DNA of 64,000 nucleotides from Marinobacterium iners DSM 11526 (GTDB lineage Bacteria; Pseudomonadota; Gammaproteobacteria; Pseudomonadales; Balneatricaceae): contig NZ_FNRJ01000004.1 in the NCBI RefSeq assembly GCF_900107855.1, positions 124,001-188,000 on the forward strand, written 5' to 3'. A program made the translations under genes and the position numbers. Each line of letters begins with the position of its first letter. Position 1 is the stretch's first letter. Positions 1 through 64,000 of the stretch are shown piece after piece. The notes below the pieces were generated by a model. It searched no databases and was not told where the DNA came from. It saw only the letters and a program-made list of their open reading frames with translations.

Positions 1-1172
1 AAACTCTTGCTGGGGGTCGTTGGAGTCTGATCGGTAACGACATTGCCACTGATAAAGTTGAGAGTTAATGAATCAGGAAATTGCTGGCTTTCAAGTTCGA
101 TCAGTTGGCTCTTCAGATCTATGATTTCTTCGCTGAAGTCACCGTCATTACTGCGTGCAGCAAGTATCTCTGCTTCTCTGTTATTGGACTGTGCGGCCAA
201 CATGGCCTCCAGCTCTCTGACCTGACTATCGGGGTAATGATCGGCCGGGCGGTTTTTAAGTTCTGTCAGTTCGGCCTGCAGCAGCCGGGTGCCTCTAAGG
301 TATAAAGGGTCTGACAGGCTACGAATATCAGCGCTGATGACGACCTGTCCACGCACCTGGTTATTCAGCTGTGACAGGGAAACCGGTTCATCAAAATTCA
401 GAGCTTTTGCAATCGTAAGGGCTTCCTGAAGGTTGATGATGCGGTCTCTTAAACGTGCGTCGTACAATTCCTTTTGTGCCTTGAGTTGATCCTGAAGTTT
501 TATGATTTCAAGAGCGTGTTGTTCTTCCAGGCGCTTGATGCGTGATTGGCGCTTTTGCACCTCGGCTGTTTCCAGTGCTGTAATTTCTCGGTGGATACGA
601 GCCTGCTCTTCTTGACGTAACTTATTGAAGTTTTTCCGTAATACGTCGACCAGGTACTGATTTGCCGTGTTTACATACTCGGTCAGCATTGCATCGGCGG
701 TTGCCGCGGGAGATGCTGCAAGCGTAATACTGCCTGACTCAATTGCACTCGTTTTTTCGGTGTCGGGAATTTGCAGCTCAATCATGCTGTTCAACCGCGT
801 GATCAGGTGGTTGCTGCTGGTATCGGTTGGCAGGTAGTCGTTTACTGTATCGCTGAGATTATCAATGAAGTACCGTTTGTACTCATTCGAATTCAGGGTT
901 CTGAAGTACATATTGGTTAACTGGCTAGAGGTGAGGTCGTTGAGACCATAGAGCGCTTTGAGCGGGGCAGCGGTATGAGCCAGCGGTTGCTGAATTTGAG
1001 CAGTTGCTTTGTAAACGGGTGTTCCTGAAAAAGCATAGACAGCGCCAGCTACCACCGCCAAGGCTGTAATGATGGCAACTGTCCACTTGTGTTCCCAAAT
1101 ACTCTCCATGAGATCAAAGAGATCGATTTCGTCATTTGGGTAGTGATTGGCTGACTCAAGTCTGGAACTCAT
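1..1172 (-). CDS. Wzz-type polysaccharide chain-length determinant (partial, C-terminus beyond window)
   Basis: This gene starts at the ATG at 1172 and reads open to base 1, giving about 390 residues without a stop. The short acidic cytoplasmic N-terminus (about 28 residues) is followed by one membrane helix (about residues 30-50) and a long periplasmic part. The middle is rich in Glu, Gln, Lys and Leu heptads typical of the coiled coil of Wzz/chain-length proteins. Wzz-family proteins set O-antigen or exopolysaccharide chain length in the inner membrane. A GGAG ribosome site lies about 9 bases before the ATG. It follows the exosortase pair on the same strand at 48 bp, and exosortase genes often sit beside exopolysaccharide genes. 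The gene is missed by simple ORF calling because it runs off the edge. The family call is from layout, not from a search. Confidence 0.75.
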   Translation of the reverse strand, partial: MSSRLESANHYPNDEIDLFDLMESIWEHKWTVAIITALAVVAGAVYAFSGTPVYKATAQIQQPLAHTAAPLKALYGLNDLTSSQLTNMYFRTLNSNEYKRYFIDNLSDTVNDYLPTDTSSNHLITRLNSMIELQIPDTEKTSAIESGSITLAASPAATADAMLTEYVNTANQYLVDVLRKNFNKLRQEEQARIHREITALETAEVQKRQSRIKRLEEQHALEIIKLQDQLKAQKELYDARLRDRIINLQEALTIAKALNFDEPVSLSQLNNQVRGQVVISADIRSLSDPLYLRGTRLLQAELTELKNRPADHYPDSQVRELEAMLAAQSNNREAEILAARSNDGDFSEEIIDLKSQLIELESQQFPDSLTLNFISGNVVTDQTPTTPSKS

Positions 1173-1220
1173 ACTGCTGTTCTCCGGCTCTAAAAGTGAC
1201 GCGCTATTTGTACTGATATT

Positions 1221-1829
1221 CTATTTATTGTTTGCAATACTTGATATTTTTTTGTTTTCAAGCCAAGACCATATAATAATTGGGGTCACGGCTGGTATGA
1301 TAAGGGTATTGAATTGATAACCAATGGCAATTATTTCATTAATAAGGGGAAAGTCCACTTTCTGGGTGATGAAATCATGCATTAGCGCATTGCCGAAGAA
1401 AAGCTCTTTCATGGATTGAAATAAAGTGCCCATGACTATAATCGGATATAGTATGATAATGCCGATTATTATCTTTTTGAAAGTTTTTTCATCTGATGAT
1501 GCCAACAACAAGGAAACGATGAAAGGTAGAGAGTAGGACAAAACTTTAGGGTTTATTTGATACGCGATTTGATTGCCTGCTTCTTTTGCAGACATGATCA
1601 TACCATTGAGTTCACCCAGCTTGGTGATTAATACAATATTACCTTTATGTAACTTCAAGCTATCGAAAACATCGGGTAGTATGGACTCAAGAGCCAGGCT
1701 TGAGATTAATATTGCCGGTTGTATGATGAGGTCATGGAGCAGGTACCAGAAAACAAAGCTACAGCTCATCCAAAATATTACAGCAACGAAGAACTTTTTC
1801 AGGTTAAACTGTGCAGGTTCATGACTCAT
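1221..1829 (-). CDS. Exosortase H-associated membrane protein
   Basis: This is a 202-residue integral membrane protein with about four hydrophobic helices (near residues 11-33, 95-113, 120-138 and 165-187). Its start codon overlaps the end of the exosortase gene by 11 bases, so the two are translationally coupled. I recognise it mainly by position and architecture: XrtH genes are commonly followed by a companion membrane protein of this size whose role is unknown. The large loop between the first two helices is probably periplasmic. The gene is AT-rich compared with gcvP next door, which suggests that the pair came in by transfer. No catalytic motif is visible. An unrelated membrane protein is the alternative. 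Confidence 0.65.
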   Translation of the reverse strand: MSHEPAQFNLKKFFVAVIFWMSCSFVFWYLLHDLIIQPAILISSLALESILPDVFDSLKLHKGNIVLITKLGELNGMIMSAKEAGNQIAYQINPKVLSYSLPFIVSLLLASSDEKTFKKIIIGIIILYPIIVMGTLFQSMKELFFGNALMHDFITQKVDFPLINEIIAIGYQFNTLIIPAVTPIIIWSWLENKKISSIANNK

Positions 1830-2328
1830 GCTGAGGCTCCTCTTGACTGTGTGCCTTGGGCAAGAATCGTAGCCAGATCAGGAATACAATCAGTACATCA
1901 AGCATGATTACGACTGGCCAAATGTATAGGTGCGCCCATTCAAAAATATCAATATTCCATTGCCCAATATAAAAAAGACTTATAATTCGGCCAAGGTTGA
2001 ATATTTGTATGAAAATAAAACCGAAAAATATGGCGTATATTTTATGCTTTATCGAAGCGGGAAATGCGATAACGGCTGCTGCGAGAACTATGATTGCCTC
2101 TACACCGTTACAGCCAGGTTCAATTGATACAGCAAAGCCGTTCTCCGTGCTTTGAATTATTTTCCCGTAGGATATGACATTTTCGTCAAACAATCGGATA
2201 AGGGTCGCACTGATGTCGGCAATCAAGCTGGTAAAAGGGGTGATTACATGTACCTGAACAGGGTTCAGCAGCTCTATTGTGAACAGTGATACAAGCAAAA
2301 CAAAAAATATGGTTCCAAATCTAAGCAT
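1819..2328 (-). CDS. xrtH: Exosortase of the XrtH type (sorts IPTL-CTERM proteins)
   Basis: This 169-residue membrane enzyme carries the exosortase/archaeosortase catalytic set: Cys73 in E-P-G-C-N-G, Arg114 in N-L-G-R-I-I and His133 in E-W-A-H-L-Y, set among hydrophobic helices. Exosortases cleave C-terminal sorting tails (motif, helix, basic end) and are thought to attach the protein to the cell surface. The short single-domain form fits XrtH, whose known substrate tail is IPTL-CTERM. Seven genes or gene remnants with IPTL-type tails lie at 48-64 kb here. I chose the ATG at 2328, which has GGAG 9 bases upstream. The longer TTG start at 2343 would use part of that site. The gene is AT-rich. 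The subtype rests on the matching substrates and small size. Confidence 0.85.
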   Translation of the reverse strand: MLRFGTIFFVLLVSLFTIELLNPVQVHVITPFTSLIADISATLIRLFDENVISYGKIIQSTENGFAVSIEPGCNGVEAIIVLAAAVIAFPASIKHKIYAIFFGFIFIQIFNLGRIISLFYIGQWNIDIFEWAHLYIWPVVIMLDVLIVFLIWLRFLPKAHSQEEPQHES

Positions 2329-2362
2329 GCCATGAAGCTCCAATCATCCTGATTATAAATGT

Positions 2363-2385
2363 AAGCCGGCTTATTAAACCGGCTT
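2363..2385 (-). terminator. Possible terminator after gcvP
   Basis: A 7-bp inverted repeat (AAGCCGG / CCGGCTT, 9-base loop) lies 14 bases after the gcvP stop on the minus strand. The run after the stem is only weakly T-rich (ACATTTATAA), so termination may be partial and some transcripts could continue into xrtH. Confidence 0.5.
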
Positions 2386-2398
2386 CATCTATGCTTGT

Positions 2399-5302
2399 CT
2401 AATCCGCGTATGCATCCAGAGGTATACAACTGCAGAACAGATTGCGGTCGCCGTAGACGTTGTCGATGCGGTTGACCGTGGGCCACAGCTTGGATTCCTT
2501 CAGCCAGCTGGCCGGAAAGGCTGCCTGCTCGCGGCTGTAGGGGCGGTTCCAGTCCGGGTCGATCAGGTCGGCCTGAGTGTGTGGAGCATTTTTCAACGGG
2601 TTGTTGTCCGCGTCCAGCTCACCCGCTTCCACCAGCGCGATCTCCTCACGAATCTTCACCATCGCTTCAATGAAGCGGTCCAGCTCGGCCTTGGATTCGG
2701 ACTCGGTCGGCTCGATCATCAGCGTACCGGGTACCGGGAAGGACATGGTCGGTGCATGGAATCCGAAGTCCATCAGGCGTTTGGCCACGTCTTCCTCGCT
2801 GATGCCGGAGCGCTCCTTGAGCGGGCGCAGGTCGATGATGCACTCGTGTGCCACGCGGTCGTTACGGCCCGAATACAGCACCGGGTAATGCGCCCCCAGT
2901 TTCTTCGCCAGATAGTTGGCGTTGAGAATGGCGTACTCGGTCGCCTGACGCAGGCCTTCTCCTCCCATCAGGGCGATATACACCCAGCTGATCGGCAGGA
3001 TGCTGGCGCTGCCCCAGGGCGCAGCGGATACGGCCCCGTTTTCCGGGTAGGGGCCGTCAATGCCGACCACCGGGTGGTTGGCAACGAAGGGTGCCAGGTG
3101 TGCCTTGACGCCGATGGGACCCATGCCGGGACCACCGCCGCCGTGGGGAATACAGAAGGTTTTGTGCAGGTTCATGTGCGACACATCGGCACCGATGTCC
3201 GCCGGGCGGGTGATCGCCACCTGAGCGTTGAGGTTGGCGCCATCCATGTAGACCTGACCACCATTGGCGTGAATGATGTCACAGATATCGCGGACACCTT
3301 CCTCGTATACCCCGTGCGTGGAGGGGTAGGTGATCATCAGGCAGGACAGGTCTTCGGCGTGGGTCTCGGCCTTGCTGCGCAGATCGTTGATATCCACGTT
3401 GCCCTTATCGTCGCAGTTGACCAGTACCACTTTCATGTCCGCCAGCGCGGCCGAGGCCGGGTTGGTGCCATGAGCGGAGGTAGGGATGAGGCAGATATTG
3501 CGATGGCCCTGACCCTGTGACTGGTGGTAGTTGCGAATCGCCAGCAGGCCCGCATATTCCCCCTGAGCGCCGGAGTTGGGCTGCATGCAGATGGCATCGA
3601 AGCCGGTGACGGCCTTGAGCATGGTTTCCAGCGAATCGATCAGTGTTTTGTAGCCCTGTGCCTGCTCCACCGGCACGAAGGGGTGCAGGGCGCCGAACTC
3701 GGGCCAGGTGACCGGGATCATCTCGGCGGTGGCGTTGAGCTTCATAGTGCAGGAACCCAGCGCGATCATGCTGTGGGCCAGCGATAGGTCCTTGTTCTCC
3801 AGCCGCTTGAGGTAGCGCAGCATTTCGGTTTCGCTGTGGTACTCGTTGAATATCGGATGGGTCAGGAAGGCTGAGGTGCGTTCCAGTCCGGCAGGAATAC
3901 TATCGGAGCCGTTGCTCACCAGTTCTGCATCCAGTGCGCCGATATTTAGGCCATGATCAGCGCCCAGCAGAGCGATCCACAGGGCCTCAATTTCATTGCG
4001 GTCCGTGCGTTCATCCAGACTGATACACAGTCGATCATCCCCCAGTTTTCGCAGGTTGAAGCCTGCAGCCTGAGCGGACTCATACAGTGCATCGCGCTGG
4101 TCGCCGGCTTCAACACTGAGGGTGTCGAACCAGCTGTCATGTACTAGCTTCAGACCTTTTTGCTGCAGGCCTGTTGCAAGCAGGTCGGTCAGACGGTGGA
4201 TGCGACCGGCAATAGTCTTCAGCCCTTCAGGGCCGTGATAGATGGCGTAAAAGGCGGCCATGTTTGCCAGCAGTACCTGAGCGGTACAGATGTTGGAAGT
4301 CGCCTTTTCACGGCGGATGTGCTGCTCGCGGGTCTGCATCGCCATACGCAACGCCGGCTTGCCGCGGGTGTCCACCGACACACCGATGATGCGGCCGGGC
4401 ACCGAGCGCTTGTACTCGTCACGGGTGGCAAAGAAGGCGGCGTGTGGGCCACCGTAACCCATGGGAACACCGAAGCGCTGGGCAGAGCCGAACACCACAT
4501 CGGCACCCATTTCGCCCGGCGATTTCAGCAGTACCAGGCTGAGCAGATCGGCGGCGGCGCAGACCAGTGCCTTCTGTGCGTGGGCCTTTTCTATTAGTGC
4601 CGAGAAATCGCGCACCACACCGCTGGTGCCGGGGTACTGAACCACTGCGCCAAAGGCTTCATGCTGATCCAGCAGGGCCTCCACATCACCGACGATAACC
4701 TCATAGCCCAGCGGCTCGGCACGGGTCTGAATCACGCTGATGGTCTGAGGGTGCAGTTCTTCATCGACTAGAAATACATTGGCGCGCTTGGCCTTGCTCA
4801 TGCGCTTGCACAGGGTCATCGCTTCGGCGGCGGCAGTGGCTTCATCCAGCAGGGAGGCGTTGGCCAGATCCAGTCCGGTCAGATCCAGTACCATCTGCTG
4901 GTAGTTCAGAATCGCTTCCAGACGGCCCTGCGACACTTCTGGCTGATAGGGGGTGTAGGCGGTATACCAGCCCGGATTTTCCAGCACGTTGCGTAGAATG
5001 ACATTGGGCGTGAGTGTGTCGTGGTAACCCATACCGATCAGCGAGCGCTTGATTTGGTTCTGGCCTGCAATCGCTTTCAACTCAGCCAGTACCTGAGCTT
5101 CGGTCTTCGGTGTATCCAGTGCAATCGGCTGCTTGACGCGAATGCTCCCGGGCACGGTTTCATCGATCAGTGCCGCAAGGCTGTCAACGCCCAGCTCTGC
5201 CAGCATGGCGGCGGCTTCGTCTGCTGAAGGGCCGATATGACGGCCGATAAAGGCATCCCGCTGTTCAAGGGCATGCAGCGGGCGCAAAGACAGTTCACTC
5301 AT
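2399..5302 (-). CDS. gcvP: Glycine dehydrogenase (decarboxylating), P-protein of the glycine cleavage system
   Basis: This 967-residue protein has the length of bacterial one-piece GcvP (about 950-960). It is a PLP enzyme that decarboxylates glycine and passes the aminomethyl group to the lipoyl arm of GcvH in the cytoplasm. The expected PLP lysine is Lys714 in N-L-H-K-T-F, followed by the glycine-rich [11 protein letters not shown] loop. The N-terminal F-I-G-R-H-I-G-P and the S-L-I-G-M-G-Y stretch are standard for the family. No gcvT or gcvH lies beside it in this window, so the operon is split. The start ATG at 5302 has only a weak ribosome site. Confidence 0.97.
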
Positions 5303-5436
5303 GGCAGATCGATCCCGAATTGTTCATCAAATGGGCGCTATTCTAGCAGGGAAGAGGGGAGCGGCGCAGCAGAACTCTGGTCGTAAGAGAGGCAGGGCAC
5401 AGGTCGTGTTATCAGCGGAAGGTTATTCACAAGCAT

Positions 5437-5461
5437 GAAAAAAGCCGGCGTTGCCGGCTTT
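5437..5461 (-). terminator. Rho-independent terminator of the copper receptor gene
   Basis: A 9-bp perfect stem (AAAGCCGGC / GCCGGCTTT, 3-base loop) lies 19 bases beyond the receptor stop and is followed by a run of T on the minus strand. It separates the receptor from gcvP. Confidence 0.85.
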
Positions 5462-5479
5462 GAAGGGGAGGTGCGATGC

Positions 5480-7753
5480 TTAGAATTGAACGTTTATACC
5501 GATATAGGCTGAACGCCCCATACCCGGTACTGCGATGCCCCAGGGGATACCATTGATTGACATGGTACGCCCCTGACCGGTGTATGCACCGCCGGTTGGG
5601 AGCGCATAGCTGCGATCAAACAGGTTTTCGACGCCAAGGTCGAGCCGCACCTGATTCCAGCTGTGGCTGGAGCGCAGGTTGAGCAGGCTGTAACCGGAGG
5701 TGTCAATCTCATTGCGTACATCTGAACCGTCTTTCTTGGAGTCCACAACAACCCATTCCACTGCGTTGTCCCAGCCAGCTTTTTGGTGAGTCAAGGTGAA
5801 GCGGCCGTTCAAAGGCATGACGTTATACAGTGCATCGCCGGTATCGCGGTTTTCGCCGTTGGTATAGTTGATGACGCCCTTGAAGCCCCATTGACCCCAT
5901 GCATTACTGCCTAGCGGTACCTGTGCAGACAGGTCGATACCGTAGAGTCTGGCCGACTGATTCGCGTACTGGAGTACGTTGAACTGATCATCACCCCAGG
6001 CCGGCAGGGCAACAGCATCAATATAGTTATCGACGTGGGTGTAGAAGGGGGTTGCCGTTACATTCCAGCTGCGATCAGCTGCGTGCCAGTCAAAGGTGGT
6101 CGACAGGGTATAGGCTGTTTCCGGTTCGAGGTTTACATCACCCACATAACCGTTGCCGTCACCGACAAAGTTGTTCATGGTGGCGGCCATGGCCCAGCTG
6201 GACCAGGTGTAGCGCTCGTACAGGTTGGGAGAGCGTACCTTGCGCGCCAGTCCCATTTCGATATCCAGCTGGTCGCTGTATTGGTAGCGAGCGAGCGCCG
6301 TCACATCGATATTGTCATCGGTTTGTGAGCGATCCTGTGCATTGAAGGCCGCGGATTCAGCCCCCTGATTTGCCATCATGCTGTAGCCATGCACTTCGTC
6401 TGCGTCCATGCGAACACGCTCATAGCGAACACCCATCAGAGTGGTCCAGCGCGCATCATGCTTAGACTCAAGCTCTGCAAAAAGGGCTGCACGGTCACGT
6501 TGACCATTGTTGATGTTAAGGAAAGTGTCAGGGCCCATGCCACCACCGGAGGCTGTCCAGTAGTCGTCGAGGCGATAGCGCTGCAGTTCAGTACCAACGC
6601 GCAGCAGACGGTCTGAATTTAGATTGATATCGGCTTTCAGGCCCAGGCCGGTGTTTTCACTTTCAGAGTACATCGGCATCCCTGCGGCACATGTATTCAT
6701 CATGCCATCGACCATAAAGCCAATTGGGCTGCAAGGTACGCCAACTGTTGGGTCGGGCGTGTTGGAGAGAGCGCCGTACCAAAAACGTTTATCCGCACCA
6801 AAATCCATAAAGTGATCAACGGTTTCATGGTATGCGGCTGCTTCCATGACCCCCCAGTTGAAATTACGCGTCCATGTAAGGTTCGCAAGCTTTTGGGTGT
6901 TTTCCAACAGATCCATGCGCTGATTGGGATACAGCTGCTCTGGCATGTCCTGGTAGCTGAACCGGGACTCGAACACATTGTCCCCGGCCTTGAAGGCAAG
7001 CCCCAATGCGTGGTTCTGCGTTTCGTAAGCGGTCGAGCCAACTTCATCAAGGCTCAATGTATGATCCAGGGTGCCGGTTTCGACAAAATCCTTGAAGTCG
7101 GCACCTGCGGTATAATTGTCAGCCTTGCTCCACGAGCCACTGTAGTTGATGCTCAGGTCCTCAGTTGCATGAGTGGCACTGAGATGACCACCAACGGCGT
7201 CATTGTTGCTGCGATAAAAGGCGCCAACCTCTCCTTTGGTAATACTGTCATTGCCGGCGTGAGCAAACTCAGGCTCAGGTTTCTCGACAATGATGGTACC
7301 TCCAATGCTGTCACCACCCACACTGACAGGTGAGATGCCGGCATAGACTTTCATCAATCCAATGTTGCTCGGCTCAACGTATGACAGGGGCGGATTCATG
7401 TGGTTGGGGCAGGCCGCAATCAAGTCCATGCCATCCACCTTGATGCGTAGACGGTCGTCTGCAAGTCCACGAATCGAGGGCAAACTGGAAACACCACCGG
7501 CGCCGTTCAGGCTGACGCCAGGCATATCTCTGAGCAGGCTGGCACTATCATTGGTTGCGGCTCGAAGCATGTCAATCACCGCAGGAGACTGCTGTACAGA
7601 ATGGTCCAGTACCTCTGGCGCGGGTTTGGTTACGATGAGCACTGACTCTGCTTGCCCAGGCTCTGCGCAAGCAGCATGAGAAAGTGAAGCACAGGCAATC
7701 GCAGTCAGCAGTTGACGTTGTTTGAACCGGGAGGCTGTGAAGGTGTTACTCAT
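5480..7753 (-). CDS. oprC: TonB-dependent copper receptor, OprC/NosA type
   Basis: This 757-residue outer-membrane receptor has a signal peptide (about residues 1-30, ending A-C-A), a plug (about 50-165) and a 22-strand barrel ending in the expected C-terminal Phe. The plug has C115-P-N-H-M119 and a barrel loop has H314-F-M316. This reproduces the CxxxM plus HxM copper site described for Pseudomonas OprC, which supports copper as the substrate. The start ATG at 7753 has a strong AGGAG seven bases upstream and begins the signal peptide; an upstream ATG at 7828 gives no signal and is unlikely. It is a single-gene unit with its own terminator. A repeat-rich control region lies upstream at 7861-7893. 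Confidence 0.88.
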   Translation of the reverse strand: MSNTFTASRFKQRQLLTAIACASLSHAACAEPGQAESVLIVTKPAPEVLDHSVQQSPAVIDMLRAATNDSASLLRDMPGVSLNGAGGVSSLPSIRGLADDRLRIKVDGMDLIAACPNHMNPPLSYVEPSNIGLMKVYAGISPVSVGGDSIGGTIIVEKPEPEFAHAGNDSITKGEVGAFYRSNNDAVGGHLSATHATEDLSINYSGSWSKADNYTAGADFKDFVETGTLDHTLSLDEVGSTAYETQNHALGLAFKAGDNVFESRFSYQDMPEQLYPNQRMDLLENTQKLANLTWTRNFNWGVMEAAAYHETVDHFMDFGADKRFWYGALSNTPDPTVGVPCSPIGFMVDGMMNTCAAGMPMYSESENTGLGLKADINLNSDRLLRVGTELQRYRLDDYWTASGGGMGPDTFLNINNGQRDRAALFAELESKHDARWTTLMGVRYERVRMDADEVHGYSMMANQGAESAAFNAQDRSQTDDNIDVTALARYQYSDQLDIEMGLARKVRSPNLYERYTWSSWAMAATMNNFVGDGNGYVGDVNLEPETAYTLSTTFDWHAADRSWNVTATPFYTHVDNYIDAVALPAWGDDQFNVLQYANQSARLYGIDLSAQVPLGSNAWGQWGFKGVINYTNGENRDTGDALYNVMPLNGRFTLTHQKAGWDNAVEWVVVDSKKDGSDVRNEIDTSGYSLLNLRSSHSWNQVRLDLGVENLFDRSYALPTGGAYTGQGRTMSINGIPWGIAVPGMGRSAYIGINVQF

Positions 7754-7860
7754 GATGTCTCCTGTGTATTCCCTGATGTGGGTCATGCCACAAGTTTCAC
7801 CTTGTGGTGCGGCATGAGAGATGTCCATAAGGGCGAAAAATTGGAGCTATTCTAAGGGAA

Positions 7861-7893
7861 TGCGACATACCTGACTTGAGACATAATGTCGCA
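7861..7893. promoter_or_regulatory. Candidate operator shared with the CobN/TonB operon (site A)
   Basis: Bases 7877-7893 read TGAGACATAATGTCGCA, a near-palindrome (TGAGACA / TGTCGCA, 3-base centre). A further half site TGCGACA starts at 7861, 16 bp away. On the minus strand this half site is followed by TAGAAT, a plausible -10 box for the copper receptor. The 17-mer matches site B (31731-31747) at 14 of 17 positions. The binding protein is unknown. The rest of the 390-bp gap (7754-8143) shows no gene. Confidence 0.55.
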
Positions 7894-8143
7894 GGAGCAC
7901 CGGAGTCGGCATGATGATTATGTGGGCCATCACCGTAAAACCGGTGAAAACAGAATAGTGGGGATCTCGCGAAATAGTGGTGATGGATGATCGCATCACT
8001 TACACGGCGCTTTCTGCGCGATATATTTGTCAGGTGCCATGCGTAAGATCGATCAATGAGATTATTCTTATACAAACAGGTGTTCAACTGTATTAGAATA
8101 ACTACATATTTTATTCAGGACTGCCCCCACTCAAGGAGTTTCT

Positions 8144-9805
8144 ATGCACATTAGTCTGTTCGGCTCGATCAAAAACCTGCTTCGCATGCTTGTGGCGCTT
8201 TTTCTTCTGGTGGTTGTGGCCCTGACCGGCTTTGCCATGTATGGCCTCAAATACGAAGCGTTTCAGTTTGATGATAACTTCGACCGTCGCATGGTGCCGC
8301 TGTATCAGGTGGAGCGCATTGGCGGTTTGATGGGGGATATTCGTGCGCAGCTGCTGTTGAGTATTCAGCACCAGCCTGGGACTGAATTCGTCAAGGCCCA
8401 CAACCATCCTACCAGTCTGCATACCAATCTGGTTCGTGACTACGAGCAGCAGGTTCGAACCCTGTGGCAGGCGTTTATGTCAGTCCACCACGGCGAAGAA
8501 GCAGCACAGTTGGCTCGCGCCTTTGAACAGGAGTTCGAGAAATTTTTTGAAAAAGGCGTGAGTCCGACTTTGGACCTGATTGAAAAGGGTAATTATGTGG
8601 GAGCCAACTGGCAGATTCTGCAACAGGTCAATCCACTCTTTGCCGCGGCTGACAAGGCGCGTGCCGACTTGAGTGACCGCAAGTTGAAGGGGGCGCAGGA
8701 AGCACGCGCTGAAATGAGTGCAACTGCCGGGTTGTTGAATATTCAATTACTGTCCGTCGGCGTTATTGGGCTGTTGTTGGCGTTTGGTTTTGCCCTCTTT
8801 GTTACGCGCCGTATCAACCGCGGCATGGATAATCTGGGCAGTATTGCCGACAACATGGCGGCCGGGGACTTCAGAGACCAGACATTGCCGTTTGCTTCGA
8901 ATGAAGATGAGGTGGGGCGTATCACCCAGCGCTTCATCCAGACCCGCAACAGCCTTGCCCAATTGTCACGTGAAATTGGTCAGGTTGGTGAGTCTCTGAG
9001 TGAGCAGGCCGAGCGCGGGGCTGCCATGGCCGAGCAATCGCGCAGTGGCATTCAGGCACAAAAGGCTGAAACCGATCTGGTGGCAACTGCCATGTATGAG
9101 ATGAACGCCACCGTGCATGACGTGGCCAAGAGTGCGGCAACCGCTGCCGAAAGCGCTACGGCAGCGGATGAGTCGGCTCACCATGGTCAGTCGGTGGTGA
9201 CCGACAGCGTTGATGGTATGAACCATCTGGCATCCGAGGTTGAATCAGCCGCGCAGGTAATAGCGGAGCTGGCAGAAGATGCTCAGGCGATAGGCAAGGT
9301 TGTGGATGTGATTCGGGAGATCGCGGAACAGACCAATCTGTTGGCATTGAACGCAGCCATTGAGGCTGCTCGTGCCGGTGAGCAGGGGCGTGGCTTTGCG
9401 GTGGTGGCGGATGAGGTGCGCAGCCTGGCCGGCCGCACCCAAACGTCAACCACTGAAATTCATGACATGATCAGCCACCTGCAGGCGGCTGCGGTCAAGG
9501 CGGCCAAAGTGATGCAGCAGGGGCAGCAGCAGGCCAGTGATGGAGTGGAAAAGGCTGCGCGTGCCAATGAAGCGCTGGAGGCGATTATTCAGCAGATCAT
9601 GCGAATGAATGATATGAATACTCAAATCGCCAGTGCTGCTGAAGAGCAGAGCTCAGTCGCCGATGAGATGAACCAGAACCTCACTCGCATCAATATGGCT
9701 GCGGATGAAACATCTACAGCGGCTGACAGTGTAGCGGCGACCAGTCAGGAGATTGCGGCGCTTGCCATGCAGTTGAAAAAGGCTGTCAGCAAGTTCCGGC
9801 ACTAA
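8144..9805 (+). CDS. Methyl-accepting chemotaxis protein
   Basis: This 553-residue receptor has a first membrane helix (about residues 10-32), a helical periplasmic ligand region (about 33-195), a second helix (about 197-220), a HAMP segment and a long cytoplasmic signalling coil. The hairpin tip is the standard [21 protein letters not shown] sequence that binds CheA and CheW. The periplasmic region looks like a four-helix bundle, so the ligand cannot be named. AAGGAG precedes the ATG at 8144. No C-terminal CheR-docking pentapeptide is present. The gene faces the GGDEF gene with only seven bases between the stops. Confidence 0.95.
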
Positions 9806-9812
9806 GCCTGCA

Positions 9813-11270
9813 TTAATCCAGTCGGTGCCAGCGATTCTTGCCCAGTGCCTTGGCACGGTACATGGCATCGTCGGCACGGGTCAGCAGGGCATCCGCGCTG
9901 CTGCCATCCTGTGGATAAAGTGCAATGCCGATTGAGGCGGACACCTGCAACTGCAGTTGGCCGCGCTTGACCGGACGGCTGAGGCATTCCAGCAGCTTTT
10001 CTGCCACCTGCTCTGACGCTTCCGTTGTGGTGACGGTTTCCAGCATTACTACAAACTCATCTCCACCAATGCGTGCGCAGGTGTCGGTACCGCGAAGCTG
10101 CTCGGTAATGCGGCCGGACAACACCGACAGCAGGTCATCACCGGCATCGTGTCCATGCAGGTCGTTGATCTGCTTGAAACCGTCAAGATCGATGAACATA
10201 AGCGCAAACTGATTGCCTTCGCGATGTGCGCGACGCAGGTTGCGTCCCAGGTGCTCGTTGAGCAGGCTGCGGTTGGGCAGTCCTGTCAGCGGGTCGTGCA
10301 TCGCCAGAAATCGGATACGTTCGATGCGCTTGTGTCGCTCCATTGCGATCGCGGCCAAATGGGCCATGCGCTGCAGCAGCTGACGCTGAGTGTCGTCCGG
10401 CACCGCCGGGTTGTGTGGATAACAGGCGAACACCCCGATCACTTCATCATAGGCCGCTATGATCGGCTGGGCCCAGCAGGCAGCGATGCCGTAGCGTTGT
10501 GCCTGGTCACGCCAATGGTTCCAGTTGTTGTCCTGATGGATATCCGGGCAGATTGTGAGCCCACGGCTGAGGTACGCCTGTGCACAGGTGGTGCCTTCTG
10601 CCGTCAAGCCCAGTCCCTCACGGCGCTGCAGGAAATGTCCGGGCAGGTTCGGAGCGCTTTTGATATGCAGGCGTCGACCGCTTTCGTCAGGCAGGAGTAT
10701 TGCCGCGCTGGCGCCCGGCACAAGGCTTTCAACAGTATTGCACAGCTGCAGCAAGACCTCTTCCAGCGAATCACCGGTGGCGATCAGCTCCAGCACACTG
10801 CGTTCCAGCCGTAATATGCGTTCGCTGGCGCGCAGGTGTTGCTCGCGTTTGACGGCATTGGTGATGTCGAGGCACTGCACCAGCGTCAGGTTACTGTGGC
10901 TGAGCGGTTTGATCAGGATCGATTGGTACAGAGGCGTCTGTTCACCCCCGGGTCCGCGTCGCCAAAGCGGAAGCAGTCGTTTGTGTAACTGATGTGACAG
11001 AATGCGGCCCATGCGCAGCCGGCATCCGCTTTCAATGGCGTCCAGTAAAGCGAGGGGCAGTTGTGCGGAAAACAGACTTTCAATGGTGTGACCAACAATC
11101 TGCTGTTCGGTCAAACCTGTGTGGCGGCTGAACCAGCGATTGCAAAAAATGATGCGGCACTCATCGTCCAGCAGCAAGACACCGCCATCGAGGCTGTGCA
11201 GCAGTTCGGTGCAGTCGAGATTTTCGAGGCTATCGGACAGGCAGGCACTCTGGAGTTCAGTCTGGTGCAT
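9813..11270 (-). CDS. Diguanylate cyclase with PAS and GAF sensor domains
   Basis: This 485-residue protein is cytoplasmic with no membrane helix. An N-terminal PAS domain (about residues 20-140) is followed by a GAF domain (about 155-305) and a C-terminal GGDEF domain (about 320-485). The active site G-G-D-E-F is intact and R-G-T-D, five residues before it, is a product-inhibition (I) site, so it should make cyclic di-GMP. The ATG at 11270 has AGGA seven bases upstream and starts 13 bp after the CheC stop; the longer frame from 11348 would overlap CheC and adds a non-domain tail. It is the last gene of a receiver-CheC-GGDEF operon, linking a phosphorelay with c-di-GMP. Confidence 0.93.
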   Translation of the reverse strand: MHQTELQSACLSDSLENLDCTELLHSLDGGVLLLDDECRIIFCNRWFSRHTGLTEQQIVGHTIESLFSAQLPLALLDAIESGCRLRMGRILSHQLHKRLLPLWRRGPGGEQTPLYQSILIKPLSHSNLTLVQCLDITNAVKREQHLRASERILRLERSVLELIATGDSLEEVLLQLCNTVESLVPGASAAILLPDESGRRLHIKSAPNLPGHFLQRREGLGLTAEGTTCAQAYLSRGLTICPDIHQDNNWNHWRDQAQRYGIAACWAQPIIAAYDEVIGVFACYPHNPAVPDDTQRQLLQRMAHLAAIAMERHKRIERIRFLAMHDPLTGLPNRSLLNEHLGRNLRRAHREGNQFALMFIDLDGFKQINDLHGHDAGDDLLSVLSGRITEQLRGTDTCARIGGDEFVVMLETVTTTEASEQVAEKLLECLSRPVKRGQLQLQVSASIGIALYPQDGSSADALLTRADDAMYRAKALGKNRWHRLD

Positions 11271-11283
11271 ATGCGATTCCTGC

Positions 11284-11907
11284 TTACAACAACTCAGCAA
11301 GGTAGCTGCGAAGGGCGGTAATAAACGTATCAGCCGAGCGCAGGTCAATAATGAAGGCTAAATAGCCGCGCAGTGCACTGTGTCGCAGACTGAAATCGAT
11401 TTGAACCAGCATTACCAGCGTGTTTTCGTTGTCTGAGTCGTACAGGCTCAGGGTGCTGGGCAGGTCGGCTGCACTGACGCTGAACGCTTTGGGAATATCG
11501 GTCTGAACCTGCTGCTTCAACTGATTGGCCAACGTGGCCAGGCAATTGTTGAGCAGGATGTTGCCCAGCTCCGCCAGGGTCTCCTGTTCCAGCTCGGTGA
11601 TCTCATTGGCACTGAGTTCTTCACCGATCATGGCGTTTACCAGCTCCAGGCTTCGGGCTTCCGGGAACAGCAGCGCGGCACGGCCATTGATAAAACCTTC
11701 AAAATCCTGCAACACACCGGCCAAAAATGAGGGCAAGTCCTTGCGGAAGGCCGCCTGAGCTTCGGGCACAGAGATGAACTCTACACGCGGGACCGACAAC
11801 AGGACTTCGTCATTGACCAGCTGTGACAGGGCGTTAGCGGCACGGCCAACCCCCAGGTTCATCAGCTCTACAATCAGGTCGTGCTCATCGGCGCTGAACA
11901 GGTCCAT
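11284..11907 (-). CDS. cheC: CheC-type chemotaxis phosphatase
   Basis: This 207-residue protein has both CheC/CheX-type active-site signatures: E-x-x-N followed after 22 residues by Pro, once near residue 14 (E-L-M-N) and once near residue 113 (E-L-G-N). Proteins with two such sites dephosphorylate CheY-like receivers. Its ATG directly follows the stop of the receiver gene at 11908, and the last codons of that gene contain an AGGAGG ribosome site, so the two are coupled. The likely target is therefore the neighbouring receiver protein. I infer that the pair forms an adaptation or timing unit that sets the activity of the GGDEF protein encoded next. Confidence 0.88.
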   Translation of the reverse strand: MDLFSADEHDLIVELMNLGVGRAANALSQLVNDEVLLSVPRVEFISVPEAQAAFRKDLPSFLAGVLQDFEGFINGRAALLFPEARSLELVNAMIGEELSANEITELEQETLAELGNILLNNCLATLANQLKQQVQTDIPKAFSVSAADLPSTLSLYDSDNENTLVMLVQIDFSLRHSALRGYLAFIIDLRSADTFITALRSYLAELL

Positions 11908-12279
11908 TCACGCCTCCTGACAGACAAAGGCAGCGAGCTGCTCGGCGGTGGTGGGCTTGGGCAGGAACGCCATGCCCATGCCGCGGGCGCGCTGGGCCAG
12001 CGCGTCCTGTATGTTGGCGGTCACCAGCGCCATCCGCAATTGCGGAAAACGGGCATTGAGCGCCTCGGCCAGTTCGAGGCCATCACGACCGGGCATGTTG
12101 AAATCGATCAGGGCGATATCGGCGGCTTGACTCTGCAGCAGGGACTCGGCTGCATCAGCTGAATCAGCCTCCAGCAAATTCAGTTCCAGGCCCAGAGATT
12201 TCAGCTGACGGCTGAGACTGAGACGTGCAATACGACTGTCATCAACCAGCAGCAGGTTGATCGGTTTTGTTGTTGTCAT
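11908..12279 (-). CDS. Single-domain response regulator (CheY-like receiver)
   Basis: This 123-residue protein is a lone receiver domain. The acidic pair Asp13-Asp14, phospho-acceptor Asp59 in L-I-D-F-N-M-P, Thr87 and Lys108 in L-P-K-P are all in place, so it should be phosphorylated normally. No output domain is present. It is the first gene of the operon with cheC and the diguanylate cyclase. No histidine kinase lies nearby, so the phosphate donor is encoded elsewhere. Confidence 0.93.
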   Translation of the reverse strand: MTTTKPINLLLVDDSRIARLSLSRQLKSLGLELNLLEADSADAAESLLQSQAADIALIDFNMPGRDGLELAEALNARFPQLRMALVTANIQDALAQRARGMGMAFLPKPTTAEQLAAFVCQEA

Positions 12280-12337
12280 GGTGTCAGCGTGTCGTTGCAG
12301 GAATAAAGCGAGAAGTTTAACAAGTGAAGCAATTTTA

Positions 12338-12375
12338 GTCAGCTGATTTACGGAATTACCCTTAAATCAGCTGAC
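12338..12375. terminator. Perfect 13-bp inverted repeat after the LpxR-like gene
   Basis: GTCAGCTGATTTA at 12338-12350 is mirrored exactly at 12363-12375 with a 12-base loop. It starts 14 bases after the stop of the minus-strand LpxR-like gene and 59 bases before the receiver gene. No clear T run follows, so it may be a terminator hairpin with little slippage, or an operator of the receiver operon. Confidence 0.5.
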
Positions 12376-12388
12376 GTTGATACAGATA

Positions 12389-13465
12389 TTAAAATGTATA
12401 GGAAACGGCAAGAGAGCCGAAATTATGGTTGCCCTGCTGAGTTTCAAACTGACGTGTGCGGTAGATGCGGGCGTAAGACAGCTTCCACTGTTGCCACGTG
12501 GCCGCAATGCCAAAGGCGACATCGCCGACCAGTGGTTCCTTGTCGACACTGTGACTGCTGCGCCAGGTGTTACCATCAAGAAAAATGTCCCGCAGTACCC
12601 AACGGCCGTCAACAGACACAAAGCCGTGAATGCCCCAGTGATGTCGAAAGCGAGGATCGCCCCGTCCCGGAACGCTGTTGTCGCCCCCCGGGCGCAGCGC
12701 CGAGGTGCCAAAGTCATGTGGCAGGTGCTTGCCGATACGATACTCAGCCCCGGTATTCAGATAGGTTGCGACGTTGCCGAGGCTGCCACCGGCATGCAGC
12801 AGGACTTCATGCTCCCAGCCTTTGCCCAGTGACTGACGCAGCCAACGGTTCTTGTGTTCATACACCAGCTGCAGCCCCGGTTCATTGCGCAACTGGTTAT
12901 GCCAGCCGTTAAAATTGTCGATACCGCGAAGGTCGTGGATGAAGTCCTGTGACTCCTGTGCCAGTGCGGCAGGGCCAACCATACCAAGATTCACCTCAAA
13001 GGAGTTCATCTGTTTTCGGGTTTGGGTATGGTAGCCAAAGCCCATGTACAACCAGCCTGCATAGGGGCGGTCGGTCGGGTCGATGCTGGTACGCTCGCGA
13101 TCCTCCGGCGTATACATTAGTTGCCCCAAGGTGAAGATCAGGCGGCGGCTCACGTCTTCGCCAAGACGAACAGGCTCGGGGTCAAGCGGTGCCAGCAGGC
13201 GGTTGGCATCACGCATCCAGCCGGGCAGGTCTGGGTCATCGATAAAGTTGTCGATTTCCGGAGATACAAACGATAGCCGCACACCGTTGGTGTATTGCTG
13301 GTCAGTATCGCTGAACAGGTCGTTTTCAAAATAGAAATTGGCTGTCCAGCTTTGATCCGGGTTGAGCGAGGGCGATTCCGCTGGCGGTTGTTCGGCTGCG
13401 GTTACCGCCGAAGCCAGGCAGCCGAGGCTCAGAAGACAGAGGACTTGTTTCACTTTCGACGCCAC
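12389..13465 (-). CDS. LpxR-family outer-membrane lipid A deacylase
   Basis: This 358-residue protein has a signal peptide (about residues 1-24) and an N-terminal strand with E47-N-D followed by D-T-D-Q-Q-Y-T-N-G (53-61). This is the hallmark of the LpxR (DUF2219) family, whose members form a 12-strand barrel and remove the 3'-acyloxyacyl group of lipid A. It ends in Y-T-F, a normal barrel C-terminus. The start overlaps the end of ydbL by 16 bases, so it belongs to the ydbH operon. Placement with an intermembrane lipid-transport set is in keeping with outer-membrane lipid remodelling. Activity is inferred from the family. Confidence 0.85.
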   Translation of the reverse strand: MASKVKQVLCLLSLGCLASAVTAAEQPPAESPSLNPDQSWTANFYFENDLFSDTDQQYTNGVRLSFVSPEIDNFIDDPDLPGWMRDANRLLAPLDPEPVRLGEDVSRRLIFTLGQLMYTPEDRERTSIDPTDRPYAGWLYMGFGYHTQTRKQMNSFEVNLGMVGPAALAQESQDFIHDLRGIDNFNGWHNQLRNEPGLQLVYEHKNRWLRQSLGKGWEHEVLLHAGGSLGNVATYLNTGAEYRIGKHLPHDFGTSALRPGGDNSVPGRGDPRFRHHWGIHGFVSVDGRWVLRDIFLDGNTWRSSHSVDKEPLVGDVAFGIAATWQQWKLSYARIYRTRQFETQQGNHNFGSLAVSYTF

Positions 13466-13788
13466 TGACCGTTACCATCCTGAATATACTCTCCGGCTGG
13501 GGTCATTTCCTGCAGGCGCTGGCCGGTACGCAGCTCCATTACGTCCAGTGAAACCCCAGCCTTGCTGGCTTTTTGTTGATACAGCGCGCGGCGTTTGTTG
13601 TTGATTTCATTCACCATCGCCTTTACATCGGCACTGGGGCTGGAGGTCACGATGCCGAGGTAGCCGGTGGCTCTTTCACCTACAACGCCGCTGGATTTGG
13701 CTTCGTCCAGTGACAGGGCAAAGGCGGGCATGCTCAGGCTTACAGCCAACAGGCCTGTGGTCAGAATTTTACTCAATGTGCGCAACAT
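13450..13788 (-). CDS. ydbL: YdbL-family protein (DUF1318)
   Basis: This 112-residue exported protein has a signal peptide (about 1-24, cleavage after A-F-A) and the DUF1318 core with A-K-S-S-G-V-V-G-E and a V-N-x-I-N-x-x-R-R stretch. In Escherichia coli YdbL is encoded with YdbH and YnbE and tunes that lipid-transport complex in the periplasm. The ATG at 13788 was chosen because it starts the signal peptide; a longer open frame to 14040 overlaps ynbE and is an artefact. It lies 10 bp after ynbE. Confidence 0.92.
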   Translation of the reverse strand: MLRTLSKILTTGLLAVSLSMPAFALSLDEAKSSGVVGERATGYLGIVTSSPSADVKAMVNEINNKRRALYQQKASKAGVSLDVMELRTGQRLQEMTPAGEYIQDGNGQWRRK

Positions 13789-13798
13789 GGTTCGCCCC

Positions 13799-13999
13799 TC
13801 AGAAAAGTTCGCTGTTTTCATCCAGCATGGAGTCAATTTCCTTGTCGACCTTGACCAGAATCTCATGCTTGATCTTGACGTTGAGATTGATGGTGATCGG
13901 CTCGGACGGCGCGGCCACTTGCACGGTAGGGGTGCAGCCGGCTGCGACAAGCAGACCAAGCGCGCAGAGCGTGGCGGGCAGCAGTTGTCGGCTGGGCAT
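13799..13999 (-). CDS. ynbE: YnbE-family outer-membrane lipoprotein
   Basis: This is a 66-residue lipoprotein. The signal ends in a lipobox (V-A-A-G-C) with the lipidated Cys near residue 22. The mature part carries the family sequence I-N-L-N-V-K-I-K-H-E-I followed by V-K-V-D-K-E-I-D. In E. coli YnbE multimerises and joins the end of the YdbH groove to the outer membrane. AAGGA lies before the ATG at 13999. The gene sits between ydbH and ydbL in the usual order. Confidence 0.93.
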   Translation of the reverse strand: MPSRQLLPATLCALGLLVAAGCTPTVQVAAPSEPITINLNVKIKHEILVKVDKEIDSMLDENSELF

Positions 14000-14104
14000 A
14001 ATAGGTTCCTTTTCTTGCTGGGCTGTATGCGGTCTGACACAGAATCGCATCAATGGTTTCCATTGAGCAGCAGCTTAGCTGAAAGCAGCCTTAACGGGAA
14101 CGGG

Positions 14105-16168
14105 CTAGCGGCGGAAACGACGGTCGATGGAGTCGGTGACACGGCCTGTGAGCTGAAGCGTGCGTAACAGGTCAAGCAGGTTCTCCTCTATATTCAGGTT
14201 AAGATCGACCGGTCGGCCCTGCTGCCAGCCAGGATTGTGTCCCTTAAGCCGGGCTCTCATATCGGCATCACCGTTGGGCTGGTAGTCCAGCTTAAGGTCC
14301 AACAGTTCAAAGCGCAGGTCTGTCAGGGCTCCCAGTGCCAGTTGAATACCGGGGTTCTGTTGTCCCATCAGCGCGACTTCAGGAGAGGGTTGATAGCGGA
14401 TCACGCCACCTTCTGCGCCGCTGAGCAGGTGGCCGTTTTGGATGCTGACCTTATTGCCGTTGATACGGATGGGCAGCTCTCCACCCAGCACACCGCTGCC
14501 ATAAAGGCCCTCCTGGGGGTACAGCTCCAGAATCCGGCTCAGGTCAAAGGCCGAGACGGCCAGGCGAGTGTCGAGTTCAGGCTTGAGCGGATCAAACCCC
14601 AGCGCCGGTACTGCGATGATGCCATCCAAGGCTGACAGGCTGAAAGGGGTCAACTGCAGCCAGTATTGGCTGTTGCCATAGCCGGTCAGGATGTAGTCGA
14701 GGTCAGGGCCATGGACCCTAAGGCCCGTATCGGTATGGTCGATACTGAAGTTGCCGCGTGCGCTGAAACGTCCACTTGGCGCAAGCTCGATCTGGCTATC
14801 CAGATTCAGGCTGTGGATATGAGTGTTGTCCAGGCTGAGATTGACTCTGGTCAGTGCTGGCCGCAGCTCCAGTTGCCAATCACCTTTACTCAAACGGAGT
14901 TCACCCCCGGCCTGAAGTTGCCCCTGGTGAATATCAGGCCAAGTTGTCTGCTGAGGCAGTAAACGTTGTAATGCCGGTAACAGTGCAGCAAGTTGAACAG
15001 GTTGCAGGTTCAGGCTGGCTTGGCCATTGAGGTTGGCATCCAGTATCAGTTCGGTGTCCAGCTGCAACGGAGGTTCCTGTGTGCGCAGGCCGACCACACC
15101 ATTTATTTGCATAAGGTGTGGCTGCAGTTGCAGGTCGGCACTCAAATTGATCGGCGGCAATTCTGGAATATCCGGCTGCTGGAGTACCAGCCGGGTAGAG
15201 GGTTTCAATTGCAGGCGAATTGAGCCATCAAGGAATTGCAGGCCGGCTTGCAGGTTCAGATTGCTGCCGGGCATGGAATTTTGGCCGGGCAACCTGAGCT
15301 GAGCGGCAATGTCGTGCCGACTGTCGAGATGCAGCATTGTTTGCGCGTCAGGTGTCAGCTGGACCGGCAATTCCAGCTGACTGTTAAGCTTCAGCACGCC
15401 ACTGAGTCGGCGCACCTCTTGTGGCAGTGAAATCTGCAATGACTCAAGGGCAGGGAGCAGGTGCTGGAGATGAACCGTAGTATCGGCTTCAAAACGCCAG
15501 TTTTGTGCGTCAGGGGACAGCTGTAGTTGGCTCTGCAGTAATGGTTGCTGGGTGTTGCTCACACTCAGCTGCAGCTTATAGTCGGGATCAAAGTTGAGAT
15601 CAAGATAACCAAGCGGTTGCTGATCCAGTTGGATCTGCATTCGGCTCTGCAGTAGCTGTGGCTCCAGATCCACATTGCCAAGCAGGGTCAGGGGTGGTTG
15701 CTCCGGCGCAGTGTAGTTTAGCTCCAGTTGGGCAATCACCAGTCGTCTCGAAGGGGCGTAACTGAACAGCTGCCGCGGATGAAAACGGGTCAGATCGATC
15801 GGGTCGGGTTGTAGTTGAAGTTGTTCAGCACGGCCTTTGAGCGAATGATCCGCAACGATATCGAGACGAGCCTGTTGCACGCGCAGCTCTGCCAGCTGTC
15901 CCTGCAACAGGTTGATCGGGTCGAAATGCAGCTCAACATGATCGGCGCTGAGTGTTACACGCCGGCCATCGCCGGTTTGACTGACACTTAGGTGATCAAT
16001 ATGAAGCTTTTCCCATGAGGGGTGGCGCATATTGAATGCGGGTGCAACGAAGCCCTGTTCAGTCAGCCAGCGCTCGATCAGATACTGGGCACTCCACGGC
16101 AGGGACAGCCACACAAGGCCTGCCAGCAACAGTGGCAGCAGAAACAGCAGGCCCAGCCACTTCTTCAT
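14105..16168 (-). CDS. ydbH: YdbH-type intermembrane phospholipid transport protein (AsmA-like)
   Basis: This 687-residue protein has one N-terminal membrane anchor (about residues 4-22) and a long beta-rich periplasmic body with many short Leu/Gln-rich amphipathic strands, as in the AsmA-like bridges YdbH, YhdP and TamB. These proteins form a hydrophobic groove that carries phospholipids from the inner to the outer membrane. The C-terminus reaches the YnbE lipoprotein encoded next. Its start overlaps the upstream O-methyltransferase stop by four bases (ATGA), so they are co-translated. It is shorter than E. coli YdbH (about 880 residues). The ynbE-ydbL context makes the call secure. Confidence 0.9.
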   Translation of the reverse strand: MKKWLGLLFLLPLLLAGLVWLSLPWSAQYLIERWLTEQGFVAPAFNMRHPSWEKLHIDHLSVSQTGDGRRVTLSADHVELHFDPINLLQGQLAELRVQQARLDIVADHSLKGRAEQLQLQPDPIDLTRFHPRQLFSYAPSRRLVIAQLELNYTAPEQPPLTLLGNVDLEPQLLQSRMQIQLDQQPLGYLDLNFDPDYKLQLSVSNTQQPLLQSQLQLSPDAQNWRFEADTTVHLQHLLPALESLQISLPQEVRRLSGVLKLNSQLELPVQLTPDAQTMLHLDSRHDIAAQLRLPGQNSMPGSNLNLQAGLQFLDGSIRLQLKPSTRLVLQQPDIPELPPINLSADLQLQPHLMQINGVVGLRTQEPPLQLDTELILDANLNGQASLNLQPVQLAALLPALQRLLPQQTTWPDIHQGQLQAGGELRLSKGDWQLELRPALTRVNLSLDNTHIHSLNLDSQIELAPSGRFSARGNFSIDHTDTGLRVHGPDLDYILTGYGNSQYWLQLTPFSLSALDGIIAVPALGFDPLKPELDTRLAVSAFDLSRILELYPQEGLYGSGVLGGELPIRINGNKVSIQNGHLLSGAEGGVIRYQPSPEVALMGQQNPGIQLALGALTDLRFELLDLKLDYQPNGDADMRARLKGHNPGWQQGRPVDLNLNIEENLLDLLRTLQLTGRVTDSIDRRFRR

Positions 16169-16806
16169 GGCAGCTTGCGGACTACGTTAAGGCCGTCGCG
16201 CACGGTCAAAAACACGTTTTCCACCTCGGGATCGGCGGCGATGAAGCGGTTGGTTTCAACCAGAATGTCGTCAATCTCGGATTCGGGCTGTACCACCTTA
16301 CCTGACCAAAGTACGTTGTCGAGGATAATCAGCCCACCGGGACGGGTCATCTGTTTAACGCGCTGATAGTAGTTGAGGTAGTTACGCTTGTCGGCATCGA
16401 TGAAGGTGAAATCCAGCTCCAGATCCAGTGTTTCCAGCGTATCCAGCGCACGGCCGAAAATTACCTCGATCTTGTGACCGTGCTCGCTGCGATCGAAAAA
16501 GCCCTTGGCAAATTCGATAGCACGAGGGTTGGTTTCACAGCAGATCAGCTTTCCATCGGCTGGCATGCCTTCTGCGATTGATAGGGCGGAGTAGCCGGTG
16601 AACATGCCGATCTCCAGTGCCTGCCTTGGCTGTGCCAGGGCACTGAGCATTTTCAACGTGCGGCCTACCAGGCGGCCCGACAGTTTTTGCGGCCAGCCCA
16701 TGCTGAGGTTGGTCTGGTCGATCAGCTCCTGCAGCAGTGGCGGCTCTGAGCGAGTGTTAACAAAGGCATAGTCTTCAATGGTTTCATCAACCAGAAAGTC
16801 GGGCAT
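16165..16806 (-). CDS. Class I SAM-dependent O-methyltransferase
   Basis: This 213-residue cytoplasmic enzyme belongs to the O-methyltransferase family 3 (caffeoyl-CoA/catechol type). The SAM-binding motif E-I-G-M-F-T-G-Y-S is near residue 62, and the F-I-D-A-D-K metal and SAM motif and the D-N-V-L-W-S-G metal motif follow as expected. The substrate is unknown. It is the first gene of the ydbH-ynbE-ydbL-lpxR-like operon and overlaps ydbH by four bases; the reason for this pairing is not apparent. A divergent promoter region (16807-16940) separates it from the small membrane protein on the other strand. Confidence 0.9.
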   Translation of the reverse strand: MPDFLVDETIEDYAFVNTRSEPPLLQELIDQTNLSMGWPQKLSGRLVGRTLKMLSALAQPRQALEIGMFTGYSALSIAEGMPADGKLICCETNPRAIEFAKGFFDRSEHGHKIEVIFGRALDTLETLDLELDFTFIDADKRNYLNYYQRVKQMTRPGGLIILDNVLWSGKVVQPESEIDDILVETNRFIAADPEVENVFLTVRDGLNVVRKLP

Positions 16807-16940
16807 GGTGGTGTACCTGAATCACAAACGGCAAAGTGCAATTCTAGCATTACCCCGCAGCAATTTTCCCGGTCAGGGATATTGATACCGAAATGCGGCC
16901 TGATCTTTTACAATCTGCGCTGATTTGAAGGAGAGTTCTG

Positions 16941-17294
16941 ATGTACGAAGCTTTGTATCTGTTTCTGGCGACGGGCCTGGTGTCCATGTCGGCGGCACTG
17001 AGTGCCGGAGCACTGAACAAGTTGCCGGAAGAGAAGCGCCCGGCGTTCATGCAGACCCGCAACGGTGCGGTGACCGTGGTGATGGCCGGCAACCTGGGAG
17101 CGCTGACACTGATCGGCGCGCTGGCTTATGGTATTCGGCATCTTGACTGGTGGATTCCCGTCAGTTGCCTGTTCATCACCTTTCCGGTGGTGCATCTGGT
17201 GCTGGTTCAACGCCTGCTGGGTGACCTCAAGGCGTTGTTGCTGATGCTGCCGCTGGTGTTGGCGTCCATTGTGGCCCTTTGGTACTTCTGGTAA
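16941..17294 (+). CDS. Small membrane protein, four predicted helices, unrecognised
   Basis: This 117-residue protein is almost wholly hydrophobic, with about four helices (near residues 3-24, 45-66, 70-90 and 95-116). AAGGAG lies nine bases before the ATG at 16941, so translation is well supported. I do not recognise a family. The following gamma-glutamylcyclotransferase-like gene starts four bases after its stop, so they are likely co-expressed. Confidence 0.75.
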   Translation: MYEALYLFLATGLVSMSAALSAGALNKLPEEKRPAFMQTRNGAVTVVMAGNLGALTLIGALAYGIRHLDWWIPVSCLFITFPVVHLVLVQRLLGDLKALLLMLPLVLASIVALWYFW

Positions 17295-17298
17295 CGCC

Positions 17299-17925
17299 AT
17301 GATTTCCGTTGTGGGGTATGGCTCGCTGCTGTCGGAGCAGTCCGCGCGCGAAACTGTTCCGAATCTAAGCAATTACCGTTTGGTGCGAGTGCCAGGCTAT
17401 CGCCGCGTGTTTGATAAGGTAGGCATCGTGTTCATCAGTCGGCATGGTATGCCGCCGGACAGTTTGGAGCTGGCCTCATGCTCCACCGAAGCGGCAGACG
17501 GTATCGATATCATTGCCGCTCAGTTCGAGTGCAGCGAGTCTGACTTTTTGGAACTGTACGAACGCGAGCATCGTTATCGCTGGATCGAGGTGAAAACGTG
17601 TCATCTGGACACGGGTGAGCCTTCTCGAGGACGCATGTGCACAGGCTATTCGGATACGGATTACCGCCTCAACAAATGTGTCACTGAGGCGGAATATCAG
17701 CGCCGGGTCGGGCAGTATTACGCGGGTCCGCTCTGGCGACGCGATATTCTGCCCAACCCGCGCTATCTGGCTTTCTGTCTGCAGTCTGCGGCCACTCAGG
17801 GCGAGTCGGTGCTGCAGAATTTTCTTGATACCAGTTTCACCGCTGACGGACGCTCTGTGCGTCAATATCTGGCGGATAACCCCGGCCTGATTCCGGCCGA
17901 GGTGGTTGAGTACAGCTACCGCTGA
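17299..17925 (+). CDS. Gamma-glutamylcyclotransferase-like protein
   Basis: This 208-residue protein begins with the V-V-G-Y-G-S-L-L loop that marks the gamma-glutamylcyclotransferase fold and has an acidic L-Y-E-R-E-H segment near residue 93 where the catalytic Glu is expected. Enzymes of this fold release 5-oxoproline from gamma-glutamyl compounds. The substrate here is unknown. The ATG at 17299 was preferred to the non-ATG start at 17269, which overlaps the previous gene. It ends next to the amidase stop in a tail-to-tail arrangement. Confidence 0.75.
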   Translation: MISVVGYGSLLSEQSARETVPNLSNYRLVRVPGYRRVFDKVGIVFISRHGMPPDSLELASCSTEAADGIDIIAAQFECSESDFLELYEREHRYRWIEVKTCHLDTGEPSRGRMCTGYSDTDYRLNKCVTEAEYQRRVGQYYAGPLWRRDILPNPRYLAFCLQSAATQGESVLQNFLDTSFTADGRSVRQYLADNPGLIPAEVVEYSYR

Positions 17926-19215
17926 TCAGCTCAGCAGCGGTTCCAGCCAGCGTGCGATGCGCAGCAGGTCGTCATCGCTGTGCGGTTGCCCGATCAGTTG
18001 AATCCCCAGCGGCAGGTTGTCGGCATCCGTCAGCCCCGGCAGTGTTACCACCGGCAGCCCCATCGCCTGCCATGGGCGGCTCATATGGGGAGCGCCGGTG
18101 CGTTCGTGTCCTTCGGGCGCCACGCCCGGTGCGGCCGGTGCGAGCATGGCATCTACATCCGGGTAGCGTTGAGCCAGCGTGTCACGGATATCCGCCACTG
18201 CTTGCAGGGATGCCAGATAATCGGCGCGCGGGGTCGCCAGGCCCGTTGAAATCAGATCCTGCAGCGCCGGACTCAGAAGGTCAGGCTGGCCTGATTCAAG
18301 TGCCAGGTTGCGAGCCGCCTCATACGCCATTATCAGGCCATGATGCTGTACCAGCTCACCTAGCCAGTCACTGTTGTCGGGCTCTATTACGTCAACCCCT
18401 TGAGTGCGCAGAGTGGTAGCGGCCCGCTCGATGGCGTCTGCCATGTCCGGCTCGACCTCACCGGCGGCATCGCCCCGACACAGAAGGATGCGTTTGGGCT
18501 GCAGGGCGTCGGCTGTGGTCATCGGCTCTGGCTGGCGCAGCAGAATGGCGCGCAGCAGTTCGATATCTTCAACCTGGCGGCTGAACAGGCCGAGCGAGTC
18601 CAGTGATTGTCCCAGTGGCTGGATGCCACGCAGCGAAAACTCCCCGCGAGTACCCACATAACCCACCGTACCGCAGTAGGCGGCGGGCCGGATCACGGAT
18701 GCAGCAGTCTGTGAGCCCAGTGCCGCTGGCACCATTCCATCGGCGACAGCCGCCGCCGAACCACTGGAAGAGCCGCCTGGCGTTCGTTTCAGATCGCGTG
18801 GGTTAGCGGTCTTGCCGGGCTTGAAATAGGCGAATTCGGTTGTGACCGTCTTGCCGATAATAATGCCGCCGGCCTGGCGCAGAAGTGCAACACAGCTGGC
18901 ATCGTCAACCGGCTGGCGGCCCTTGTGGATGGGGGACCCCATCTCGGTCGGCATACTGGCGGTATCGATGATGTCCTTGATACCGATGGGCAGCCCTTTC
19001 AGCAGGCTGGCTTCATAAAACGACTGGTTGTTGCGGTAATTTTCCAGGCAGGTTTTGGCGTCAAGGCGGTGTTGCCAGGCACCGACCTCAGGCTCGCGGG
19101 CCTCGATTTGGGCAAGGCAGGCTTCCAGCAGTTCCAGTGCGGTACAGTGACCTTCCTCGATAAGGGTAAGGGCCTTTCGCAGGCTCATGGGGGTTGCCAA
19201 CTTGTTACTGTTCAT
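17926..19215 (-). CDS. Amidase-signature family hydrolase
   Basis: This 429-residue enzyme has the amidase-signature Ser-cisSer-Lys triad: Lys80 in G-I-K-D, the Ser cluster in G-G-S-S-S-G-S (148-153) and nucleophile Ser173 in the position of the usual T-G-G-S (here T-A-A-S). The family hydrolyses amide bonds of many small substrates in the cytoplasm; the GatA subunit is excluded because no gatB or gatC is near and the length is short. The ATG at 19215 has GGAG eight bases upstream; the GTG at 19224 lacks a site. Confidence 0.88.
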   Translation of the reverse strand: MNSNKLATPMSLRKALTLIEEGHCTALELLEACLAQIEAREPEVGAWQHRLDAKTCLENYRNNQSFYEASLLKGLPIGIKDIIDTASMPTEMGSPIHKGRQPVDDASCVALLRQAGGIIIGKTVTTEFAYFKPGKTANPRDLKRTPGGSSSGSAAAVADGMVPAALGSQTAASVIRPAAYCGTVGYVGTRGEFSLRGIQPLGQSLDSLGLFSRQVEDIELLRAILLRQPEPMTTADALQPKRILLCRGDAAGEVEPDMADAIERAATTLRTQGVDVIEPDNSDWLGELVQHHGLIMAYEAARNLALESGQPDLLSPALQDLISTGLATPRADYLASLQAVADIRDTLAQRYPDVDAMLAPAAPGVAPEGHERTGAPHMSRPWQAMGLPVVTLPGLTDADNLPLGIQLIGQPHSDDDLLRIARWLEPLLS

Positions 19216-19444
19216 CTGCGCCACTCCACGGGGTCAATACGGCGGGGAAAGAGTCGGGGCATCAGTTTGGCGCCATACGGGGCAGGGGTAAAGCACCATT
19301 AATCAATCCGTTACAAATTGTTACAGGTTTTTACACCACATGTATCACGCATGGTTGCCTGTAAACGTAATCAGCATTACTCTTTTCGTCTGCTGCATGC
19401 GACTCCGACCAAAGTAGCAACATAACAATAATGAGTGTGCCCCG

Positions 19445-21247
19445 ATGAGTCTCTACCAGAGTATTGAAAAAACTTTCTTCCACAGCCTGACCCGCAAAAT
19501 CTGCGGCAATGTGCTTTTCCTTGTGTTCCCCAGCCTGATTTTGATCGGCCTTGGCTACTGGCTGCATTTATCCCTGCGGGATCTGCAGGTGGTGTTGGTC
19601 GATACACCCGCGGCAGAAGAACAGGTGGCGCAGCTGGCGCACACCACCGGTATGATCGCGGGTGCCATGTTGGTGTTCACCCTGGTGATAGCCGCTTTCG
19701 CGCTGTTTTTCATGCGTCATCTTTTTCTGCGACCGATTCACAGCATGACGCGGGTCCTGCGGGCGGTGAAAGACAAGGATGGCGACATCTCTGCAACCCT
19801 GCCGGTACAGACTCAGGATGAGATCGCACGCATGGCGGTAAGCTACAATGACTTCTCGGCCAGCCTGAAGCAGATGATTGCCGATACTCGTCAGCGCAGT
19901 GTGAGGGTGTCGCTCAGTGCCAGTCAGCTGCAAAAGGTGGTACTGGCGGCAAAGGGGTCGGCCGAAGAGCAGGTGTCGAAGGCGCAGGCCGTGTTTCAGG
20001 CCAGTCAGGAGTCCACCACGGCGATCGAGGGAATCGCTGCACACACTCAAAGCATTTCCGAGCGCAACAGCCACAACCTGGCTGAGGTGAAGGATTCCAG
20101 TGCAGAGCTCATGCGGGTCAGTGAGCAGGTAGCAACCATCGAAACTCAGGTAAAGGAGTTTCAACAGGTGGTGGGGCAGCTGGCGGAAAATTCCGCCAGT
20201 ATCATCAGTATCCTTTCTCTGGTGCAAGGGTTCTCTGAGCAGACCAACCTGCTGGCGCTGAATGCGTCCATTGAAGCGGCGCGTGCCGGTGAAGCCGGGC
20301 GGGGGTTTGCCGTGGTCGCGGATGAAGTGCGTACGCTGTCCCAGAAAGTGAACACCGCCACCGGCGAAATCGACAGCAAGATCAACGCAATGGTGTCGCT
20401 GGTGGAAAGTACCCGCAGCGGGGCTGAAGTGATTATGCAGAACGTGTCGGATACAGATGGCTTCATTTCTCAGACCAGTCGTCGCTTCAGCACCATGGTG
20501 AGTGATTTTGAAGCACTGAACAGCCAGTTGGGCGAGATCAGTGCCGCCATTGAAGAGCTCTCCTACACCAACCGACACAGTCATGAACAGGTGTCCGATA
20601 TAACCCGGTTGGCTGACAGCATTCGGCAGGAAATGGAAGTGTCGAGCCAGCACTCGCAGGAGCTGGATGGTGCAACCGAAGAGATGCAGGAGCTGCTGTC
20701 GCGCTTCACGATCGGTTATGGCGGTTTTGAGCAGATCATCACCACAACCCGGGAATGGGCGCGTATGGTGGAGGCCGAGCTGGAGAACCTGGCGGATCAG
20801 GGGCTGGACCTGTTCGATACCAATTATGTTCGTACCAACAAGGACCAGTTGCCGGAGAAGTATGATACTCGCTACACGGATGCCTACGAAGCCAGGCTAC
20901 GGCCACTGTTTGACCGCTGTATTACCGAAAACGACGCTTTCCTGGTGGCTGCTGGATTTGATTTGAATGGTTACTGTCCGGCGAACAATACGCGCGTATC
21001 CAAGCCGCTTACGGGTGATTTTGAAGTGGATAACGCTCAAAGTCGTCACCGCCGCATTTTTGCCGGAACGCGCGCCGAAATCCGCCGTGCTTCCCACGAC
21101 TCCCCGTTCCTGCTTCAGACCTTCATCCGTGATACCGGCGAAATTCTTAACTCCTTGTCGGTTCCCCTGTTCGTAAATGGGCGTCGCTGGGGCAGCTTCT
21201 GCGTTGCCTTTACACCTGATCACCTGCTCAACGCGACCCGCGACTGA
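19445..21247 (+). CDS. Methyl-accepting chemotaxis protein with extra C-terminal domain
   Basis: This 600-residue receptor has two membrane helices (about residues 20-42 and 70-93) with only a short periplasmic loop, a HAMP region, and a signalling hairpin [21 protein letters not shown]. After the coil (about residue 430) comes a cytoplasmic domain of about 150 residues with G-Y-C-P-A-N-N, R-D-T-G-E and G-R-R-W-G-S-F motifs, resembling Cache-like sensor domains. The tiny loop suggests that sensing is done by this C-terminal domain from inside the cell. The ribosome site is weak. A terminator follows at 21266. The ligand is unknown. Confidence 0.93.
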
Positions 21248-21265
21248 CGCTCACAGGGTCATCTG

Positions 21266-21302
21266 AAGGCGGCATACCGACATCGGGTTGCCGCTTTTTT
21301 TT
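21266..21302 (+). terminator. Rho-independent terminator of the second chemotaxis receptor
   Basis: A 6-bp GC-rich stem (GCGGCA / TGCCGC) extended by three weak pairs is followed by eight T residues, 18 bases after the stop. Confidence 0.8.
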
Positions 21303-21710
21303 CGTCAAAATCCCAAAACTTAAGGCCATAAAAATCAAAATCAAATATTGATTATTTCGCGTTTCGTCAAAATAAAGTTTTGAATAATCATATGTTATTC
21401 AAAATTAAATATTGATGATGGTATCATGAAAATAAATTGATTTTATTTTAACCAGCGGCAACTCTATTCACCCTTGGGCAAAGCAGGTTGCTGAAAAATA
21501 ACGAAAAAACGCTAAACAACGGCAAAAACTTGCCGATATAAAATAACGTGCTGGTTGTTGATTTTTTGACCATGTACCGGCGATACTTACTCGCAGCTTA
21601 ATTCGGTAGCTGTTTGAAGAACTGGCCCGGATTTTGCGTGTAATATGGCAACAGAGATGAAATCAGGGTTATTCCCTTCCGCCTGTCCAGCTGGGTTCAG
21701 AGCACACAAT
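21303..21710. promoter_or_regulatory. AT-rich region upstream of ftsA with a 10-bp inverted repeat
   Basis: This 408-bp gap holds no gene. Its first half is very AT-rich. It has a perfect inverted repeat TTTTGAATAA / TTATTCAAAA at 21378-21404 (7-base loop) and two copies of AAATATTGAT (about 21344 and 21407). It must carry the ftsA promoter. The repeat could bind a nucleoid or regulatory protein; that is inference. Confidence 0.45.
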
Positions 21711-22970
21711 ATGGTGACTGCACATAACATGATCGTTGCACTCGATATCGGCACCTCAAAGGTGGTGTGTCTGGTGGGCGAGTTGACCCCTCAGGGCACC
21801 ATCGAAATTATCGGTGTTGGTGCTCAGCCTTCGCGAGGGTTGAAACGCGGTGTCGTGGTTAACATCGAATCGACGGTCAGTTCGATCCAGCGCGCGGTTG
21901 AAGAGGCAGAACTGATGGCTGGCTGTAAGGTTCACGGCGTGACCGTGGGCATTGCCGGCAGCCATATTAATAGCCTGAACTCTCATGGCATCGTTGCCGT
22001 GCGCGATCGTGAAGTATCCGACTACGATCTTGATCGAGTAATTGATGCGGCACGTGCCGTGGCCATTCCGGCAGACCAGAAAATCATCCATATTCTGCCG
22101 CAGGAATACCTGATCGATAATCAGGAAGGGATCAAGGAGCCGCTGGGAATGTCTGGCGTCCGACTTGAAGCCAAGGTTCATCTGATTACCGGCGCAATTA
22201 ACGCGATTCAGAACGTCGAAAAATGTGTCCGCCGCTGCGGTCTTGAAGTGGATGCGGTGGTGCTGCAGCAGCTGGCATCCAGTTACTCCGTACTGACGGA
22301 TGACGAAAAGGATCTGGGTGTCTGTATTGTTGATATTGGCGGTGGCACCACTGACATTGCCGTATTTACCGGCGGGGCCATCCGTCATACAGCCGTCATT
22401 CCAATTGCCGGTGACCAGGTCACCAGCGATATTGCCATGGCGCTGCGCACCCCGACTCAGCATGCCGAGCAGATCAAGATAAAATACGCCTGTGCACTGG
22501 CTCAGCTGGCCAGGTCAGACGAGATGATCAAGGTGCCCAGCGTCGGCGACCGCGCACCACGCGATCTGTCACGTCAGGCGCTGGCTGAGGTGGTTGAGCC
22601 GCGTTATGAAGAGTTGTTCGCGCTGGTGCAGTCGGAGTTGCGCCGCAGCGGATTTGAGGATTTGGTGGCAGCCGGGATTGTGTTGACCGGCGGAACGGCC
22701 AAGATGGAAGGTGCCGTAGAGTTGGCGGAAGAGATTTTTCATATGCCGGTACGGCTGGCTAAACCGCAGGGTATCCGCGGTTTGGAAGCTCAATTGAGCA
22801 ACCCCATTTATGCCACTGTTATCGGCTTGCTGCACTACGCACGCCAGGATCACGGACCGGTCAGCCCGGTGCCGGAAATTGAAGAATATGAAGACAGCCT
22901 GCGGCCACAGTGCAGCGCTGAAGGCAGCCTGATCTCGCGTATGAAGAACTGGCTGCAGGGCAATTTTTAA
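21711..22970 (+). CDS. ftsA: Cell division protein FtsA
   Basis: This 419-residue actin-like ATPase tethers FtsZ to the inner membrane. The phosphate-1 loop A-L-D-I-G-T-S-K (about residues 10-17), phosphate-2 V-D-I-G-G-G-T-T-D (about 206-214) and the A-G-I-V-L-T-G-G segment are present. The C-terminus I-S-R-M-K-N-W-L-Q is the amphipathic membrane anchor. The ATG at 21711 gives the normal short N-terminus; the ATG at 21645 would add 22 unusual residues and neither has a strong ribosome site. ftsZ follows after 58 bp. ftsQ and ddl, normally just upstream, are missing. Confidence 0.96.
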
Positions 22971-23028
22971 GTTTGGGCAAACAGCGGTACCCGACGACAG
23001 AACGGGGCTGTATCTGGAGGGGATAAAT

Positions 23029-24243
23029 ATGTTTGAGCTGGTGGATAGTGTACCTCAGAGTGCGGTAATCAAGGTGGTCGGTGTTGGTGGCGGCGGCGGT
23101 AATGCCGTCAACCACATGGTGACCACCGAGCTGGAAGGTGTGGATTTCATCTGTGCCAATACCGATGCGCAGGCACTGAACAGCATGGCGGCCAAAACGG
23201 CACTGCATATCGGTGGCGAACTGACCAAGGGGCTGGGCGCCGGTGCCAACCCTGAGGTGGGCCGTCAGGCTGCACTGGAAGACCGTGAGCGTATCGCGGC
23301 AACCCTGTCCGGTGCTGATATGGTCTTCATTACGGCTGGCATGGGTGGCGGTACCGGTACCGGTGCCGCTCCGATTGTGGCAGAAGTGGCTCGTGAAATG
23401 GGCATTCTGACCGTGGCGGTCGTGACCAAGCCATTTCCGTTTGAAGGTCGTCGTCGCAAGAAGATAGCCGAAGAGGGGATCCGTGAACTGCAGGAACATG
23501 TTGATTCACTGATCATCATCCCGAATGAAAAACTGCTGCCGGTACTGGGCAAGAACTGTACTCTGGTCAGTGCCTTCGGTACGGCCAATGATGTGCTCAA
23601 GGGCGCAGTGCAGGGGATCGCGGATCTGATCATCCGCCCAGGCATGATCAACGTGGACTTTGCAGACGTGCGTACCGTTATGTCTGAAATGGGCATGGCG
23701 ATGATGGGTACCGGTGTCGCCCGCGGTGAAAATCGTGCTCGTGAAGCGGCCGAAGCGGCAATTAATAGCCCGCTGCTGGAAGATATCGACCTGAAAGGCG
23801 CCAGCGGTATTCTGGTTAACATTACCGCCGGCCTGGATCTTAGCCTGGGCGAATTCTCCGAGGTCGGTGATCTGGTCGAAGAGTATGCCTCTGAAAATGC
23901 CACTATTGTGGTAGGAACCGTCATCGATCCTGAGCTGTCTGACGAGCTCAAGGTGACTGTTGTCGCCACGGGTCTGGAACGTGCTCAGGCTGCTGAGTCT
24001 CGTGTCGTGAACGGCGATACCAGCGCTCCGCGTGCTCAGTCTCCCCGTACGGTAAAGACGGCTGACTTTAACCAGCTGGAGCTGCCGACAGTATTGCGCA
24101 ACCGCCAGAGTGAAGAGAAAGCGCGTCCGGTGCAGAATGAGCTGGCTGAAACGCAGATGGATTCAGTGCCGATGAAAAAGACCGGCACTGACGATATGGA
24201 TTTCCTGGATATCCCGGCGTTTCTGCGCCGTCAGGCTGATTGA
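23029..24243 (+). CDS. ftsZ: Cell division GTPase FtsZ
   Basis: This 404-residue tubulin homologue forms the cytokinetic ring. The GTP-binding G-G-G-T-G-T-G loop is at residues 106-112, the T7 loop contains N-V-D-F-A-D-V, and the C-terminal conserved peptide [11 protein letters not shown], which binds FtsA and other partners, is intact after a disordered linker (about 318-390). A strong GGAGGGG site precedes the ATG. It is co-transcribed with ftsA. lpxC, the usual downstream neighbour, is absent; a terminator follows instead. Confidence 0.98.
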
Positions 24244-24287
24244 TTAAGTGATCACCCCCGGGCAGTGCTCGGGTTCCCTCCTGAATT

Positions 24288-24319
24288 CCCGCCCGGCCTC
24301 AAGGCCCGGCGGGTTTTTT
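24288..24319 (+). terminator. Rho-independent terminator of ftsZ
   Basis: A long GC-rich hairpin (CCCGCCCGGCC against GGCCCGGCGGG, 4-base loop, small mismatch) is followed by six T residues, 45 bases after the ftsZ stop. Confidence 0.85.
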
Positions 24320-24344
24320 GTTAGCTGTCTGGCAGGGATAAAGC

Positions 24345-25466
24345 TCAGTGCTCTCGCGCAAGACTGCGCCTGAACAGCCCCAGTGTCAGCAGGAAAAACA
24401 CCAGCCCTATACCGGCGGTAGCCAGGAAAGAGGGCCAGACCACGGCAAGGCCGGCGCCTCGGTAGAGAATCGCCTGGGCAAAGCTGACAAAGTGCGTGGT
24501 GGGCGCCAGCAGCATCAACTGCTGGACCGTTTCGGGCATGCTTTCGCGGGGGGTAATGCCGCCACTGAGCAGCTGCAGGGGCAGAATGGTCAGAATCAGC
24601 AGCAGGCCGAACTGAGGCATTGAGCGAGCCAAAGTACCAAGGAAAATTCCAATACTGCCAGCGGCAAATAGATGGATGGCGGCTCCGGCCAGGAACAGGG
24701 GGATCGAGCCGCTGACCGGGACGCCCAGCGCCCATTGCACCACCAGATACAGCGACAGGCTGGCGGCCAGGAGGACGACGCAGGCGTTAGCGGTCAACTT
24801 GGCCAGCATGATCTCGGCGGGGGTAAGCGGCATCACCATCAGGTGCTCGAGGGTGCCGTGTTCACGTTCACGAATCAGAGCGGCTCCGGTCAGGATGATC
24901 GACAGCAGCGTAATGTTGTTGATGATCTCCATGACGCTGCCGAACCAGCTGCTTTCAAGATTGGGGTTGAACCAGACACGGGTTTCCAGGCGAATCGGCA
25001 GTTCGCTGTTGTCCGGGCGGTCGTTGAGTGTCTGCAGCAGTTCCTGCTGAACGATCTGCTGTATGTAACGGCTGCCGAGAAAAGCCTGGGTCATTCGGGT
25101 GGCATCTATGATCAGCTGCAGCTCGGGCTGCTGGCCTGCCCGCAGGTCCGCTTCAAAACGATGGGGAATAAACAGTACGAAGGTGTAGTTGCCCCGGTCC
25201 AGCGCGAGATCCACCTGCTGCTCTTCAAGCAGGTCTGGCGCCTTGAACCAGGGAGGGGTAAACAGTGTCTGCAGTCGTGTCGACAGTGGCGATCGATCCT
25301 GGTCGACGATGGCAATGGGGGCGTTATGGACCGCCACCGAACTGCTTTTGGCCATCGCGTAAATGCCGCCGCTGAAGGCCCAGATAATCAGCAACAGTAA
25401 CACCCGGTCATGCCAGAGGCTGCGCAGTTCCTTGATGCCCAGCTGGGCGATATTGGATACCTTCAT
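24345..25466 (-). CDS. yhhJ: ABC-2 type permease, YhhJ family
   Basis: This 373-residue protein has the ABC-2 permease layout: one N-terminal helix (about residues 22-42), a soluble periplasmic domain (about 43-170) and five helices in the C-terminal half. The R-E-R-E-H-G-T-L-E motif before the third helix is typical. It lies one base after the rbbA stop and follows yhiI-rbbA, matching the enterobacterial yhiI-rbbA-yhhJ order. It likely forms an efflux pore with RbbA and the HlyD-type adaptor. The substrate is not known. Confidence 0.9.
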   Translation of the reverse strand: MKVSNIAQLGIKELRSLWHDRVLLLLIIWAFSGGIYAMAKSSSVAVHNAPIAIVDQDRSPLSTRLQTLFTPPWFKAPDLLEEQQVDLALDRGNYTFVLFIPHRFEADLRAGQQPELQLIIDATRMTQAFLGSRYIQQIVQQELLQTLNDRPDNSELPIRLETRVWFNPNLESSWFGSVMEIINNITLLSIILTGAALIREREHGTLEHLMVMPLTPAEIMLAKLTANACVVLLAASLSLYLVVQWALGVPVSGSIPLFLAGAAIHLFAAGSIGIFLGTLARSMPQFGLLLILTILPLQLLSGGITPRESMPETVQQLMLLAPTTHFVSFAQAILYRGAGLAVVWPSFLATAGIGLVFFLLTLGLFRRSLAREH

Positions 25467-25467
25467 G

Positions 25468-28197
25468 TCAGCGCTCCTGCTGCCTGAGCAGGACCAAACT
25501 CAACAGCGTCAATACCGGGATGAAGGCGGCCAGCATCAGCAGGTGTGGCCAGAGTTCGGCCAGCCCCAGTGATTTGGTGAAAATACCGCGGCTGATGGTC
25601 AGGAACCAGGTAGTTGGATAACCGTTGCCGACCAGGGCAGCGACCCCCTCCAATGATGTGACGGGCTGGGTCAGTCCGGAGAAGTTGATCGCCGGCAGCA
25701 GCGTTATGATGGCGGTGCCGGCCAGTGCTGCTACCTGTGTTTTGGTGAAGGCCGAAATGCACAGTCCCAGTCCCGTGGTTGCTGTCACATAGAGCAGTGT
25801 CGCCAGTGTTAGCAGCAGAAAGCTGCCTTTTAGCGGTACCTGGAACAGGATGACCGAAATCAGTACAAGACCGATAAAACTGATCATGCTAAGCAGGATA
25901 TAGGGCAACTGCTTGCCAAGCAGGAACTCCAGCCGTGTTACCGGAGAGGCGTAGAGGTTGGTGATCGAGCCCAGCTCTTTCTCGCGCACGACGCCCAGTG
26001 CCATCAGGATCGATGGGATGAAGATCAGTAGAATCGGAATCATCGCCGGAACCATGGCGTTGAGGCTGCGAAAGTCCTGATTGTAGCGGTAGCGGGCCTG
26101 GAATCCGGCCGGTTGCAGCGCCGAAATATCCACCCGCAGCTGGGTGGCCAGCTGTATCAGGTATTGCAGGTGCATCCCCTGCAGATAGCCGTGAATGGTC
26201 TCGCCGCGGAAGGGCATGGCGCCGTCGATCCATACACCGGCCTCTGGAGATTGTCCCAGCTTCAGCGCACGGCCATATCCGGCCGGAAGAATCAGTGCGA
26301 CGGCGAGTTTGCCGCTGCGCATGCGTTGTTCCAGTTCGGCTTCCGAAACGGCATCCGCTTGCCGGTTGAAGTAGCGTGAGCCGGCAATGTTGTCGATGTA
26401 GGCCCGGCTTTCCGGGGTACGGTCATGATCCAGCACGGCAAATGTCAGGTCTTCCACATCGAACGATAGCCCGTAGCCGAGCACCAGCATCAGAATTACC
26501 GAACCTAGCAGTGCGAAAGCCGTGCGTATGGGGTCGCGAAGGATCTCCAGCGTTTCGCGGCGAGAGTAGGCCAGCAGGCGGCGCGGGCTGAACAGACGGT
26601 TGGGGGCTGTGGTTGCCGGTTCGGGCCGGGTATCGGCTTCCGGCTTTGTGTCCGGTGGTGTGTCAGTATCCTGTGTCTCAGCCTGAAGGTAATCGATGAA
26701 CGCTTCTTCCAGCGTCTCCCTACCCTGTCGTCGGATCAGTGCGTCGGGTGTGTCGCAGGCGAGGACCTGACCGGCATGCATCAACGAGATGCGGTCACAG
26801 CGGGCGCCCTCGTTCATAAAGTGGGTTGAGATAAAGATGGTGACCCCTTGCTCGCGAGACAGGCGAACCAGTTCGCGCCAGAAGTCGTCACGTGCCCGTG
26901 GATCAACGCCGGAGGTGGGTTCGTCCAGTATCAGGATGTCGGGTTCGTGAATGATCGCCACTGCCAGAGAAAGGCGCTGACGGATACCAAGTGGCAGAGC
27001 GGTGGCCAGCTGGTCGCGATACTCGGTCAGGCTAAACTGATCCAGCAGCTGGGCGACGCGGGATTCCCTGTGCGCCGGCGGCAGGTGAAACAGGCGCGCA
27101 TGCAGCAGCAGGTTCTGGATCACGCTCAGCTCTTCATACAGGGAGAACGCCTGCGACATGAAGCCGACGCGGGCGCGGGTCGCCAGATCGCGAGCATTCA
27201 AGGGCTGCCCAAACAGTAGCGCCTCGCCTTCACTGGGTTCGAGCAGGCCGGTCAGCATCTTCATGGTCGTGGTTTTGCCGCAGCCGTTTGAGCCGAGGAA
27301 GCCGAAGATCTCGCCGCGCCGGATTTTGAAGCTGACATTGTCGACGGCGGTGAAACGGCCGAAACGGCGAGTCAGCCCCTTGGCTTCGATGGCGATGCTC
27401 TGGTCATTCAGTTCAAGGGGCGGAATCTGCAAGGGCTGGTGGGTCTTCCCTTCGGACTCGGGGAGCAGGCGGACAAAGGCGGTATCCAGTTCCAGAGCGC
27501 CCGTGCGGGCAAGCAGCTGCTGCGGGCTGCCGGTCGCCAGCACTTGGCCGGCGTTCATCGCTACCAGCCAGTCGAACCCCATGGCCTCGTCCATATAGGC
27601 GGTGGCGACCAGTACACTCATGCCGGGCCGCTGACGGCGGATGCGCTCGATCAGTTGCCAGAACTGGCGGCGGGACAGCGGGTCCACCCCGGTGGTCGGT
27701 TCATCCAGAATCAGCAGGTCGGGGTCATGGATCAGTGCACAGCAGAGCCCCAGTTTCTGCTTCATGCCGCCGGACAGCTTGCCTGCCGGTCGATCGCGAA
27801 AGGGAGCCAGGCCGGTGCTGTGCAACAGGTCGTCAATGCGTGCCGCGCGAACGCGTCGGTCCTGATCAAACAGGCGGGCGAAAAAGTCGATGTTCTCCGC
27901 CACCGTCAGGGTCATGTAAAGGTTGCGCCCCAGCCCCTGGGGCATGTAGGCGATACGAGGGCACACCTGGCGGCGAAAGCTCGGCTGGCTAAGGTCGCCC
28001 TCGAACAGGCGGATAGTGCCCGTCTGGATCTTGCGCACACCGGCCAGCAGGCTCAGAAGGGTGGACTTGCCGACACCGTCCGGCCCGATCAGGCCGATCA
28101 TGCAGCCGGCAGGCAGTGCCAGGGTGGTGGGTTCCAGCGCGGTCACGTCGCCATAGCGGTGGCCGACACTAACCAGGTGGGCCACAGTGTCCGACAT
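25468..28197 (-). CDS. rbbA: RbbA-type ABC transporter: two ATPase domains fused to a permease
   Basis: This 909-residue protein matches RbbA (YhiH) in length and order. The first ATPase has Walker [10 protein letters not shown] (38-46), signature L-S-G-G-M-K-Q and Walker B I-L-D-E-P. The second has G-S-N-G-C-G-K-T-T (about 300), a degenerate signature L-P-L-G-I-R-Q and I-L-D-E-P. From about residue 520 an ABC-2 permease follows with a periplasmic domain and six helices. RbbA was named for binding ribosomes, but this architecture is that of a transporter. The ATG at 28197 has AGGAG six bases upstream; 28203 has no room for a site. It is coupled to the HlyD gene ending at 28208. Confidence 0.93.
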
Positions 28198-28207
28198 GGT
28201 CATCTCC

Positions 28208-29206
28208 TCAAAGTGCGTCGGCAGTGGTCAGGCCGGTAGGCGGTGTCAGCCATTCCGGCCAGTGGACCTGAGGATCCAGGCGCAGATAGCTGATGCCAGG
28301 CAGGCCAGTCTTGACCTTGTCGCGGTGCTGTTCCAGTACGGCAGGATCGATACTGACCTTGACGCGAAACATCAGCTTGTCGCGCTCGCTGCGGGTTTCC
28401 ACCTCTTTAGGGGTGAACTGGGATTGCGGCGAGATGAAGGTGATGCGGGCCGGGATGGCAACCTCCGGCAGGGCATCAACCAGAATGCGCGCCTCGTCAC
28501 CCAGGTTCAGGCGACCGATTTCGGCGGTCGGCAGATAGACCGGCATATAAACCTGACCGATATCAAGCAGGGTTATCACCTTGCCCCCGGCGGCCAGTAC
28601 TTCGCCCGGTTCATTCAGTCGGTAGAGTACTCGTCCTGCGACCGGCGCGGTTAGCAGGGTGTCATCCAGCAGGCTGCGAATCTGATCCGCGTTCGCCTCG
28701 GCGGCCGTGATTTGGTCCAGTGCCAACTGAGCTTGGCGCTGCGCCGCGAGCAGTGCAGCCGCTGCGCTTTGGCTGGCGTTGAGTGCTTGGTCCATTTTGT
28801 CCTGGGAAGCCAGTTTCTTATCGACCATGCTACGCACTCGGGCCAGCTCCTTTTGAACGAGTGTATGACCACTCTCGCGTTGCTGAACAACAGCAAGGGT
28901 GTACAGGTGCTGCTGCTCGGCTTGGCGTACTGCGGATTCGGCGGCCGCCAGCTGGGCCTCCAGCTGACGGCTATCCAGTCGCGCCAGGGGTTGTCCCTGT
29001 TTGACCAGGTCCCCTTCATGCACCATAACTTCAACGATCCGGCCGGCCACCTTGGTTGCAATATCGATCTCCGCTGCTTCGATACGACCGTTGGCGGCGG
29101 TTAGTCCCGGCGGCAATGCGTGTTCGTCACTCAGTGGGTTGAACAGGTAGATGCCGGCGGTGGCCAGCAGGGCGAGTATGACAACAGAAGGAAGCAGGTG
29201 GCGCAC
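28208..29206 (-). CDS. yhiI: HlyD-family membrane fusion protein, YhiI type
   Basis: This 332-residue periplasmic adaptor has one N-terminal anchor helix (about 4-24), a first half-lipoyl motif (A-T-K-V-A-G-R-I near 52), a coiled-coil hairpin (about 85-190) and the second lipoyl half (L-T-A-P-V-A-G-R-V). Such proteins join inner-membrane ABC exporters to an outer-membrane channel. It is the first gene of the yhiI-rbbA-yhhJ operon. No TolC-type gene is present here. Confidence 0.92.
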
Positions 29207-29246
29207 GTTTAACTCCTTGTAGCCGGGTACCTGTTGTGTTCAGTGT

Positions 29247-29277
29247 ACTGCGCCGGCCCGCACGAGGCCAGCGCAGT
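29247..29277 (-). terminator. Possible hairpin terminator after the GNAT-nitrilase gene
   Basis: ACTGCGCCGGCC (29247-29258) pairs with GGCCAGCGCAGT (29266-29277) with one mismatch, nine bases after the stop at 29286. No T run follows, so it may act as an mRNA 3' stabiliser. It lies between this gene and the yhiI start. Confidence 0.4.
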
Positions 29278-29285
29278 GGGCTTGA

Positions 29286-30815
29286 TCACATCTCGTGACG
29301 CCACTTGAGGTTGTACAGATCGCGCCTGCGATCTTTCAGGTTGGTGACCGAACCTTCGTTGCGGATCACACGGATCTGGTCCAAATCCAGATCTGAGAAC
29401 ATGATCATCTCGGTGTTGGGAGTGGTTTCGGCCATCACGGCATCATGCGGGAAGGCAAAGTCAGAAGGCGAGAAGACGGATGACTGCGCATATTGCACGT
29501 CCAGACTTTCAACCGAAGGCAAGTTGCCCACACTGCCGCAGATGACGGTGTAGCACTCGTTCTCGATTGCCCGTGCCTGAGCGCAGTTGCGCACCCTCAG
29601 GTAGCCGTTCTTGGTGTCGGTCCAGAAAGGCACAAACAGAATATCCATATCCTGATCCGCCAGCAGGCGGCCCAGTTCGGGAAACTCCACGTCGTAGCAG
29701 ATCAAGATGCCTACACGCCCGGCATCGGTTTCGAATACACGCAGCTGGTCACCGCCACGAATGACCCAGTCACGTCGCTCATGCGGGGTAATGTGGAGCT
29801 TGCGCTGCTCTTCCACCGTACCGTCACGGCGGCAGAGGTAGCTGACGTTGTAGAGGTGGTCACCTTCCAGCAGCGGCATCGAGCCGGTGATGATATTGAT
29901 GTTGTAGCTGACCGCAAAGTGGGACATCTCATTACGGAACCGCTCGGTGAACCCTGCCAGAAAACGGATGGCGCTGGTCTGGCTGGTTTGATCGGTCAGG
30001 CCCATCAGCGGCGCGTTGAAAAACTCCGGGAACAGCGCAAAATCACTCTGATATTCAGACAGTGTGTCGACGAAATACTCGACCTGTTTGAGCAGCTCCT
30101 CCACCGACTCCACTTCACGCATCTGCCACTGGATGGCACCGATTCGAACCTGGGTCGGACGGCTGCTGATAACGTTGTCTTCGGGCTCGAACAGAATATT
30201 GTTCCATTCCAGCAAGGTGGCATAGCCCTGAGACTTGGTGTCTTCCGGCAGGTAACTGCCCAGCAGGCGTTTGACCTGAAAATTGTTCGACAGCTGGAAG
30301 GTCAGGATCGGGTCGTATAGTTCGCGTTGTCGCACCTTGCCAATGTACTCACTGGCGGTCATCTCGCTGGCGTGTTTGTAGTAATTGGGAATGCGTCCCC
30401 CTGCCAGGATCGAGCGCAGGTTGTACTGACGACACAGCTCCTTGCGTGCCTCATACAGGCGGCGACCCAGGCGAAAGCCGCGGTACTCCGGGTGGATCAG
30501 CACATCCAGGCCGTACAGGGCATCACCGTCGGGGTCATTGAGGATGGTCATCCGCTTGCCGATCAGGTCTTCATAGGAGTGAGGGTTGCTGAAGCGGTCA
30601 TAACGCACTTGTGCTGACAGCGCGATGCCGGCCAGTTCATCACCGTCAAATACACAGATCTGGCCTTCAGGAAATTCCTCGATCAGCTTGTTAATGGTGT
30701 GTTCGGGCCAGGACCCGCCAATATCATCATAGACACGGTCCATCAGCACTTTCAGGCGGGGGTAGTCCTCATGTTCCAGGTTGCGGATGACAAGGTGCAT
30801 GTCTTCGATGCGCAT
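29286..30815 (-). CDS. GNAT acetyltransferase fused to a carbon-nitrogen hydrolase
   Basis: This 509-residue protein joins two enzymes. The N-terminal part (about 1-215) has GNAT features, with the acetyl-CoA loop in Y-R-G-F-R-L-G-R-R-L-Y. The C-terminal part (about 222-505) is a nitrilase-superfamily hydrolase with the catalytic Glu in F-P-E-F-F, Lys in Q-R-K-L-H-I and Cys in L-I-C-Y-D-V-E-F-P. This fusion is a known family in bacteria, but its substrate is not. AGAGGA precedes the ATG. It lies downstream of tlyA on the same strand with 60 bp between them. Confidence 0.92.
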   Translation of the reverse strand: MRIEDMHLVIRNLEHEDYPRLKVLMDRVYDDIGGSWPEHTINKLIEEFPEGQICVFDGDELAGIALSAQVRYDRFSNPHSYEDLIGKRMTILNDPDGDALYGLDVLIHPEYRGFRLGRRLYEARKELCRQYNLRSILAGGRIPNYYKHASEMTASEYIGKVRQRELYDPILTFQLSNNFQVKRLLGSYLPEDTKSQGYATLLEWNNILFEPEDNVISSRPTQVRIGAIQWQMREVESVEELLKQVEYFVDTLSEYQSDFALFPEFFNAPLMGLTDQTSQTSAIRFLAGFTERFRNEMSHFAVSYNINIITGSMPLLEGDHLYNVSYLCRRDGTVEEQRKLHITPHERRDWVIRGGDQLRVFETDAGRVGILICYDVEFPELGRLLADQDMDILFVPFWTDTKNGYLRVRNCAQARAIENECYTVICGSVGNLPSVESLDVQYAQSSVFSPSDFAFPHDAVMAETTPNTEMIMFSDLDLDQIRVIRNEGSVTNLKDRRRDLYNLKWRHEM

Positions 30816-30875
30816 GATCGGTCCTCTTTAGCGGAATTCGCTTGCAGTGTGCGGCAGGGTGGGAATGGGCGCAAG

Positions 30876-31634
30876 TCAGCCTGACCGGCGAGCGGCGAGC
30901 AGGAACTCGCGATTGCCATCACCACCGGTAATCGGGCTTTCGCTCCACCAACAGGGTAAAAGGTTATTGTCGCGGCAGCAGGCTTCAATTTTCTGACGTA
31001 TCCGTTCATAGATGGCGGAGTCACGTACCAGACCACCCTTGCCGATATGTTCAGGGCCGGCTTCAAACTGTGGCTTGACCAGCGTAATCAGCAGACCCTC
31101 GGGTCGCAGTAGAGGGGCGAGTGATGGCAGGATCAGAGTTTGTGAAATGAATGAAACGTCCATCACCGCCAGCTCGAACCCCAGTGCTTCGGGAGTGTGA
31201 TCACGCAGTGACGGTTCCAGTGCGCGGGCGTTATAGCCTTCCAGACAAATGACCCGCGGATCCTGGCGCAGGCGCGGGTGCAGCTGATCGTGACCAACTT
31301 CAATGCCAACGACTTTGGCAGCACCGTGTTGCAGCAGGCAGTCGGTGAAGCCGCCGGTGGACTGACCCACATCCAGTGCGGTGATGCCTTCAACACCAGG
31401 GTTGAGTGACGCCAGTGCATGCTGCAGCTTGAGGGCACCGCGTGAAACAAACCGGTCTTCGTCACTGCTCTCCACACGCACGGGAGTGTCAACCGGCAGC
31501 TTGAAAGAGGGTTTGTCCAATCGCTGCCACTGCCCCAGCTCAGCCTCGACGCGACCCTCTTTGATCAGGCGCTGGGCACGGGTGCGTGTCTCGGCAATGC
31601 CGCGTTCCACCAACAGCAGATCCAGTCGTTGCAT
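30876..31634 (-). CDS. tlyA: TlyA-family rRNA methyltransferase
   Basis: This 252-residue protein has an N-terminal S4 RNA-binding domain (about 1-60) and an FtsJ-like methyltransferase domain with D-V-G-Q-S-T-G-G-F-T-D (about 92-102) and V-M-D-V-S-F-I-S. TlyA enzymes 2'-O-methylate cytidines in ribosomal RNA; some were first described as haemolysins. The motif usually reads D-V-G-x-S-T-G-G, which is met here. It begins 167 bp from exbB in a divergent arrangement. Confidence 0.93.
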   Translation of the reverse strand: MQRLDLLLVERGIAETRTRAQRLIKEGRVEAELGQWQRLDKPSFKLPVDTPVRVESSDEDRFVSRGALKLQHALASLNPGVEGITALDVGQSTGGFTDCLLQHGAAKVVGIEVGHDQLHPRLRQDPRVICLEGYNARALEPSLRDHTPEALGFELAVMDVSFISQTLILPSLAPLLRPEGLLITLVKPQFEAGPEHIGKGGLVRDSAIYERIRQKIEACCRDNNLLPCWWSESPITGGDGNREFLLAARRSG

Positions 31635-31730
31635 GGCGATGATCCTGAGTTAAATTGGGTGATTATACCGAAACCCTATGCGATAGGGTGCCTGATCTGG
31701 ATTGTGCTCACTACAGACAGTGATTGCTCC

Positions 31731-31747
31731 TGTGACACTATGTCGCA
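31731..31747. promoter_or_regulatory. Candidate operator upstream of exbB (site B)
   Basis: TGTGACACTATGTCGCA is a near-palindrome (TGTGACA / TGTCGCA around CTA, one mismatch). It matches site A (7877-7893) at 14 of 17 positions. The -10-like TTATAT follows about five bases later and exbB starts at 31802, so a bound protein would cover the promoter. A GGCGCC pair at 31776-31781 and 31796-31801 could also fold over the exbB ribosome site. No cobalamin riboswitch consensus was seen. Confidence 0.55.
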
Positions 31748-31801
31748 TTGGATTATATGTTTTTATACCTAAAATGGCGCCATGAAAAATAAGGGGGCGC
31801 C

Positions 31802-32368
31802 ATGGATATATTAGTAAAAGGTGGTGTAATAACCTGGATGCTTGTCGCCTACTCGGTCGTGGGATTTTCCATAGTTATATCGGCCTATTTGCGCCTCTTA
31901 AAAGATCGGGGGGCTTACTCAGATCCTCTGGTGCCTGATAATTCTACCGGTGAATACAAAGAGATATTTCAGCGCCTCACGGTTGCACAACAATCAGGCC
32001 TGGATCAGGAATCTCTTCGTGTTCTTGCTCAGCGTTTGATAACCACGCACATACGGTATTTTGAAACCGGGCTAAAAACTCTGAGCGTACTCGCCAATAC
32101 GGCTCCCTTGATGGGGCTTTTAGGCACCATTATTGGCATGATATCGGCATTTCGTGTCATTGAGTCAGAAGGTGCGGGCGTCAATGCGCAGATGCTCGCG
32201 GGCGGTATCTGGGAGGCCATGCTTACAACAGGTGTAGGTTTGGCGGTTGCCTTGCCTTTATTGTTCTTCCTGCATGCATTGGAGTCATTGATTGAAAAGC
32301 ATCATTGGCAGCTATATGTGGCTGTTTCTGAGGTAATTCATGAGCCTGTTGAAAGTCAAGGGATCTGA
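31802..32368 (+). CDS. exbB: ExbB/TolQ-type proton channel protein
   Basis: This 188-residue inner-membrane protein has three helices (about residues 8-28, 93-118 and 137-160). The segment T-A-P-L-M-G-L-L-G-T-I-I-G-M is the family pore motif. With ExbD it uses the proton gradient to energise TonB. It is the first gene of a seven-gene operon with exbD starting 15 bp after its stop. It is shorter than E. coli ExbB (244) because the N-terminal periplasmic part is reduced. Confidence 0.93.
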   Translation: MDILVKGGVITWMLVAYSVVGFSIVISAYLRLLKDRGAYSDPLVPDNSTGEYKEIFQRLTVAQQSGLDQESLRVLAQRLITTHIRYFETGLKTLSVLANTAPLMGLLGTIIGMISAFRVIESEGAGVNAQMLAGGIWEAMLTTGVGLAVALPLLFFLHALESLIEKHHWQLYVAVSEVIHEPVESQGI

Positions 32369-32383
32369 TTATAGGAAAATGCC

Positions 32384-32788
32384 ATGCAGTATTATCCTCG
32401 AAAGCGGTTATCCAATCAGAGTATTAATATAACGCCATTGATTGATATTGTTTTCATTCTTCTGGTGTTTTTCATGCTGACATCTCACTTTATCAATGAA
32501 AAACGATTCGAAGTCAGCTTGCCCGATGCCAAAAGCGGGGATGAAGGAAATATCGATGAGCCTGTGTTCATCAATATAAGTTTGATGGGTCATTTATATC
32601 AGGCTGACCGGTTACTGTCTGATGAACAGTTGGATGCGTTGCTCTTGCAGATGGTTGAAAAGCAACAATCACTGGTACTGAGGGTTGATGAGCGTGCTCC
32701 ATTTGAGCCGGTTATGGCGTTGATGGACAGGGCGAGACAGCAGGGAGTATCAACTATCGGTTTTGCCGTTGAAGAGCCGGTGAGGTAG
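32384..32788 (+). CDS. exbD: ExbD-type energy transducer
   Basis: This 134-residue protein has one helix (about residues 18-38) containing the proton-path Asp21 in P-L-I-D-I-V-F-I-L-L, followed by a periplasmic domain. It works with ExbB to power TonB. It is six bases before tonB, so the three genes are a compact TonB-energising set dedicated to the receptor encoded next. Confidence 0.93.
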   Translation: MQYYPRKRLSNQSINITPLIDIVFILLVFFMLTSHFINEKRFEVSLPDAKSGDEGNIDEPVFINISLMGHLYQADRLLSDEQLDALLLQMVEKQQSLVLRVDERAPFEPVMALMDRARQQGVSTIGFAVEEPVR

Positions 32789-32794
32789 CTGAGC

Positions 32795-33538
32795 ATGATC
32801 TTCAAGGGCGTGCTGCTCTCCTGCCTGATGCATGTGATGTTGACCTGGTTTTTTTTGGACCTGGACTGGTTCAGAGGAGTGACGCACTCACCGGACTATA
32901 CAGCTGAGCCCATATTGGTGGCCGTTTATCAATCGAAGGCACCTCCCCTTCAGGCCCCGTCACCTCCCGTTCAAGCTCCGCCACCTCCCGTTCTGGCTCC
33001 GCCAAGTACCTCATCAGCAGCTGTAGCGGTAGCCACTGAGCAGCCAAAACCAAGCGTCAGGCAAGACAGTATTGTTCAGGAAAAGCCGCACGTACCTGCC
33101 GAGTCTGCACCTTCCCGGAGGCCGACCACGGTTTCTGACATGAAGGAAGATGTCACGGCGTCTGTTGACCAGACAGCAAGCCTTACTGCTGTAACACCGC
33201 CACCATCCGCTGAGTCGGCAGTTCCTGCGCCACCAGTGAATACTGCGCCCAAACCGCTTAAACCCAGTTATGCCCAGCGTCTTACTCAGCGCATCGAGCA
33301 ATATAAAACCTACCCACGCCGCGCCCGAGAGAGGGGGCTGTCCGATGAAGTGCTTTTCAGCGTCAGTGTTAATGACACAGGAGAGATGCAGGCATTTCAT
33401 TGGTTGGAAGGGCATACCGCGTTTCGCACTTCGACGCTGCAGGCGGTGCGCCGAGCCTTGCCCTATCCGCCCGATCCGGGGCAGGCGCCAGTCAGTGTGC
33501 AGGTTCGCATGATCTATTCGCTTCAGGACAGGATCTAA
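32795..33538 (+). CDS. tonB: TonB protein
   Basis: This 247-residue protein has an N-terminal membrane anchor (about residues 5-25), a proline-rich periplasmic spacer (about 50-165, with repeated P-P-V-x-A-P) and a C-terminal TonB domain (about 165-245) containing Y-P-R-R-A-R-E-R-G-L. It carries energy from ExbB-ExbD to the TonB box of the outer-membrane receptor. The receptor gene starts two bases after its stop. Confidence 0.92.
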   Translation: MIFKGVLLSCLMHVMLTWFFLDLDWFRGVTHSPDYTAEPILVAVYQSKAPPLQAPSPPVQAPPPPVLAPPSTSSAAVAVATEQPKPSVRQDSIVQEKPHVPAESAPSRRPTTVSDMKEDVTASVDQTASLTAVTPPPSAESAVPAPPVNTAPKPLKPSYAQRLTQRIEQYKTYPRRARERGLSDEVLFSVSVNDTGEMQAFHWLEGHTAFRTSTLQAVRRALPYPPDPGQAPVSVQVRMIYSLQDRI

Positions 33539-33540
33539 CC

Positions 33541-35808
33541 ATGAAAGGATATAAAAAACTCTGTGCCGCCATGTTGTTGGCGGGTTTGCCGATTGCCGCT
33601 GTACAGGCACAGGAGCAGGTGATTCGGGTGTACTCCTCGACTATCGAGGACCGTTTCGGTGAGGACAGAACTCAACCCAGTTCCACTGTGTCGCTTTCGC
33701 GGGAAGAGATCGAGCAGCAGCATGCGCAGAATCTTCAGCAGGTATTGCAGGCGATCCCCGGCATCACCACGGATCAGTCCGGCGGTGAGGATATCAAGAT
33801 CAAGATCCGGGGGGTCGAGAATCAGCGCTACATGGGTGAGCCGCCGGGCGTGGTGATCGTGATTGACGGCGTGCCGGTGTTTGAGCGCACCGGCAAGGTC
33901 AATATCGATCTGGATAACATCGAGTCCATCGATGTGGTCAAGGGCGGAGCCTCCTATCTGTTCGGTGAAGACGCGCTGGCTGGTGCTGTCATCATCAAGA
34001 CCAAGCGTGGTTATGCGCAACAAGGCGTTTCGCTGGAGCATGAGCGAGGCAGCTTCGGCTATGAGCGCTCCGTACTGAGAGCTGGCGGCGGGACCGACAA
34101 CTTGCAGGCGCATGTTCAGTACGCCGACCGCAGCAGCGATGGTTTCTATGCGTTGGGTAACAGCTGGGCAGAAACCCTGTCGGGCAACATCACCTGGTAT
34201 CCGGATGAGGTTAGCGATCTGAGTTTCGGCTTCGAAAAGTCGGACCGTTATCGGGATCGCAGCGGTTCGGTCAAGGGAGCGACCCAGGCCGCGACCGACC
34301 CCGAGGGCAATACCGCGTCACGTGACTATACCCGTAACTTCGATGTGGATCTTGAACGCCTCAATCTGGCGTATTCACGTGAGCTGAATGATAGCCTGAG
34401 CCTGCATGGCCTGGTCTATCAGTACACGGACGACACCAGCTTCTGGTCCGGCCCGATGAGTTATGATGGCACGGGTGCGCGTACCATTGCGGCGGATGAT
34501 TACAAGTACGATACCGATTATTCCCAGACCCAGCGTGGCCTGAAGCTGGAGCTCAACCACAGCGGCGACCGCCTGGGGACACTGCTGGGGCTGGATCTGC
34601 GCCGGGACAGCACGAACAATGCAGTGCGCGCGCTGAGGGACTATCGCACCTTCTCTCGGGGCGCGACCACGGCTGCGGGCACACTGCTCAGCGAGGATGA
34701 AGGTCAAACCGACACCCAGGCGCTGTTCGTGGAGTTCAAGTATCAACTGGCGCAGGACACCACTCTGACCGCCAATGCCCGCCATGACCGAATTGAGGTT
34801 GAGTACCGAGACCATCTGAGTGACACCGACGCTGACAAGGCCTTCAACGTCAACTCCTGGCGTCTGGGGCTGACCCACGACCTGACCCCGGGCTCTACAC
34901 TGTTTGCCAGTGCCTCCACCGGTTTCAGAACGCCGACGTTGTCGCAGCTGTACCGCACCGATCTCGGCGGCGACCAAGCGGTGGCCAACAATCCGAATCT
35001 GGAACCCGAAGAATCGTTGACCTACGAACTGGGACTTCGTCAGGCTTTCAATCTCGGTGGCTGGCCCAGTGCTCTAAGTGCGTCTGTTTTCCAGGTCGAA
35101 CGTGATGATTTCATTCTTGACACCAGTGGTCAGTACAGCCCGAACAGCGCCAGTCATGATGTGACGGGTGAAGCGGCCATTTACGACAATATAGGTGGTA
35201 CGCGAACGCGCGGTTTTGAGCTCCAGTTAACCACCGAGCTGCATCAGGATTTTGCGTTCGACCTGTCCTATACCTGGCTGCATTCCGTTTTTACCCGCTA
35301 CGACGATTTCTATCAGGCGCTGGGCAACCCCTACGGGCGCTTCGGCTATGTCGATCCGGCCGGTTTCAACGACCCGGTGAACAGCTATACCCTGGTGCAC
35401 TACGACAACACGGGCAACCGGGTGCCGCGGGTATCCCCTCACCAGATCAATGCGAGGCTGCATTGGTTTGGCATCGACAACCTGAAACTGACCACCGAAG
35501 TTGATTACCGCTCCACCGCCTGGGCCGATGAGATCAATCAGGAGAAGTGGGCCGGACGCACGCTGGTGAACCTGATGGCCGAGTACAACCTCAGGGTTGG
35601 CAGCGGTGAGCAAGACAACATTCAGCTATTCATGCGCATCGACAACCTGTTTGACAAGGAGTACTGGGTCATTGCCCGCGGTGTCAACGACAGCAATGGC
35701 AGCCCGGCCACCGGCATGGAATATGACGGCGTCTACAACGCTGAAGACCTGTCCATCATTCCGTCCACCGGTCGCCGCTGGCAGGCCGGTGTACGCTATC
35801 GCTTCTGA
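33541..35808 (+). CDS. TonB-dependent outer-membrane receptor of the CobN-linked operon
   Basis: This 755-residue protein has a signal peptide (about residues 1-23, ending V-Q-A), a likely TonB box near Q-V-I-R-V-Y, a plug (about 45-155) with R-G-V-E-N-Q-R-Y and a barrel ending in R-Y-R-F. The ATG at 33541 starts the signal peptide; a longer frame from 33400 overlaps tonB. It resembles the receptor of the Pseudomonas aeruginosa PA1922-PA1925 cluster (receptor, CobN-like, MotA-like, DUF2149), which is known to respond to zinc limitation. The substrate here (free metal or metallophore) cannot be read from the sequence; no His-rich loop stands out. Confidence 0.9.
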   Translation: MKGYKKLCAAMLLAGLPIAAVQAQEQVIRVYSSTIEDRFGEDRTQPSSTVSLSREEIEQQHAQNLQQVLQAIPGITTDQSGGEDIKIKIRGVENQRYMGEPPGVVIVIDGVPVFERTGKVNIDLDNIESIDVVKGGASYLFGEDALAGAVIIKTKRGYAQQGVSLEHERGSFGYERSVLRAGGGTDNLQAHVQYADRSSDGFYALGNSWAETLSGNITWYPDEVSDLSFGFEKSDRYRDRSGSVKGATQAATDPEGNTASRDYTRNFDVDLERLNLAYSRELNDSLSLHGLVYQYTDDTSFWSGPMSYDGTGARTIAADDYKYDTDYSQTQRGLKLELNHSGDRLGTLLGLDLRRDSTNNAVRALRDYRTFSRGATTAAGTLLSEDEGQTDTQALFVEFKYQLAQDTTLTANARHDRIEVEYRDHLSDTDADKAFNVNSWRLGLTHDLTPGSTLFASASTGFRTPTLSQLYRTDLGGDQAVANNPNLEPEESLTYELGLRQAFNLGGWPSALSASVFQVERDDFILDTSGQYSPNSASHDVTGEAAIYDNIGGTRTRGFELQLTTELHQDFAFDLSYTWLHSVFTRYDDFYQALGNPYGRFGYVDPAGFNDPVNSYTLVHYDNTGNRVPRVSPHQINARLHWFGIDNLKLTTEVDYRSTAWADEINQEKWAGRTLVNLMAEYNLRVGSGEQDNIQLFMRIDNLFDKEYWVIARGVNDSNGSPATGMEYDGVYNAEDLSIIPSTGRRWQAGVRYRF

Positions 35809-35819
35809 GGAGCCTGAGC

Positions 35820-38800
35820 ATGTTGTCGAGAGTGTTGACCGGCCTGGTGCTGTGTCTGTGGGCAACGGCGGCCAGTGCGGCCGATGTGGTGCTGCTGACC
35901 ACCGACTTTGTCTTGGGCAAAAAGCTGGATCAGGTAGCCCGGGCGGCCGATGCCGAAGGAGTGTCTCTGCACTGGCTTGATGTCAGTAATACAGACGCCG
36001 AGGGGCTGGCGGCGGCCATACAGGCGGCCAGACTGATTGTCGTGGATGCGCCCCGTCAGGAGGATATCGCCGAGGTCGAGAGCCGGGCCGGTGAGTACTG
36101 GCGTCGCTTTGCCAGGCCGGTGGTGCATATCAACCGGATGAACTGGATGAGCCGGCTGAGGGCCGAACGGATCGAGTCAGACTTTGCCGAGCGTCTCTAC
36201 GCCTATTATCTGGGCGGACGCGAGCAGAACAGGGCCTACCTGGCTCAGTTCCTGGCGACCTGGCTCAAGGGCGAAGACTGGACGCAGGTGCCTGATGCCG
36301 TGCCGATGCCAGATGGCGCCATCTACCACCCGGATGCGCCGGGCGAGCTGTTTACCGACCTGGCCAGCTACCTGTCATGGTGGCAAGCGCGCATGGGTAA
36401 GGAGTGGCAGGCGTTGCCGGTGATCGGCATGGAAACCAGCTCAAGCTATATCGCCGATGCGCAGAACCGCATGCTCGATGAATTCATTCTGGGTGCTGAA
36501 GCGCGTAACGCCGTGCCCGTCGTTTACTACCGCGATGCACGTAGCCTGACGCCGCCACGCCGTGAAGGTCGTTCCGGCGGTGGGCGTCCGGCAGGGGGCC
36601 GGCCGGGAGCCGGCAAGCCGACTGCTGTGGCCGCGCAGAGCGAGCCGGTCATCGAGCGCAATCCGGGCGATTTCCCCAATCCAAAGGAACTGGCGCCGCA
36701 CCAGTTGGACGAACCGCTGATCACACTGGATGACGAACGGGTCGTCGATGTGATGACCGTCAACACCTTTCTCGGTGTCGGACCGGACCAGCGGCTGGCG
36801 CGCTACCGGGCGCAGAATATGCCGGTACTGAACGTGATCAACTACCGCAACGGCAACCGCGAGGAATACCAGGCCGATCTGGCCGGTATCAGTACCTTCT
36901 ACATCCCGTTCCGGCTGTCGGTGGCGGAGTACATCGGCATTCAGGACCCGGTAGTGTTGTCGACCAATGAGGGTGGCGAGATGGTGCCGATGCCGGAGCA
37001 GCTCGATCTGCTGTTGGGCAAGGCGGTCAAGCTGGCACAGTTGAAACGCAAGGCCAATGCCGACAAGCGGCTGGCGCTGGTGTTCTGGAACACCCCGGCC
37101 GGGGAGCAGAATATCAGTGCGTCCAACATGAACGTGCCGCGCTCGGTCGCTAAATTGATCGAAGACCTCAAGGCCGAGGGTTATCGGCTGGAGAGCCGTG
37201 ACGAACAGGCTCTGATCGACAGCTTCGGTACGCTGTTGCGGCCTTTCTACCGTAAAGAAGCGTTACAGGAACTGACGGCGACAGAACACTGGGCCTTTAT
37301 GCCGCTGGCGGACTATCAGCGCTGGTTTGAGGCGCTGCCGGTCAGCGTGCGTAGCGAGATCACCGGGTTCTGGGGCGATGCGGACAGCAGTGGCTGGCTG
37401 GTGGAGAAGGACGGGGAAAAAGGCTTTGCCATCCCGCGTATTGAGGCCGGCAATCTGGTGATCCTGCCGCAGCCCAAGCGCAGCGACCGGCCCGGCGACG
37501 AGCGCGAAAAGGACCTGTTCCACGACACCAAGGTGCCGCTGCACCATGGCTATCTGGCCACCTATCTGTGGTTGCGCGAAGGCTTTGGCAGCGATGCCAT
37601 CATCCACTTCGGTACCCACGGCTCCCAGGAGTGGACGCCGGGCAAGGAGCGCGGACTCTGGGCCTATGATTATCCCAACCTGCTGGTGGGCAATACGCCG
37701 GTGCTCTATCCCTATATCGTCGACAACATCGGCGAAGCGATCCACGTCAAGCGCCGTGGTCGCGGTGTGGTGATCTCGCACCAGACGCCGGCCTTTTCCC
37801 CGGCTGGACTGGCACCGGAGCTGACGGCTTTGAATGACCTGCTGCGGGAATATCACGGCGTGGATGAGGGTATGGTCAAGGAAACGGCCAAGGCCAACAT
37901 CATCGAAGCGGTGATCGAGCAGAACCTGCACAAGGACGTGGGGCTGGATGAGCAGGCCTGGCGGCAGGATTTCGAAACTCACCTGCGCAGGGTCGAGGAC
38001 CATATCGAGCTGCTGGCCGGAGCCCTGCAGCCCCTGGGACTACACACCTTCGGCGACACCATGACGGACGAACATCGGGCGATGAACCTGATGCTGATTC
38101 TGCTCAAGCCACTGGCCGCTGAGCTGGGGATCGACAACCCGGATGCTCTGTTCGTGGCGGACTATGAGCAGATCAAGCAAACAGAGCCCTACCGCTTCGT
38201 ACTCAGGTATGTGGTGCAGCAGGCCGCAACGGATGCCCTGCCGCCGACGCAGCAGCAGCTGGTCAGGGAAGCACGTCAGCTGGCGGACAACTATGCCGCC
38301 GAAGCGGAAACCCGGGCGCTGATCACCGGTCTGTCCAGCGGATTCATTGATCCGAGCTATGGTGGCGATCCGATCCGCAACCCCGATGCGCTGCCGACCG
38401 GGCGCAATATATATGGCTTCGATCCCAACCGGGTGCCCACCCAGGCCGCCTATGATGCCGGGGTGAAGGCGATGCAGGAGCTGATCGACAACTACAAGGC
38501 GCAGCACGGACGTTATCCGCAGAAGCTGACCTTCACGCTCTGGAGTACCGAGACCATGCGTCATCTGGGCATGCTGGAGGCGCAGATCTTCTGGGCACTG
38601 GGGGTGAAGCCGGTGTGGGATCGTGGTGGCCGAGTGACCGGCATTGAAGCGATTCCGCAGCAGGAGCTGGGGCGTCCGCGCATCGACACCGTGATTTCCC
38701 TGACCGGGCTCTATCGTGACCAGTTTCCGGTGGTGATGGAGCGTTTTAATGAAGCGGTCACCCTGGTGGCGGCGTTGAAGGAGCCGAAAGAACTCAACTT

Positions 38801-39914
38801 CGTCCGTGCCAACACCGAGCGTATTCGTGCAGAGCTGGTGGCGCAGGGCATTCCTGCCGAGCAGGCGGAAAATCATGCGCTGACACGGGTGTTCGGCACC
38901 GAAAGCGGCGACTACGGCACCAAGCTGCCCGAGGCCACGCTGGGATCGGACCAGTGGGAGGAGGGCGACGGCAAGCTGGAGGAACTCTATCTGTCGCGCA
39001 TGTCCTGGGCCTACGGCCCCGATGCCAGCCAGTGGAGCCGCAAGCTGACCGACGCCGAAGGCAAGGTGGTCAACACCTATGCTCAGCACTTGAAGGGCAC
39101 TGACGCGGCGGTGTTCTCGCGCTCTTCCAACCTGCGCGGACTGCTGGATACCGATCATCCGTTCGAGTATCTGGGCGGCATCTCCATGGCGGTGAAATAC
39201 CTGGATGGCGAGGCACCCCAGCTCTATATCTCCAACATGCGCGACCCGCGTAAGGCACGGTTGCAGGATGCGGCCAATTTCATGGCGATGGAACTGAGGT
39301 CGGTCTACCAGCATCCGAACTGGGTCAAGGAGATGATGCAGGAGGACTATGCCGGCACCCTGAACATGCTGAAGACGATCAACAACTTCTGGGGCTGGCA
39401 GGTGATGGATCGCAATGTGGTCAGGGACGACCAGTGGCAGGCTTTCCACGAGGTATACGTCAAGGACAAGTATGAGCTGGGGCTACGTGAGTGGTTTGAA
39501 CAGTCCAACCCCACGGCGCTGGCGCAGATCAGCGAACGCATGATCGAAGCGATCCGCAAGGGCTACTGGGAGGCCAGTGACGAAACCCTGCGTGAGCTGG
39601 TCGAGGTGTATACCGAGATTGCGGCCAAACATGATGTGTACACCGAAAACCGCACCTTTGCCCAGTTCGTGGCTGACAAGGCGGCTGGCTATGGCATCAG
39701 TGCCGCCCCGGCGCCGGATCAGGCCAGCAGTGCCGCCACGCCACCGCCGGAAGGTGCCAATGAGCCTCAGCCCCAGGGCGAGCAGGTTAGCGGCCAGAAA
39801 CTGGAAGAGGTAAGTCAGGAGGTGCAGGACAGTCCACTGGACTACTGGCTGTTTATGCTGTTGCTGCCGATTGCGGCGGGATTCTGGCACCAAGGGCGCC
39901 GCGCCCGTGCCTGA
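35820..39914 (+). CDS. Exported, membrane-anchored CobN-like protein
   Basis: This 1364-residue protein is homologous to CobN, the large subunit of cobaltochelatase, with the hallmark H-F-G-T-H-G-S-Q-E-W-T-P-G-K near residue 596. Unlike true CobN it starts with a signal peptide (about 1-20, ending A-S-A) and ends in a single helix (about 1340-1358) followed by basic residues. It should face the periplasm while held in the inner membrane. A Gly/Arg-rich linker (about 245-270) interrupts the N-terminal part. No cobS, cobT or other cobalamin gene is near. A role in periplasmic metal handling with the TonB receptor is inferred from the operon. GAGGAG precedes the ATG. Confidence 0.9.
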   Translation: MLSRVLTGLVLCLWATAASAADVVLLTTDFVLGKKLDQVARAADAEGVSLHWLDVSNTDAEGLAAAIQAARLIVVDAPRQEDIAEVESRAGEYWRRFARPVVHINRMNWMSRLRAERIESDFAERLYAYYLGGREQNRAYLAQFLATWLKGEDWTQVPDAVPMPDGAIYHPDAPGELFTDLASYLSWWQARMGKEWQALPVIGMETSSSYIADAQNRMLDEFILGAEARNAVPVVYYRDARSLTPPRREGRSGGGRPAGGRPGAGKPTAVAAQSEPVIERNPGDFPNPKELAPHQLDEPLITLDDERVVDVMTVNTFLGVGPDQRLARYRAQNMPVLNVINYRNGNREEYQADLAGISTFYIPFRLSVAEYIGIQDPVVLSTNEGGEMVPMPEQLDLLLGKAVKLAQLKRKANADKRLALVFWNTPAGEQNISASNMNVPRSVAKLIEDLKAEGYRLESRDEQALIDSFGTLLRPFYRKEALQELTATEHWAFMPLADYQRWFEALPVSVRSEITGFWGDADSSGWLVEKDGEKGFAIPRIEAGNLVILPQPKRSDRPGDEREKDLFHDTKVPLHHGYLATYLWLREGFGSDAIIHFGTHGSQEWTPGKERGLWAYDYPNLLVGNTPVLYPYIVDNIGEAIHVKRRGRGVVISHQTPAFSPAGLAPELTALNDLLREYHGVDEGMVKETAKANIIEAVIEQNLHKDVGLDEQAWRQDFETHLRRVEDHIELLAGALQPLGLHTFGDTMTDEHRAMNLMLILLKPLAAELGIDNPDALFVADYEQIKQTEPYRFVLRYVVQQAATDALPPTQQQLVREARQLADNYAAEAETRALITGLSSGFIDPSYGGDPIRNPDALPTGRNIYGFDPNRVPTQAAYDAGVKAMQELIDNYKAQHGRYPQKLTFTLWSTETMRHLGMLEAQIFWALGVKPVWDRGGRVTGIEAIPQQELGRPRIDTVISLTGLYRDQFPVVMERFNEAVTLVAALKEPKELNFVRANTERIRAELVAQGIPAEQAENHALTRVFGTESGDYGTKLPEATLGSDQWEEGDGKLEELYLSRMSWAYGPDASQWSRKLTDAEGKVVNTYAQHLKGTDAAVFSRSSNLRGLLDTDHPFEYLGGISMAVKYLDGEAPQLYISNMRDPRKARLQDAANFMAMELRSVYQHPNWVKEMMQEDYAGTLNMLKTINNFWGWQVMDRNVVRDDQWQAFHEVYVKDKYELGLREWFEQSNPTALAQISERMIEAIRKGYWEASDETLRELVEVYTEIAAKHDVYTENRTFAQFVADKAAGYGISAAPAPDQASSAATPPPEGANEPQPQGEQVSGQKLEEVSQEVQDSPLDYWLFMLLLPIAAGFWHQGRRARA

Positions 39915-39954
39915 TGTGAGCCTGAAGTGAATCTGATCAAAGGAATCAAATAAG

Positions 39955-40461
39955 ATGAACCAACTGGAACAATGGCTGTACAGCATCACCGGCATTTTTC
40001 TGACCCCGGTGTTGCTGGTGCTGATACTGATGTTTGTTTATGCCCTGTTCATGCTTGGGCAGTTTTTGATGGAGTATGTGCAACGACGTACTCGACCCGA
40101 GCGCACCGGGCCACTGGAACGGGTAGCCCGGCATCATGGCCGGATTGATCAGGAACAGCTGGAGCTAGCGCTGCTAAAGCAGACCGAGTGGCCGCGGCTG
40201 ATCAACCGCATCGCGCCCATGCTGGGGTTGATCGCCACCATGATCCCGATGGGGCCTGCGCTGATGGCGGTGGCGGCCGGCAACACCCAGAGCATGGCTG
40301 ACAATCTGGTGGTGGCCTTCTCGGCGGTGATCATCGCGCTGTTGGCGGCGTCGGTCAGCTACTGGATTCTGTCGGTACGCAAGCGCTGGCTGCTGGAGGA
40401 GTTGCACCAGCTGCTGAGCCAGCAAGAGGCGGCATCGGTGCCACTCAAGGAGGCTGCATGA
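39955..40461 (+). CDS. Second MotA/TolQ/ExbB-family proton channel protein
   Basis: This 168-residue protein has a first helix (about residues 12-38) and two C-terminal helices (about 82-105 and 115-140). Its A-P-M-L-G-L-I-A-T-M-I-P-M-G segment aligns with the ExbB pore motif of the upstream gene. Its stop overlaps the DUF2149 start (ATGA). It is thus a second, diverged energiser within the same operon, in the position of PA1924 of P. aeruginosa. Confidence 0.9.
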   Translation: MNQLEQWLYSITGIFLTPVLLVLILMFVYALFMLGQFLMEYVQRRTRPERTGPLERVARHHGRIDQEQLELALLKQTEWPRLINRIAPMLGLIATMIPMGPALMAVAAGNTQSMADNLVVAFSAVIIALLAASVSYWILSVRKRWLLEELHQLLSQQEAASVPLKEAA

Positions 40462-40784
40462 CGACACAGCGCCGACCCCTGTCGATCCTGCGTGACGACG
40501 AGGAAGATCCGATCACCAGCGTGGTCAACCTGATCGATGTGTTTCTGGTGATCATCGCCGTGCTGCTGATCGTCATCATCCAGAACCCGCTCAATCCTCT
40601 GACCAGCGATTCGGTGGTCGTGGTGAAGAACCCGGGGCAGGACAACATGGAGATGATCGTCAAAGAGGGCGAAACGCTCAAGCACTACACCTCCTCAGGC
40701 GAAGTAGGCGAAGGCGAAGGCGTGAAGGCTGGCATCACTTACCGGCTGCAGGACGGCTCCATGGTGTATGTTCCCGAGGGCTAG
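40458..40784 (+). CDS. DUF2149 protein with ExbD-like membrane helix
   Basis: This 108-residue protein has one helix (about residues 24-42) with N-L-I-D27-V-F-L-V-I-I, closely matching the P-L-I-D-I-V-F-I-L-L of ExbD in the same operon, including the Asp. A small periplasmic domain of about 65 residues follows. The coupled MotA-like gene upstream suggests that the two make a proton channel like ExbB-ExbD. The family has no established function. A stem (CCGGCCG / CGGCCGG, 40834-40862) lies downstream without a T run. Confidence 0.85.
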   Translation: MTTQRRPLSILRDDEEDPITSVVNLIDVFLVIIAVLLIVIIQNPLNPLTSDSVVVVKNPGQDNMEMIVKEGETLKHYTSSGEVGEGEGVKAGITYRLQDGSMVYVPEG

Positions 40785-40914
40785 GACCCCGGGTGTCTTG
40801 TGCGCGGCTTTTTTTGTGTTCGTATTCAGGGCCCCGGCCGCTTTCATTTTGCAAACGGCCGGCAAAGGATTAACATGATGCCGTTCTAATCATTGATCTG
40901 GATAGAGAATTTCG

Positions 40915-41529
40915 GTGTCAAGCCAAGACCTGTGTACCAGTCGTAAAGCCGCTGAATTGCTGGGAGTAACCCCTCGGACCATACAGCTGTGGGCGGACGC
41001 CGGCATTTTGCATGGCTGGAAGACACCAGGCGGACATCGACGCTTCAGTCTCGGTGCGATTGAGCGTTTGGCCGAAAAGATTCGCAGTGGTGAGGCTGTC
41101 ACAGCCGCAGCGGATGCGGTGCGCCCCGAGCCAACCCGTCCGGTGAGGCTGCAGGTGATTGAGGATGAGCCCGCGCTGCAGCGGCTCTACGCCCTGACTA
41201 TTCGCAGCTGGGGGCTTCCGGTGGAGTTGCGCCAGTCAGTGGACGGCTACCAGGGGCTGTTGGAGTTGGGGCGCTTTGAGCCCGATTTGCTGATACTGGA
41301 TCTTAACCTGCCGAATGTTGATGGCTTCAGTGTTATCCAGGCGCTGGTGCGTCAGGAGCTGCTGCAGCAGATGCAGCTGATTGTGGTTACGGCATTGGGG
41401 ATGAGACAGGTACAGGATCGTATCGACGAGATCAGCAGGGGTATAGAGGTGTTACCCAAACCGATTCCATTTGCGCGCTTGCGCGAAAAGGTTGAACAGA
41501 TTTTGCTGGGAATGTCTGATCAGATTTGA
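40915..41529 (+). CDS. MerR-type HTH fused to a receiver domain
   Basis: This 204-residue protein starts with a MerR/excisionase-like winged helix (about residues 7-60, with T-P-R-T-I-Q-L-W and G-G-H-R-R-F) and ends in a receiver domain (about 78-200). The acidic E-D-E, phospho-acceptor Asp in L-I-L-D-L-N-L-P, Thr in V-V-T-A and Lys in L-P-K-P are all present, so phosphorylation is expected to control DNA binding. The DNA-binding part comes first, which is the reverse of common response regulators. The GTG start at 40915 has a weak site. The 410-bp gap that follows (41530-41939) holds no gene; its last 100 bp are AT-rich. Confidence 0.88.
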   Translation: MSSQDLCTSRKAAELLGVTPRTIQLWADAGILHGWKTPGGHRRFSLGAIERLAEKIRSGEAVTAAADAVRPEPTRPVRLQVIEDEPALQRLYALTIRSWGLPVELRQSVDGYQGLLELGRFEPDLLILDLNLPNVDGFSVIQALVRQELLQQMQLIVVTALGMRQVQDRIDEISRGIEVLPKPIPFARLREKVEQILLGMSDQI

Positions 41530-41939
41530 AATTCACTTTCTTTCGCTTTAGAATCGGAAAAAACGGAAGCCGGAGTCGGTTTTCGCGTTATGGTCTGAAA
41601 GGCTGTGTCGGTTAGGTGGGGGCCAATCCGATACAGCTGAATAGGACCACCCCCCTTCCTTCTTGTTTACCCTCGATTCACGTTCTGTCCGAAACTTCAT
41701 CTTTGAGTCTATGATCAGCTGACACGTTTGTTGGCGAACTTCAGTGCCTGCGTGCTCGTCTCTGCGTGTGGCTGGCGGTATTCACTGCCTTGTGTGCTTT
41801 ATGGCAGTTGAAAAATCTTCTTTTGAATTTTTATAAGATTATTTTTCTATAAATAAATATAAATACGGAAAATAAATACGTCATTTTTGATCCAGAATAG
41901 TGACTTCTGTTGCATAACGATGAACATGAAGGTGTTGCT

Positions 41940-43196
41940 ATGCGTGTGATTATTCTTGGCGGTGGCGTTATCGGCGTGACCAGTGCCTGGTATCTGGCCC
42001 AGGCCGGCCATGAGGTGGTGGTGATTGATCGCCAGCCGGAGTCGGCACTGGAAACCAGTCATGCCAATGCTGGCCAGATATCACCGGGATATTCGGCCCC
42101 TTGGGCGGCCCCCGGCGTGCCGCTGAAGGCGATCAAATGGATGTTGCAGGATCTGGCGCCCCTGCGTGTGGCACCACGTCTGGATCCTGCCATGTTGCGC
42201 TGGCTGGTCAGTATGCTCTCAAACTGTACCCGGTCAGCCTATGCCCGTAACAAGTCGCGCATGCTGCGTATCGCAGAATATAGCCGAGACTGTTTTATCG
42301 AGCTGCGCCGGGAAACCGGTATCGAGTATGACAACCGGGCTCAGGGGCTGATTCAACTGTTTCGAAGCCAAAAGCAGCTTGATGCCTCGCTTGAGGATAT
42401 CCGTATCCTGGAATCCTGCGGTGTTGCCTATGAATCGCTGAGCCGAGAGGGAATACTGCAACATGAGCCAGCCCTCGCACATGTGCGTGACAAGCTGGTT
42501 GGCGGTTTGCGTTTGCCCGGTGACGAAACCGGCGACTGCTTTCTGTTCACTCAGGCACTGGCAAAACGCTGTGAAGCGTTGGGGGTCGAGTTCAGGTTTG
42601 ATACAACCATCGACTCTATTGAGGCCGAGCAGGGGAGAGTCAAAGGCGTTAAGACTTCGGGCGGTGACGTACGGGGTGATCGTTATCTGGTGGCGCTTGG
42701 CAGCTACAGTCCCCAATTGCTTAAGCCTTTGGGGATGCGTTTGCCAATCTACCCGGTCAAGGGGTTTTCGCTCACCATCCCGATTACGGATGCATCGAGA
42801 GCACCGGAATCAACGGTAATGGATGAGACCTACAAGGTTGCGGTCAGCCGGTTGGGTGATCGCATTCGTGTAGGGGGAACGGCAGAGCTGACAGGTTATG
42901 ATCTGTCTACGCCCGAGAGTCGGCGTGCTAATGTGGAATTTGTGGTCAACGACCTTTTCGGTGGCAGTGGGGACCCGTCGCAGGCCGAGCTGTGGACAGG
43001 GCTGCGACCGATGACGCCCGATGGCACCCCGATTCTGGGCCCAACGGGTTATCCCGAGCTGTTTCTGAATACCGGCCACGGTACGCTGGGGTGGACCATG
43101 TCACTTGGCTCTGCCCGCTATATCACCGATATAATCTGTGGTCAGACGCCGGCAATTGAAACGGAGGGGCTGAGCCTTGACCGTTACGCCGGTTGA
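41940..43196 (+). CDS. dadA: D-amino acid dehydrogenase, small subunit
   Basis: This 418-residue FAD enzyme oxidises D-alanine and other D-amino acids to keto acids at the inner membrane. The N-terminal dinucleotide fold is [12 protein letters not shown], and the Y-S-A-P-W-A-A-P segment is typical of DadA. The ATG at 41940 with AAGGTG upstream fits the usual N-terminus; an upstream ATG at 41910 adds ten residues. It is followed by ridA and dadX, a D-alanine catabolic set. Lrp usually controls dadAX, and the AT-rich leader here would suit that. Confidence 0.95.
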
Positions 43197-43276
43197 AACA
43201 CAGCATTCTCTGGCAGTAGAGGCAATTTGCGCTATAGTCTGCCGATTCCATTTATCATCAAGCACAGGAAAATAAC

Positions 43277-43666
43277 ATGTCCAATCGCAGCATCATCAGC
43301 ACTGAAAACGCTCCGGCCGCCATCGGAACCTACTCTCAGGCGGTTCGTGTCGGCAATACCGTGTATCTTTCAGGTCAGATTCCGCTCGATCCGGCGACCA
43401 TGGAAATGGTGACCGACTCGTTCGAGGCTCAGGCGGTGCGTGTATTTGAAAACCTGAAAGCCGTTGCAGAAGCCGCCGGTGGTTCACTGGGTGACTTCGC
43501 CAAGGTGACGATCCTGTTGTCTGATCTTGAGTATTTTGCACAGGTAAATGAAGTGATGGCGCGGTACTTCAGCGAACCCTATCCGGCCCGTGCGGCCTAC
43601 GCCGTCAAGGCGCTGCCCAAGGACGCCGATATCGAAGTGGAAGCGATCATGGTGTTAAAGGACTGA
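43277..43666 (+). CDS. ridA: RidA-family imine/enamine deaminase
   Basis: This 129-residue protein has the RidA features: [15 protein letters not shown], and a C-terminal A-Y-A-V-K-A-L-P with the substrate-binding region. RidA hydrolyses reactive 2-aminoacrylate and iminopropionate. Between a D-alanine dehydrogenase and alanine racemase it would clear imines released by these PLP and flavin enzymes. A TATAGT -10-like box lies upstream at about 43232, so it may have its own promoter. Confidence 0.95.
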
Positions 43667-43690
43667 CAGCCAGCTGGTGGAGGGCAGGGC

Positions 43691-44770
43691 ATGAGCCGTA
43701 AAGTGCGCGCGGATATCCATCTGGATGCGATCGTTCACAACTACCGCCTGGCCAAGGCACAGGCGCCAACGACGATGGCGGCTGCCATCGTCAAGGCGAA
43801 CGCCTATGGCCACGGTGCAGTGCCGGTGGCGCGTGCATTGGCCAATGATGCTGATGCTTTTGGCGTTGCCTGCATTGAGGAGGCAATGGAGCTGCGTGAA
43901 GCCGGGCTGCGCCAGCCGATCATTCTGCTGGAAGGTTTCTTTGACGCCGATGAATTGCCATTGATCGCCGAGCACGGTTTCTGGCCTGTATTGCACAGTG
44001 AGCATCAGGTACGTTGGCTGGAGCAGTTCAGCAGCCCGGCGCGTTTCCCGGTGTGGCTCAAGCTGGATACCGGCATGCACCGCCTGGGTGTGGCACCTGA
44101 TCAGGTTGAGTCGCTGGTGGCGCGTCTGCGTCAATGTGAAGTGGTTAGTGAGGTGTTACTGATGACCCACTTTGCCCGCTCAGATGAGCCGTCATTGCCG
44201 ATGACCCGCGACCAGCTGGGCTGTTTTGATCGGGTTGCGGCGCAACTTGGTTTGGGGGCAAGCCTGTCGAATTCCGCTGCCGTGATGGCATGGCCTGAGG
44301 CACACCGACAGTGGCTGCGCCCCGGCATCATGCTCTATGGAGCAACGCCTTTTGGTGAGTCGAACCCGGTGGCGGATCAGCTGCGGGCCGGTATGACGCT
44401 CAGCTCCGAGATCATCGCGGTGCGAGAAGTGCCGGCGGGTGAGACGGTGGGCTATGGTGCGACGTTCAGTTGTGATCGTACGCGCCGTATTGGTACCGTG
44501 GCCATGGGCTACGGCGACGGTTACCCACGTCATGCCCGTAACGGTACACCCGTGCTGGTCGAAGGCGTCAGAACATCACTGGCAGGCCGGGTATCGATGG
44601 ATATGCTGACGGTTGATCTGACCGATATCCCGCAGGCAGATATCGGCAGCCGGGTAGAGCTTTGGGGGCAGCGGTTGCCGGTGTCTGAAGTGGCGCAGTG
44701 GTGCGATACCATCCCCTACACGTTGCTGACCTGCCTGACCCCACGTGTACCGCGCGTTTACTCTGACTGA
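43691..44770 (+). CDS. dadX: Alanine racemase, catabolic type
   Basis: This 359-residue PLP enzyme interconverts L- and D-alanine. The PLP lysine is Lys35 in V-K-A-N-A-Y-G-H-G and the catalytic Tyr lies in V-G-Y-G-A-T-F. Its operon position with dadA and ridA points to the catabolic DadX rather than the biosynthetic Alr. It starts 24 bp after ridA and its end overlaps the opposite receiver gene by 13 bp. Confidence 0.95.
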   Translation: MSRKVRADIHLDAIVHNYRLAKAQAPTTMAAAIVKANAYGHGAVPVARALANDADAFGVACIEEAMELREAGLRQPIILLEGFFDADELPLIAEHGFWPVLHSEHQVRWLEQFSSPARFPVWLKLDTGMHRLGVAPDQVESLVARLRQCEVVSEVLLMTHFARSDEPSLPMTRDQLGCFDRVAAQLGLGASLSNSAAVMAWPEAHRQWLRPGIMLYGATPFGESNPVADQLRAGMTLSSEIIAVREVPAGETVGYGATFSCDRTRRIGTVAMGYGDGYPRHARNGTPVLVEGVRTSLAGRVSMDMLTVDLTDIPQADIGSRVELWGQRLPVSEVAQWCDTIPYTLLTCLTPRVPRVYSD

Positions 44771-45561
44771 TCCAGCAGGCGCACCAGAAGCCGTTTGACT
44801 GTTTCGGGTTCAAACGGCTTGTCAGTGAGCGCGTTTACACCCGCATGCTCGACATGGCTCAGGTGGGTTTCATTGGCCTCCGAGGTCACCATCAGAATCG
44901 GCAGGTGAGAGTGAAGTTCAGAGCTGCGAATGAATTCAGCCAGCTCCAGTCCATTCACTTCCGGCATGTTGTAGTCGGTGACCACCAGGTCGACCGTTTC
45001 ACGCTGCAGCAGCTCGATCGCTTCGCGCCCGTCCGCCGCTTCCAGCAGGTGTACGATGCCCAGATTGTGCAGCACACGATGGATCAGCTTGCGTGCCATA
45101 CGGCTGTCGTCCACGATCAGCACCCGCAGGCTTTCCACGTCATAGAACTCCAGCTCCAGCTCATCCTTGCCCAGCAGATCCAGGGTAGCATTTAAGGCGG
45201 ACCCAAGATGCTGACGGGTAAAAGGCTTGGGCAGTATGGCGACCACGCCAGACTGCTTGAACACTTCCAGCTGTGGCTTGCGGGTCTCGCTCGATACAAG
45301 CATGAACGGCAGGTCGGCCAGCTCCGGTAAGCGACGAATGGCACCCAGCAGCTCAACTGCGCTGCCATCGTCATAGTGCAAAGCACTGATCACTAGGTCG
45401 GGTTTTACCTTCATGATCTTCTCCAGCGCCTCATGCAGGTTGGCGGCGGTATCGATTGCCATGACCTGCTCATCCTGCAGCTGCTGAATCATGATTTTGC
45501 GCTGCATGGCGGAAGGCTCGACCAGCAGTATGTTCAGTTCACTGACACCCAGGGTACTCAT
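44758..45561 (-). CDS. Double receiver protein with one degenerate receiver
   Basis: This 267-residue protein has two receiver domains and no output domain. The second (about residues 140-267) is complete: V-D-D, phospho-acceptor Asp in V-T-D-Y-N-M-P, Thr in M-V-T-S and Lys in D-K-P-F. The first (about 8-125) lacks key residues: the acidic pair reads V-E-P and the acceptor position in V-I-S-A-L-H is Ala, though Lys in P-K-P-F remains. The first domain probably works as a non-phosphorylated docking or dimer domain. The ATG at 45561 has AGGA eight bases upstream. It is tail-to-tail with dadX. Confidence 0.9.
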   Translation of the reverse strand: MSTLGVSELNILLVEPSAMQRKIMIQQLQDEQVMAIDTAANLHEALEKIMKVKPDLVISALHYDDGSAVELLGAIRRLPELADLPFMLVSSETRKPQLEVFKQSGVVAILPKPFTRQHLGSALNATLDLLGKDELELEFYDVESLRVLIVDDSRMARKLIHRVLHNLGIVHLLEAADGREAIELLQRETVDLVVTDYNMPEVNGLELAEFIRSSELHSHLPILMVTSEANETHLSHVEHAGVNALTDKPFEPETVKRLLVRLLDQSE

Positions 45562-45662
45562 CCGCATTGTCCTGCCATTGGTGGGGATTTTTGGACTGAG
45601 CGTATCAGTTGTTGCAGGATGAGGACAGAGGCAAGGCCTGATCGGCGTCAGGCCCGCAGTGA

Positions 45663-46208
45663 TTACCACATCAGATCGTCGGGAATCTGATAATCGGCAT
45701 AGGGGTCATCCGGCTTAGGGGTGTCGTCCACAGGGCGTGGCAGAACAACATCCTGCAGGCGTGCTTCGATACGCTCAACGACTTCGGCCGGGATCAGGTG
45801 GTAGCCATTGTCGAGTACGGCAATACGCAACTGGCCGCGGGCAAGCTGGTCGATCTGTTTCTGCTCAAGATAGAGATGGCGGATGGTGGTGCCGTGTACA
45901 AAGTTGTAGCGCAACTCAGCCTTGGGCGACAAAGGCAGTCGATGAGTCTCGATCAGCTGGCGGACTTCGGCCTGGGCCGCTTTATGTGCCTGCTCTTGTT
46001 GACGTTGACGGTTCAGTTCACGGTCGCGCTCAATCTTTTCCAGCCGTGCCGCCTCAACGGCTTCGCGCCGCTGGTGTTCTTCATCGACGCTGGCCTGTCC
46101 GCCCCGTTTCTGTTTCGACTGTTTGCGTTTAAGATCCTTGGCTTGTTTGGCCTGTTTTTTGTTTGCCAGGCCTGCGTTGAGTAGCTGGTCCTGAAGTGAG
46201 CCTGCCAT
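45663..46208 (-). CDS. DUF2058 family protein (YaiL type)
   Basis: This 181-residue cytoplasmic protein begins with S-L-Q-D-Q-L-L-N-A-G and is very rich in Lys, Arg, Gln and Glu in its first half (about 15-90, predicted coiled coil), followed by a compact domain with Y-N-F-V-H-G-T. This is the layout of the DUF2058/YaiL family. The function is not established; ribosome association has been suggested. The ATG at 46208 with GAGG upstream is used; the longer frame to 46280 adds a non-conserved part. Confidence 0.88.
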   Translation of the reverse strand: MAGSLQDQLLNAGLANKKQAKQAKDLKRKQSKQKRGGQASVDEEHQRREAVEAARLEKIERDRELNRQRQQEQAHKAAQAEVRQLIETHRLPLSPKAELRYNFVHGTTIRHLYLEQKQIDQLARGQLRIAVLDNGYHLIPAEVVERIEARLQDVVLPRPVDDTPKPDDPYADYQIPDDLMW

Positions 46209-46329
46209 GGTGAACCCTCGGATACCTGATTCATGGTGATAACGGCGCAGGACTATAGCATAGTCTGCCTTGGCGGGCATGATCGACAGTGGTCTGAACG
46301 GGTCATCAGGGAGTTTTAAGGAGAGAGTA

Positions 46330-46941
46330 ATGTCATTGATGTTGTGGTTTTCGTTGCTGTTGATCTGTGTGCTGGGGGCGATGTCGCCGGGCCCCAGCCT
46401 TGCGGTGGTGCTGCGTCAAACCGTCAGTAACGGTCGGGGTCATGGCATAGCTGCCGGGTGTGCCCATGCGCTGGGGGTTGGGCTGTGGGCGATGGCAACG
46501 GTGTGGGGGCTCGGGCTGCTTGTAAGCCGTCATGAAACCCTCTATCAGATTCTGACCTGGCTGGGGGCTGCCTATCTGGTTTGGTTGGGGTTCAATGCCC
46601 TGCGTCATGCATCGGCGCCGGGGCTACAGGCCGAGCAGGGCGCACGCGACAGCCTGTGGCAGGCGGCCCGGTCGGGAGCACTGATTTCGCTGCTGAACCC
46701 CAAGCTGGCGGTGTTTTTTACTGCGCTGTTCTCTCAGTTCGTTACTGCAGATCAGACGCTTAGTGACCAGTTGCTGATGGTGGCAACGGCAACCGTTGTA
46801 GATGGCCTCTGGTATTCGCTGGTGGCTTTGCTGTTTTCCCAGTCGCACCTGCTGGCCTGGCTGCGGCGCCACCTTAAGCGGGTAGAGCAGTTGACCGGTG
46901 TGGTGCTGATCGGTCTGGCCGTGCGCGTTGTGGTGCCTTGA
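46330..46941 (+). CDS. LysE/RhtB-family amino-acid exporter
   Basis: This 203-residue membrane protein has about six helices and the family N-terminus M-S-P-G-P-S-L-A-V-V. LysE/RhtB proteins export amino acids such as lysine, homoserine or threonine; the substrate is not predictable. AAGGAG lies just upstream of the ATG at 46330. It is divergent from the DUF2058 gene. Confidence 0.92.
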   Translation: MSLMLWFSLLLICVLGAMSPGPSLAVVLRQTVSNGRGHGIAAGCAHALGVGLWAMATVWGLGLLVSRHETLYQILTWLGAAYLVWLGFNALRHASAPGLQAEQGARDSLWQAARSGALISLLNPKLAVFFTALFSQFVTADQTLSDQLLMVATATVVDGLWYSLVALLFSQSHLLAWLRRHLKRVEQLTGVVLIGLAVRVVVP

Positions 46942-46951
46942 TCGGGGGCGT

Positions 46952-46980
46952 TTGCAATCCTGGTCACGGATGCTTATACT
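46952..46980 (+). promoter_or_regulatory. Sigma-70 promoter of ffs
   Basis: TTGCAA and TATACT are separated by 17 bp. Transcription would start near 46987. The first transcribed bases form a hairpin (CCTGTCT / AGACAGG, 46986-47003), probably a leader that is cut off in RNA maturation. Confidence 0.7.
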
Positions 46981-47020
46981 GCGCGCCTGTCTGTTGAGAC
47001 AGGGCGCAACGCCTCGTTAT

Positions 47021-47134
47021 GGCGGTTCTGCCGGTCCTCTCGCAACGATACACCGTGAACCTGGTCAGGCCCGGAAGGGAGCAGCCACAGCGGTCGACTC
47101 GTGTGCCGGGATGTGGCTGGTGGAACTGCCACCC
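47021..47134 (+). ncRNA. ffs: 4.5S signal recognition particle RNA
   Basis: The apical part has the conserved G-G-T-C-A-G-G-C-C-C-G-G-A-A-G-G-G-A-G-C-A-G-C-C core with the GGAA tetraloop and symmetric and asymmetric loops, and G-T-G-T-G-C-C-G-G-G-A-T-G on the 3' side. The ends pair (GGCGGTTC with GAACTGCC). The RNA binds Ffh for membrane protein targeting. Ends are approximate by a few bases. The downstream 140 bp to the DUF3124 stop is AT-rich with T runs near 47165-47180 that could end transcription. Confidence 0.95.
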
Positions 47135-47276
47135 AATATGTCATATTCTCCCTGATATTGATTAGATTTTTAATTTTTCTCTGCTTTGTAGCACAGATGT
47201 ATACCTCAAGGTAATTCACTATAACTCCTATCTAATGCCACGAGCATATGAAAGAAGTATTTTAAAAAATATAAAA

Positions 47277-47723
47277 TTAATTATAAATTTCTTTCCCTCT
47301 GGCAGTGAAAGATACACCTTGATTGCCTGTCATTATTGATTCAATAATGGGGGTGTTAACTTCTTTTTCTGAATCCCATTTAACGATGAAGCTCGCTCCA
47401 CTTCCTCCCTCTTTATCCTTATGAGGAATAACATATTCGGTAGATGATAATGGCCTCAAGAGTAGATCGGAATCCAAGAATGAATTGATCATTTTTCCTT
47501 TACTATCATAGTAATTAACTGTTTTTATGCGTATTGAATTCAGGGGGTCAGTATTCCTTATCATTAACGTTATTGTAAGAGATATGGGCGTTTTTTGGTT
47601 TCCAAAATAAATGTTTGAATATGCTGGTATATACATCGTTTGCTTGTTTTTTGTTTCATTTGCAAAAGAAAGTGTTGAAAATAATATAAGACATAGAAAT
47701 AAGCATGATTTTTTTGATTTCAT
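47277..47723 (-). CDS. DUF3124 family exported protein
   Basis: This 148-residue protein has a signal peptide (about 1-20, ending S-F-A) and the DUF3124 pattern: Y-I-P-A-Y-S-N-I-Y-F-G, I-R-N-T-D, N-Y-Y-D-S-K-G-K and a late G-G-S-G-A-S-F-I-V-K-W. The function is unknown. The gene is strongly AT-rich compared with its neighbours, a sign of transfer, and opens the accessory region. The ATG at 47723 is chosen because it starts the signal peptide; no good ribosome site was seen. Confidence 0.8.
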   Translation of the reverse strand: MKSKKSCLFLCLILFSTLSFANETKNKQTMYIPAYSNIYFGNQKTPISLTITLMIRNTDPLNSIRIKTVNYYDSKGKMINSFLDSDLLLRPLSSTEYVIPHKDKEGGSGASFIVKWDSEKEVNTPIIESIMTGNQGVSFTARGKEIYN

Positions 47724-47898
47724 AGTGGGTACTATAATGTCTGATTTTAAAGTATAAAGCATACTTCTAACATAGTACGAGTCGCTTTGAAAGCTGTTCT
47801 TATCCTGCTCTTCCCACGTGGAAACAGGAAAATATACAGTAACTGAAGTGATACACAGAGTGCGACTGTTTTCGTTTATACGGTCTGTTAGCACAATA

Positions 47899-47948
47899 CC
47901 CTCACCAAGAACGGCGATGCTTTTACGGCGAATCGTTCTTGGTGAGGG
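47899..47948. repeat. Perfect 15-bp inverted repeat
   Basis: CCCTCACCAAGAACG at 47899-47913 is mirrored at 47934-47948 around a 20-base centre. It lies just beyond the end of the broken IPTL-CTERM gene and differs from the hairpin used by the other copies. It could be a terminator, a small mobile element or a scar. Confidence 0.6.
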
Positions 47949-47957
47949 GGTGGGGCC

Positions 47958-48410
47958 TCAGTCAGATTTTTCTACTCGCTGTACTTTGCTCAGGGCCAGC
48001 ATGCCCATGATCCCCGCCAGCAGCATCATGGCCCACTGCGGCAGTGTGGGGATTGGAGCGACGTCCTGTGTTATCCATGCCGGGCCGCCCGGATCATCAA
48101 TGATGCCGTTGACACTCAGGTCACTGTCGCCTGCGCCGCCATCGGTCACTGGGTGGGCATACCAGTGGTCAGCAGAGATGTCTGCCGTTGGGCCGTATTT
48201 GTAGTATCGAGCCCAGGTTTGCAACTGTCAGATTCTGGGCAGAATTCAGATTCCATTCGCTGTCTGTGACGGACAGGTGCAGCATTTTGCCACTGTGTGG
48301 TCCTTCGGACAGTGTTAGCTGCATCTCGGCGCGTCGCGGAGGTGCTTCTAGGCCTTGTGCCATGAGCGTGAAGTTGAACAGATCACCACTTGAACCATCA
48401 GTTGCGTGAA
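47958..48410 (-). pseudogene. Broken IPTL-CTERM gene (3' module only)
   Basis: Two overlapping frames together spell a decayed copy of the 3' module. The upstream frame (48169 to about 48410) reads like the propeller proteins (G-L-E-A-P-P-R-R-A-E-M-Q-L). After V-A-N-L the frame shifts and about 50 codons are lost, then R-Y-Y-K-Y-G-P-T-A-D resumes in the other frame. A further in-frame loss of about 13 codons follows D-H-W-Y-A-H-P. The tail I-P-T-L-P-Q-W is intact and ends at 47958. No start or signal peptide remains. It looks like the remnant of a propeller-type gene joined to a DUF1566-type end. Confidence 0.85.
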
Positions 48411-48474
48411 AGAAGAAGGGAGGACACTTTTCATTTTAAATTCCGTTTAGCACTTGGCTCTGTCGTCGAATTTG

Positions 48475-50097
48475 CTAATCAGAGTCCAATTGATGAAGTC
48501 GGACGCGAAATTTGTTCGAGATCGTGAGCTGGTAAAGCGCCAGACCGCTAAGGCCGAAAATCAGCACTAGCCATGCGAGTGGTCCAGCGACCGGCACTGC
48601 AACGGCCGCAGGCAAAACAACTTTGAGCACTTCAATGCGCACAGTCGCTTCGTCACATACACGGGGAGAGCCTGCGTCGCAAACCTGGTAGATAAAGCTG
48701 TCGGTGCCACTGAAGCCGCTGTCACGCGAGTAGCTGCAGCCGTTTGAGTCACAGCTGGCCGTCCCATTTGAAGCGGGCACACTGACAATAAGGCTGGCAG
48801 GATCAAGGCCGGGGCCGCCAGGACTATCCGCGTCGTTTGCAAGCACATTGATATCGATTGATGAATCGTTCAGCGTCACATCATCATCAACCAGTAACAG
48901 TTCATTACTGACTCGGACGACGGACGCCATGGAGCTGTTATTCGTCGGCAATCGATCACTCTGCGGCTGTAACAGGCTCCACTCTGCTTTAAGGGTCGTA
49001 TTGGGGGCAGCCGCAGGGTCAACACGGGTTGTGACATCAAGGGTGTAACTGGCAGGGTCCACCAGCCCACTGGCGGTACAATACACGTTGCCTGATGTAC
49101 CCACCGTCGGTGTTGTACAGCTGAATATCGGATCGGCTGTCAGTGACATGAACTGCAGACTGGCAGGCAAAGGCAAGCTTATTTCTACACTGGGTAGTGG
49201 AGTGCCGGACACCAGGGTGCTTCCGTTCACCGTGGCAGACCAAATGAGTAGATCGGCTGGCGCCACGACAGAGTGCGAAACCGATGAACTCAGGGCAAAA
49301 TCGAAATCGGCACAATTGGGCTGACCCTCAACCCAGTTTGAGCGGGTGCCAACGAGGTTGAATCCTGACAGGGAACCGGGGTTGCTGCCGACCAGGTCCG
49401 GCAATGTATTCAGGCCGGTATTGTCTGCCCCTGGGGTACCGACTTCAAAGTCGTAGGCATGGAGTGGGTTGCCGGTACTCAGACAGTAATTATTGGCAAT
49501 TTGACTGATGCTGCCGGCATCCAGCGCGGAACCCCAAACGCGGACATTATCCAGTACCCCATTAAATAACTGCTGGCCGTCCGTGCGCCCGCCCAGCGTG
49601 AAGGTATTGTCAGTACCTACGCTTGATGAACCTGCACCGCCTGCCGATGTAGTGTTTTGGCCATTGGTCCAGATGGAAACCTCGCTGCCGCCGGGCTCCC
49701 AGCGGAAGGCCAGACTCTTCCAGACGCCGATGCTCAGGTTGGATAGGCTTCTTCTTGAATAGAAAGAACCGTTATGTCGCATGAAAAAATAAACCTCGCC
49801 GGAACCGTTAAACAGTGCAGTGGCGAAATTGTTGCCGTCCTGTTGAATAAAAAATAAACGTTGGAAGGAGCCTAAACCCTTGGGTTGAACCTGAAGGGTT
49901 AAACTGAACCCGTTATCCAGCAAGTTGGACCATTGCTGCGGCACACTGGATAGGGTGACGTAGTCATTCTGGCCGTCAAAATCCAATGCGACACTCTGGG
50001 CCCAAGTCCCTGAAACAGGCATGACGCATACCAACAGGATGAATAATCTTGTCTTATATTTTAGCCATCCGAACGGCTTGGATATTACGGTGCGCAT
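48475..50097 (-). CDS. LamG and Big_9-type surface protein with variant sorting tail
   Basis: This 540-residue protein has a signal peptide (about residues 14-34, ending T-W-A), a LamG/concanavalin-like domain (about 36-200), a DUF11-like conserved-repeat region (about 265-390) and a Big_9/cadherin-like domain (about 402-495, with N-V-L-A-N-D-A-D and F-S-G-T-D-S-F-I-Y). Its C-terminus V-P-V-A-G-P-L-A-W followed by a helix and a basic, 20-residue tail looks like a diverged IPTL-CTERM signal but lacks the IPTL motif. LamG domains often bind carbohydrate. The lack of the choice-of-anchor-like module sets it apart from its neighbours. Confidence 0.75.
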   Translation of the reverse strand: MRTVISKPFGWLKYKTRLFILLVCVMPVSGTWAQSVALDFDGQNDYVTLSSVPQQWSNLLDNGFSLTLQVQPKGLGSFQRLFFIQQDGNNFATALFNGSGEVYFFMRHNGSFYSRRSLSNLSIGVWKSLAFRWEPGGSEVSIWTNGQNTTSAGGAGSSSVGTDNTFTLGGRTDGQQLFNGVLDNVRVWGSALDAGSISQIANNYCLSTGNPLHAYDFEVGTPGADNTGLNTLPDLVGSNPGSLSGFNLVGTRSNWVEGQPNCADFDFALSSSVSHSVVAPADLLIWSATVNGSTLVSGTPLPSVEISLPLPASLQFMSLTADPIFSCTTPTVGTSGNVYCTASGLVDPASYTLDVTTRVDPAAAPNTTLKAEWSLLQPQSDRLPTNNSSMASVVRVSNELLLVDDDVTLNDSSIDINVLANDADSPGGPGLDPASLIVSVPASNGTASCDSNGCSYSRDSGFSGTDSFIYQVCDAGSPRVCDEATVRIEVLKVVLPAAVAVPVAGPLAWLVLIFGLSGLALYQLTISNKFRVRLHQLDSD

Positions 50098-50153
50098 CTA
50101 TTTTTCCATTTTGGTCAATGGCGGTAAGGTAACAAAAGCCGTAAAAACAAGCG

Positions 50154-50198
50154 TCCACTGAGCGCTACACATGTTCAAAAGTGCAGTGCTCGCGGAGT
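50154..50198. repeat. Hairpin repeat 1 of 6 (after the propeller gene)
   Basis: TCCACTGAGCGCT near 50154 and a matching 3' arm ending near 50198 form an imperfect stem; this copy has the most mismatches. It lies 24 bp after the stop at 50222 and is followed on the minus strand by a T-rich run, so it probably terminates transcription. Confidence 0.6.
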
Positions 50199-50221
50199 GA
50201 CTGGGGAAGCGGCAATGCTTC

Positions 50222-53200
50222 TCAGGTACTGCGCACCCGCTGTACTTTGCTCAGGGCCAGCATGCCCATGATTCCCGCCAGCAACATCATGGCCCACTGT
50301 GGCAGCGTGGGGATGGCCGTGACATTGCCGGGCGCTGCGCTTATCCATGCCGGGCCGCCCGGGTCATCAATAATGCCGTTGACGCTCAGGTCACTGTCGC
50401 CTGCGCCGCCATCGGTCAGGGTCAGGGTGATGGTGTTGCCACTGATCACCGCGCCGGGGTAGGCATACCAATGGTCAGCGGGGTTGTCTGCTGTTGGGCC
50501 GTATTTGTAGTAGCGTGCTCCTGCGGGCAGATCAAACGGGTAGGTCAGTACTATCGTGGAGCTGTTGCCAGCAGTGCCGTCGGTCAGCCGCAGGCTTACG
50601 GCCCCGTGCGGCAGGATGACACCCTGCGGCAAGGCGGTTCCCACGCTGGCTGCTGTCAGGCTCTGCGCTGCATCCAGGTTCCATTCGCTGTCTGTAACAG
50701 ACAGGTTCAGAATTTTGCCGCTGTGTGGGCCTTCGGACAGTGGCAGCTGCATCTCGGTGCGTCGCGGAGGAGCTTCTACGCCCTTCGCCTTGAGTGTGAA
50801 GGTGAACAGGTCACCACTTGAGCCTGAGCATGTCAGTATATCCGTGTAATCCCCTGGTTCTTTTGCGCTGACGGTTATTGTCAGCGTTGCGTTGCTGTTG
50901 GCAGGTATTGTTAGAGGGGACTGGTCAATCGCAAATGCACTACCATCATTTATACTGCAGCTAAGTGTTTCATCAGCCGAGGCATGATTTTGAAAGCTAA
51001 TAGTGGAGTTAGAGGCTTTAACCAAGAGGTCTGTCGTTTTTTCTTCGGCCGGAGTCGGGTCGACAGTGAACTGCGGAAGCTCGATTGTACTGCCACTAGG
51101 CGGGGATGAGGTCAGCGTGTAAAACGCTGAGCCTTTGAGCGTGAACGCTAGCTCTTCCACTAACCCATCGCCGATATTGTTTTCCATCACCCAGCAGATC
51201 ATTTCGGAGCTGAATTCACCAGCAGATGTGCTGTCGAAGAATACGTCAAAGCTTAAGCTAGCATCTTCTCCCGCAACAAATTTTTCATGCGGTTGTGGCC
51301 CGGCGGCATCCGAGAAGGGTTCGCTCAATAAATGCGGTGCGCAATACACGTCCAGGTCAACCCTGTTTCCGGTACTGTTTATGATAAACGGGGCGGAGGT
51401 TGCAGGCGTCCCTACCTGCTGTCGAGGAAAGACAACCTCGGCGCCCGTGGCGGGAACAGAAGCGACAGGCATAACAGCCCCTGCCCTGAATTTGTAGATG
51501 AAAGCGTGACCCGTACTATCTTCACACTCCAAGGAGGCATCAACAGGGGGGGAATGCCTGTCAGTGTGGTAAGTTACAGTTAGATCGAATGTTCCATTGG
51601 GGGCAATACTGCCCGGGATCTCGCTCAGGTAGAAGTCGCTTGCAGTAGACCTCACCTCGCAGCTAAGACCTGTTGGACTGGCGTTGGTGTTACTGAACTG
51701 GATACGTCGTTTCAGGTGTGAATCAGGGTTTTCCGGGAATAAATAACCCATATCGACGATACCGCGGATCGGCCATGCGTCAACAAGCTTAGCCTCTAAA
51801 GGGCCAAAGCTCTCGCCTGACAGGTTATAGGTAAATGATCCTCCCAAATTCTCTCCACAGCTCAGAGTGCCGGTAAATATTCCGCTGGTCTCAGGGTTGA
51901 GGAAAACGGTCAGATCTGCACTGCCTTTGCCAGGTATGACAATGTTACCGCTGGAAAGTGAAAATGGACCTGCTCCACTGGTTACGCTACAGGCAAGAAC
52001 GGCCTCGATGGAGTTACTGTTCTGAAAGTTGATTGTACGGCTGGTTGCGCCATCGGCAATAATCTGGGTTGGCAAAATAATGGAAGAACCACTGTCTGGC
52101 GTGGCCGTAGTGGGAACAACATAGTTTCCTGAAACTGAATAAGAAAATATACTTCCGGTACTATCTGTGCAGGTTAGTGTATCCGTGTAATTGCCAACCT
52201 CTGCTGTTGAAAAGCTGAGAGTAACGTCGCCCCAGCCGCCCGGTTCAACGGTCTGACTGCTGGTATCCAGTGAAAATTCAGCGCCTTTATCCAGCTTGCA
52301 TTCAAGACCTACAGGCAATTCGTTATTCCCGTTGTGGAATTGAAACAAATACTCGCTTACTGCGTTAATGGGAAGATTGGGCGAAGTCACTGAACCTGGC
52401 GCAGTTCTAGCGTTCAACGGTAGCGGGCCACCGATAAAGTGCCCCTCCGCAATGCCGCCGCCGCTAATATGGATTTTTTCTTGTGTTGAAGGAAAGCCTT
52501 CCGCCCCCCAAACATAGGATACTTTGTAGAGATCCGCGCGACCAGTATAGACATACAGTTGGTTTTTAAGCGGGTGTGCTTCTATATTCAACGGAATAGA
52601 GTCGTTTGTATCGAATTTTATTGATCCAATGTAACGAGGCCCGTTAGCTTGGACTACGCGGATGTTTGCAGATTTGCGATAGCCATCCGGAAAAAAGTCT
52701 CCTGTAACTCCGTTGACGAACGCAAGCTGACCATCGTATGAAAAAGTGATCTGTCCTCGGGAAGTGTTACCACCGGGCAGTAAAGTGTACATTCTTTCGG
52801 CGCCAACGTATCCGTACTCGCCGTCCTTTACGCCAACAGAGCTGACAACGCATTCGTCAGTATCCGTCCTGCGATCAAAGCCACAACTATGATAAAGATG
52901 CCGGTAAGGTCCACCAAAGGCGTTCCTCGGATTTGGATTGGCACGTATGGAGCGTTGTCCGGAGGGCGAGAAAAAGCCAAAGCCGCCTACGCCTTTATAG
53001 GTAAAATTTTCTGTATCATAAAAGCGGTATGTCCCCCTCATGCTTAAGGCCACCATTACAACACTGTTGTCGGGTAAAACATCGATGGCCTTAACTCCAC
53101 CGCCCACGTGAACGGACGCCAACACTTGACGAGATTGAGCATCAATAAAGTAAAGGTGGCCCGCGCTATCCACGGCATAGATTCTTTGCCCATCGGGGCT

Positions 53201-53599
53201 GGATGTCACCACAGTTAAATAATCGTTTGCCGAAAAGCCCTCTTCTGGGGGAATGGCAATATGGGCCGCGACTGTATGACTGGTGGTGTCAATGACTGTT
53301 ATCTCGCGGTCCACCAGGCTTGATCCGACAGCTCCAGCTATGACGCCATACACATATTTCCCGCCAGGACGCGCGTCTAGATGACCTAGCGTTCTGCCAA
53401 CGTCAAGCCGTTTAACCTCGCTCATTGTATTTAAATCGACTACCGCAACAGATTCGCCTGCATTCAAGTAAGCGAAGGGGGCAGCTGTTGTAGTATTGGC
53501 TGCAAAAAGAAATAGTAAACAGGCGCATCTCGTGAGGCAGCGTTTCAGAAAATACATCCATACCCCGGTCAGTAGTATGAAGCAGGACTGTTCTTTCAT
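50222..53599 (-). CDS. Large beta-propeller surface protein with IPTL-CTERM tail
   Basis: This 1125-residue protein has a signal peptide (about residues 18-42, ending T-A-A), an N-terminal YVTN-like beta-propeller (about 45-390, with D-G-Q-R-I-Y-A-V-D and H-L-Y-F-I-D), then several HYDIN/ASH-like beta-sandwich repeats (about 395-900), a choice-of-anchor-U-like domain (about 945-1090) and the sorting tail I-P-T-L-P-Q-W starting at 1096. XrtH should cleave this tail. The ATG at 53599 has GGAG six bases upstream; 53611 would have none. The 217 bp upstream (53600-53816) hold no gene. It is a paralogue of the gene at 60847. Confidence 0.88.
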   Translation of the reverse strand: MKEQSCFILLTGVWMYFLKRCLTRCACLLFLFAANTTTAAPFAYLNAGESVAVVDLNTMSEVKRLDVGRTLGHLDARPGGKYVYGVIAGAVGSSLVDREITVIDTTSHTVAAHIAIPPEEGFSANDYLTVVTSSPDGQRIYAVDSAGHLYFIDAQSRQVLASVHVGGGVKAIDVLPDNSVVMVALSMRGTYRFYDTENFTYKGVGGFGFFSPSGQRSIRANPNPRNAFGGPYRHLYHSCGFDRRTDTDECVVSSVGVKDGEYGYVGAERMYTLLPGGNTSRGQITFSYDGQLAFVNGVTGDFFPDGYRKSANIRVVQANGPRYIGSIKFDTNDSIPLNIEAHPLKNQLYVYTGRADLYKVSYVWGAEGFPSTQEKIHISGGGIAEGHFIGGPLPLNARTAPGSVTSPNLPINAVSEYLFQFHNGNNELPVGLECKLDKGAEFSLDTSSQTVEPGGWGDVTLSFSTAEVGNYTDTLTCTDSTGSIFSYSVSGNYVVPTTATPDSGSSIILPTQIIADGATSRTINFQNSNSIEAVLACSVTSGAGPFSLSSGNIVIPGKGSADLTVFLNPETSGIFTGTLSCGENLGGSFTYNLSGESFGPLEAKLVDAWPIRGIVDMGYLFPENPDSHLKRRIQFSNTNASPTGLSCEVRSTASDFYLSEIPGSIAPNGTFDLTVTYHTDRHSPPVDASLECEDSTGHAFIYKFRAGAVMPVASVPATGAEVVFPRQQVGTPATSAPFIINSTGNRVDLDVYCAPHLLSEPFSDAAGPQPHEKFVAGEDASLSFDVFFDSTSAGEFSSEMICWVMENNIGDGLVEELAFTLKGSAFYTLTSSPPSGSTIELPQFTVDPTPAEEKTTDLLVKASNSTISFQNHASADETLSCSINDGSAFAIDQSPLTIPANSNATLTITVSAKEPGDYTDILTCSGSSGDLFTFTLKAKGVEAPPRRTEMQLPLSEGPHSGKILNLSVTDSEWNLDAAQSLTAASVGTALPQGVILPHGAVSLRLTDGTAGNSSTIVLTYPFDLPAGARYYKYGPTADNPADHWYAYPGAVISGNTITLTLTDGGAGDSDLSVNGIIDDPGGPAWISAAPGNVTAIPTLPQWAMMLLAGIMGMLALSKVQRVRST

Positions 53600-53816
53600 T
53601 TGTAACTCCATTTGGGATATCTCTACCTTGCCTCAGGCTCTATTGTTTCGCTCGCTACCGGAGCAGGAGTTGGAGCTCACGGTGTCAGGCACGATTCCCT
53701 GTGGATACTCTGAGCCGTGCGAGGCTGTTGGCGGCTCGGTTTTCCGTTGGGTACATCGTTTTATTCCCAAGTTCATACGTGATGGGGAAAAGTAGCAAAT
53801 GCAGAAAAAATCGGCG

Positions 53817-53859
53817 TCCACTGAGCGTTACACATATGAGAAAGTGCAGCGCTAGTGGA
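53817..53859. repeat. Hairpin repeat 2 of 6
   Basis: TCCACTGAGCG and CGCTAGTGGA arms enclose about 20 bases. It lies 27 bp after the stop at 53886 and is followed on the minus strand by GATTTTTTC, terminator-like. Confidence 0.7.
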
Positions 53860-53885
53860 GTGATTGTGGGGGGCGGCAATGCTTC

Positions 53886-55400
53886 TCAGGTATTGCGCAC
53901 CCGCACTCTGTTCAGGGCCAGCATGCCCATGATTCCCGCCAGCAACATCATGGCCCACTGTGGCAGTGTGGGGATTGGAGCGACGTCCTGTGTTATCCAT
54001 GCCGGGCCGCCCGGATCATCAATGATGCCGTTGACACTCAGGTCACTGTCGCCTGCGCTGCCATCGGTCAGGGTCAGGGTGATGGTGTTGCCACTGATCA
54101 CCGCGTCGGGGTAGGCATACCAGTGGTCAGCAGGGTTGCCTGCTGTTGCGCCGTATTTGTAGTAGCGGGTCCCGGCGGGCAGCTCTTCCGGGTAGGTCAG
54201 CACAACCGTCGCATTGCTGCCCGGCGTGCCATTGGTCAGACGCAGGCTTACGGCCCCGTGCGGCAGGCTGACCCTTGGCGGCAAGGCAGTAGCAAAGCTG
54301 GTCGCTGTCAGGCTCTGCGCTTTTTCCAGGCTCCATTCGCTGCCTGTGACCGTCAGATTCAGCGTTTCGCCGTTGTGTGGGCCTTCGAGCAGTTGCAGTG
54401 GCATATCGGTGCGCCGAGTTGCAGTGGTGGAAAAACTGGCGCTGGTTTCCTGCAGGGCCGTAGTTTCGCCGTAAAGGCTCATGATGCCGGTAGTCTGGCC
54501 GCTGCGCAGGGTAAAGGTGGCTGTATGGCTGTTGCCCACCGTGACTGGGGCCGTGAGGCGCACAGTGATTTGATCACCGCTTTTGACAATGGCTTCCTGT
54601 ACCCAGTCGCCGGTGCCGTTTATCTGGAATTCGGGGTTGCCATCGCCACTGATGCGTGCACCGCCCCAGGCCTGGCCAGCAGGTACGCTGGACCCAAGGG
54701 TGAAAGCGGAGAAGGTGGCGAAATCTCCGGCGCTGACTGTCAGCGCACTGGGGGGCGTCAAAGTTGCAAAAGGCTGTCCGCCGCGCACAAGGCGAACGTT
54801 GTAGCCTTCATTACGGTACGTCAGGGCGTAGCTCGAAGAGTTAAAGTCTACGCGTATAGGGTCGTAGCTCCCGAAGATGTAAGAGGCAGACCCAGACCAG
54901 ACATGCGAAGAAGGTGTATCGGGAAATACGCTTTGGTTGATCTTGGGGGGGGCGCCGCAGTTCTCGGTAATTTTCAGCAACTCGTTCTTGTACGCCATGC
55001 GCCAGCCGCCGCTCACCAGCAGGTTCTGGCTGAAGCCGGCCCCGATGCCCAAGTAGGTTTGATCCGCGAAGGATGCGGGCAGCAGGCGGTCCGTTTCGGC
55101 CCAGGTGTTCCAGTTTTTCGCCTGCGGGGTCCCGGCGCATTGTCCGCTCTCGAACGTCATGCCTTCGATGCAGCGCTTCCACACCAGACCGGTGGGCCAG
55201 TGCATGGCGCTGGCGACGCCATTGGCCTCGCCCAGAATGTATTGATCGTCCGTGTTATCGCCTGTGGGGCAGTTCTGCGCCTGTGCCAGCAGTGGTGAGG
55301 CGCAGGCGCCCAGCAGGGTCAGCCAACGCGTCAGTGAGAGAGTCCTGTGGCGAAAAAAACGGCTCTTGGTCGTCTGGATTCGGTGCTCGGGTGCTGACAT
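53886..55400 (-). CDS. DUF1566 surface protein with IPTL-CTERM tail, copy A
   Basis: This 504-residue protein has a signal peptide (about 22-41, ending A-Q-A), a DUF1566 (Lcl_C-like) domain (about 60-212) with G-G-W-R-M-A-Y-K-N-E-L and N-V-R-L-V-R-G-G, a beta-sandwich linker (about 215-335), a choice-of-anchor-U-like domain and the tail I-P-T-L-P-Q-W from 476. DUF1566 has a C-type-lectin-like fold and suggests ligand binding at the surface. The residues 172-201 differ strongly from the other copies. The ATG at 55400 has GGAG eight bases upstream; the longer frame to 55481 runs through the hairpin repeat and is not real. Confidence 0.9.
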   Translation of the reverse strand: MSAPEHRIQTTKSRFFRHRTLSLTRWLTLLGACASPLLAQAQNCPTGDNTDDQYILGEANGVASAMHWPTGLVWKRCIEGMTFESGQCAGTPQAKNWNTWAETDRLLPASFADQTYLGIGAGFSQNLLVSGGWRMAYKNELLKITENCGAPPKINQSVFPDTPSSHVWSGSASYIFGSYDPIRVDFNSSSYALTYRNEGYNVRLVRGGQPFATLTPPSALTVSAGDFATFSAFTLGSSVPAGQAWGGARISGDGNPEFQINGTGDWVQEAIVKSGDQITVRLTAPVTVGNSHTATFTLRSGQTTGIMSLYGETTALQETSASFSTTATRRTDMPLQLLEGPHNGETLNLTVTGSEWSLEKAQSLTATSFATALPPRVSLPHGAVSLRLTNGTPGSNATVVLTYPEELPAGTRYYKYGATAGNPADHWYAYPDAVISGNTITLTLTDGSAGDSDLSVNGIIDDPGGPAWITQDVAPIPTLPQWAMMLLAGIMGMLALNRVRVRNT

Positions 55401-55456
55401 GTTGTTGTCTCCGCTTTGATTTGTGCGAAAACTAACAAAGGTGGGAGCAATTAGCG

Positions 55457-55499
55457 TCCACTGAGCGCTACACCTGTTCAAAAGTGCAGCGCTAGTGGA
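55457..55499. repeat. Hairpin repeat 3 of 6
   Basis: TCCACTGAGCGCT and AGCGCTAGTGGA arms pair around about 18 bases, 25 bp after the stop at 55524. The next gene's leader and GGAG site follow within 100 bp. Confidence 0.7.
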
Positions 55500-55523
55500 G
55501 TGATTGTGGGGCGGTAATGCTTC

Positions 55524-57041
55524 TCAGGTATTGCGCACCCGCACTCTGTTCAGGGCCAGCATGCCCATGATTCCCGCCAGCAACATCATGGCCCACTGTG
55601 GCAGTGTGGGGATTGGAGCGACGTCCTGTGTTATCCATGCCGGGCCGCCCGGATCGGCGATGATGCCGTTGACACTCAGGTCGCTGTCGCCCGCGCCGCC
55701 ATCGGTCAGGGTCAGGGTGATGGTGTTGCCACTGATCACCGCGCCGGGGTAGGCATACCAGTGGTCAGCGGGGTTGTCTGCCGTTGGGCCGTATTTGTAG
55801 TAGCGCGTGCCTGCGGGCAGGTTTTCCGGGTAGGTCAGCACAACCGTCGCATTGCTGCCCGGTGTGCCATTGGTCAGACGCAGGCTTACGGCACCGTGCG
55901 GCAGGGTGACTCTTGGTGGCAAGGCGGTAGCCAGGCTGGCCGTTGTCAGGCTTCGTGCTGAATCCAGGTGCCACTCGCTGCCTGTTACCGTCAGATCGAG
56001 TGCTTCGCCGCTGTGTGGGCCTGCGGGCAGTTGCAGTGATAGACCGGTGCGCCGGGCCGCAGTGGTGGAAAAACTAGCGCTGGTTTCCTGCAGGGCTGTG
56101 GCTTCACTGCCGCCATTGCTTGCATTGTCGCTGGTGCCGGTGGTCTGGCCGCTGCGCAGGGTGAAGGTAACGGTACGGCTACCGGAGTCCGGGGCGTTGA
56201 AACGCACGGCGATCTGATCGCCGCTTTTGACAATGGCCTCCTGCACCCAGCCGCCGGTGCCGTTTAGCTGGAATTCGGGGTTGCCATCGCCACTGATGCG
56301 TGCACCGCCCCAGGCCTGGCCGGAGGGCATGCTGGGCGCAAGGGTGAAAGTTGGGAAGGTGACGGAGTCTCCAGCGCTGACGGTCTGCGCGCTGGGGGAC
56401 GTCAGAGCGGCAAAAGACTGTCCGCCGCGCACAAAGCGAACGCGGCCGCTATAGGGAAGGAAGTCCCTGCCGGTGAGGAAACTTTTGAAGTACACGCCCC
56501 ACGCCATCTCAGGAATGTCGGCGTAGGGCGAACCCGACCAGAAATACTCAGACGGAGTATTGGGAAACACTGTGCGGTTGACCTTGGGGTTGTTACCACA
56601 CCCCTCGGCGATCTTCATCAATTCATTTTTGTACGCCATGCGCCAGCCGCCGCTCACCAGCAGGTTCTGGCTAAAGCTGGCCCCGATTTTCCAGTCGGTT
56701 TGATTTGCGAAGGATGTGGGCAACAAGCGGTTCGTTTCGGCCCAGGTGCTCCAGTCTTGCGCCTGCGGGGTGCCGGTGCATTCTCCGCTCTCGAACGTCT
56801 GGCCCTCGCTGCAGCGTTTCCACACCAGACCGGTGGGCCAGTGCATGGCGCTGGCGACGCCATTGGCCTCGCCCAGTATGTATTGATCATCTATGTTATC
56901 GCCTGTGGGGCAGTTCTGCGCCTGTGCCAGCAGTGGTGCGGTGCAGGTGCTCAGCAGGGTAAGACAACGCGCCAGCGAGAGAGCCCTGTCGCTAAAAAGT
57001 TGGCTTTTGGTCGTCAGAGTTCGGTGCTCGGGGGCTGGCAT
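55524..57041 (-). CDS. DUF1566 surface protein with IPTL-CTERM tail, copy B
   Basis: This 505-residue protein has the same plan as copy A: signal peptide to about residue 42, DUF1566 domain (about 60-210), beta-sandwich linker, choice-of-anchor-U-like domain and I-P-T-L-P-Q-W from 477. The divergent stretch is residues 172-200, and its closing motif reads V-R-F-V-R-G-G instead of R-L-V-R. The ATG at 57041 carries the same GGAG leader as the other copies. A longer frame to 57281 would read through the 3' end of copy C and is rejected. Confidence 0.9.
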   Translation of the reverse strand: MPAPEHRTLTTKSQLFSDRALSLARCLTLLSTCTAPLLAQAQNCPTGDNIDDQYILGEANGVASAMHWPTGLVWKRCSEGQTFESGECTGTPQAQDWSTWAETNRLLPTSFANQTDWKIGASFSQNLLVSGGWRMAYKNELMKIAEGCGNNPKVNRTVFPNTPSEYFWSGSPYADIPEMAWGVYFKSFLTGRDFLPYSGRVRFVRGGQSFAALTSPSAQTVSAGDSVTFPTFTLAPSMPSGQAWGGARISGDGNPEFQLNGTGGWVQEAIVKSGDQIAVRFNAPDSGSRTVTFTLRSGQTTGTSDNASNGGSEATALQETSASFSTTAARRTGLSLQLPAGPHSGEALDLTVTGSEWHLDSARSLTTASLATALPPRVTLPHGAVSLRLTNGTPGSNATVVLTYPENLPAGTRYYKYGPTADNPADHWYAYPGAVISGNTITLTLTDGGAGDSDLSVNGIIADPGGPAWITQDVAPIPTLPQWAMMLLAGIMGMLALNRVRVRNT

Positions 57042-57097
57042 GTTGTTGTCTCCGCTTTGATTTGTGCGAAAACTAACAAAGGTGGGAGCAATTAGCG

Positions 57098-57140
57098 TCC
57101 ACTGAGCGTTACACATATGAGAAAGTGCAGCGCTAGTGGA
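57098..57140. repeat. Hairpin repeat 4 of 6
   Basis: Same element as repeat 2, including the ACACATATGAGAAAGTG loop, 27 bp after the stop at 57167. Confidence 0.7.
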
Positions 57141-57166
57141 GTGATTGTGGGGGGCGGTAATGCTTC

Positions 57167-58681
57167 TCAGGTATTGCGCACCCGCACTCTGTTCAGGGCC
57201 AGCATGCCCATGATTCCCGCCAGCAACATCATGGCCCACTGTGGCAGTGTGGGGATTGGAGCGACGTCCTGTGTTATCCATGCCGGGCCGCCCGGATCGG
57301 CGATGATGCCGTTGACGCTCAAGTCACTGTCGCCCGCGCCGCCATCGGTCAGGGTCAGGGTGATGGTGTTGCCACTGATCACCGCGTCGGGGTAGGCATA
57401 CCAGTGGTCAGCGGGGTTGTCTGCCGTAGGGCCGTATTTGTAATAGCGGGTCCCGGCGGGCAGATCTTCCGGGTAGGTCAGCACAACCGTCGCATTGCTG
57501 CCCGGCGTGCCATTGGTCAGACGCAGGCTTACGGCCCCGTGCGGCAGGCTGACCCTTGGCGGCAAGGCAGTAGCAAAGCTGGTCGCTGTCAGGCTCTGCG
57601 CTGCATCAATGTGCCATTCGCTGCCTGTTACCGTCAGATCAAGCGTTTCGCCGCTGTGCGGGCCTGCGGGTAGTTGCAGTGATAGACCGGTGCGCCGGGC
57701 CGCAGTGGTGGAAAAACTAGCGCTGGTTTCCTGCAGAGCGGTGGCTTCATTGCCGCCATTGCTTGCATTGTCGCTGGTGCCGTTGGTCTGGCCGCTGCGC
57801 AGGGTGAAGGTAACGGTACGGCTACCGGAGTCCGGGGCGTTGAGACGCACAGCAATCTGGTCGCCGCTTTTGACGATGGCTTGCTGCACCCAGCCGCCGG
57901 TGCCGTTTATTTGGAATTCGGGGTTGCCGTCGCCACTGATGCGTGCACCGCCCCAAGCCTCACCAGCGGGCACACTGGGTGCAAGGGTGAAAGTTGGGAA
58001 GGTGGCGGAGTCTCCGGCGCTGACGGTCTGCGCGCTGGGGGACGTCAGAGCGGCAAAAGACTGTCCGCCGCGCACGAGACGAACGCGCTGGTTGTTGCTT
58101 CGGTTGGAGGTGCCGGTGCCAAAACCGCCGAAGGACACATCCCACGCGCTGTTCGAATTGATGGCACTGGGAGACCCAGACCAGACATACGAAGAAGGGG
58201 TATCGGGAAATACCCTGCGGTTGACTCTGGGGTTGGTGCCGCAGTTTTCGGTAATCTTCTGCAACTCGTTCTTGTACGCCATGCGCCAGCCGCCGCTCTC
58301 CAGCAGGTTCTGGCTGAAGCCGGCCCCTATGCCCCAGTTGGTCTGATTCGCGAAGGATGTGGGCAGCAGACGGTCCGCTTCGGCCCAGCTGTTCCAGTCT
58401 TTCGTCTGTGCAGTGCCAGTACATTGGCCGTTCTCGAACGTCTGACCTTCGCTGCAGCGCTTCCACACCAGGCCGGTGGGCCAGTGCATGGCGCTGGCTG
58501 TGCCATCGACCTCGCCCAGAATGTATTGATCGTCCGTGTTATCGCCGGTGCAGTTCTGCGCCTGTGCCAGCAGGGGGGCGGCGCAGGCGCCCAACACTGT
58601 GAGCCAACGCGCCAATGAGAGAGTTCTGTGGCTAAAAAGTCGGCTTTTGGTCGTCAGGGTTCTGTACTCGGGGGCTGGCAT
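57167..58681 (-). CDS. DUF1566 surface protein with IPTL-CTERM tail, copy C
   Basis: This 504-residue protein repeats the copy A and B plan, with the signal peptide ending near residue 42, DUF1566 to about 208, linker, choice-of-anchor-U-like domain and I-P-T-L-P-Q-W from 476. Its divergent stretch (171-199) is rich in Asn, Ser and Gly. One Pro before the mature N-terminus is missing compared with copies A, B and D. The ATG at 58681 has the shared GGAG leader. C-terminal and linker DNA is nearly the same as in copy B. Confidence 0.9.
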   Translation of the reverse strand: MPAPEYRTLTTKSRLFSHRTLSLARWLTVLGACAAPLLAQAQNCTGDNTDDQYILGEVDGTASAMHWPTGLVWKRCSEGQTFENGQCTGTAQTKDWNSWAEADRLLPTSFANQTNWGIGAGFSQNLLESGGWRMAYKNELQKITENCGTNPRVNRRVFPDTPSSYVWSGSPSAINSNSAWDVSFGGFGTGTSNRSNNQRVRLVRGGQSFAALTSPSAQTVSAGDSATFPTFTLAPSVPAGEAWGGARISGDGNPEFQINGTGGWVQQAIVKSGDQIAVRLNAPDSGSRTVTFTLRSGQTNGTSDNASNGGNEATALQETSASFSTTAARRTGLSLQLPAGPHSGETLDLTVTGSEWHIDAAQSLTATSFATALPPRVSLPHGAVSLRLTNGTPGSNATVVLTYPEDLPAGTRYYKYGPTADNPADHWYAYPDAVISGNTITLTLTDGGAGDSDLSVNGIIADPGGPAWITQDVAPIPTLPQWAMMLLAGIMGMLALNRVRVRNT

Positions 58682-58738
58682 GTTGTTGTCTCCGCTTTGA
58701 TCTGGGCAAAACCCTAGCAAAGGGGGAGAACATTGTCC

Positions 58739-58781
58739 TCCACTGAGCGCTACACATGTTCAAAAGTACAGCGCCAGTGGA
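58739..58781. repeat. Hairpin repeat 5 of 6
   Basis: TCCACTGAGCGCT and GCGCCAGTGGA arms, 29 bp after the stop at 58810. The 3' arm carries a C for T change that weakens one pair. Confidence 0.7.
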
Positions 58782-58809
58782 GTGACTGGGGATAAAGCGG
58801 CAATGACCC

Positions 58810-60717
58810 TCAGGTACTGCGCACCCGTACTCTGCTCAATGCCAGCATGCCCATGATCGCCGCCAGCAACATCATGGCCCACTGTGGCAGTGTGGGGATT
58901 TGAGCGATCTCCTGTGTTATCAACGCCGGGCCGCCCGGATCATCAATGATGCCGTTGACGCTCAGGTCACTGTCGCCCGCGCCGCCATCGGTCAGGGTCA
59001 GGGTGATGGTGTTGCCACTGATCACCGCGCCGGGGTAGGCATACCAGTGGTCAGCGGGGTTGTCTGCTGTTGGGCCGTATTTGTAGTAGCGCGTGCCGGC
59101 GGACAGGTCTTCCGGGTACGTCAGCACAACCGTCGCATTGCTGCCCGGCGTGCCATTGGTCAGACGCAGGCTTACGGCCCCGTGCGGCAGGGTGACTCTT
59201 GGTGGCAAGGCGGTAGCCAGGCTGGCAGCTGTCAGGCTCTGCGCTGCATCAATGTGCCATTCGCTGCCTGTTACCGTCAGATCAAGCGTTTCGCCGCTGT
59301 GCGGGCCTGCGGGCAGGGGCAAGGCGATTGCCGTACGTGCGGCAAAGTTTGCTGTGACCGTGCAGGACGCCATTATGCTGCCTGTGTTGTAACTGCCGCC
59401 ACTCCAGCTTCCTGCCGGGCAGGTACCACTAATGGTGGAGCTGTAGTTGGCTGCTGGTGTGACCGTAAAACTTGCCGTCTGCCCTGCAGTAACCAACTGC
59501 ACGCTGGACGGTGCGATGCTGCCATTGGCCCCGACTGACGGCGTCACCTCATACTGGCGAGGGGCACTGCATTGCCCGGAATCGGCACCGCCATACTGCC
59601 CCAGGCAGGTCCAAGTGAAGGAGGTTGCGCTGCCATCCACGGCGCTGGCTGTACCTGCACTGCACAGGTTGGAGCTGGGTACGTCGACAGTAGCCATCCC
59701 GCCCGCCAAGCCGCAAGCCCCCACTGTGGGTACGTTCAATGTAAAGCTTGCGCTGGTTTCCTGCAGGGCGGTGGCTTCAATGCCGCCATTGCTGGCATTG
59801 GCGCTGGTTCCGGTGGTCTGGCCGCTGCGCAGGGTGAAGGTAACGGTACGGCTACCGGAGTCCGGGGCGTTGAAACGCACGGCGATCTGGTCGCCGCTTT
59901 TGACGATGGCTTCCTGTACCCAGTTGCCGGCACCGTTGAGCTGGAATTCGGGGTTGCCATCGCCGCTGATGCGCGCACCGCCCCAGGCCTGGCTGGCTGG
60001 CAGGCTGGCCGGCAGGGGGAACGATGGGAAAGTAACGGTGTTGCCTTGCGTAACAATCTGTGCGGCAGGATTGGTCAAAGAAGCGAAAGGTTGCCCGCCG
60101 CGCACGAGACGAATGTTGCGGCTTTCATTGAGAGCTCTAATGGCGCTGCCGCCAGAGTTGAAGTTTACGCTTAGCGCACTGAGCCCCATTAAAGAGGAAG
60201 TGGGACTCCCAGTCCAGACAAGCGATGGCGGCGTATCGGGAAATACGCTACGGTTGATCTTGGGAGTGTTGCCACAGTTCTCGGTAATCTTCAGCAACTC
60301 GTTATTGTACGCCATGCGCCAGCCGCCGCTCTCCAGCAGGTTCTGGCTGAAACCAGTCCCAATGCCCCAGTGGCCTTGACTGTTGAAGGATTTGGGCAGC
60401 CGCCGGTCCGTTTCTGCCCAAGTGTTCCAGGTTTTCCCCTGCGCGGTGCCGGTACATTGACCGCTCTCGAACGTCTGGCCCTCGCTGCAGCGCTTCCACA
60501 CCAGACCGGTGGGCCAGTGCATGGCGCTGGCTGCGCCATCGGCCTCACCCAGAATGTATTGATCATCCATGTTAACGCCTGTGGGGCAGTTTTGCGCCTG
60601 TGCCAGCAGTGGTGCGGTGCAGGTGCCCAGCAGGGTAAGCCAACGCGCAAGTGAGAGAGCTTTATGGCTGAAAAGTCGGCTTTGGGTCGTCAGGGTTCCG
60701 TACTCGAGGGCTGGCAT
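58810..60717 (-). CDS. DUF1566 surface protein with extra inserted domain and IPTL-CTERM tail, copy D
   Basis: This 635-residue protein has the signal peptide, DUF1566 domain (about 60-212), linker and choice-of-anchor-U-like domain seen in copies A-C, but about 130 extra residues (near 345-475) are inserted between linker and last domain. The insert has a Cys-rich part (L-C-S-A-G-T, W-T-C-L-G, G-Q-C-S-A-P) and an InlB-B-repeat-like part (A-G-Q-T-A-S-F-T-V-T-P-A). The sorting tail I-P-T-L-P-Q-W begins at 607 and carries small changes. The divergent stretch is 172-201. The ATG at 60717 has the shared GGAG leader. Confidence 0.9.
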   Translation of the reverse strand: MPALEYGTLTTQSRLFSHKALSLARWLTLLGTCTAPLLAQAQNCPTGVNMDDQYILGEADGAASAMHWPTGLVWKRCSEGQTFESGQCTGTAQGKTWNTWAETDRRLPKSFNSQGHWGIGTGFSQNLLESGGWRMAYNNELLKITENCGNTPKINRSVFPDTPPSLVWTGSPTSSLMGLSALSVNFNSGGSAIRALNESRNIRLVRGGQPFASLTNPAAQIVTQGNTVTFPSFPLPASLPASQAWGGARISGDGNPEFQLNGAGNWVQEAIVKSGDQIAVRFNAPDSGSRTVTFTLRSGQTTGTSANASNGGIEATALQETSASFTLNVPTVGACGLAGGMATVDVPSSNLCSAGTASAVDGSATSFTWTCLGQYGGADSGQCSAPRQYEVTPSVGANGSIAPSSVQLVTAGQTASFTVTPAANYSSTISGTCPAGSWSGGSYNTGSIMASCTVTANFAARTAIALPLPAGPHSGETLDLTVTGSEWHIDAAQSLTAASLATALPPRVTLPHGAVSLRLTNGTPGSNATVVLTYPEDLSAGTRYYKYGPTADNPADHWYAYPGAVISGNTITLTLTDGGAGDSDLSVNGIIDDPGGPALITQEIAQIPTLPQWAMMLLAAIMGMLALSRVRVRST

Positions 60718-60774
60718 GTTGTTGTCTCCGCTTTGCTCTGGGCGAAAACTAACAAAAAGTGGGGGCAATCAGCG

Positions 60775-60818
60775 TCCACTGAGCGCTACACATGTTCAAA
60801 TAGTGCAGCGCTCGTGGA
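60775..60818. repeat. Hairpin repeat 6 of 6
   Basis: TCCACTGAGCGCT and AGCGCTCGTGGA arms with one extra loop base, 29 bp after the stop at 60847. Confidence 0.7.
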
Positions 60819-60846
60819 CTGATTTGGGGTAAACGGCCATGATACC

Positions 60847-63800
60847 TCAGGTATTGCGCACCCGCATTCTGTTCAAGGCCAGCATGCCCATGATCCCGGC
60901 CAGCAACATCATGGCCCACTGTGGCAGTGTGGGGATGGCCGTGACATTGCCGGGCGCTGCGCTTATCCATGCCGGGCCGCCCGGGTCATCAATAATGCCG
61001 TTGACACTAAGGTCACTGTCGCCCGCGCCGCCATCGGTCAGGGTCAGGGTGATGGTGTTGCCACTGATCACCGCGCCGGGGTAGGCATACCAGTGGTCAT
61101 CAGGGTTGTCTGCCGTAGGGCCATATTTGTAGTAGCGTGCTCCGGCGGGTAGCTCGAACGGGTAGCTCAGTACTATCGTGGAGCTGTTGCCAGCAGTGCC
61201 TTCGGTCAGTCGCAGGCTTACGGCGCCGTGGGGCAGGATTACACCCTGCGGCAAGGCGGCTCCCACGCTGGCTGCTGTCAGGCTCTGCGCTGCATCCAGG
61301 CTCCATTCGCTGTCTGTAACAGACAGATTCAGCATCTTGCCGCTGTGTGGCCCTTCGGACAGTGGCAGCTGCATCTCGGTGCGTCGCGGAGGAGATTCTA
61401 CGCCCTTCGCCTTGAGTGTGAAGGTGAACAGGTCGCCACTTGCACCGGAACAGCTGAGCGTATCGGTATATTCGCCTGGCGTGACCGGGTTGAAGGTTAC
61501 TGTCAAAGAGGCACTGCTGTTGGCAGGGATCGTCATTGGCGTGGCACTGATCGAAAAGACACTGCCATCATTCAAACTGCAGCTCAGTGATTCATCAGCC
61601 GGTGCGTGGTTCTGGAAGCTGATGGCGGCGTTTGTTGCCCGTGACAATTCTTCACCCGCCGAGGCTGAGGTGGCCTCTGGGTCGATACTGACATCCGGCA
61701 GGTTGATTGTGCTGCCGCTGCGGGGCGATGACGTTAGCGCGTAGAACGTGGAAGCGTTGAGGGTGTATTCGATTTGCTCAACCAGTCCTTCGCCAATGTC
61801 ATTTTGCAGTACATAACAGGTCAGTGCGGTGCTGAAGTTACCCGCAGTGCTGCTGTTAAACTCGACACTGAAGCTTTTCTCTTCCCCGGTGGGAAGTGTG
61901 TGAAATCCGTCCAGGTTTTTAATGACAAAAGAGGGTGTTGATGGGCTCATTTGGCAGTAAAAGAACAATCCCTCGATCAGATTCTCAGGATTCCTGAATG
62001 TAAAAGAGGCTGCCGTTGGTGCAGTCCCCACGCGCTGTGGTGGCAGTATGACGTCGCTGTTTTTAGCCGGTGTGGCGTTGATCGGCATCAGCGCATTGGC
62101 GCGAAAGTTATGGCTCCACTGCTGTCCTGTTTCGTCTTCACAGTCCAGCCTGGCAAGGGTTTCGAGGGCCGGCGCATTGGAGCGGTAGGTGACCGTGACA
62201 TCGACCATGCCACCGGCTGCAACCTGGCCTGGAACAGGCTCAAGGGTAAAGCCACTGTCGTCCGATATCAGTTGGCAACTGAATCCTAGTGGGCTGGCGT
62301 TTTCATTCTCGAATGACAGGGTTCTCTGTAACTCGGATTGCAGCGGATAGATGTACCCCATTTCCAGCGCTCCCCTGGAAGGGAGGGGCCAAATGGGCTG
62401 AGCCACCAGTGGCGTAATGGTCTCGCCCGAGAGGTCATATACAAACGAGCCGCCAACATCGCTGGAGCAGCTCAGGGTGCCATTAAAGGTGCCGGTATTG
62501 GCTGAATCCAGGTTCACCCTCAGGTTGGCATTTCCGCTGGCGGGCACGGTCAGATTACTGGTGACGGAAAGCTCTCCGGTACTGCCGCTGATGCTGCAAG
62601 ACACATTGGCTGGTGTCAGATTCGGGTTTTGGAAGTTGATGGTCTGATAAGTGGCACCGGTGGCAGGCCACTGGGTTGGCAGCACAACGAGTGATCCGCT
62701 GGCGGGTGTCGCGGTGACGGGGGCGACATAATTACCCTCCAGGGAATAAATGAACTCACCGTTATTGCTGTCGCTGCAGCGTAATGTATCGGTGTATTGC
62801 CCAGCTAAAGCGGTGGAAAAACTCACCGTGAATTCTATTGCTTCATCCGGTTGCAGGCTGACATTGACATCACCACCGCTGAGAGTAAACGCCTGCCCGT
62901 TATCCAGGCTGCACTGAAGTGCGACCGGCTTTTGATTCAAGCGGTTATGGAAGCTAAATACCTTTTGACTGGATGGCGTGAGCGGCAAGTGAGGAAATCT
63001 CACTGTACCGGTTTGGATGGATGCGGTCAGTTGCATGGGGCCGCCGACAAAATGGCCTGTGGCAATGCCACCACCGCTGATATGAATAAAATCCCCTGTA
63101 GGCGTCAGTGGGTCAGAGCGCTCATAACTCAATCTGTACAGATCCGCTTTACCCGTGTAGAGAAACAGCTCATCCCTGCCAGGATGGGCATCAAGATTGA
63201 TGGGTTGCGTATCGTTGATAGGAACAACATAACTTCCAATTGCTCCAGGGGCGTTCGCCGTCGCGACATGGATGCGAGCAAGCGTCGTAAAGTTATCCCC
63301 ACCGGCACGCTCACTGATAAAGGCAAGCTCGCCATCGTACGAAAATGTGAGGCTGTTATAAAAACTGTTGCCCGGTGTTGGAAAAAAAGCATATGCCCTA
63401 CTACTCTCGTAATTGTAACTCTCGGAATAGTATTCGTTCGTTTCTTCAGAGTAAGGGAGCGAACTCAGGATGCAACTAGGCTCTAGTTCAGAGCCCGGAA
63501 AGAGAAAAAATCTACCACAGGCCTGAAAGAGGTGGCCGTGCAGCCCATCGGCGGCAGTACGACGGGGATAAGGGTTTGCGCGAATATTTCTGAAAACTTC
63601 TCTGCCTTCAAGGGTTGTTATAAGCGGTTGGACTTGACCTATAGAAGCGTAAGTTTGTGCATCATAAAACCGGTAGCCAGCCCGGGAGCCAGTGCGGCCC
63701 ACGGAAATCATGATGTGCTTGCTGTCATGCGAAACATCAATATCCTCAACTTCGCTCTTGGGAAAACCGATTTGAGGATCAGGCGGTATTATTTCAAGGG

Positions 63801-64000
63801 AATGTAAAAGTTCGTGCGTTTCGGCATCGATGAAGTACAGATAGTTATGGCGATCAACAGCATAAATCCGTTTGCCGTCGGGGCTTGAGGTGACGAACAT
63901 CAAACCTGCTCGCGCAGCCACCTCGAAATGCGACACCAGCGTATGGCTGGAGGTATCGATAACGGTAATCTCGTGGTTAGTGTTACCGTCGGCCCCGCTG
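60847..64000 (-). CDS. Large beta-propeller surface protein with IPTL-CTERM tail (partial, N-terminus beyond window)
   Basis: The frame is open from the stop at 60847 to the window edge (1050 residues seen). The visible N-terminal part aligns with the propeller of the gene at 50222 (E-I-T-V-I-D-T-S-S-H-T and D-G-K-R-I-Y-A-V-D), followed by HYDIN/ASH-like repeats, a choice-of-anchor-U-like domain and the tail I-P-T-L-P-Q-W. The start and signal peptide lie beyond 64000; the GTG at 63936 is internal and not a start. The last 180 residues are nearly the same as in the 50222 gene, while the propeller has diverged more. Confidence 0.88.
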   Translation of the reverse strand, partial: SGADGNTNHEITVIDTSSHTLVSHFEVAARAGLMFVTSSPDGKRIYAVDRHNYLYFIDAETHELLHSLEIIPPDPQIGFPKSEVEDIDVSHDSKHIMISVGRTGSRAGYRFYDAQTYASIGQVQPLITTLEGREVFRNIRANPYPRRTAADGLHGHLFQACGRFFLFPGSELEPSCILSSLPYSEETNEYYSESYNYESSRAYAFFPTPGNSFYNSLTFSYDGELAFISERAGGDNFTTLARIHVATANAPGAIGSYVVPINDTQPINLDAHPGRDELFLYTGKADLYRLSYERSDPLTPTGDFIHISGGGIATGHFVGGPMQLTASIQTGTVRFPHLPLTPSSQKVFSFHNRLNQKPVALQCSLDNGQAFTLSGGDVNVSLQPDEAIEFTVSFSTALAGQYTDTLRCSDSNNGEFIYSLEGNYVAPVTATPASGSLVVLPTQWPATGATYQTINFQNPNLTPANVSCSISGSTGELSVTSNLTVPASGNANLRVNLDSANTGTFNGTLSCSSDVGGSFVYDLSGETITPLVAQPIWPLPSRGALEMGYIYPLQSELQRTLSFENENASPLGFSCQLISDDSGFTLEPVPGQVAAGGMVDVTVTYRSNAPALETLARLDCEDETGQQWSHNFRANALMPINATPAKNSDVILPPQRVGTAPTAASFTFRNPENLIEGLFFYCQMSPSTPSFVIKNLDGFHTLPTGEEKSFSVEFNSSTAGNFSTALTCYVLQNDIGEGLVEQIEYTLNASTFYALTSSPRSGSTINLPDVSIDPEATSASAGEELSRATNAAISFQNHAPADESLSCSLNDGSVFSISATPMTIPANSSASLTVTFNPVTPGEYTDTLSCSGASGDLFTFTLKAKGVESPPRRTEMQLPLSEGPHSGKMLNLSVTDSEWSLDAAQSLTAASVGAALPQGVILPHGAVSLRLTEGTAGNSSTIVLSYPFELPAGARYYKYGPTADNPDDHWYAYPGAVISGNTITLTLTDGGAGDSDLSVNGIIDDPGGPAWISAAPGNVTAIPTLPQWAMMLLAGIMGMLALNRMRVRNT

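Follow-up and report, generated by a model that had tools for sequence, protein, structure and literature searches.

An operon of Marinobacterium iners DSM 11526 combining an exported CobN-like chelatase with a putative second proton-driven motor of MotA-type and DUF2149 proteins

Class I chelatases are driven by ATP-using AAA+ partners, and relatives of the exported CobN-like protein described here insert metals into vitamin B12 and chlorophyll. Among the closest described systems is the hmuYRSTUV operon of Bacteroidota, in which a receptor, an exported and anchored CobN-like protein (HmuS), a MotA-type protein (HmuU) and a DUF2149 protein (HmuV) are encoded together. Recombinant HmuS, without its anchor and neighbours, performs only 1-2 turnovers and requires NADH, not ATP; iron removal from haem, as stated in the HmuS paper, consumes two protons per ring. 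HmuU/HmuV is drawn as the energiser of the receptor HmuR in the model published for B. thetaiotaomicron (PMC12583661), and haem transport is presumed for HmuTUV in PMC13227078. In P. aeruginosa, PA1922-PA1925 is described as one Zur-regulated operon of a receptor, a CobN-like protein and motor-type genes (PMC4542158, PMC8531726). Plasmid pSZ77 of Geobacter lovleyi carries cobN beside ExbB-ExbD-TonB and receptor genes, in a strain for which no CobS/CobT was found; the description in PMC3403914 mentions neither a second motor nor DUF2149.

The window (a stretch of 64,000 nucleotides of the M. iners genome, to which all positions refer) contains seven genes on the + strand that form one operon by open reading frames and Pfam profile search: an ExbB-type protein (31802..32368; PF01618, 87.5 bits) and an ExbD-type protein (32384..32788; PF02472, 90.1 bits) of a first motor, a TonB-type protein (32795..33538; PF03544, 37.3 bits), a TonB-dependent receptor (33541..35808; PF00593, 180.1 bits; PF07715, 80.5 bits), the CobN-like chelatase (35820..39914; PF02514, 968.7 bits), a second MotA/ExbB-type protein (39955..40461; PF01618, 28.0 bits, cut-off 22.9) and a DUF2149 protein (40458..40784; PF09919, 98.9 bits). 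The gene order read in the initial annotation is thus in place, with all seven genes matched by Pfam; the last two genes overlap by four bases. The operon resembles hmuYRSTUV in its receptor, chelatase, MotA-type and DUF2149 genes, and differs in having its own ExbB-ExbD-TonB, in lacking an HmuY-like gene, and in that no match to HmuT (DUF2162-type) was found in the window. The receptor, examined for a family that might point to its substrate, scored below cut-off against every haem, siderophore and other receptor model of NCBIfam.

At its N-terminus the CobN-like protein has a signal-peptide-like stretch (MLSRVLTGLVLCLWATAASA), and at its C-terminus a hydrophobic segment (residues 1340-1359; 39837..39896, + strand), a predicted membrane anchor, followed by basic residues; a cytosolic CobN has neither signal nor anchor. 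It exceeds the cut-off of the NCBIfam CobN model NF004644 (1613.1 bits, cut-off 1248), and such genes are named cobaltochelatase because this model supplies the automatic name. Identity as a canonical cobaltochelatase was rejected: no CobT match was found in the own genome, nor in 29 of the 32 genomes with the gene set. The nearest solved structure is HmuS (9d26; 451.9 bits), ahead of ChlH and CobN (359.6 bits). In the alignment, the active-site residues His538, His1209 and Glu1212 of HmuS correspond to His600, His1113 and Glu1116 of the window protein, and from His1113, as in HmuS, a ring of the porphyrin type is suggested as substrate in preference to a corrin. Opposite the Met-rich insertion of HmuS (742-930) the alignment has no more than residues 802-826 of the window protein, and the insertion is therefore absent; for Met79 and His254, the site-1 haem ligands of HmuS, the N-terminal domains of the two proteins gave no alignment. 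The protein shares with CobN of CobN-CobS/CobT and with BchH/ChlH of the ChlI/ChlD-driven enzymes the class I large subunit (PF02514), and differs from them in being exported and anchored, in being encoded in a genome without CobT, and in its place in a tree across one branch from 24 motorless homologues.

The second MotA/ExbB-type protein and DUF2149 recall ExbB-ExbD-TonB, TolQ-TolR-TolA, MotA-MotB and ZorA-ZorB in combining a subunit of MotA type, alike in Pfam family and fold, with a one-helix partner that carries an invariant Asp; the proposed client is an enzyme, in place of TonB, TolA, a flagellum or a defence system. The MotA-type protein has no match in NCBIfam. Its model (pLDDT 92.4) has ExbB and TolQ as best structural neighbours (Z about 10), but such Z values arise by chance among helical bundles, and in a Foldseek search E never fell below 0.013. 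DUF2149 has one membrane helix (residues 18-42 in the model) with the sequence N24-L-I-D27-V-F-L-V-I-I as previously read (Asp27 codon, 40536-40538). Its periplasmic part is small, is unmatched to ExbD and is modelled with pLDDT below 50 over much of its length. Conservation of Asp27, on which the initial annotation had staked its motor proposal, is complete, as both N24 and D27 are invariant in 53/53 aligned DUF2149 proteins; the N-x-x-D motif with Asp27 recurs in 136 of 137 DUF2149 stretches, the exception being a C-terminal-only match in locus L094. The further idea that this helix mirrors that of ExbD stands only in part: the Asp of one helix falls on that of the other in the alignment, but sequence homology is unsupported (hhalign against ExbD profiles, probability 0.7%, E 0.08, 23 columns). 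DUF2149 matched PF09919 only, and not PF02472 (ExbD/TolR), in Pfam up to E 0.001, and the best hit of its profile among PDB sequences was an unrelated enzyme (E 0.013).

DUF2149 genes commonly occurring without a MotA/ExbB-type partner had been named as evidence against the motor, and the opposite was found. In 80/80 scanned loci and 18/18 Pseudomonadota loci, counted by domain positions (a frame-based count gave 79/80, one overlong frame masking the neighbour), DUF2149 has a MotA/ExbB-type domain no more than 300 bp away; the same holds for 19/20 short archaeal loci, the miss (L186) having the domain at 480 bp with masked bases between. The loci L037/L047, L038/L254 and L046/L243 represent the same places, and the sets overlap slightly. 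The single clear exception found is on a plasmid of Paracoccus (L261), where DUF2149 has a fragment of a receptor as neighbour; conversely, at L249 a MotA gene is present and DUF2149 was not found, with a methyltransferase-like frame next and the end of the locus soon after. A CobN relative is present in all 11 DUF2149-positive genomes among 299 Pseudomonadota genomes and in all 23 among 80 archaeal genomes (hypergeometric 5e-6 and 3e-8, respectively, with centre genomes excluded and kinship ignored); in four metagenome-assembled genomes with the MotA-DUF2149 pair, CobN was not seen.

An unlikely alternative is that the pair forms, with a DUF2162 protein of the HmuT type, an inner-membrane transporter bringing metal or ring to the cytoplasm, the chelatase doing no more than handing over its product. 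A DUF2162-type gene accompanies 58/80 scanned and 20/20 short archaeal loci (PF09930 in both proteins tested), in line with the transport presumed for HmuTUV, and in two genomes (G441, G397) a DUF2162-MotA-DUF2149 set lies away from CobN, which is encoded elsewhere. Against a transporter, no DUF2162-type match was found in 17/18 Pseudomonadota loci, the window included, nor in 18 scanned loci having CobN, and such a role would leave unexplained why the chelatase has its anchor and motif.

A receptor gene lies within 10 kb in 48/80 scanned loci and 14/18 Pseudomonadota loci, and in some sets the flank covered shows no ExbD; together with the published drawing of HmuU/HmuV this speaks for the pair as an additional energy source for the TonB-dependent receptor, a reading which we nevertheless hold to be quite improbable. 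In the window, as in other loci, the operon already includes ExbB-ExbD(-TonB); as a separate ExbD is present besides DUF2149 in the window and in 14 other DUF2149-CobN or DUF2149 loci, two motors coexist. Further, 15 archaeal loci carry the set with neither receptor nor ExbD, for which reason energising the receptor was rejected as a general function; an outer membrane is lacking in these archaea.

The chelatases encoded with the motor share features at their membrane end. Motor loci gave 77 CobN proteins of full length, in which a hydrophobic segment was scored at the N-terminus in 73, at the C-terminus in 72 and at both in 68. The N-terminal misses are L034, L065 and L083 (frame starting upstream) and L103; the C-terminal ones are the additional CobN of two Cupriavidus loci (L109, whose copy groups with motorless homologues in a quick tree, and L111), an overrun frame (L068), and L089 and the window protein, whose segment falls just below the cut-off of the hydrophobicity test. 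The motorless set comprised 73 proteins, with L223 left out and flanks of at most 1.5 kb in 57; of the 72 with an uncut end (that of L160 is cut), none has the C-terminal segment. Only this C-terminal test separates the groups, since several motorless proteins (e.g. L192, L195, L197, L209) also score an N-terminal hydrophobic stretch. Ahead of the anchor, the window protein carries V1323-S-G-Q-K-L1328 (39786..39803, + strand), of the family V-x-G-x-x-M/L/V, which may act as a docking peptide. With a pattern chosen after inspection of the tails (104 tails, 99 kept for a predicted helix), this motif occurs in 75/82 main-type exported chelatases, compared with a shuffled mean of 7.7 and 1/23 motorless proteins, and in 0/17 type-2 chelatases. 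In a quick tree, in which many rows deviate in composition, a single branch (SH-aLRT 99) separates the exported CobN proteins, HmuS types included, from the 24 motorless homologues.

The pair might also be a passive scaffold or a proton feed, in which DUF2149 would anchor the chelatase and its Asp would supply ring protons, without any force. The two protons taken up per ring in haem iron removal would fit such a feed; periplasmic protons, however, are freely available, and the ExbB-type partner beside DUF2149 in every whole locus exceeds the need of an anchor, which makes this reading very unlikely.

The MotA-type protein and DUF2149 are thus probably a proton-driven motor of the ExbB-ExbD kind, with the exported, anchored CobN-like chelatase as client. 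The computed support consists of gene linkage, the membrane-anchor pattern, the invariant Asp, the quick-tree grouping and the shared motif; for the unit of motor and chelatase we infer ion flow, contact, force transfer, reaction direction and substrate. The receptor, powered by its own ExbB-ExbD-TonB, would deliver a metal-tetrapyrrole to the periplasm, where the CobN-like protein would bind it; DUF2149 would contact the juxtamembrane linker and C-terminal helix of the chelatase, and the second motor would cycle the enzyme such that the ring loses its metal and the product is set free. The motor would stand in for CobS/CobT or ChlI/ChlD, whose ATP-driven action is unavailable outside the cytoplasm. 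That the second motor serves the CobN-like protein, as first proposed in the initial annotation, agrees with the co-occurrence, the archaeal loci without receptor or ExbD, the tree and the shared anchor and motif; its further suggestion, that metal is pulled from a carrier which the receptor delivers, is an inference. The model also fits the low turnover of anchor-less HmuS, although the chemistry does not strictly depend on a motor, as HmuS alone turns over once or twice with NADH. Separate observations that count against a motor with a chelatase client are the pairs apart from CobN in G441 and G397, the four metagenome-assembled genomes in which CobN was not seen, the type-2 chelatases without motif, the unsupported homology of DUF2149 to ExbD, and L223, the sole exported chelatase found without motor; that L223 likewise lacks anchor and motif speaks for the model.

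Chelatase substrates seem to vary between branches, and the pairing of chelatase and motor from bacteria to methane-making archaea may represent use of the proton gradient instead of ATP for extracytoplasmic metal-ring chemistry. A more general form of the proposal, to which we give a little under even chances, is that MotA-DUF2149 lets the proton-motive force drive an enzyme, as the extracytoplasmic counterpart of AAA+ CobST/ChlID. Its clients would then be an entire branch of exported class I chelatases, from bacteria as well as methanogenic archaea, engaged for the most part via a V-x-G-Y-x-M docking peptide beside the anchor; the rings handled would range from corrinoids (B12 riboswitch) and haem (hmu) to further metalloporphyrins (Zur or other control). 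If so, hmuU/hmuV in Bacteroidota of the gut and mouth, PA1922-PA1925 with its zinc regulation and the exported CobN of methanogens would share one mechanism, and DUF2149 would be a defined motor part. The model addresses the question of the driving force of exported chelatases such as HmuS.

Regulation of the window operon was also considered. A B12 riboswitch was rejected, as nothing in the window reached the Rfam threshold, and so was a Zur box before the operon, where the best match had 4 mismatches in 13 bases (mismatches to a Zur consensus, scored without a chance level). A second receptor-CobN-MotA-DUF2149 set is encoded on another contig (C11) of the same genome, its CobN sharing 38% identity with that of the window over 1293 columns; this locus has the PA1922-like layout, a Zur-like box and a divergent methyltransferase gene. 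The relationship to PA1922-PA1925 suggested in the initial annotation therefore holds, as regards a Zur-type copy, for this second locus and not for the window operon.

An operator-like palindrome (TGTGACACTATGTCGCA; 31731..31747, no strand assigned) lies 55 bp ahead of the first start codon of the window operon and is kept before the same operon in a second genome (G004). The own genome contains one further perfect copy and, allowing at most one mismatch, 8 strand hits at 5 places, compared with 0 for the reversed pattern; the corresponding counts are 7 and 3 in G004, and 2 and 6 in G005. Two of the five places (contigs C37 and C32) are in or beside genes without visible link. The palindrome as a putative regulator site is a lead only; one site in G004 (contig C44) precedes a gene for a RegB-type kinase.

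All seven genes of the operon at 31802-40784 (ExbB, ExbD, TonB, a TonB-dependent receptor, a CobN-like chelatase, a MotA/ExbB-type protein and a DUF2149 protein) were confirmed in the window by gene calls and Pfam, in agreement with the initial annotation. The CobN-like protein has a signal-peptide-like N-terminus and a hydrophobic C-terminal tail, by which it should be periplasmic and tethered to the inner membrane. The genome of M. iners encodes two CobN relatives, each with a MotA-DUF2149 pair beside it; the second locus (L003) has the order receptor-CobN-MotA-DUF2149, with a divergent methyltransferase gene.

The MotA-type protein was modelled with a pLDDT of 92.4, and the best structural neighbours of the model are ExbB and TolQ (Z near 10, a score that helical bundles can also give by chance). 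The model of DUF2149 is reliable in its helix only. On the proposed mirroring of the ExbD helix by the DUF2149 helix, a profile comparison aligned the two Asp residues, and the alignment did not reach significance. Given this alignment and the helix-only model, the statement that DUF2149 works like ExbD is to be taken as an analogy backed by linkage, not as demonstrated homology. A MotA-type domain lies within 300 bp of DUF2149 in 80/80 loci of a genome scan (the best 80 of 525 confirmed loci were used), in all 18 Pseudomonadota loci, the window included, and in 19 of 20 short archaeal loci; in the single archaeal miss the spacing is 480 bp and includes masked bases. The predicted association with a MotA/ExbB-type partner was thus borne out, with one exception among plasmid loci (partner present in 5/6 examined, of nine matches), i.e. 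a Paracoccus plasmid on which DUF2149 adjoins a receptor fragment, with no MotA and no CobN. Conservation of Asp27 was confirmed as well: N24 and D27 are invariant across 53 aligned DUF2149 proteins, and N-x-x-D is found in 136 of 137 DUF2149-matched stretches (135/136 loci).

CobN relatives accompany DUF2149 in 11/11 of the DUF2149-positive genomes among 299 Pseudomonadota (M. iners included; 92 CobN-positive overall), and in 23/23 among 80 archaeal genomes (43 CobN-positive); the chance of such co-occurrence is 5e-6 and 3e-8, respectively, with the centre genomes left out and kinship uncorrected. For the best 80 of 525 scan loci, CobN lies within 10 kb of DUF2149 in 69, compared with a DUF2162-type (HmuT) gene in 58, a receptor in 48 and ExbD in 15; in seven of the 11 genomes without a nearby CobN it is encoded elsewhere, and in the other four no CobN relative was found. 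The 18 Pseudomonadota loci contain CobN in 18, a receptor in 14, ExbD in three and a DUF2162-type gene in one. CobN is therefore the most constant partner of DUF2149 after the MotA-type gene. The DUF2162-type permease, with a P-C-P-V-C motif, precedes MotA in most of these 80 best of 525 loci (e.g. L107, L054); two such proteins tested by Pfam are both PF09930, and no paper using the name DUF2162 was found in the literature searched.

The nearest described system is that of the Bacteroidota haem de-chelatase HmuS (PMC12583661; hmu gene order, PMC10434189), for which the published drawing has the MotA/ExbB-like HmuU and the DUF2149 protein HmuV energise the receptor, and calls the role of HmuT unclear (PMC12583661); a study of P. 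gingivalis presumes haem transport by HmuTUV (PMC13227078). By this rival explanation the pair would energise the receptor also in the window, and a receptor is indeed a frequent neighbour. No receptor and no ExbD were found in the 15 archaeal loci within the best 80 of 525, and CobN is present in 10 of these 15. The reading best supported by the sequences, and one that we consider probable, is that the second motor would serve the exported chelatase; it ranks ahead of the drawing that gives the pair to the receptor. Our confidence is slightly lowered by two archaeal genomes (G441, G397) in which DUF2162-MotA-DUF2149 is set away from CobN, located elsewhere in both, a layout that speaks against the tie. 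Class I chelatases use ATP (PMC7689651); HmuS without its membrane helices made 1-2 turnovers, for which ATP was not needed (PMC12583661). No earlier proposal of a motor for a chelatase was found in the literature searched on DUF2149, HmuS and CobN, with subscription journals mostly outside it. The P. aeruginosa cluster PA1922-PA1925 is under Zur control (PMC4542158, PMC8456098, PMC8531726, PMC13083405).

The CobN proteins that go with the motor are, by sequence prediction, the exported and anchored ones. Among the full-length CobN proteins from motor loci, 72 of 77 have a C-terminal hydrophobic segment, versus none of the 72 with an uncut end in a set of 73 motorless proteins, i.e. with no motor match within the flanks covered (30 Pseudomonadota proteins from the best PF02514 matches, 27/30 archaeal and 16/18 further CobN proteins). 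The remaining 3/30 archaeal proteins have DUF2149 and the anchor, as does L222. At L223 (genome G211) a CobN relative is exported by an N-terminal signal and is without motor, C-terminal anchor and juxtamembrane motif; its full-length close relatives have anchor and MotA in 10/10 and a type-2 DUF2149 in 9/10, and all three are present for a partial relative (L252), so that motor and anchor look to have been lost jointly, in this one case. Genes of BtuF, BtuC, BtuD and CbiA type follow the CobN gene of L223. In a quick, unrooted tree of 75 proteins one branch (SH-aLRT 99) separates 51 exported proteins, Bacteroides and Prevotella HmuS types among them, from 24 motorless CobN/BchH proteins (46 and 24 in an earlier version).

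In most motor-linked chelatases the linker ahead of the anchor, otherwise of low complexity, contains V-x-G-Y-x-M or a close variant, which reads VSGQKL in the window protein, VEGYKM in many members of the Desulfobacterota and VEGYEM in methanogens. This motif occurs in 75 of 82 main-type proteins (shuffled linkers: mean 7.7, maximum 15), in 13/13 archaeal proteins and in 1/23 motorless ones, and would dock the chelatase to DUF2149. It is absent in 17/17 type-2 chelatases, in whose sets the C-terminal part of DUF2149 differs from the main type. This second type of CobN-MotA-DUF2149 set (L222, L223, L034-L036, L045, L046, L242-L252) is often accompanied by BtuF-type genes and a cobalamin riboswitch; its divergent DUF2149 was missed by the Pfam cut-off in one genome (G123).

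At the Rfam threshold, cobalamin riboswitches were found in six of eight loci (L034, L035, L036, L046, L222, L223; not in L045 and L003) and in four of seven further ones (L048, L050, L052, L054). A profile from these ten gave operon-strand matches in 37 of the best 80 of 525 scan loci, none of them archaeal. CbiZ, CbiK and CobO proteins adjoin three of the sets. A Zur-like box, matched to what we take to be the Zur consensus, lies at the second locus of M. iners and at its relatives L033 and L042. On an Azospirillum brasilense plasmid (ABSP7_p4; L263) the genes near a CobN-MotA-DUF2149 set include those of an ABC importer and a receptor as well as nikR, which hints at a version linked to nickel. 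The residue that corresponds to HmuS His1209 is His in the window, L032, L003, L033, L042, Azospirillum, the two HmuS types and four of six proteins named BchH by NCBIfam; it is Asp in 17 riboswitch-flagged rows (L044 and L250 on weak riboswitch matches), in L205 (named CobN by NCBIfam) and in six related motorless Pseudomonadota proteins outside the NCBIfam scan. This split suggests a porphyrin-type ring as substrate of the window protein.

An operator-like palindrome (31731-31747) precedes the first start codon of the operon by 55 bp. Its exact copy in the M. iners genome lies between a Slam-lipoprotein receptor cluster and another receptor gene; the cluster adjoins this copy and the second CobN set. 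The cluster (L003:1-6401; contig C11, about 322000-328400) encodes a Slam-type protein, a large haem-type receptor and two Slam-dependent surface lipoproteins, one of which matches a hemophilin domain model at the cut-off score. A one-mismatch copy (window 7877-7893) stands before the gene of a TonB-dependent receptor (5480-7828, minus strand) with a C-P-N-H-M stretch, which receptor models for haem and for copper match with similar scores, both below cut-off; its counterpart in genome G005 is 74% identical and also has the palindrome site, beside a MarR/SlyA-type gene. These recurrences fit a haem- or metalloporphyrin-like substrate and are not decisive. The sole Rfam match of the window is a small SRP RNA gene at 47029-47125 (plus strand).
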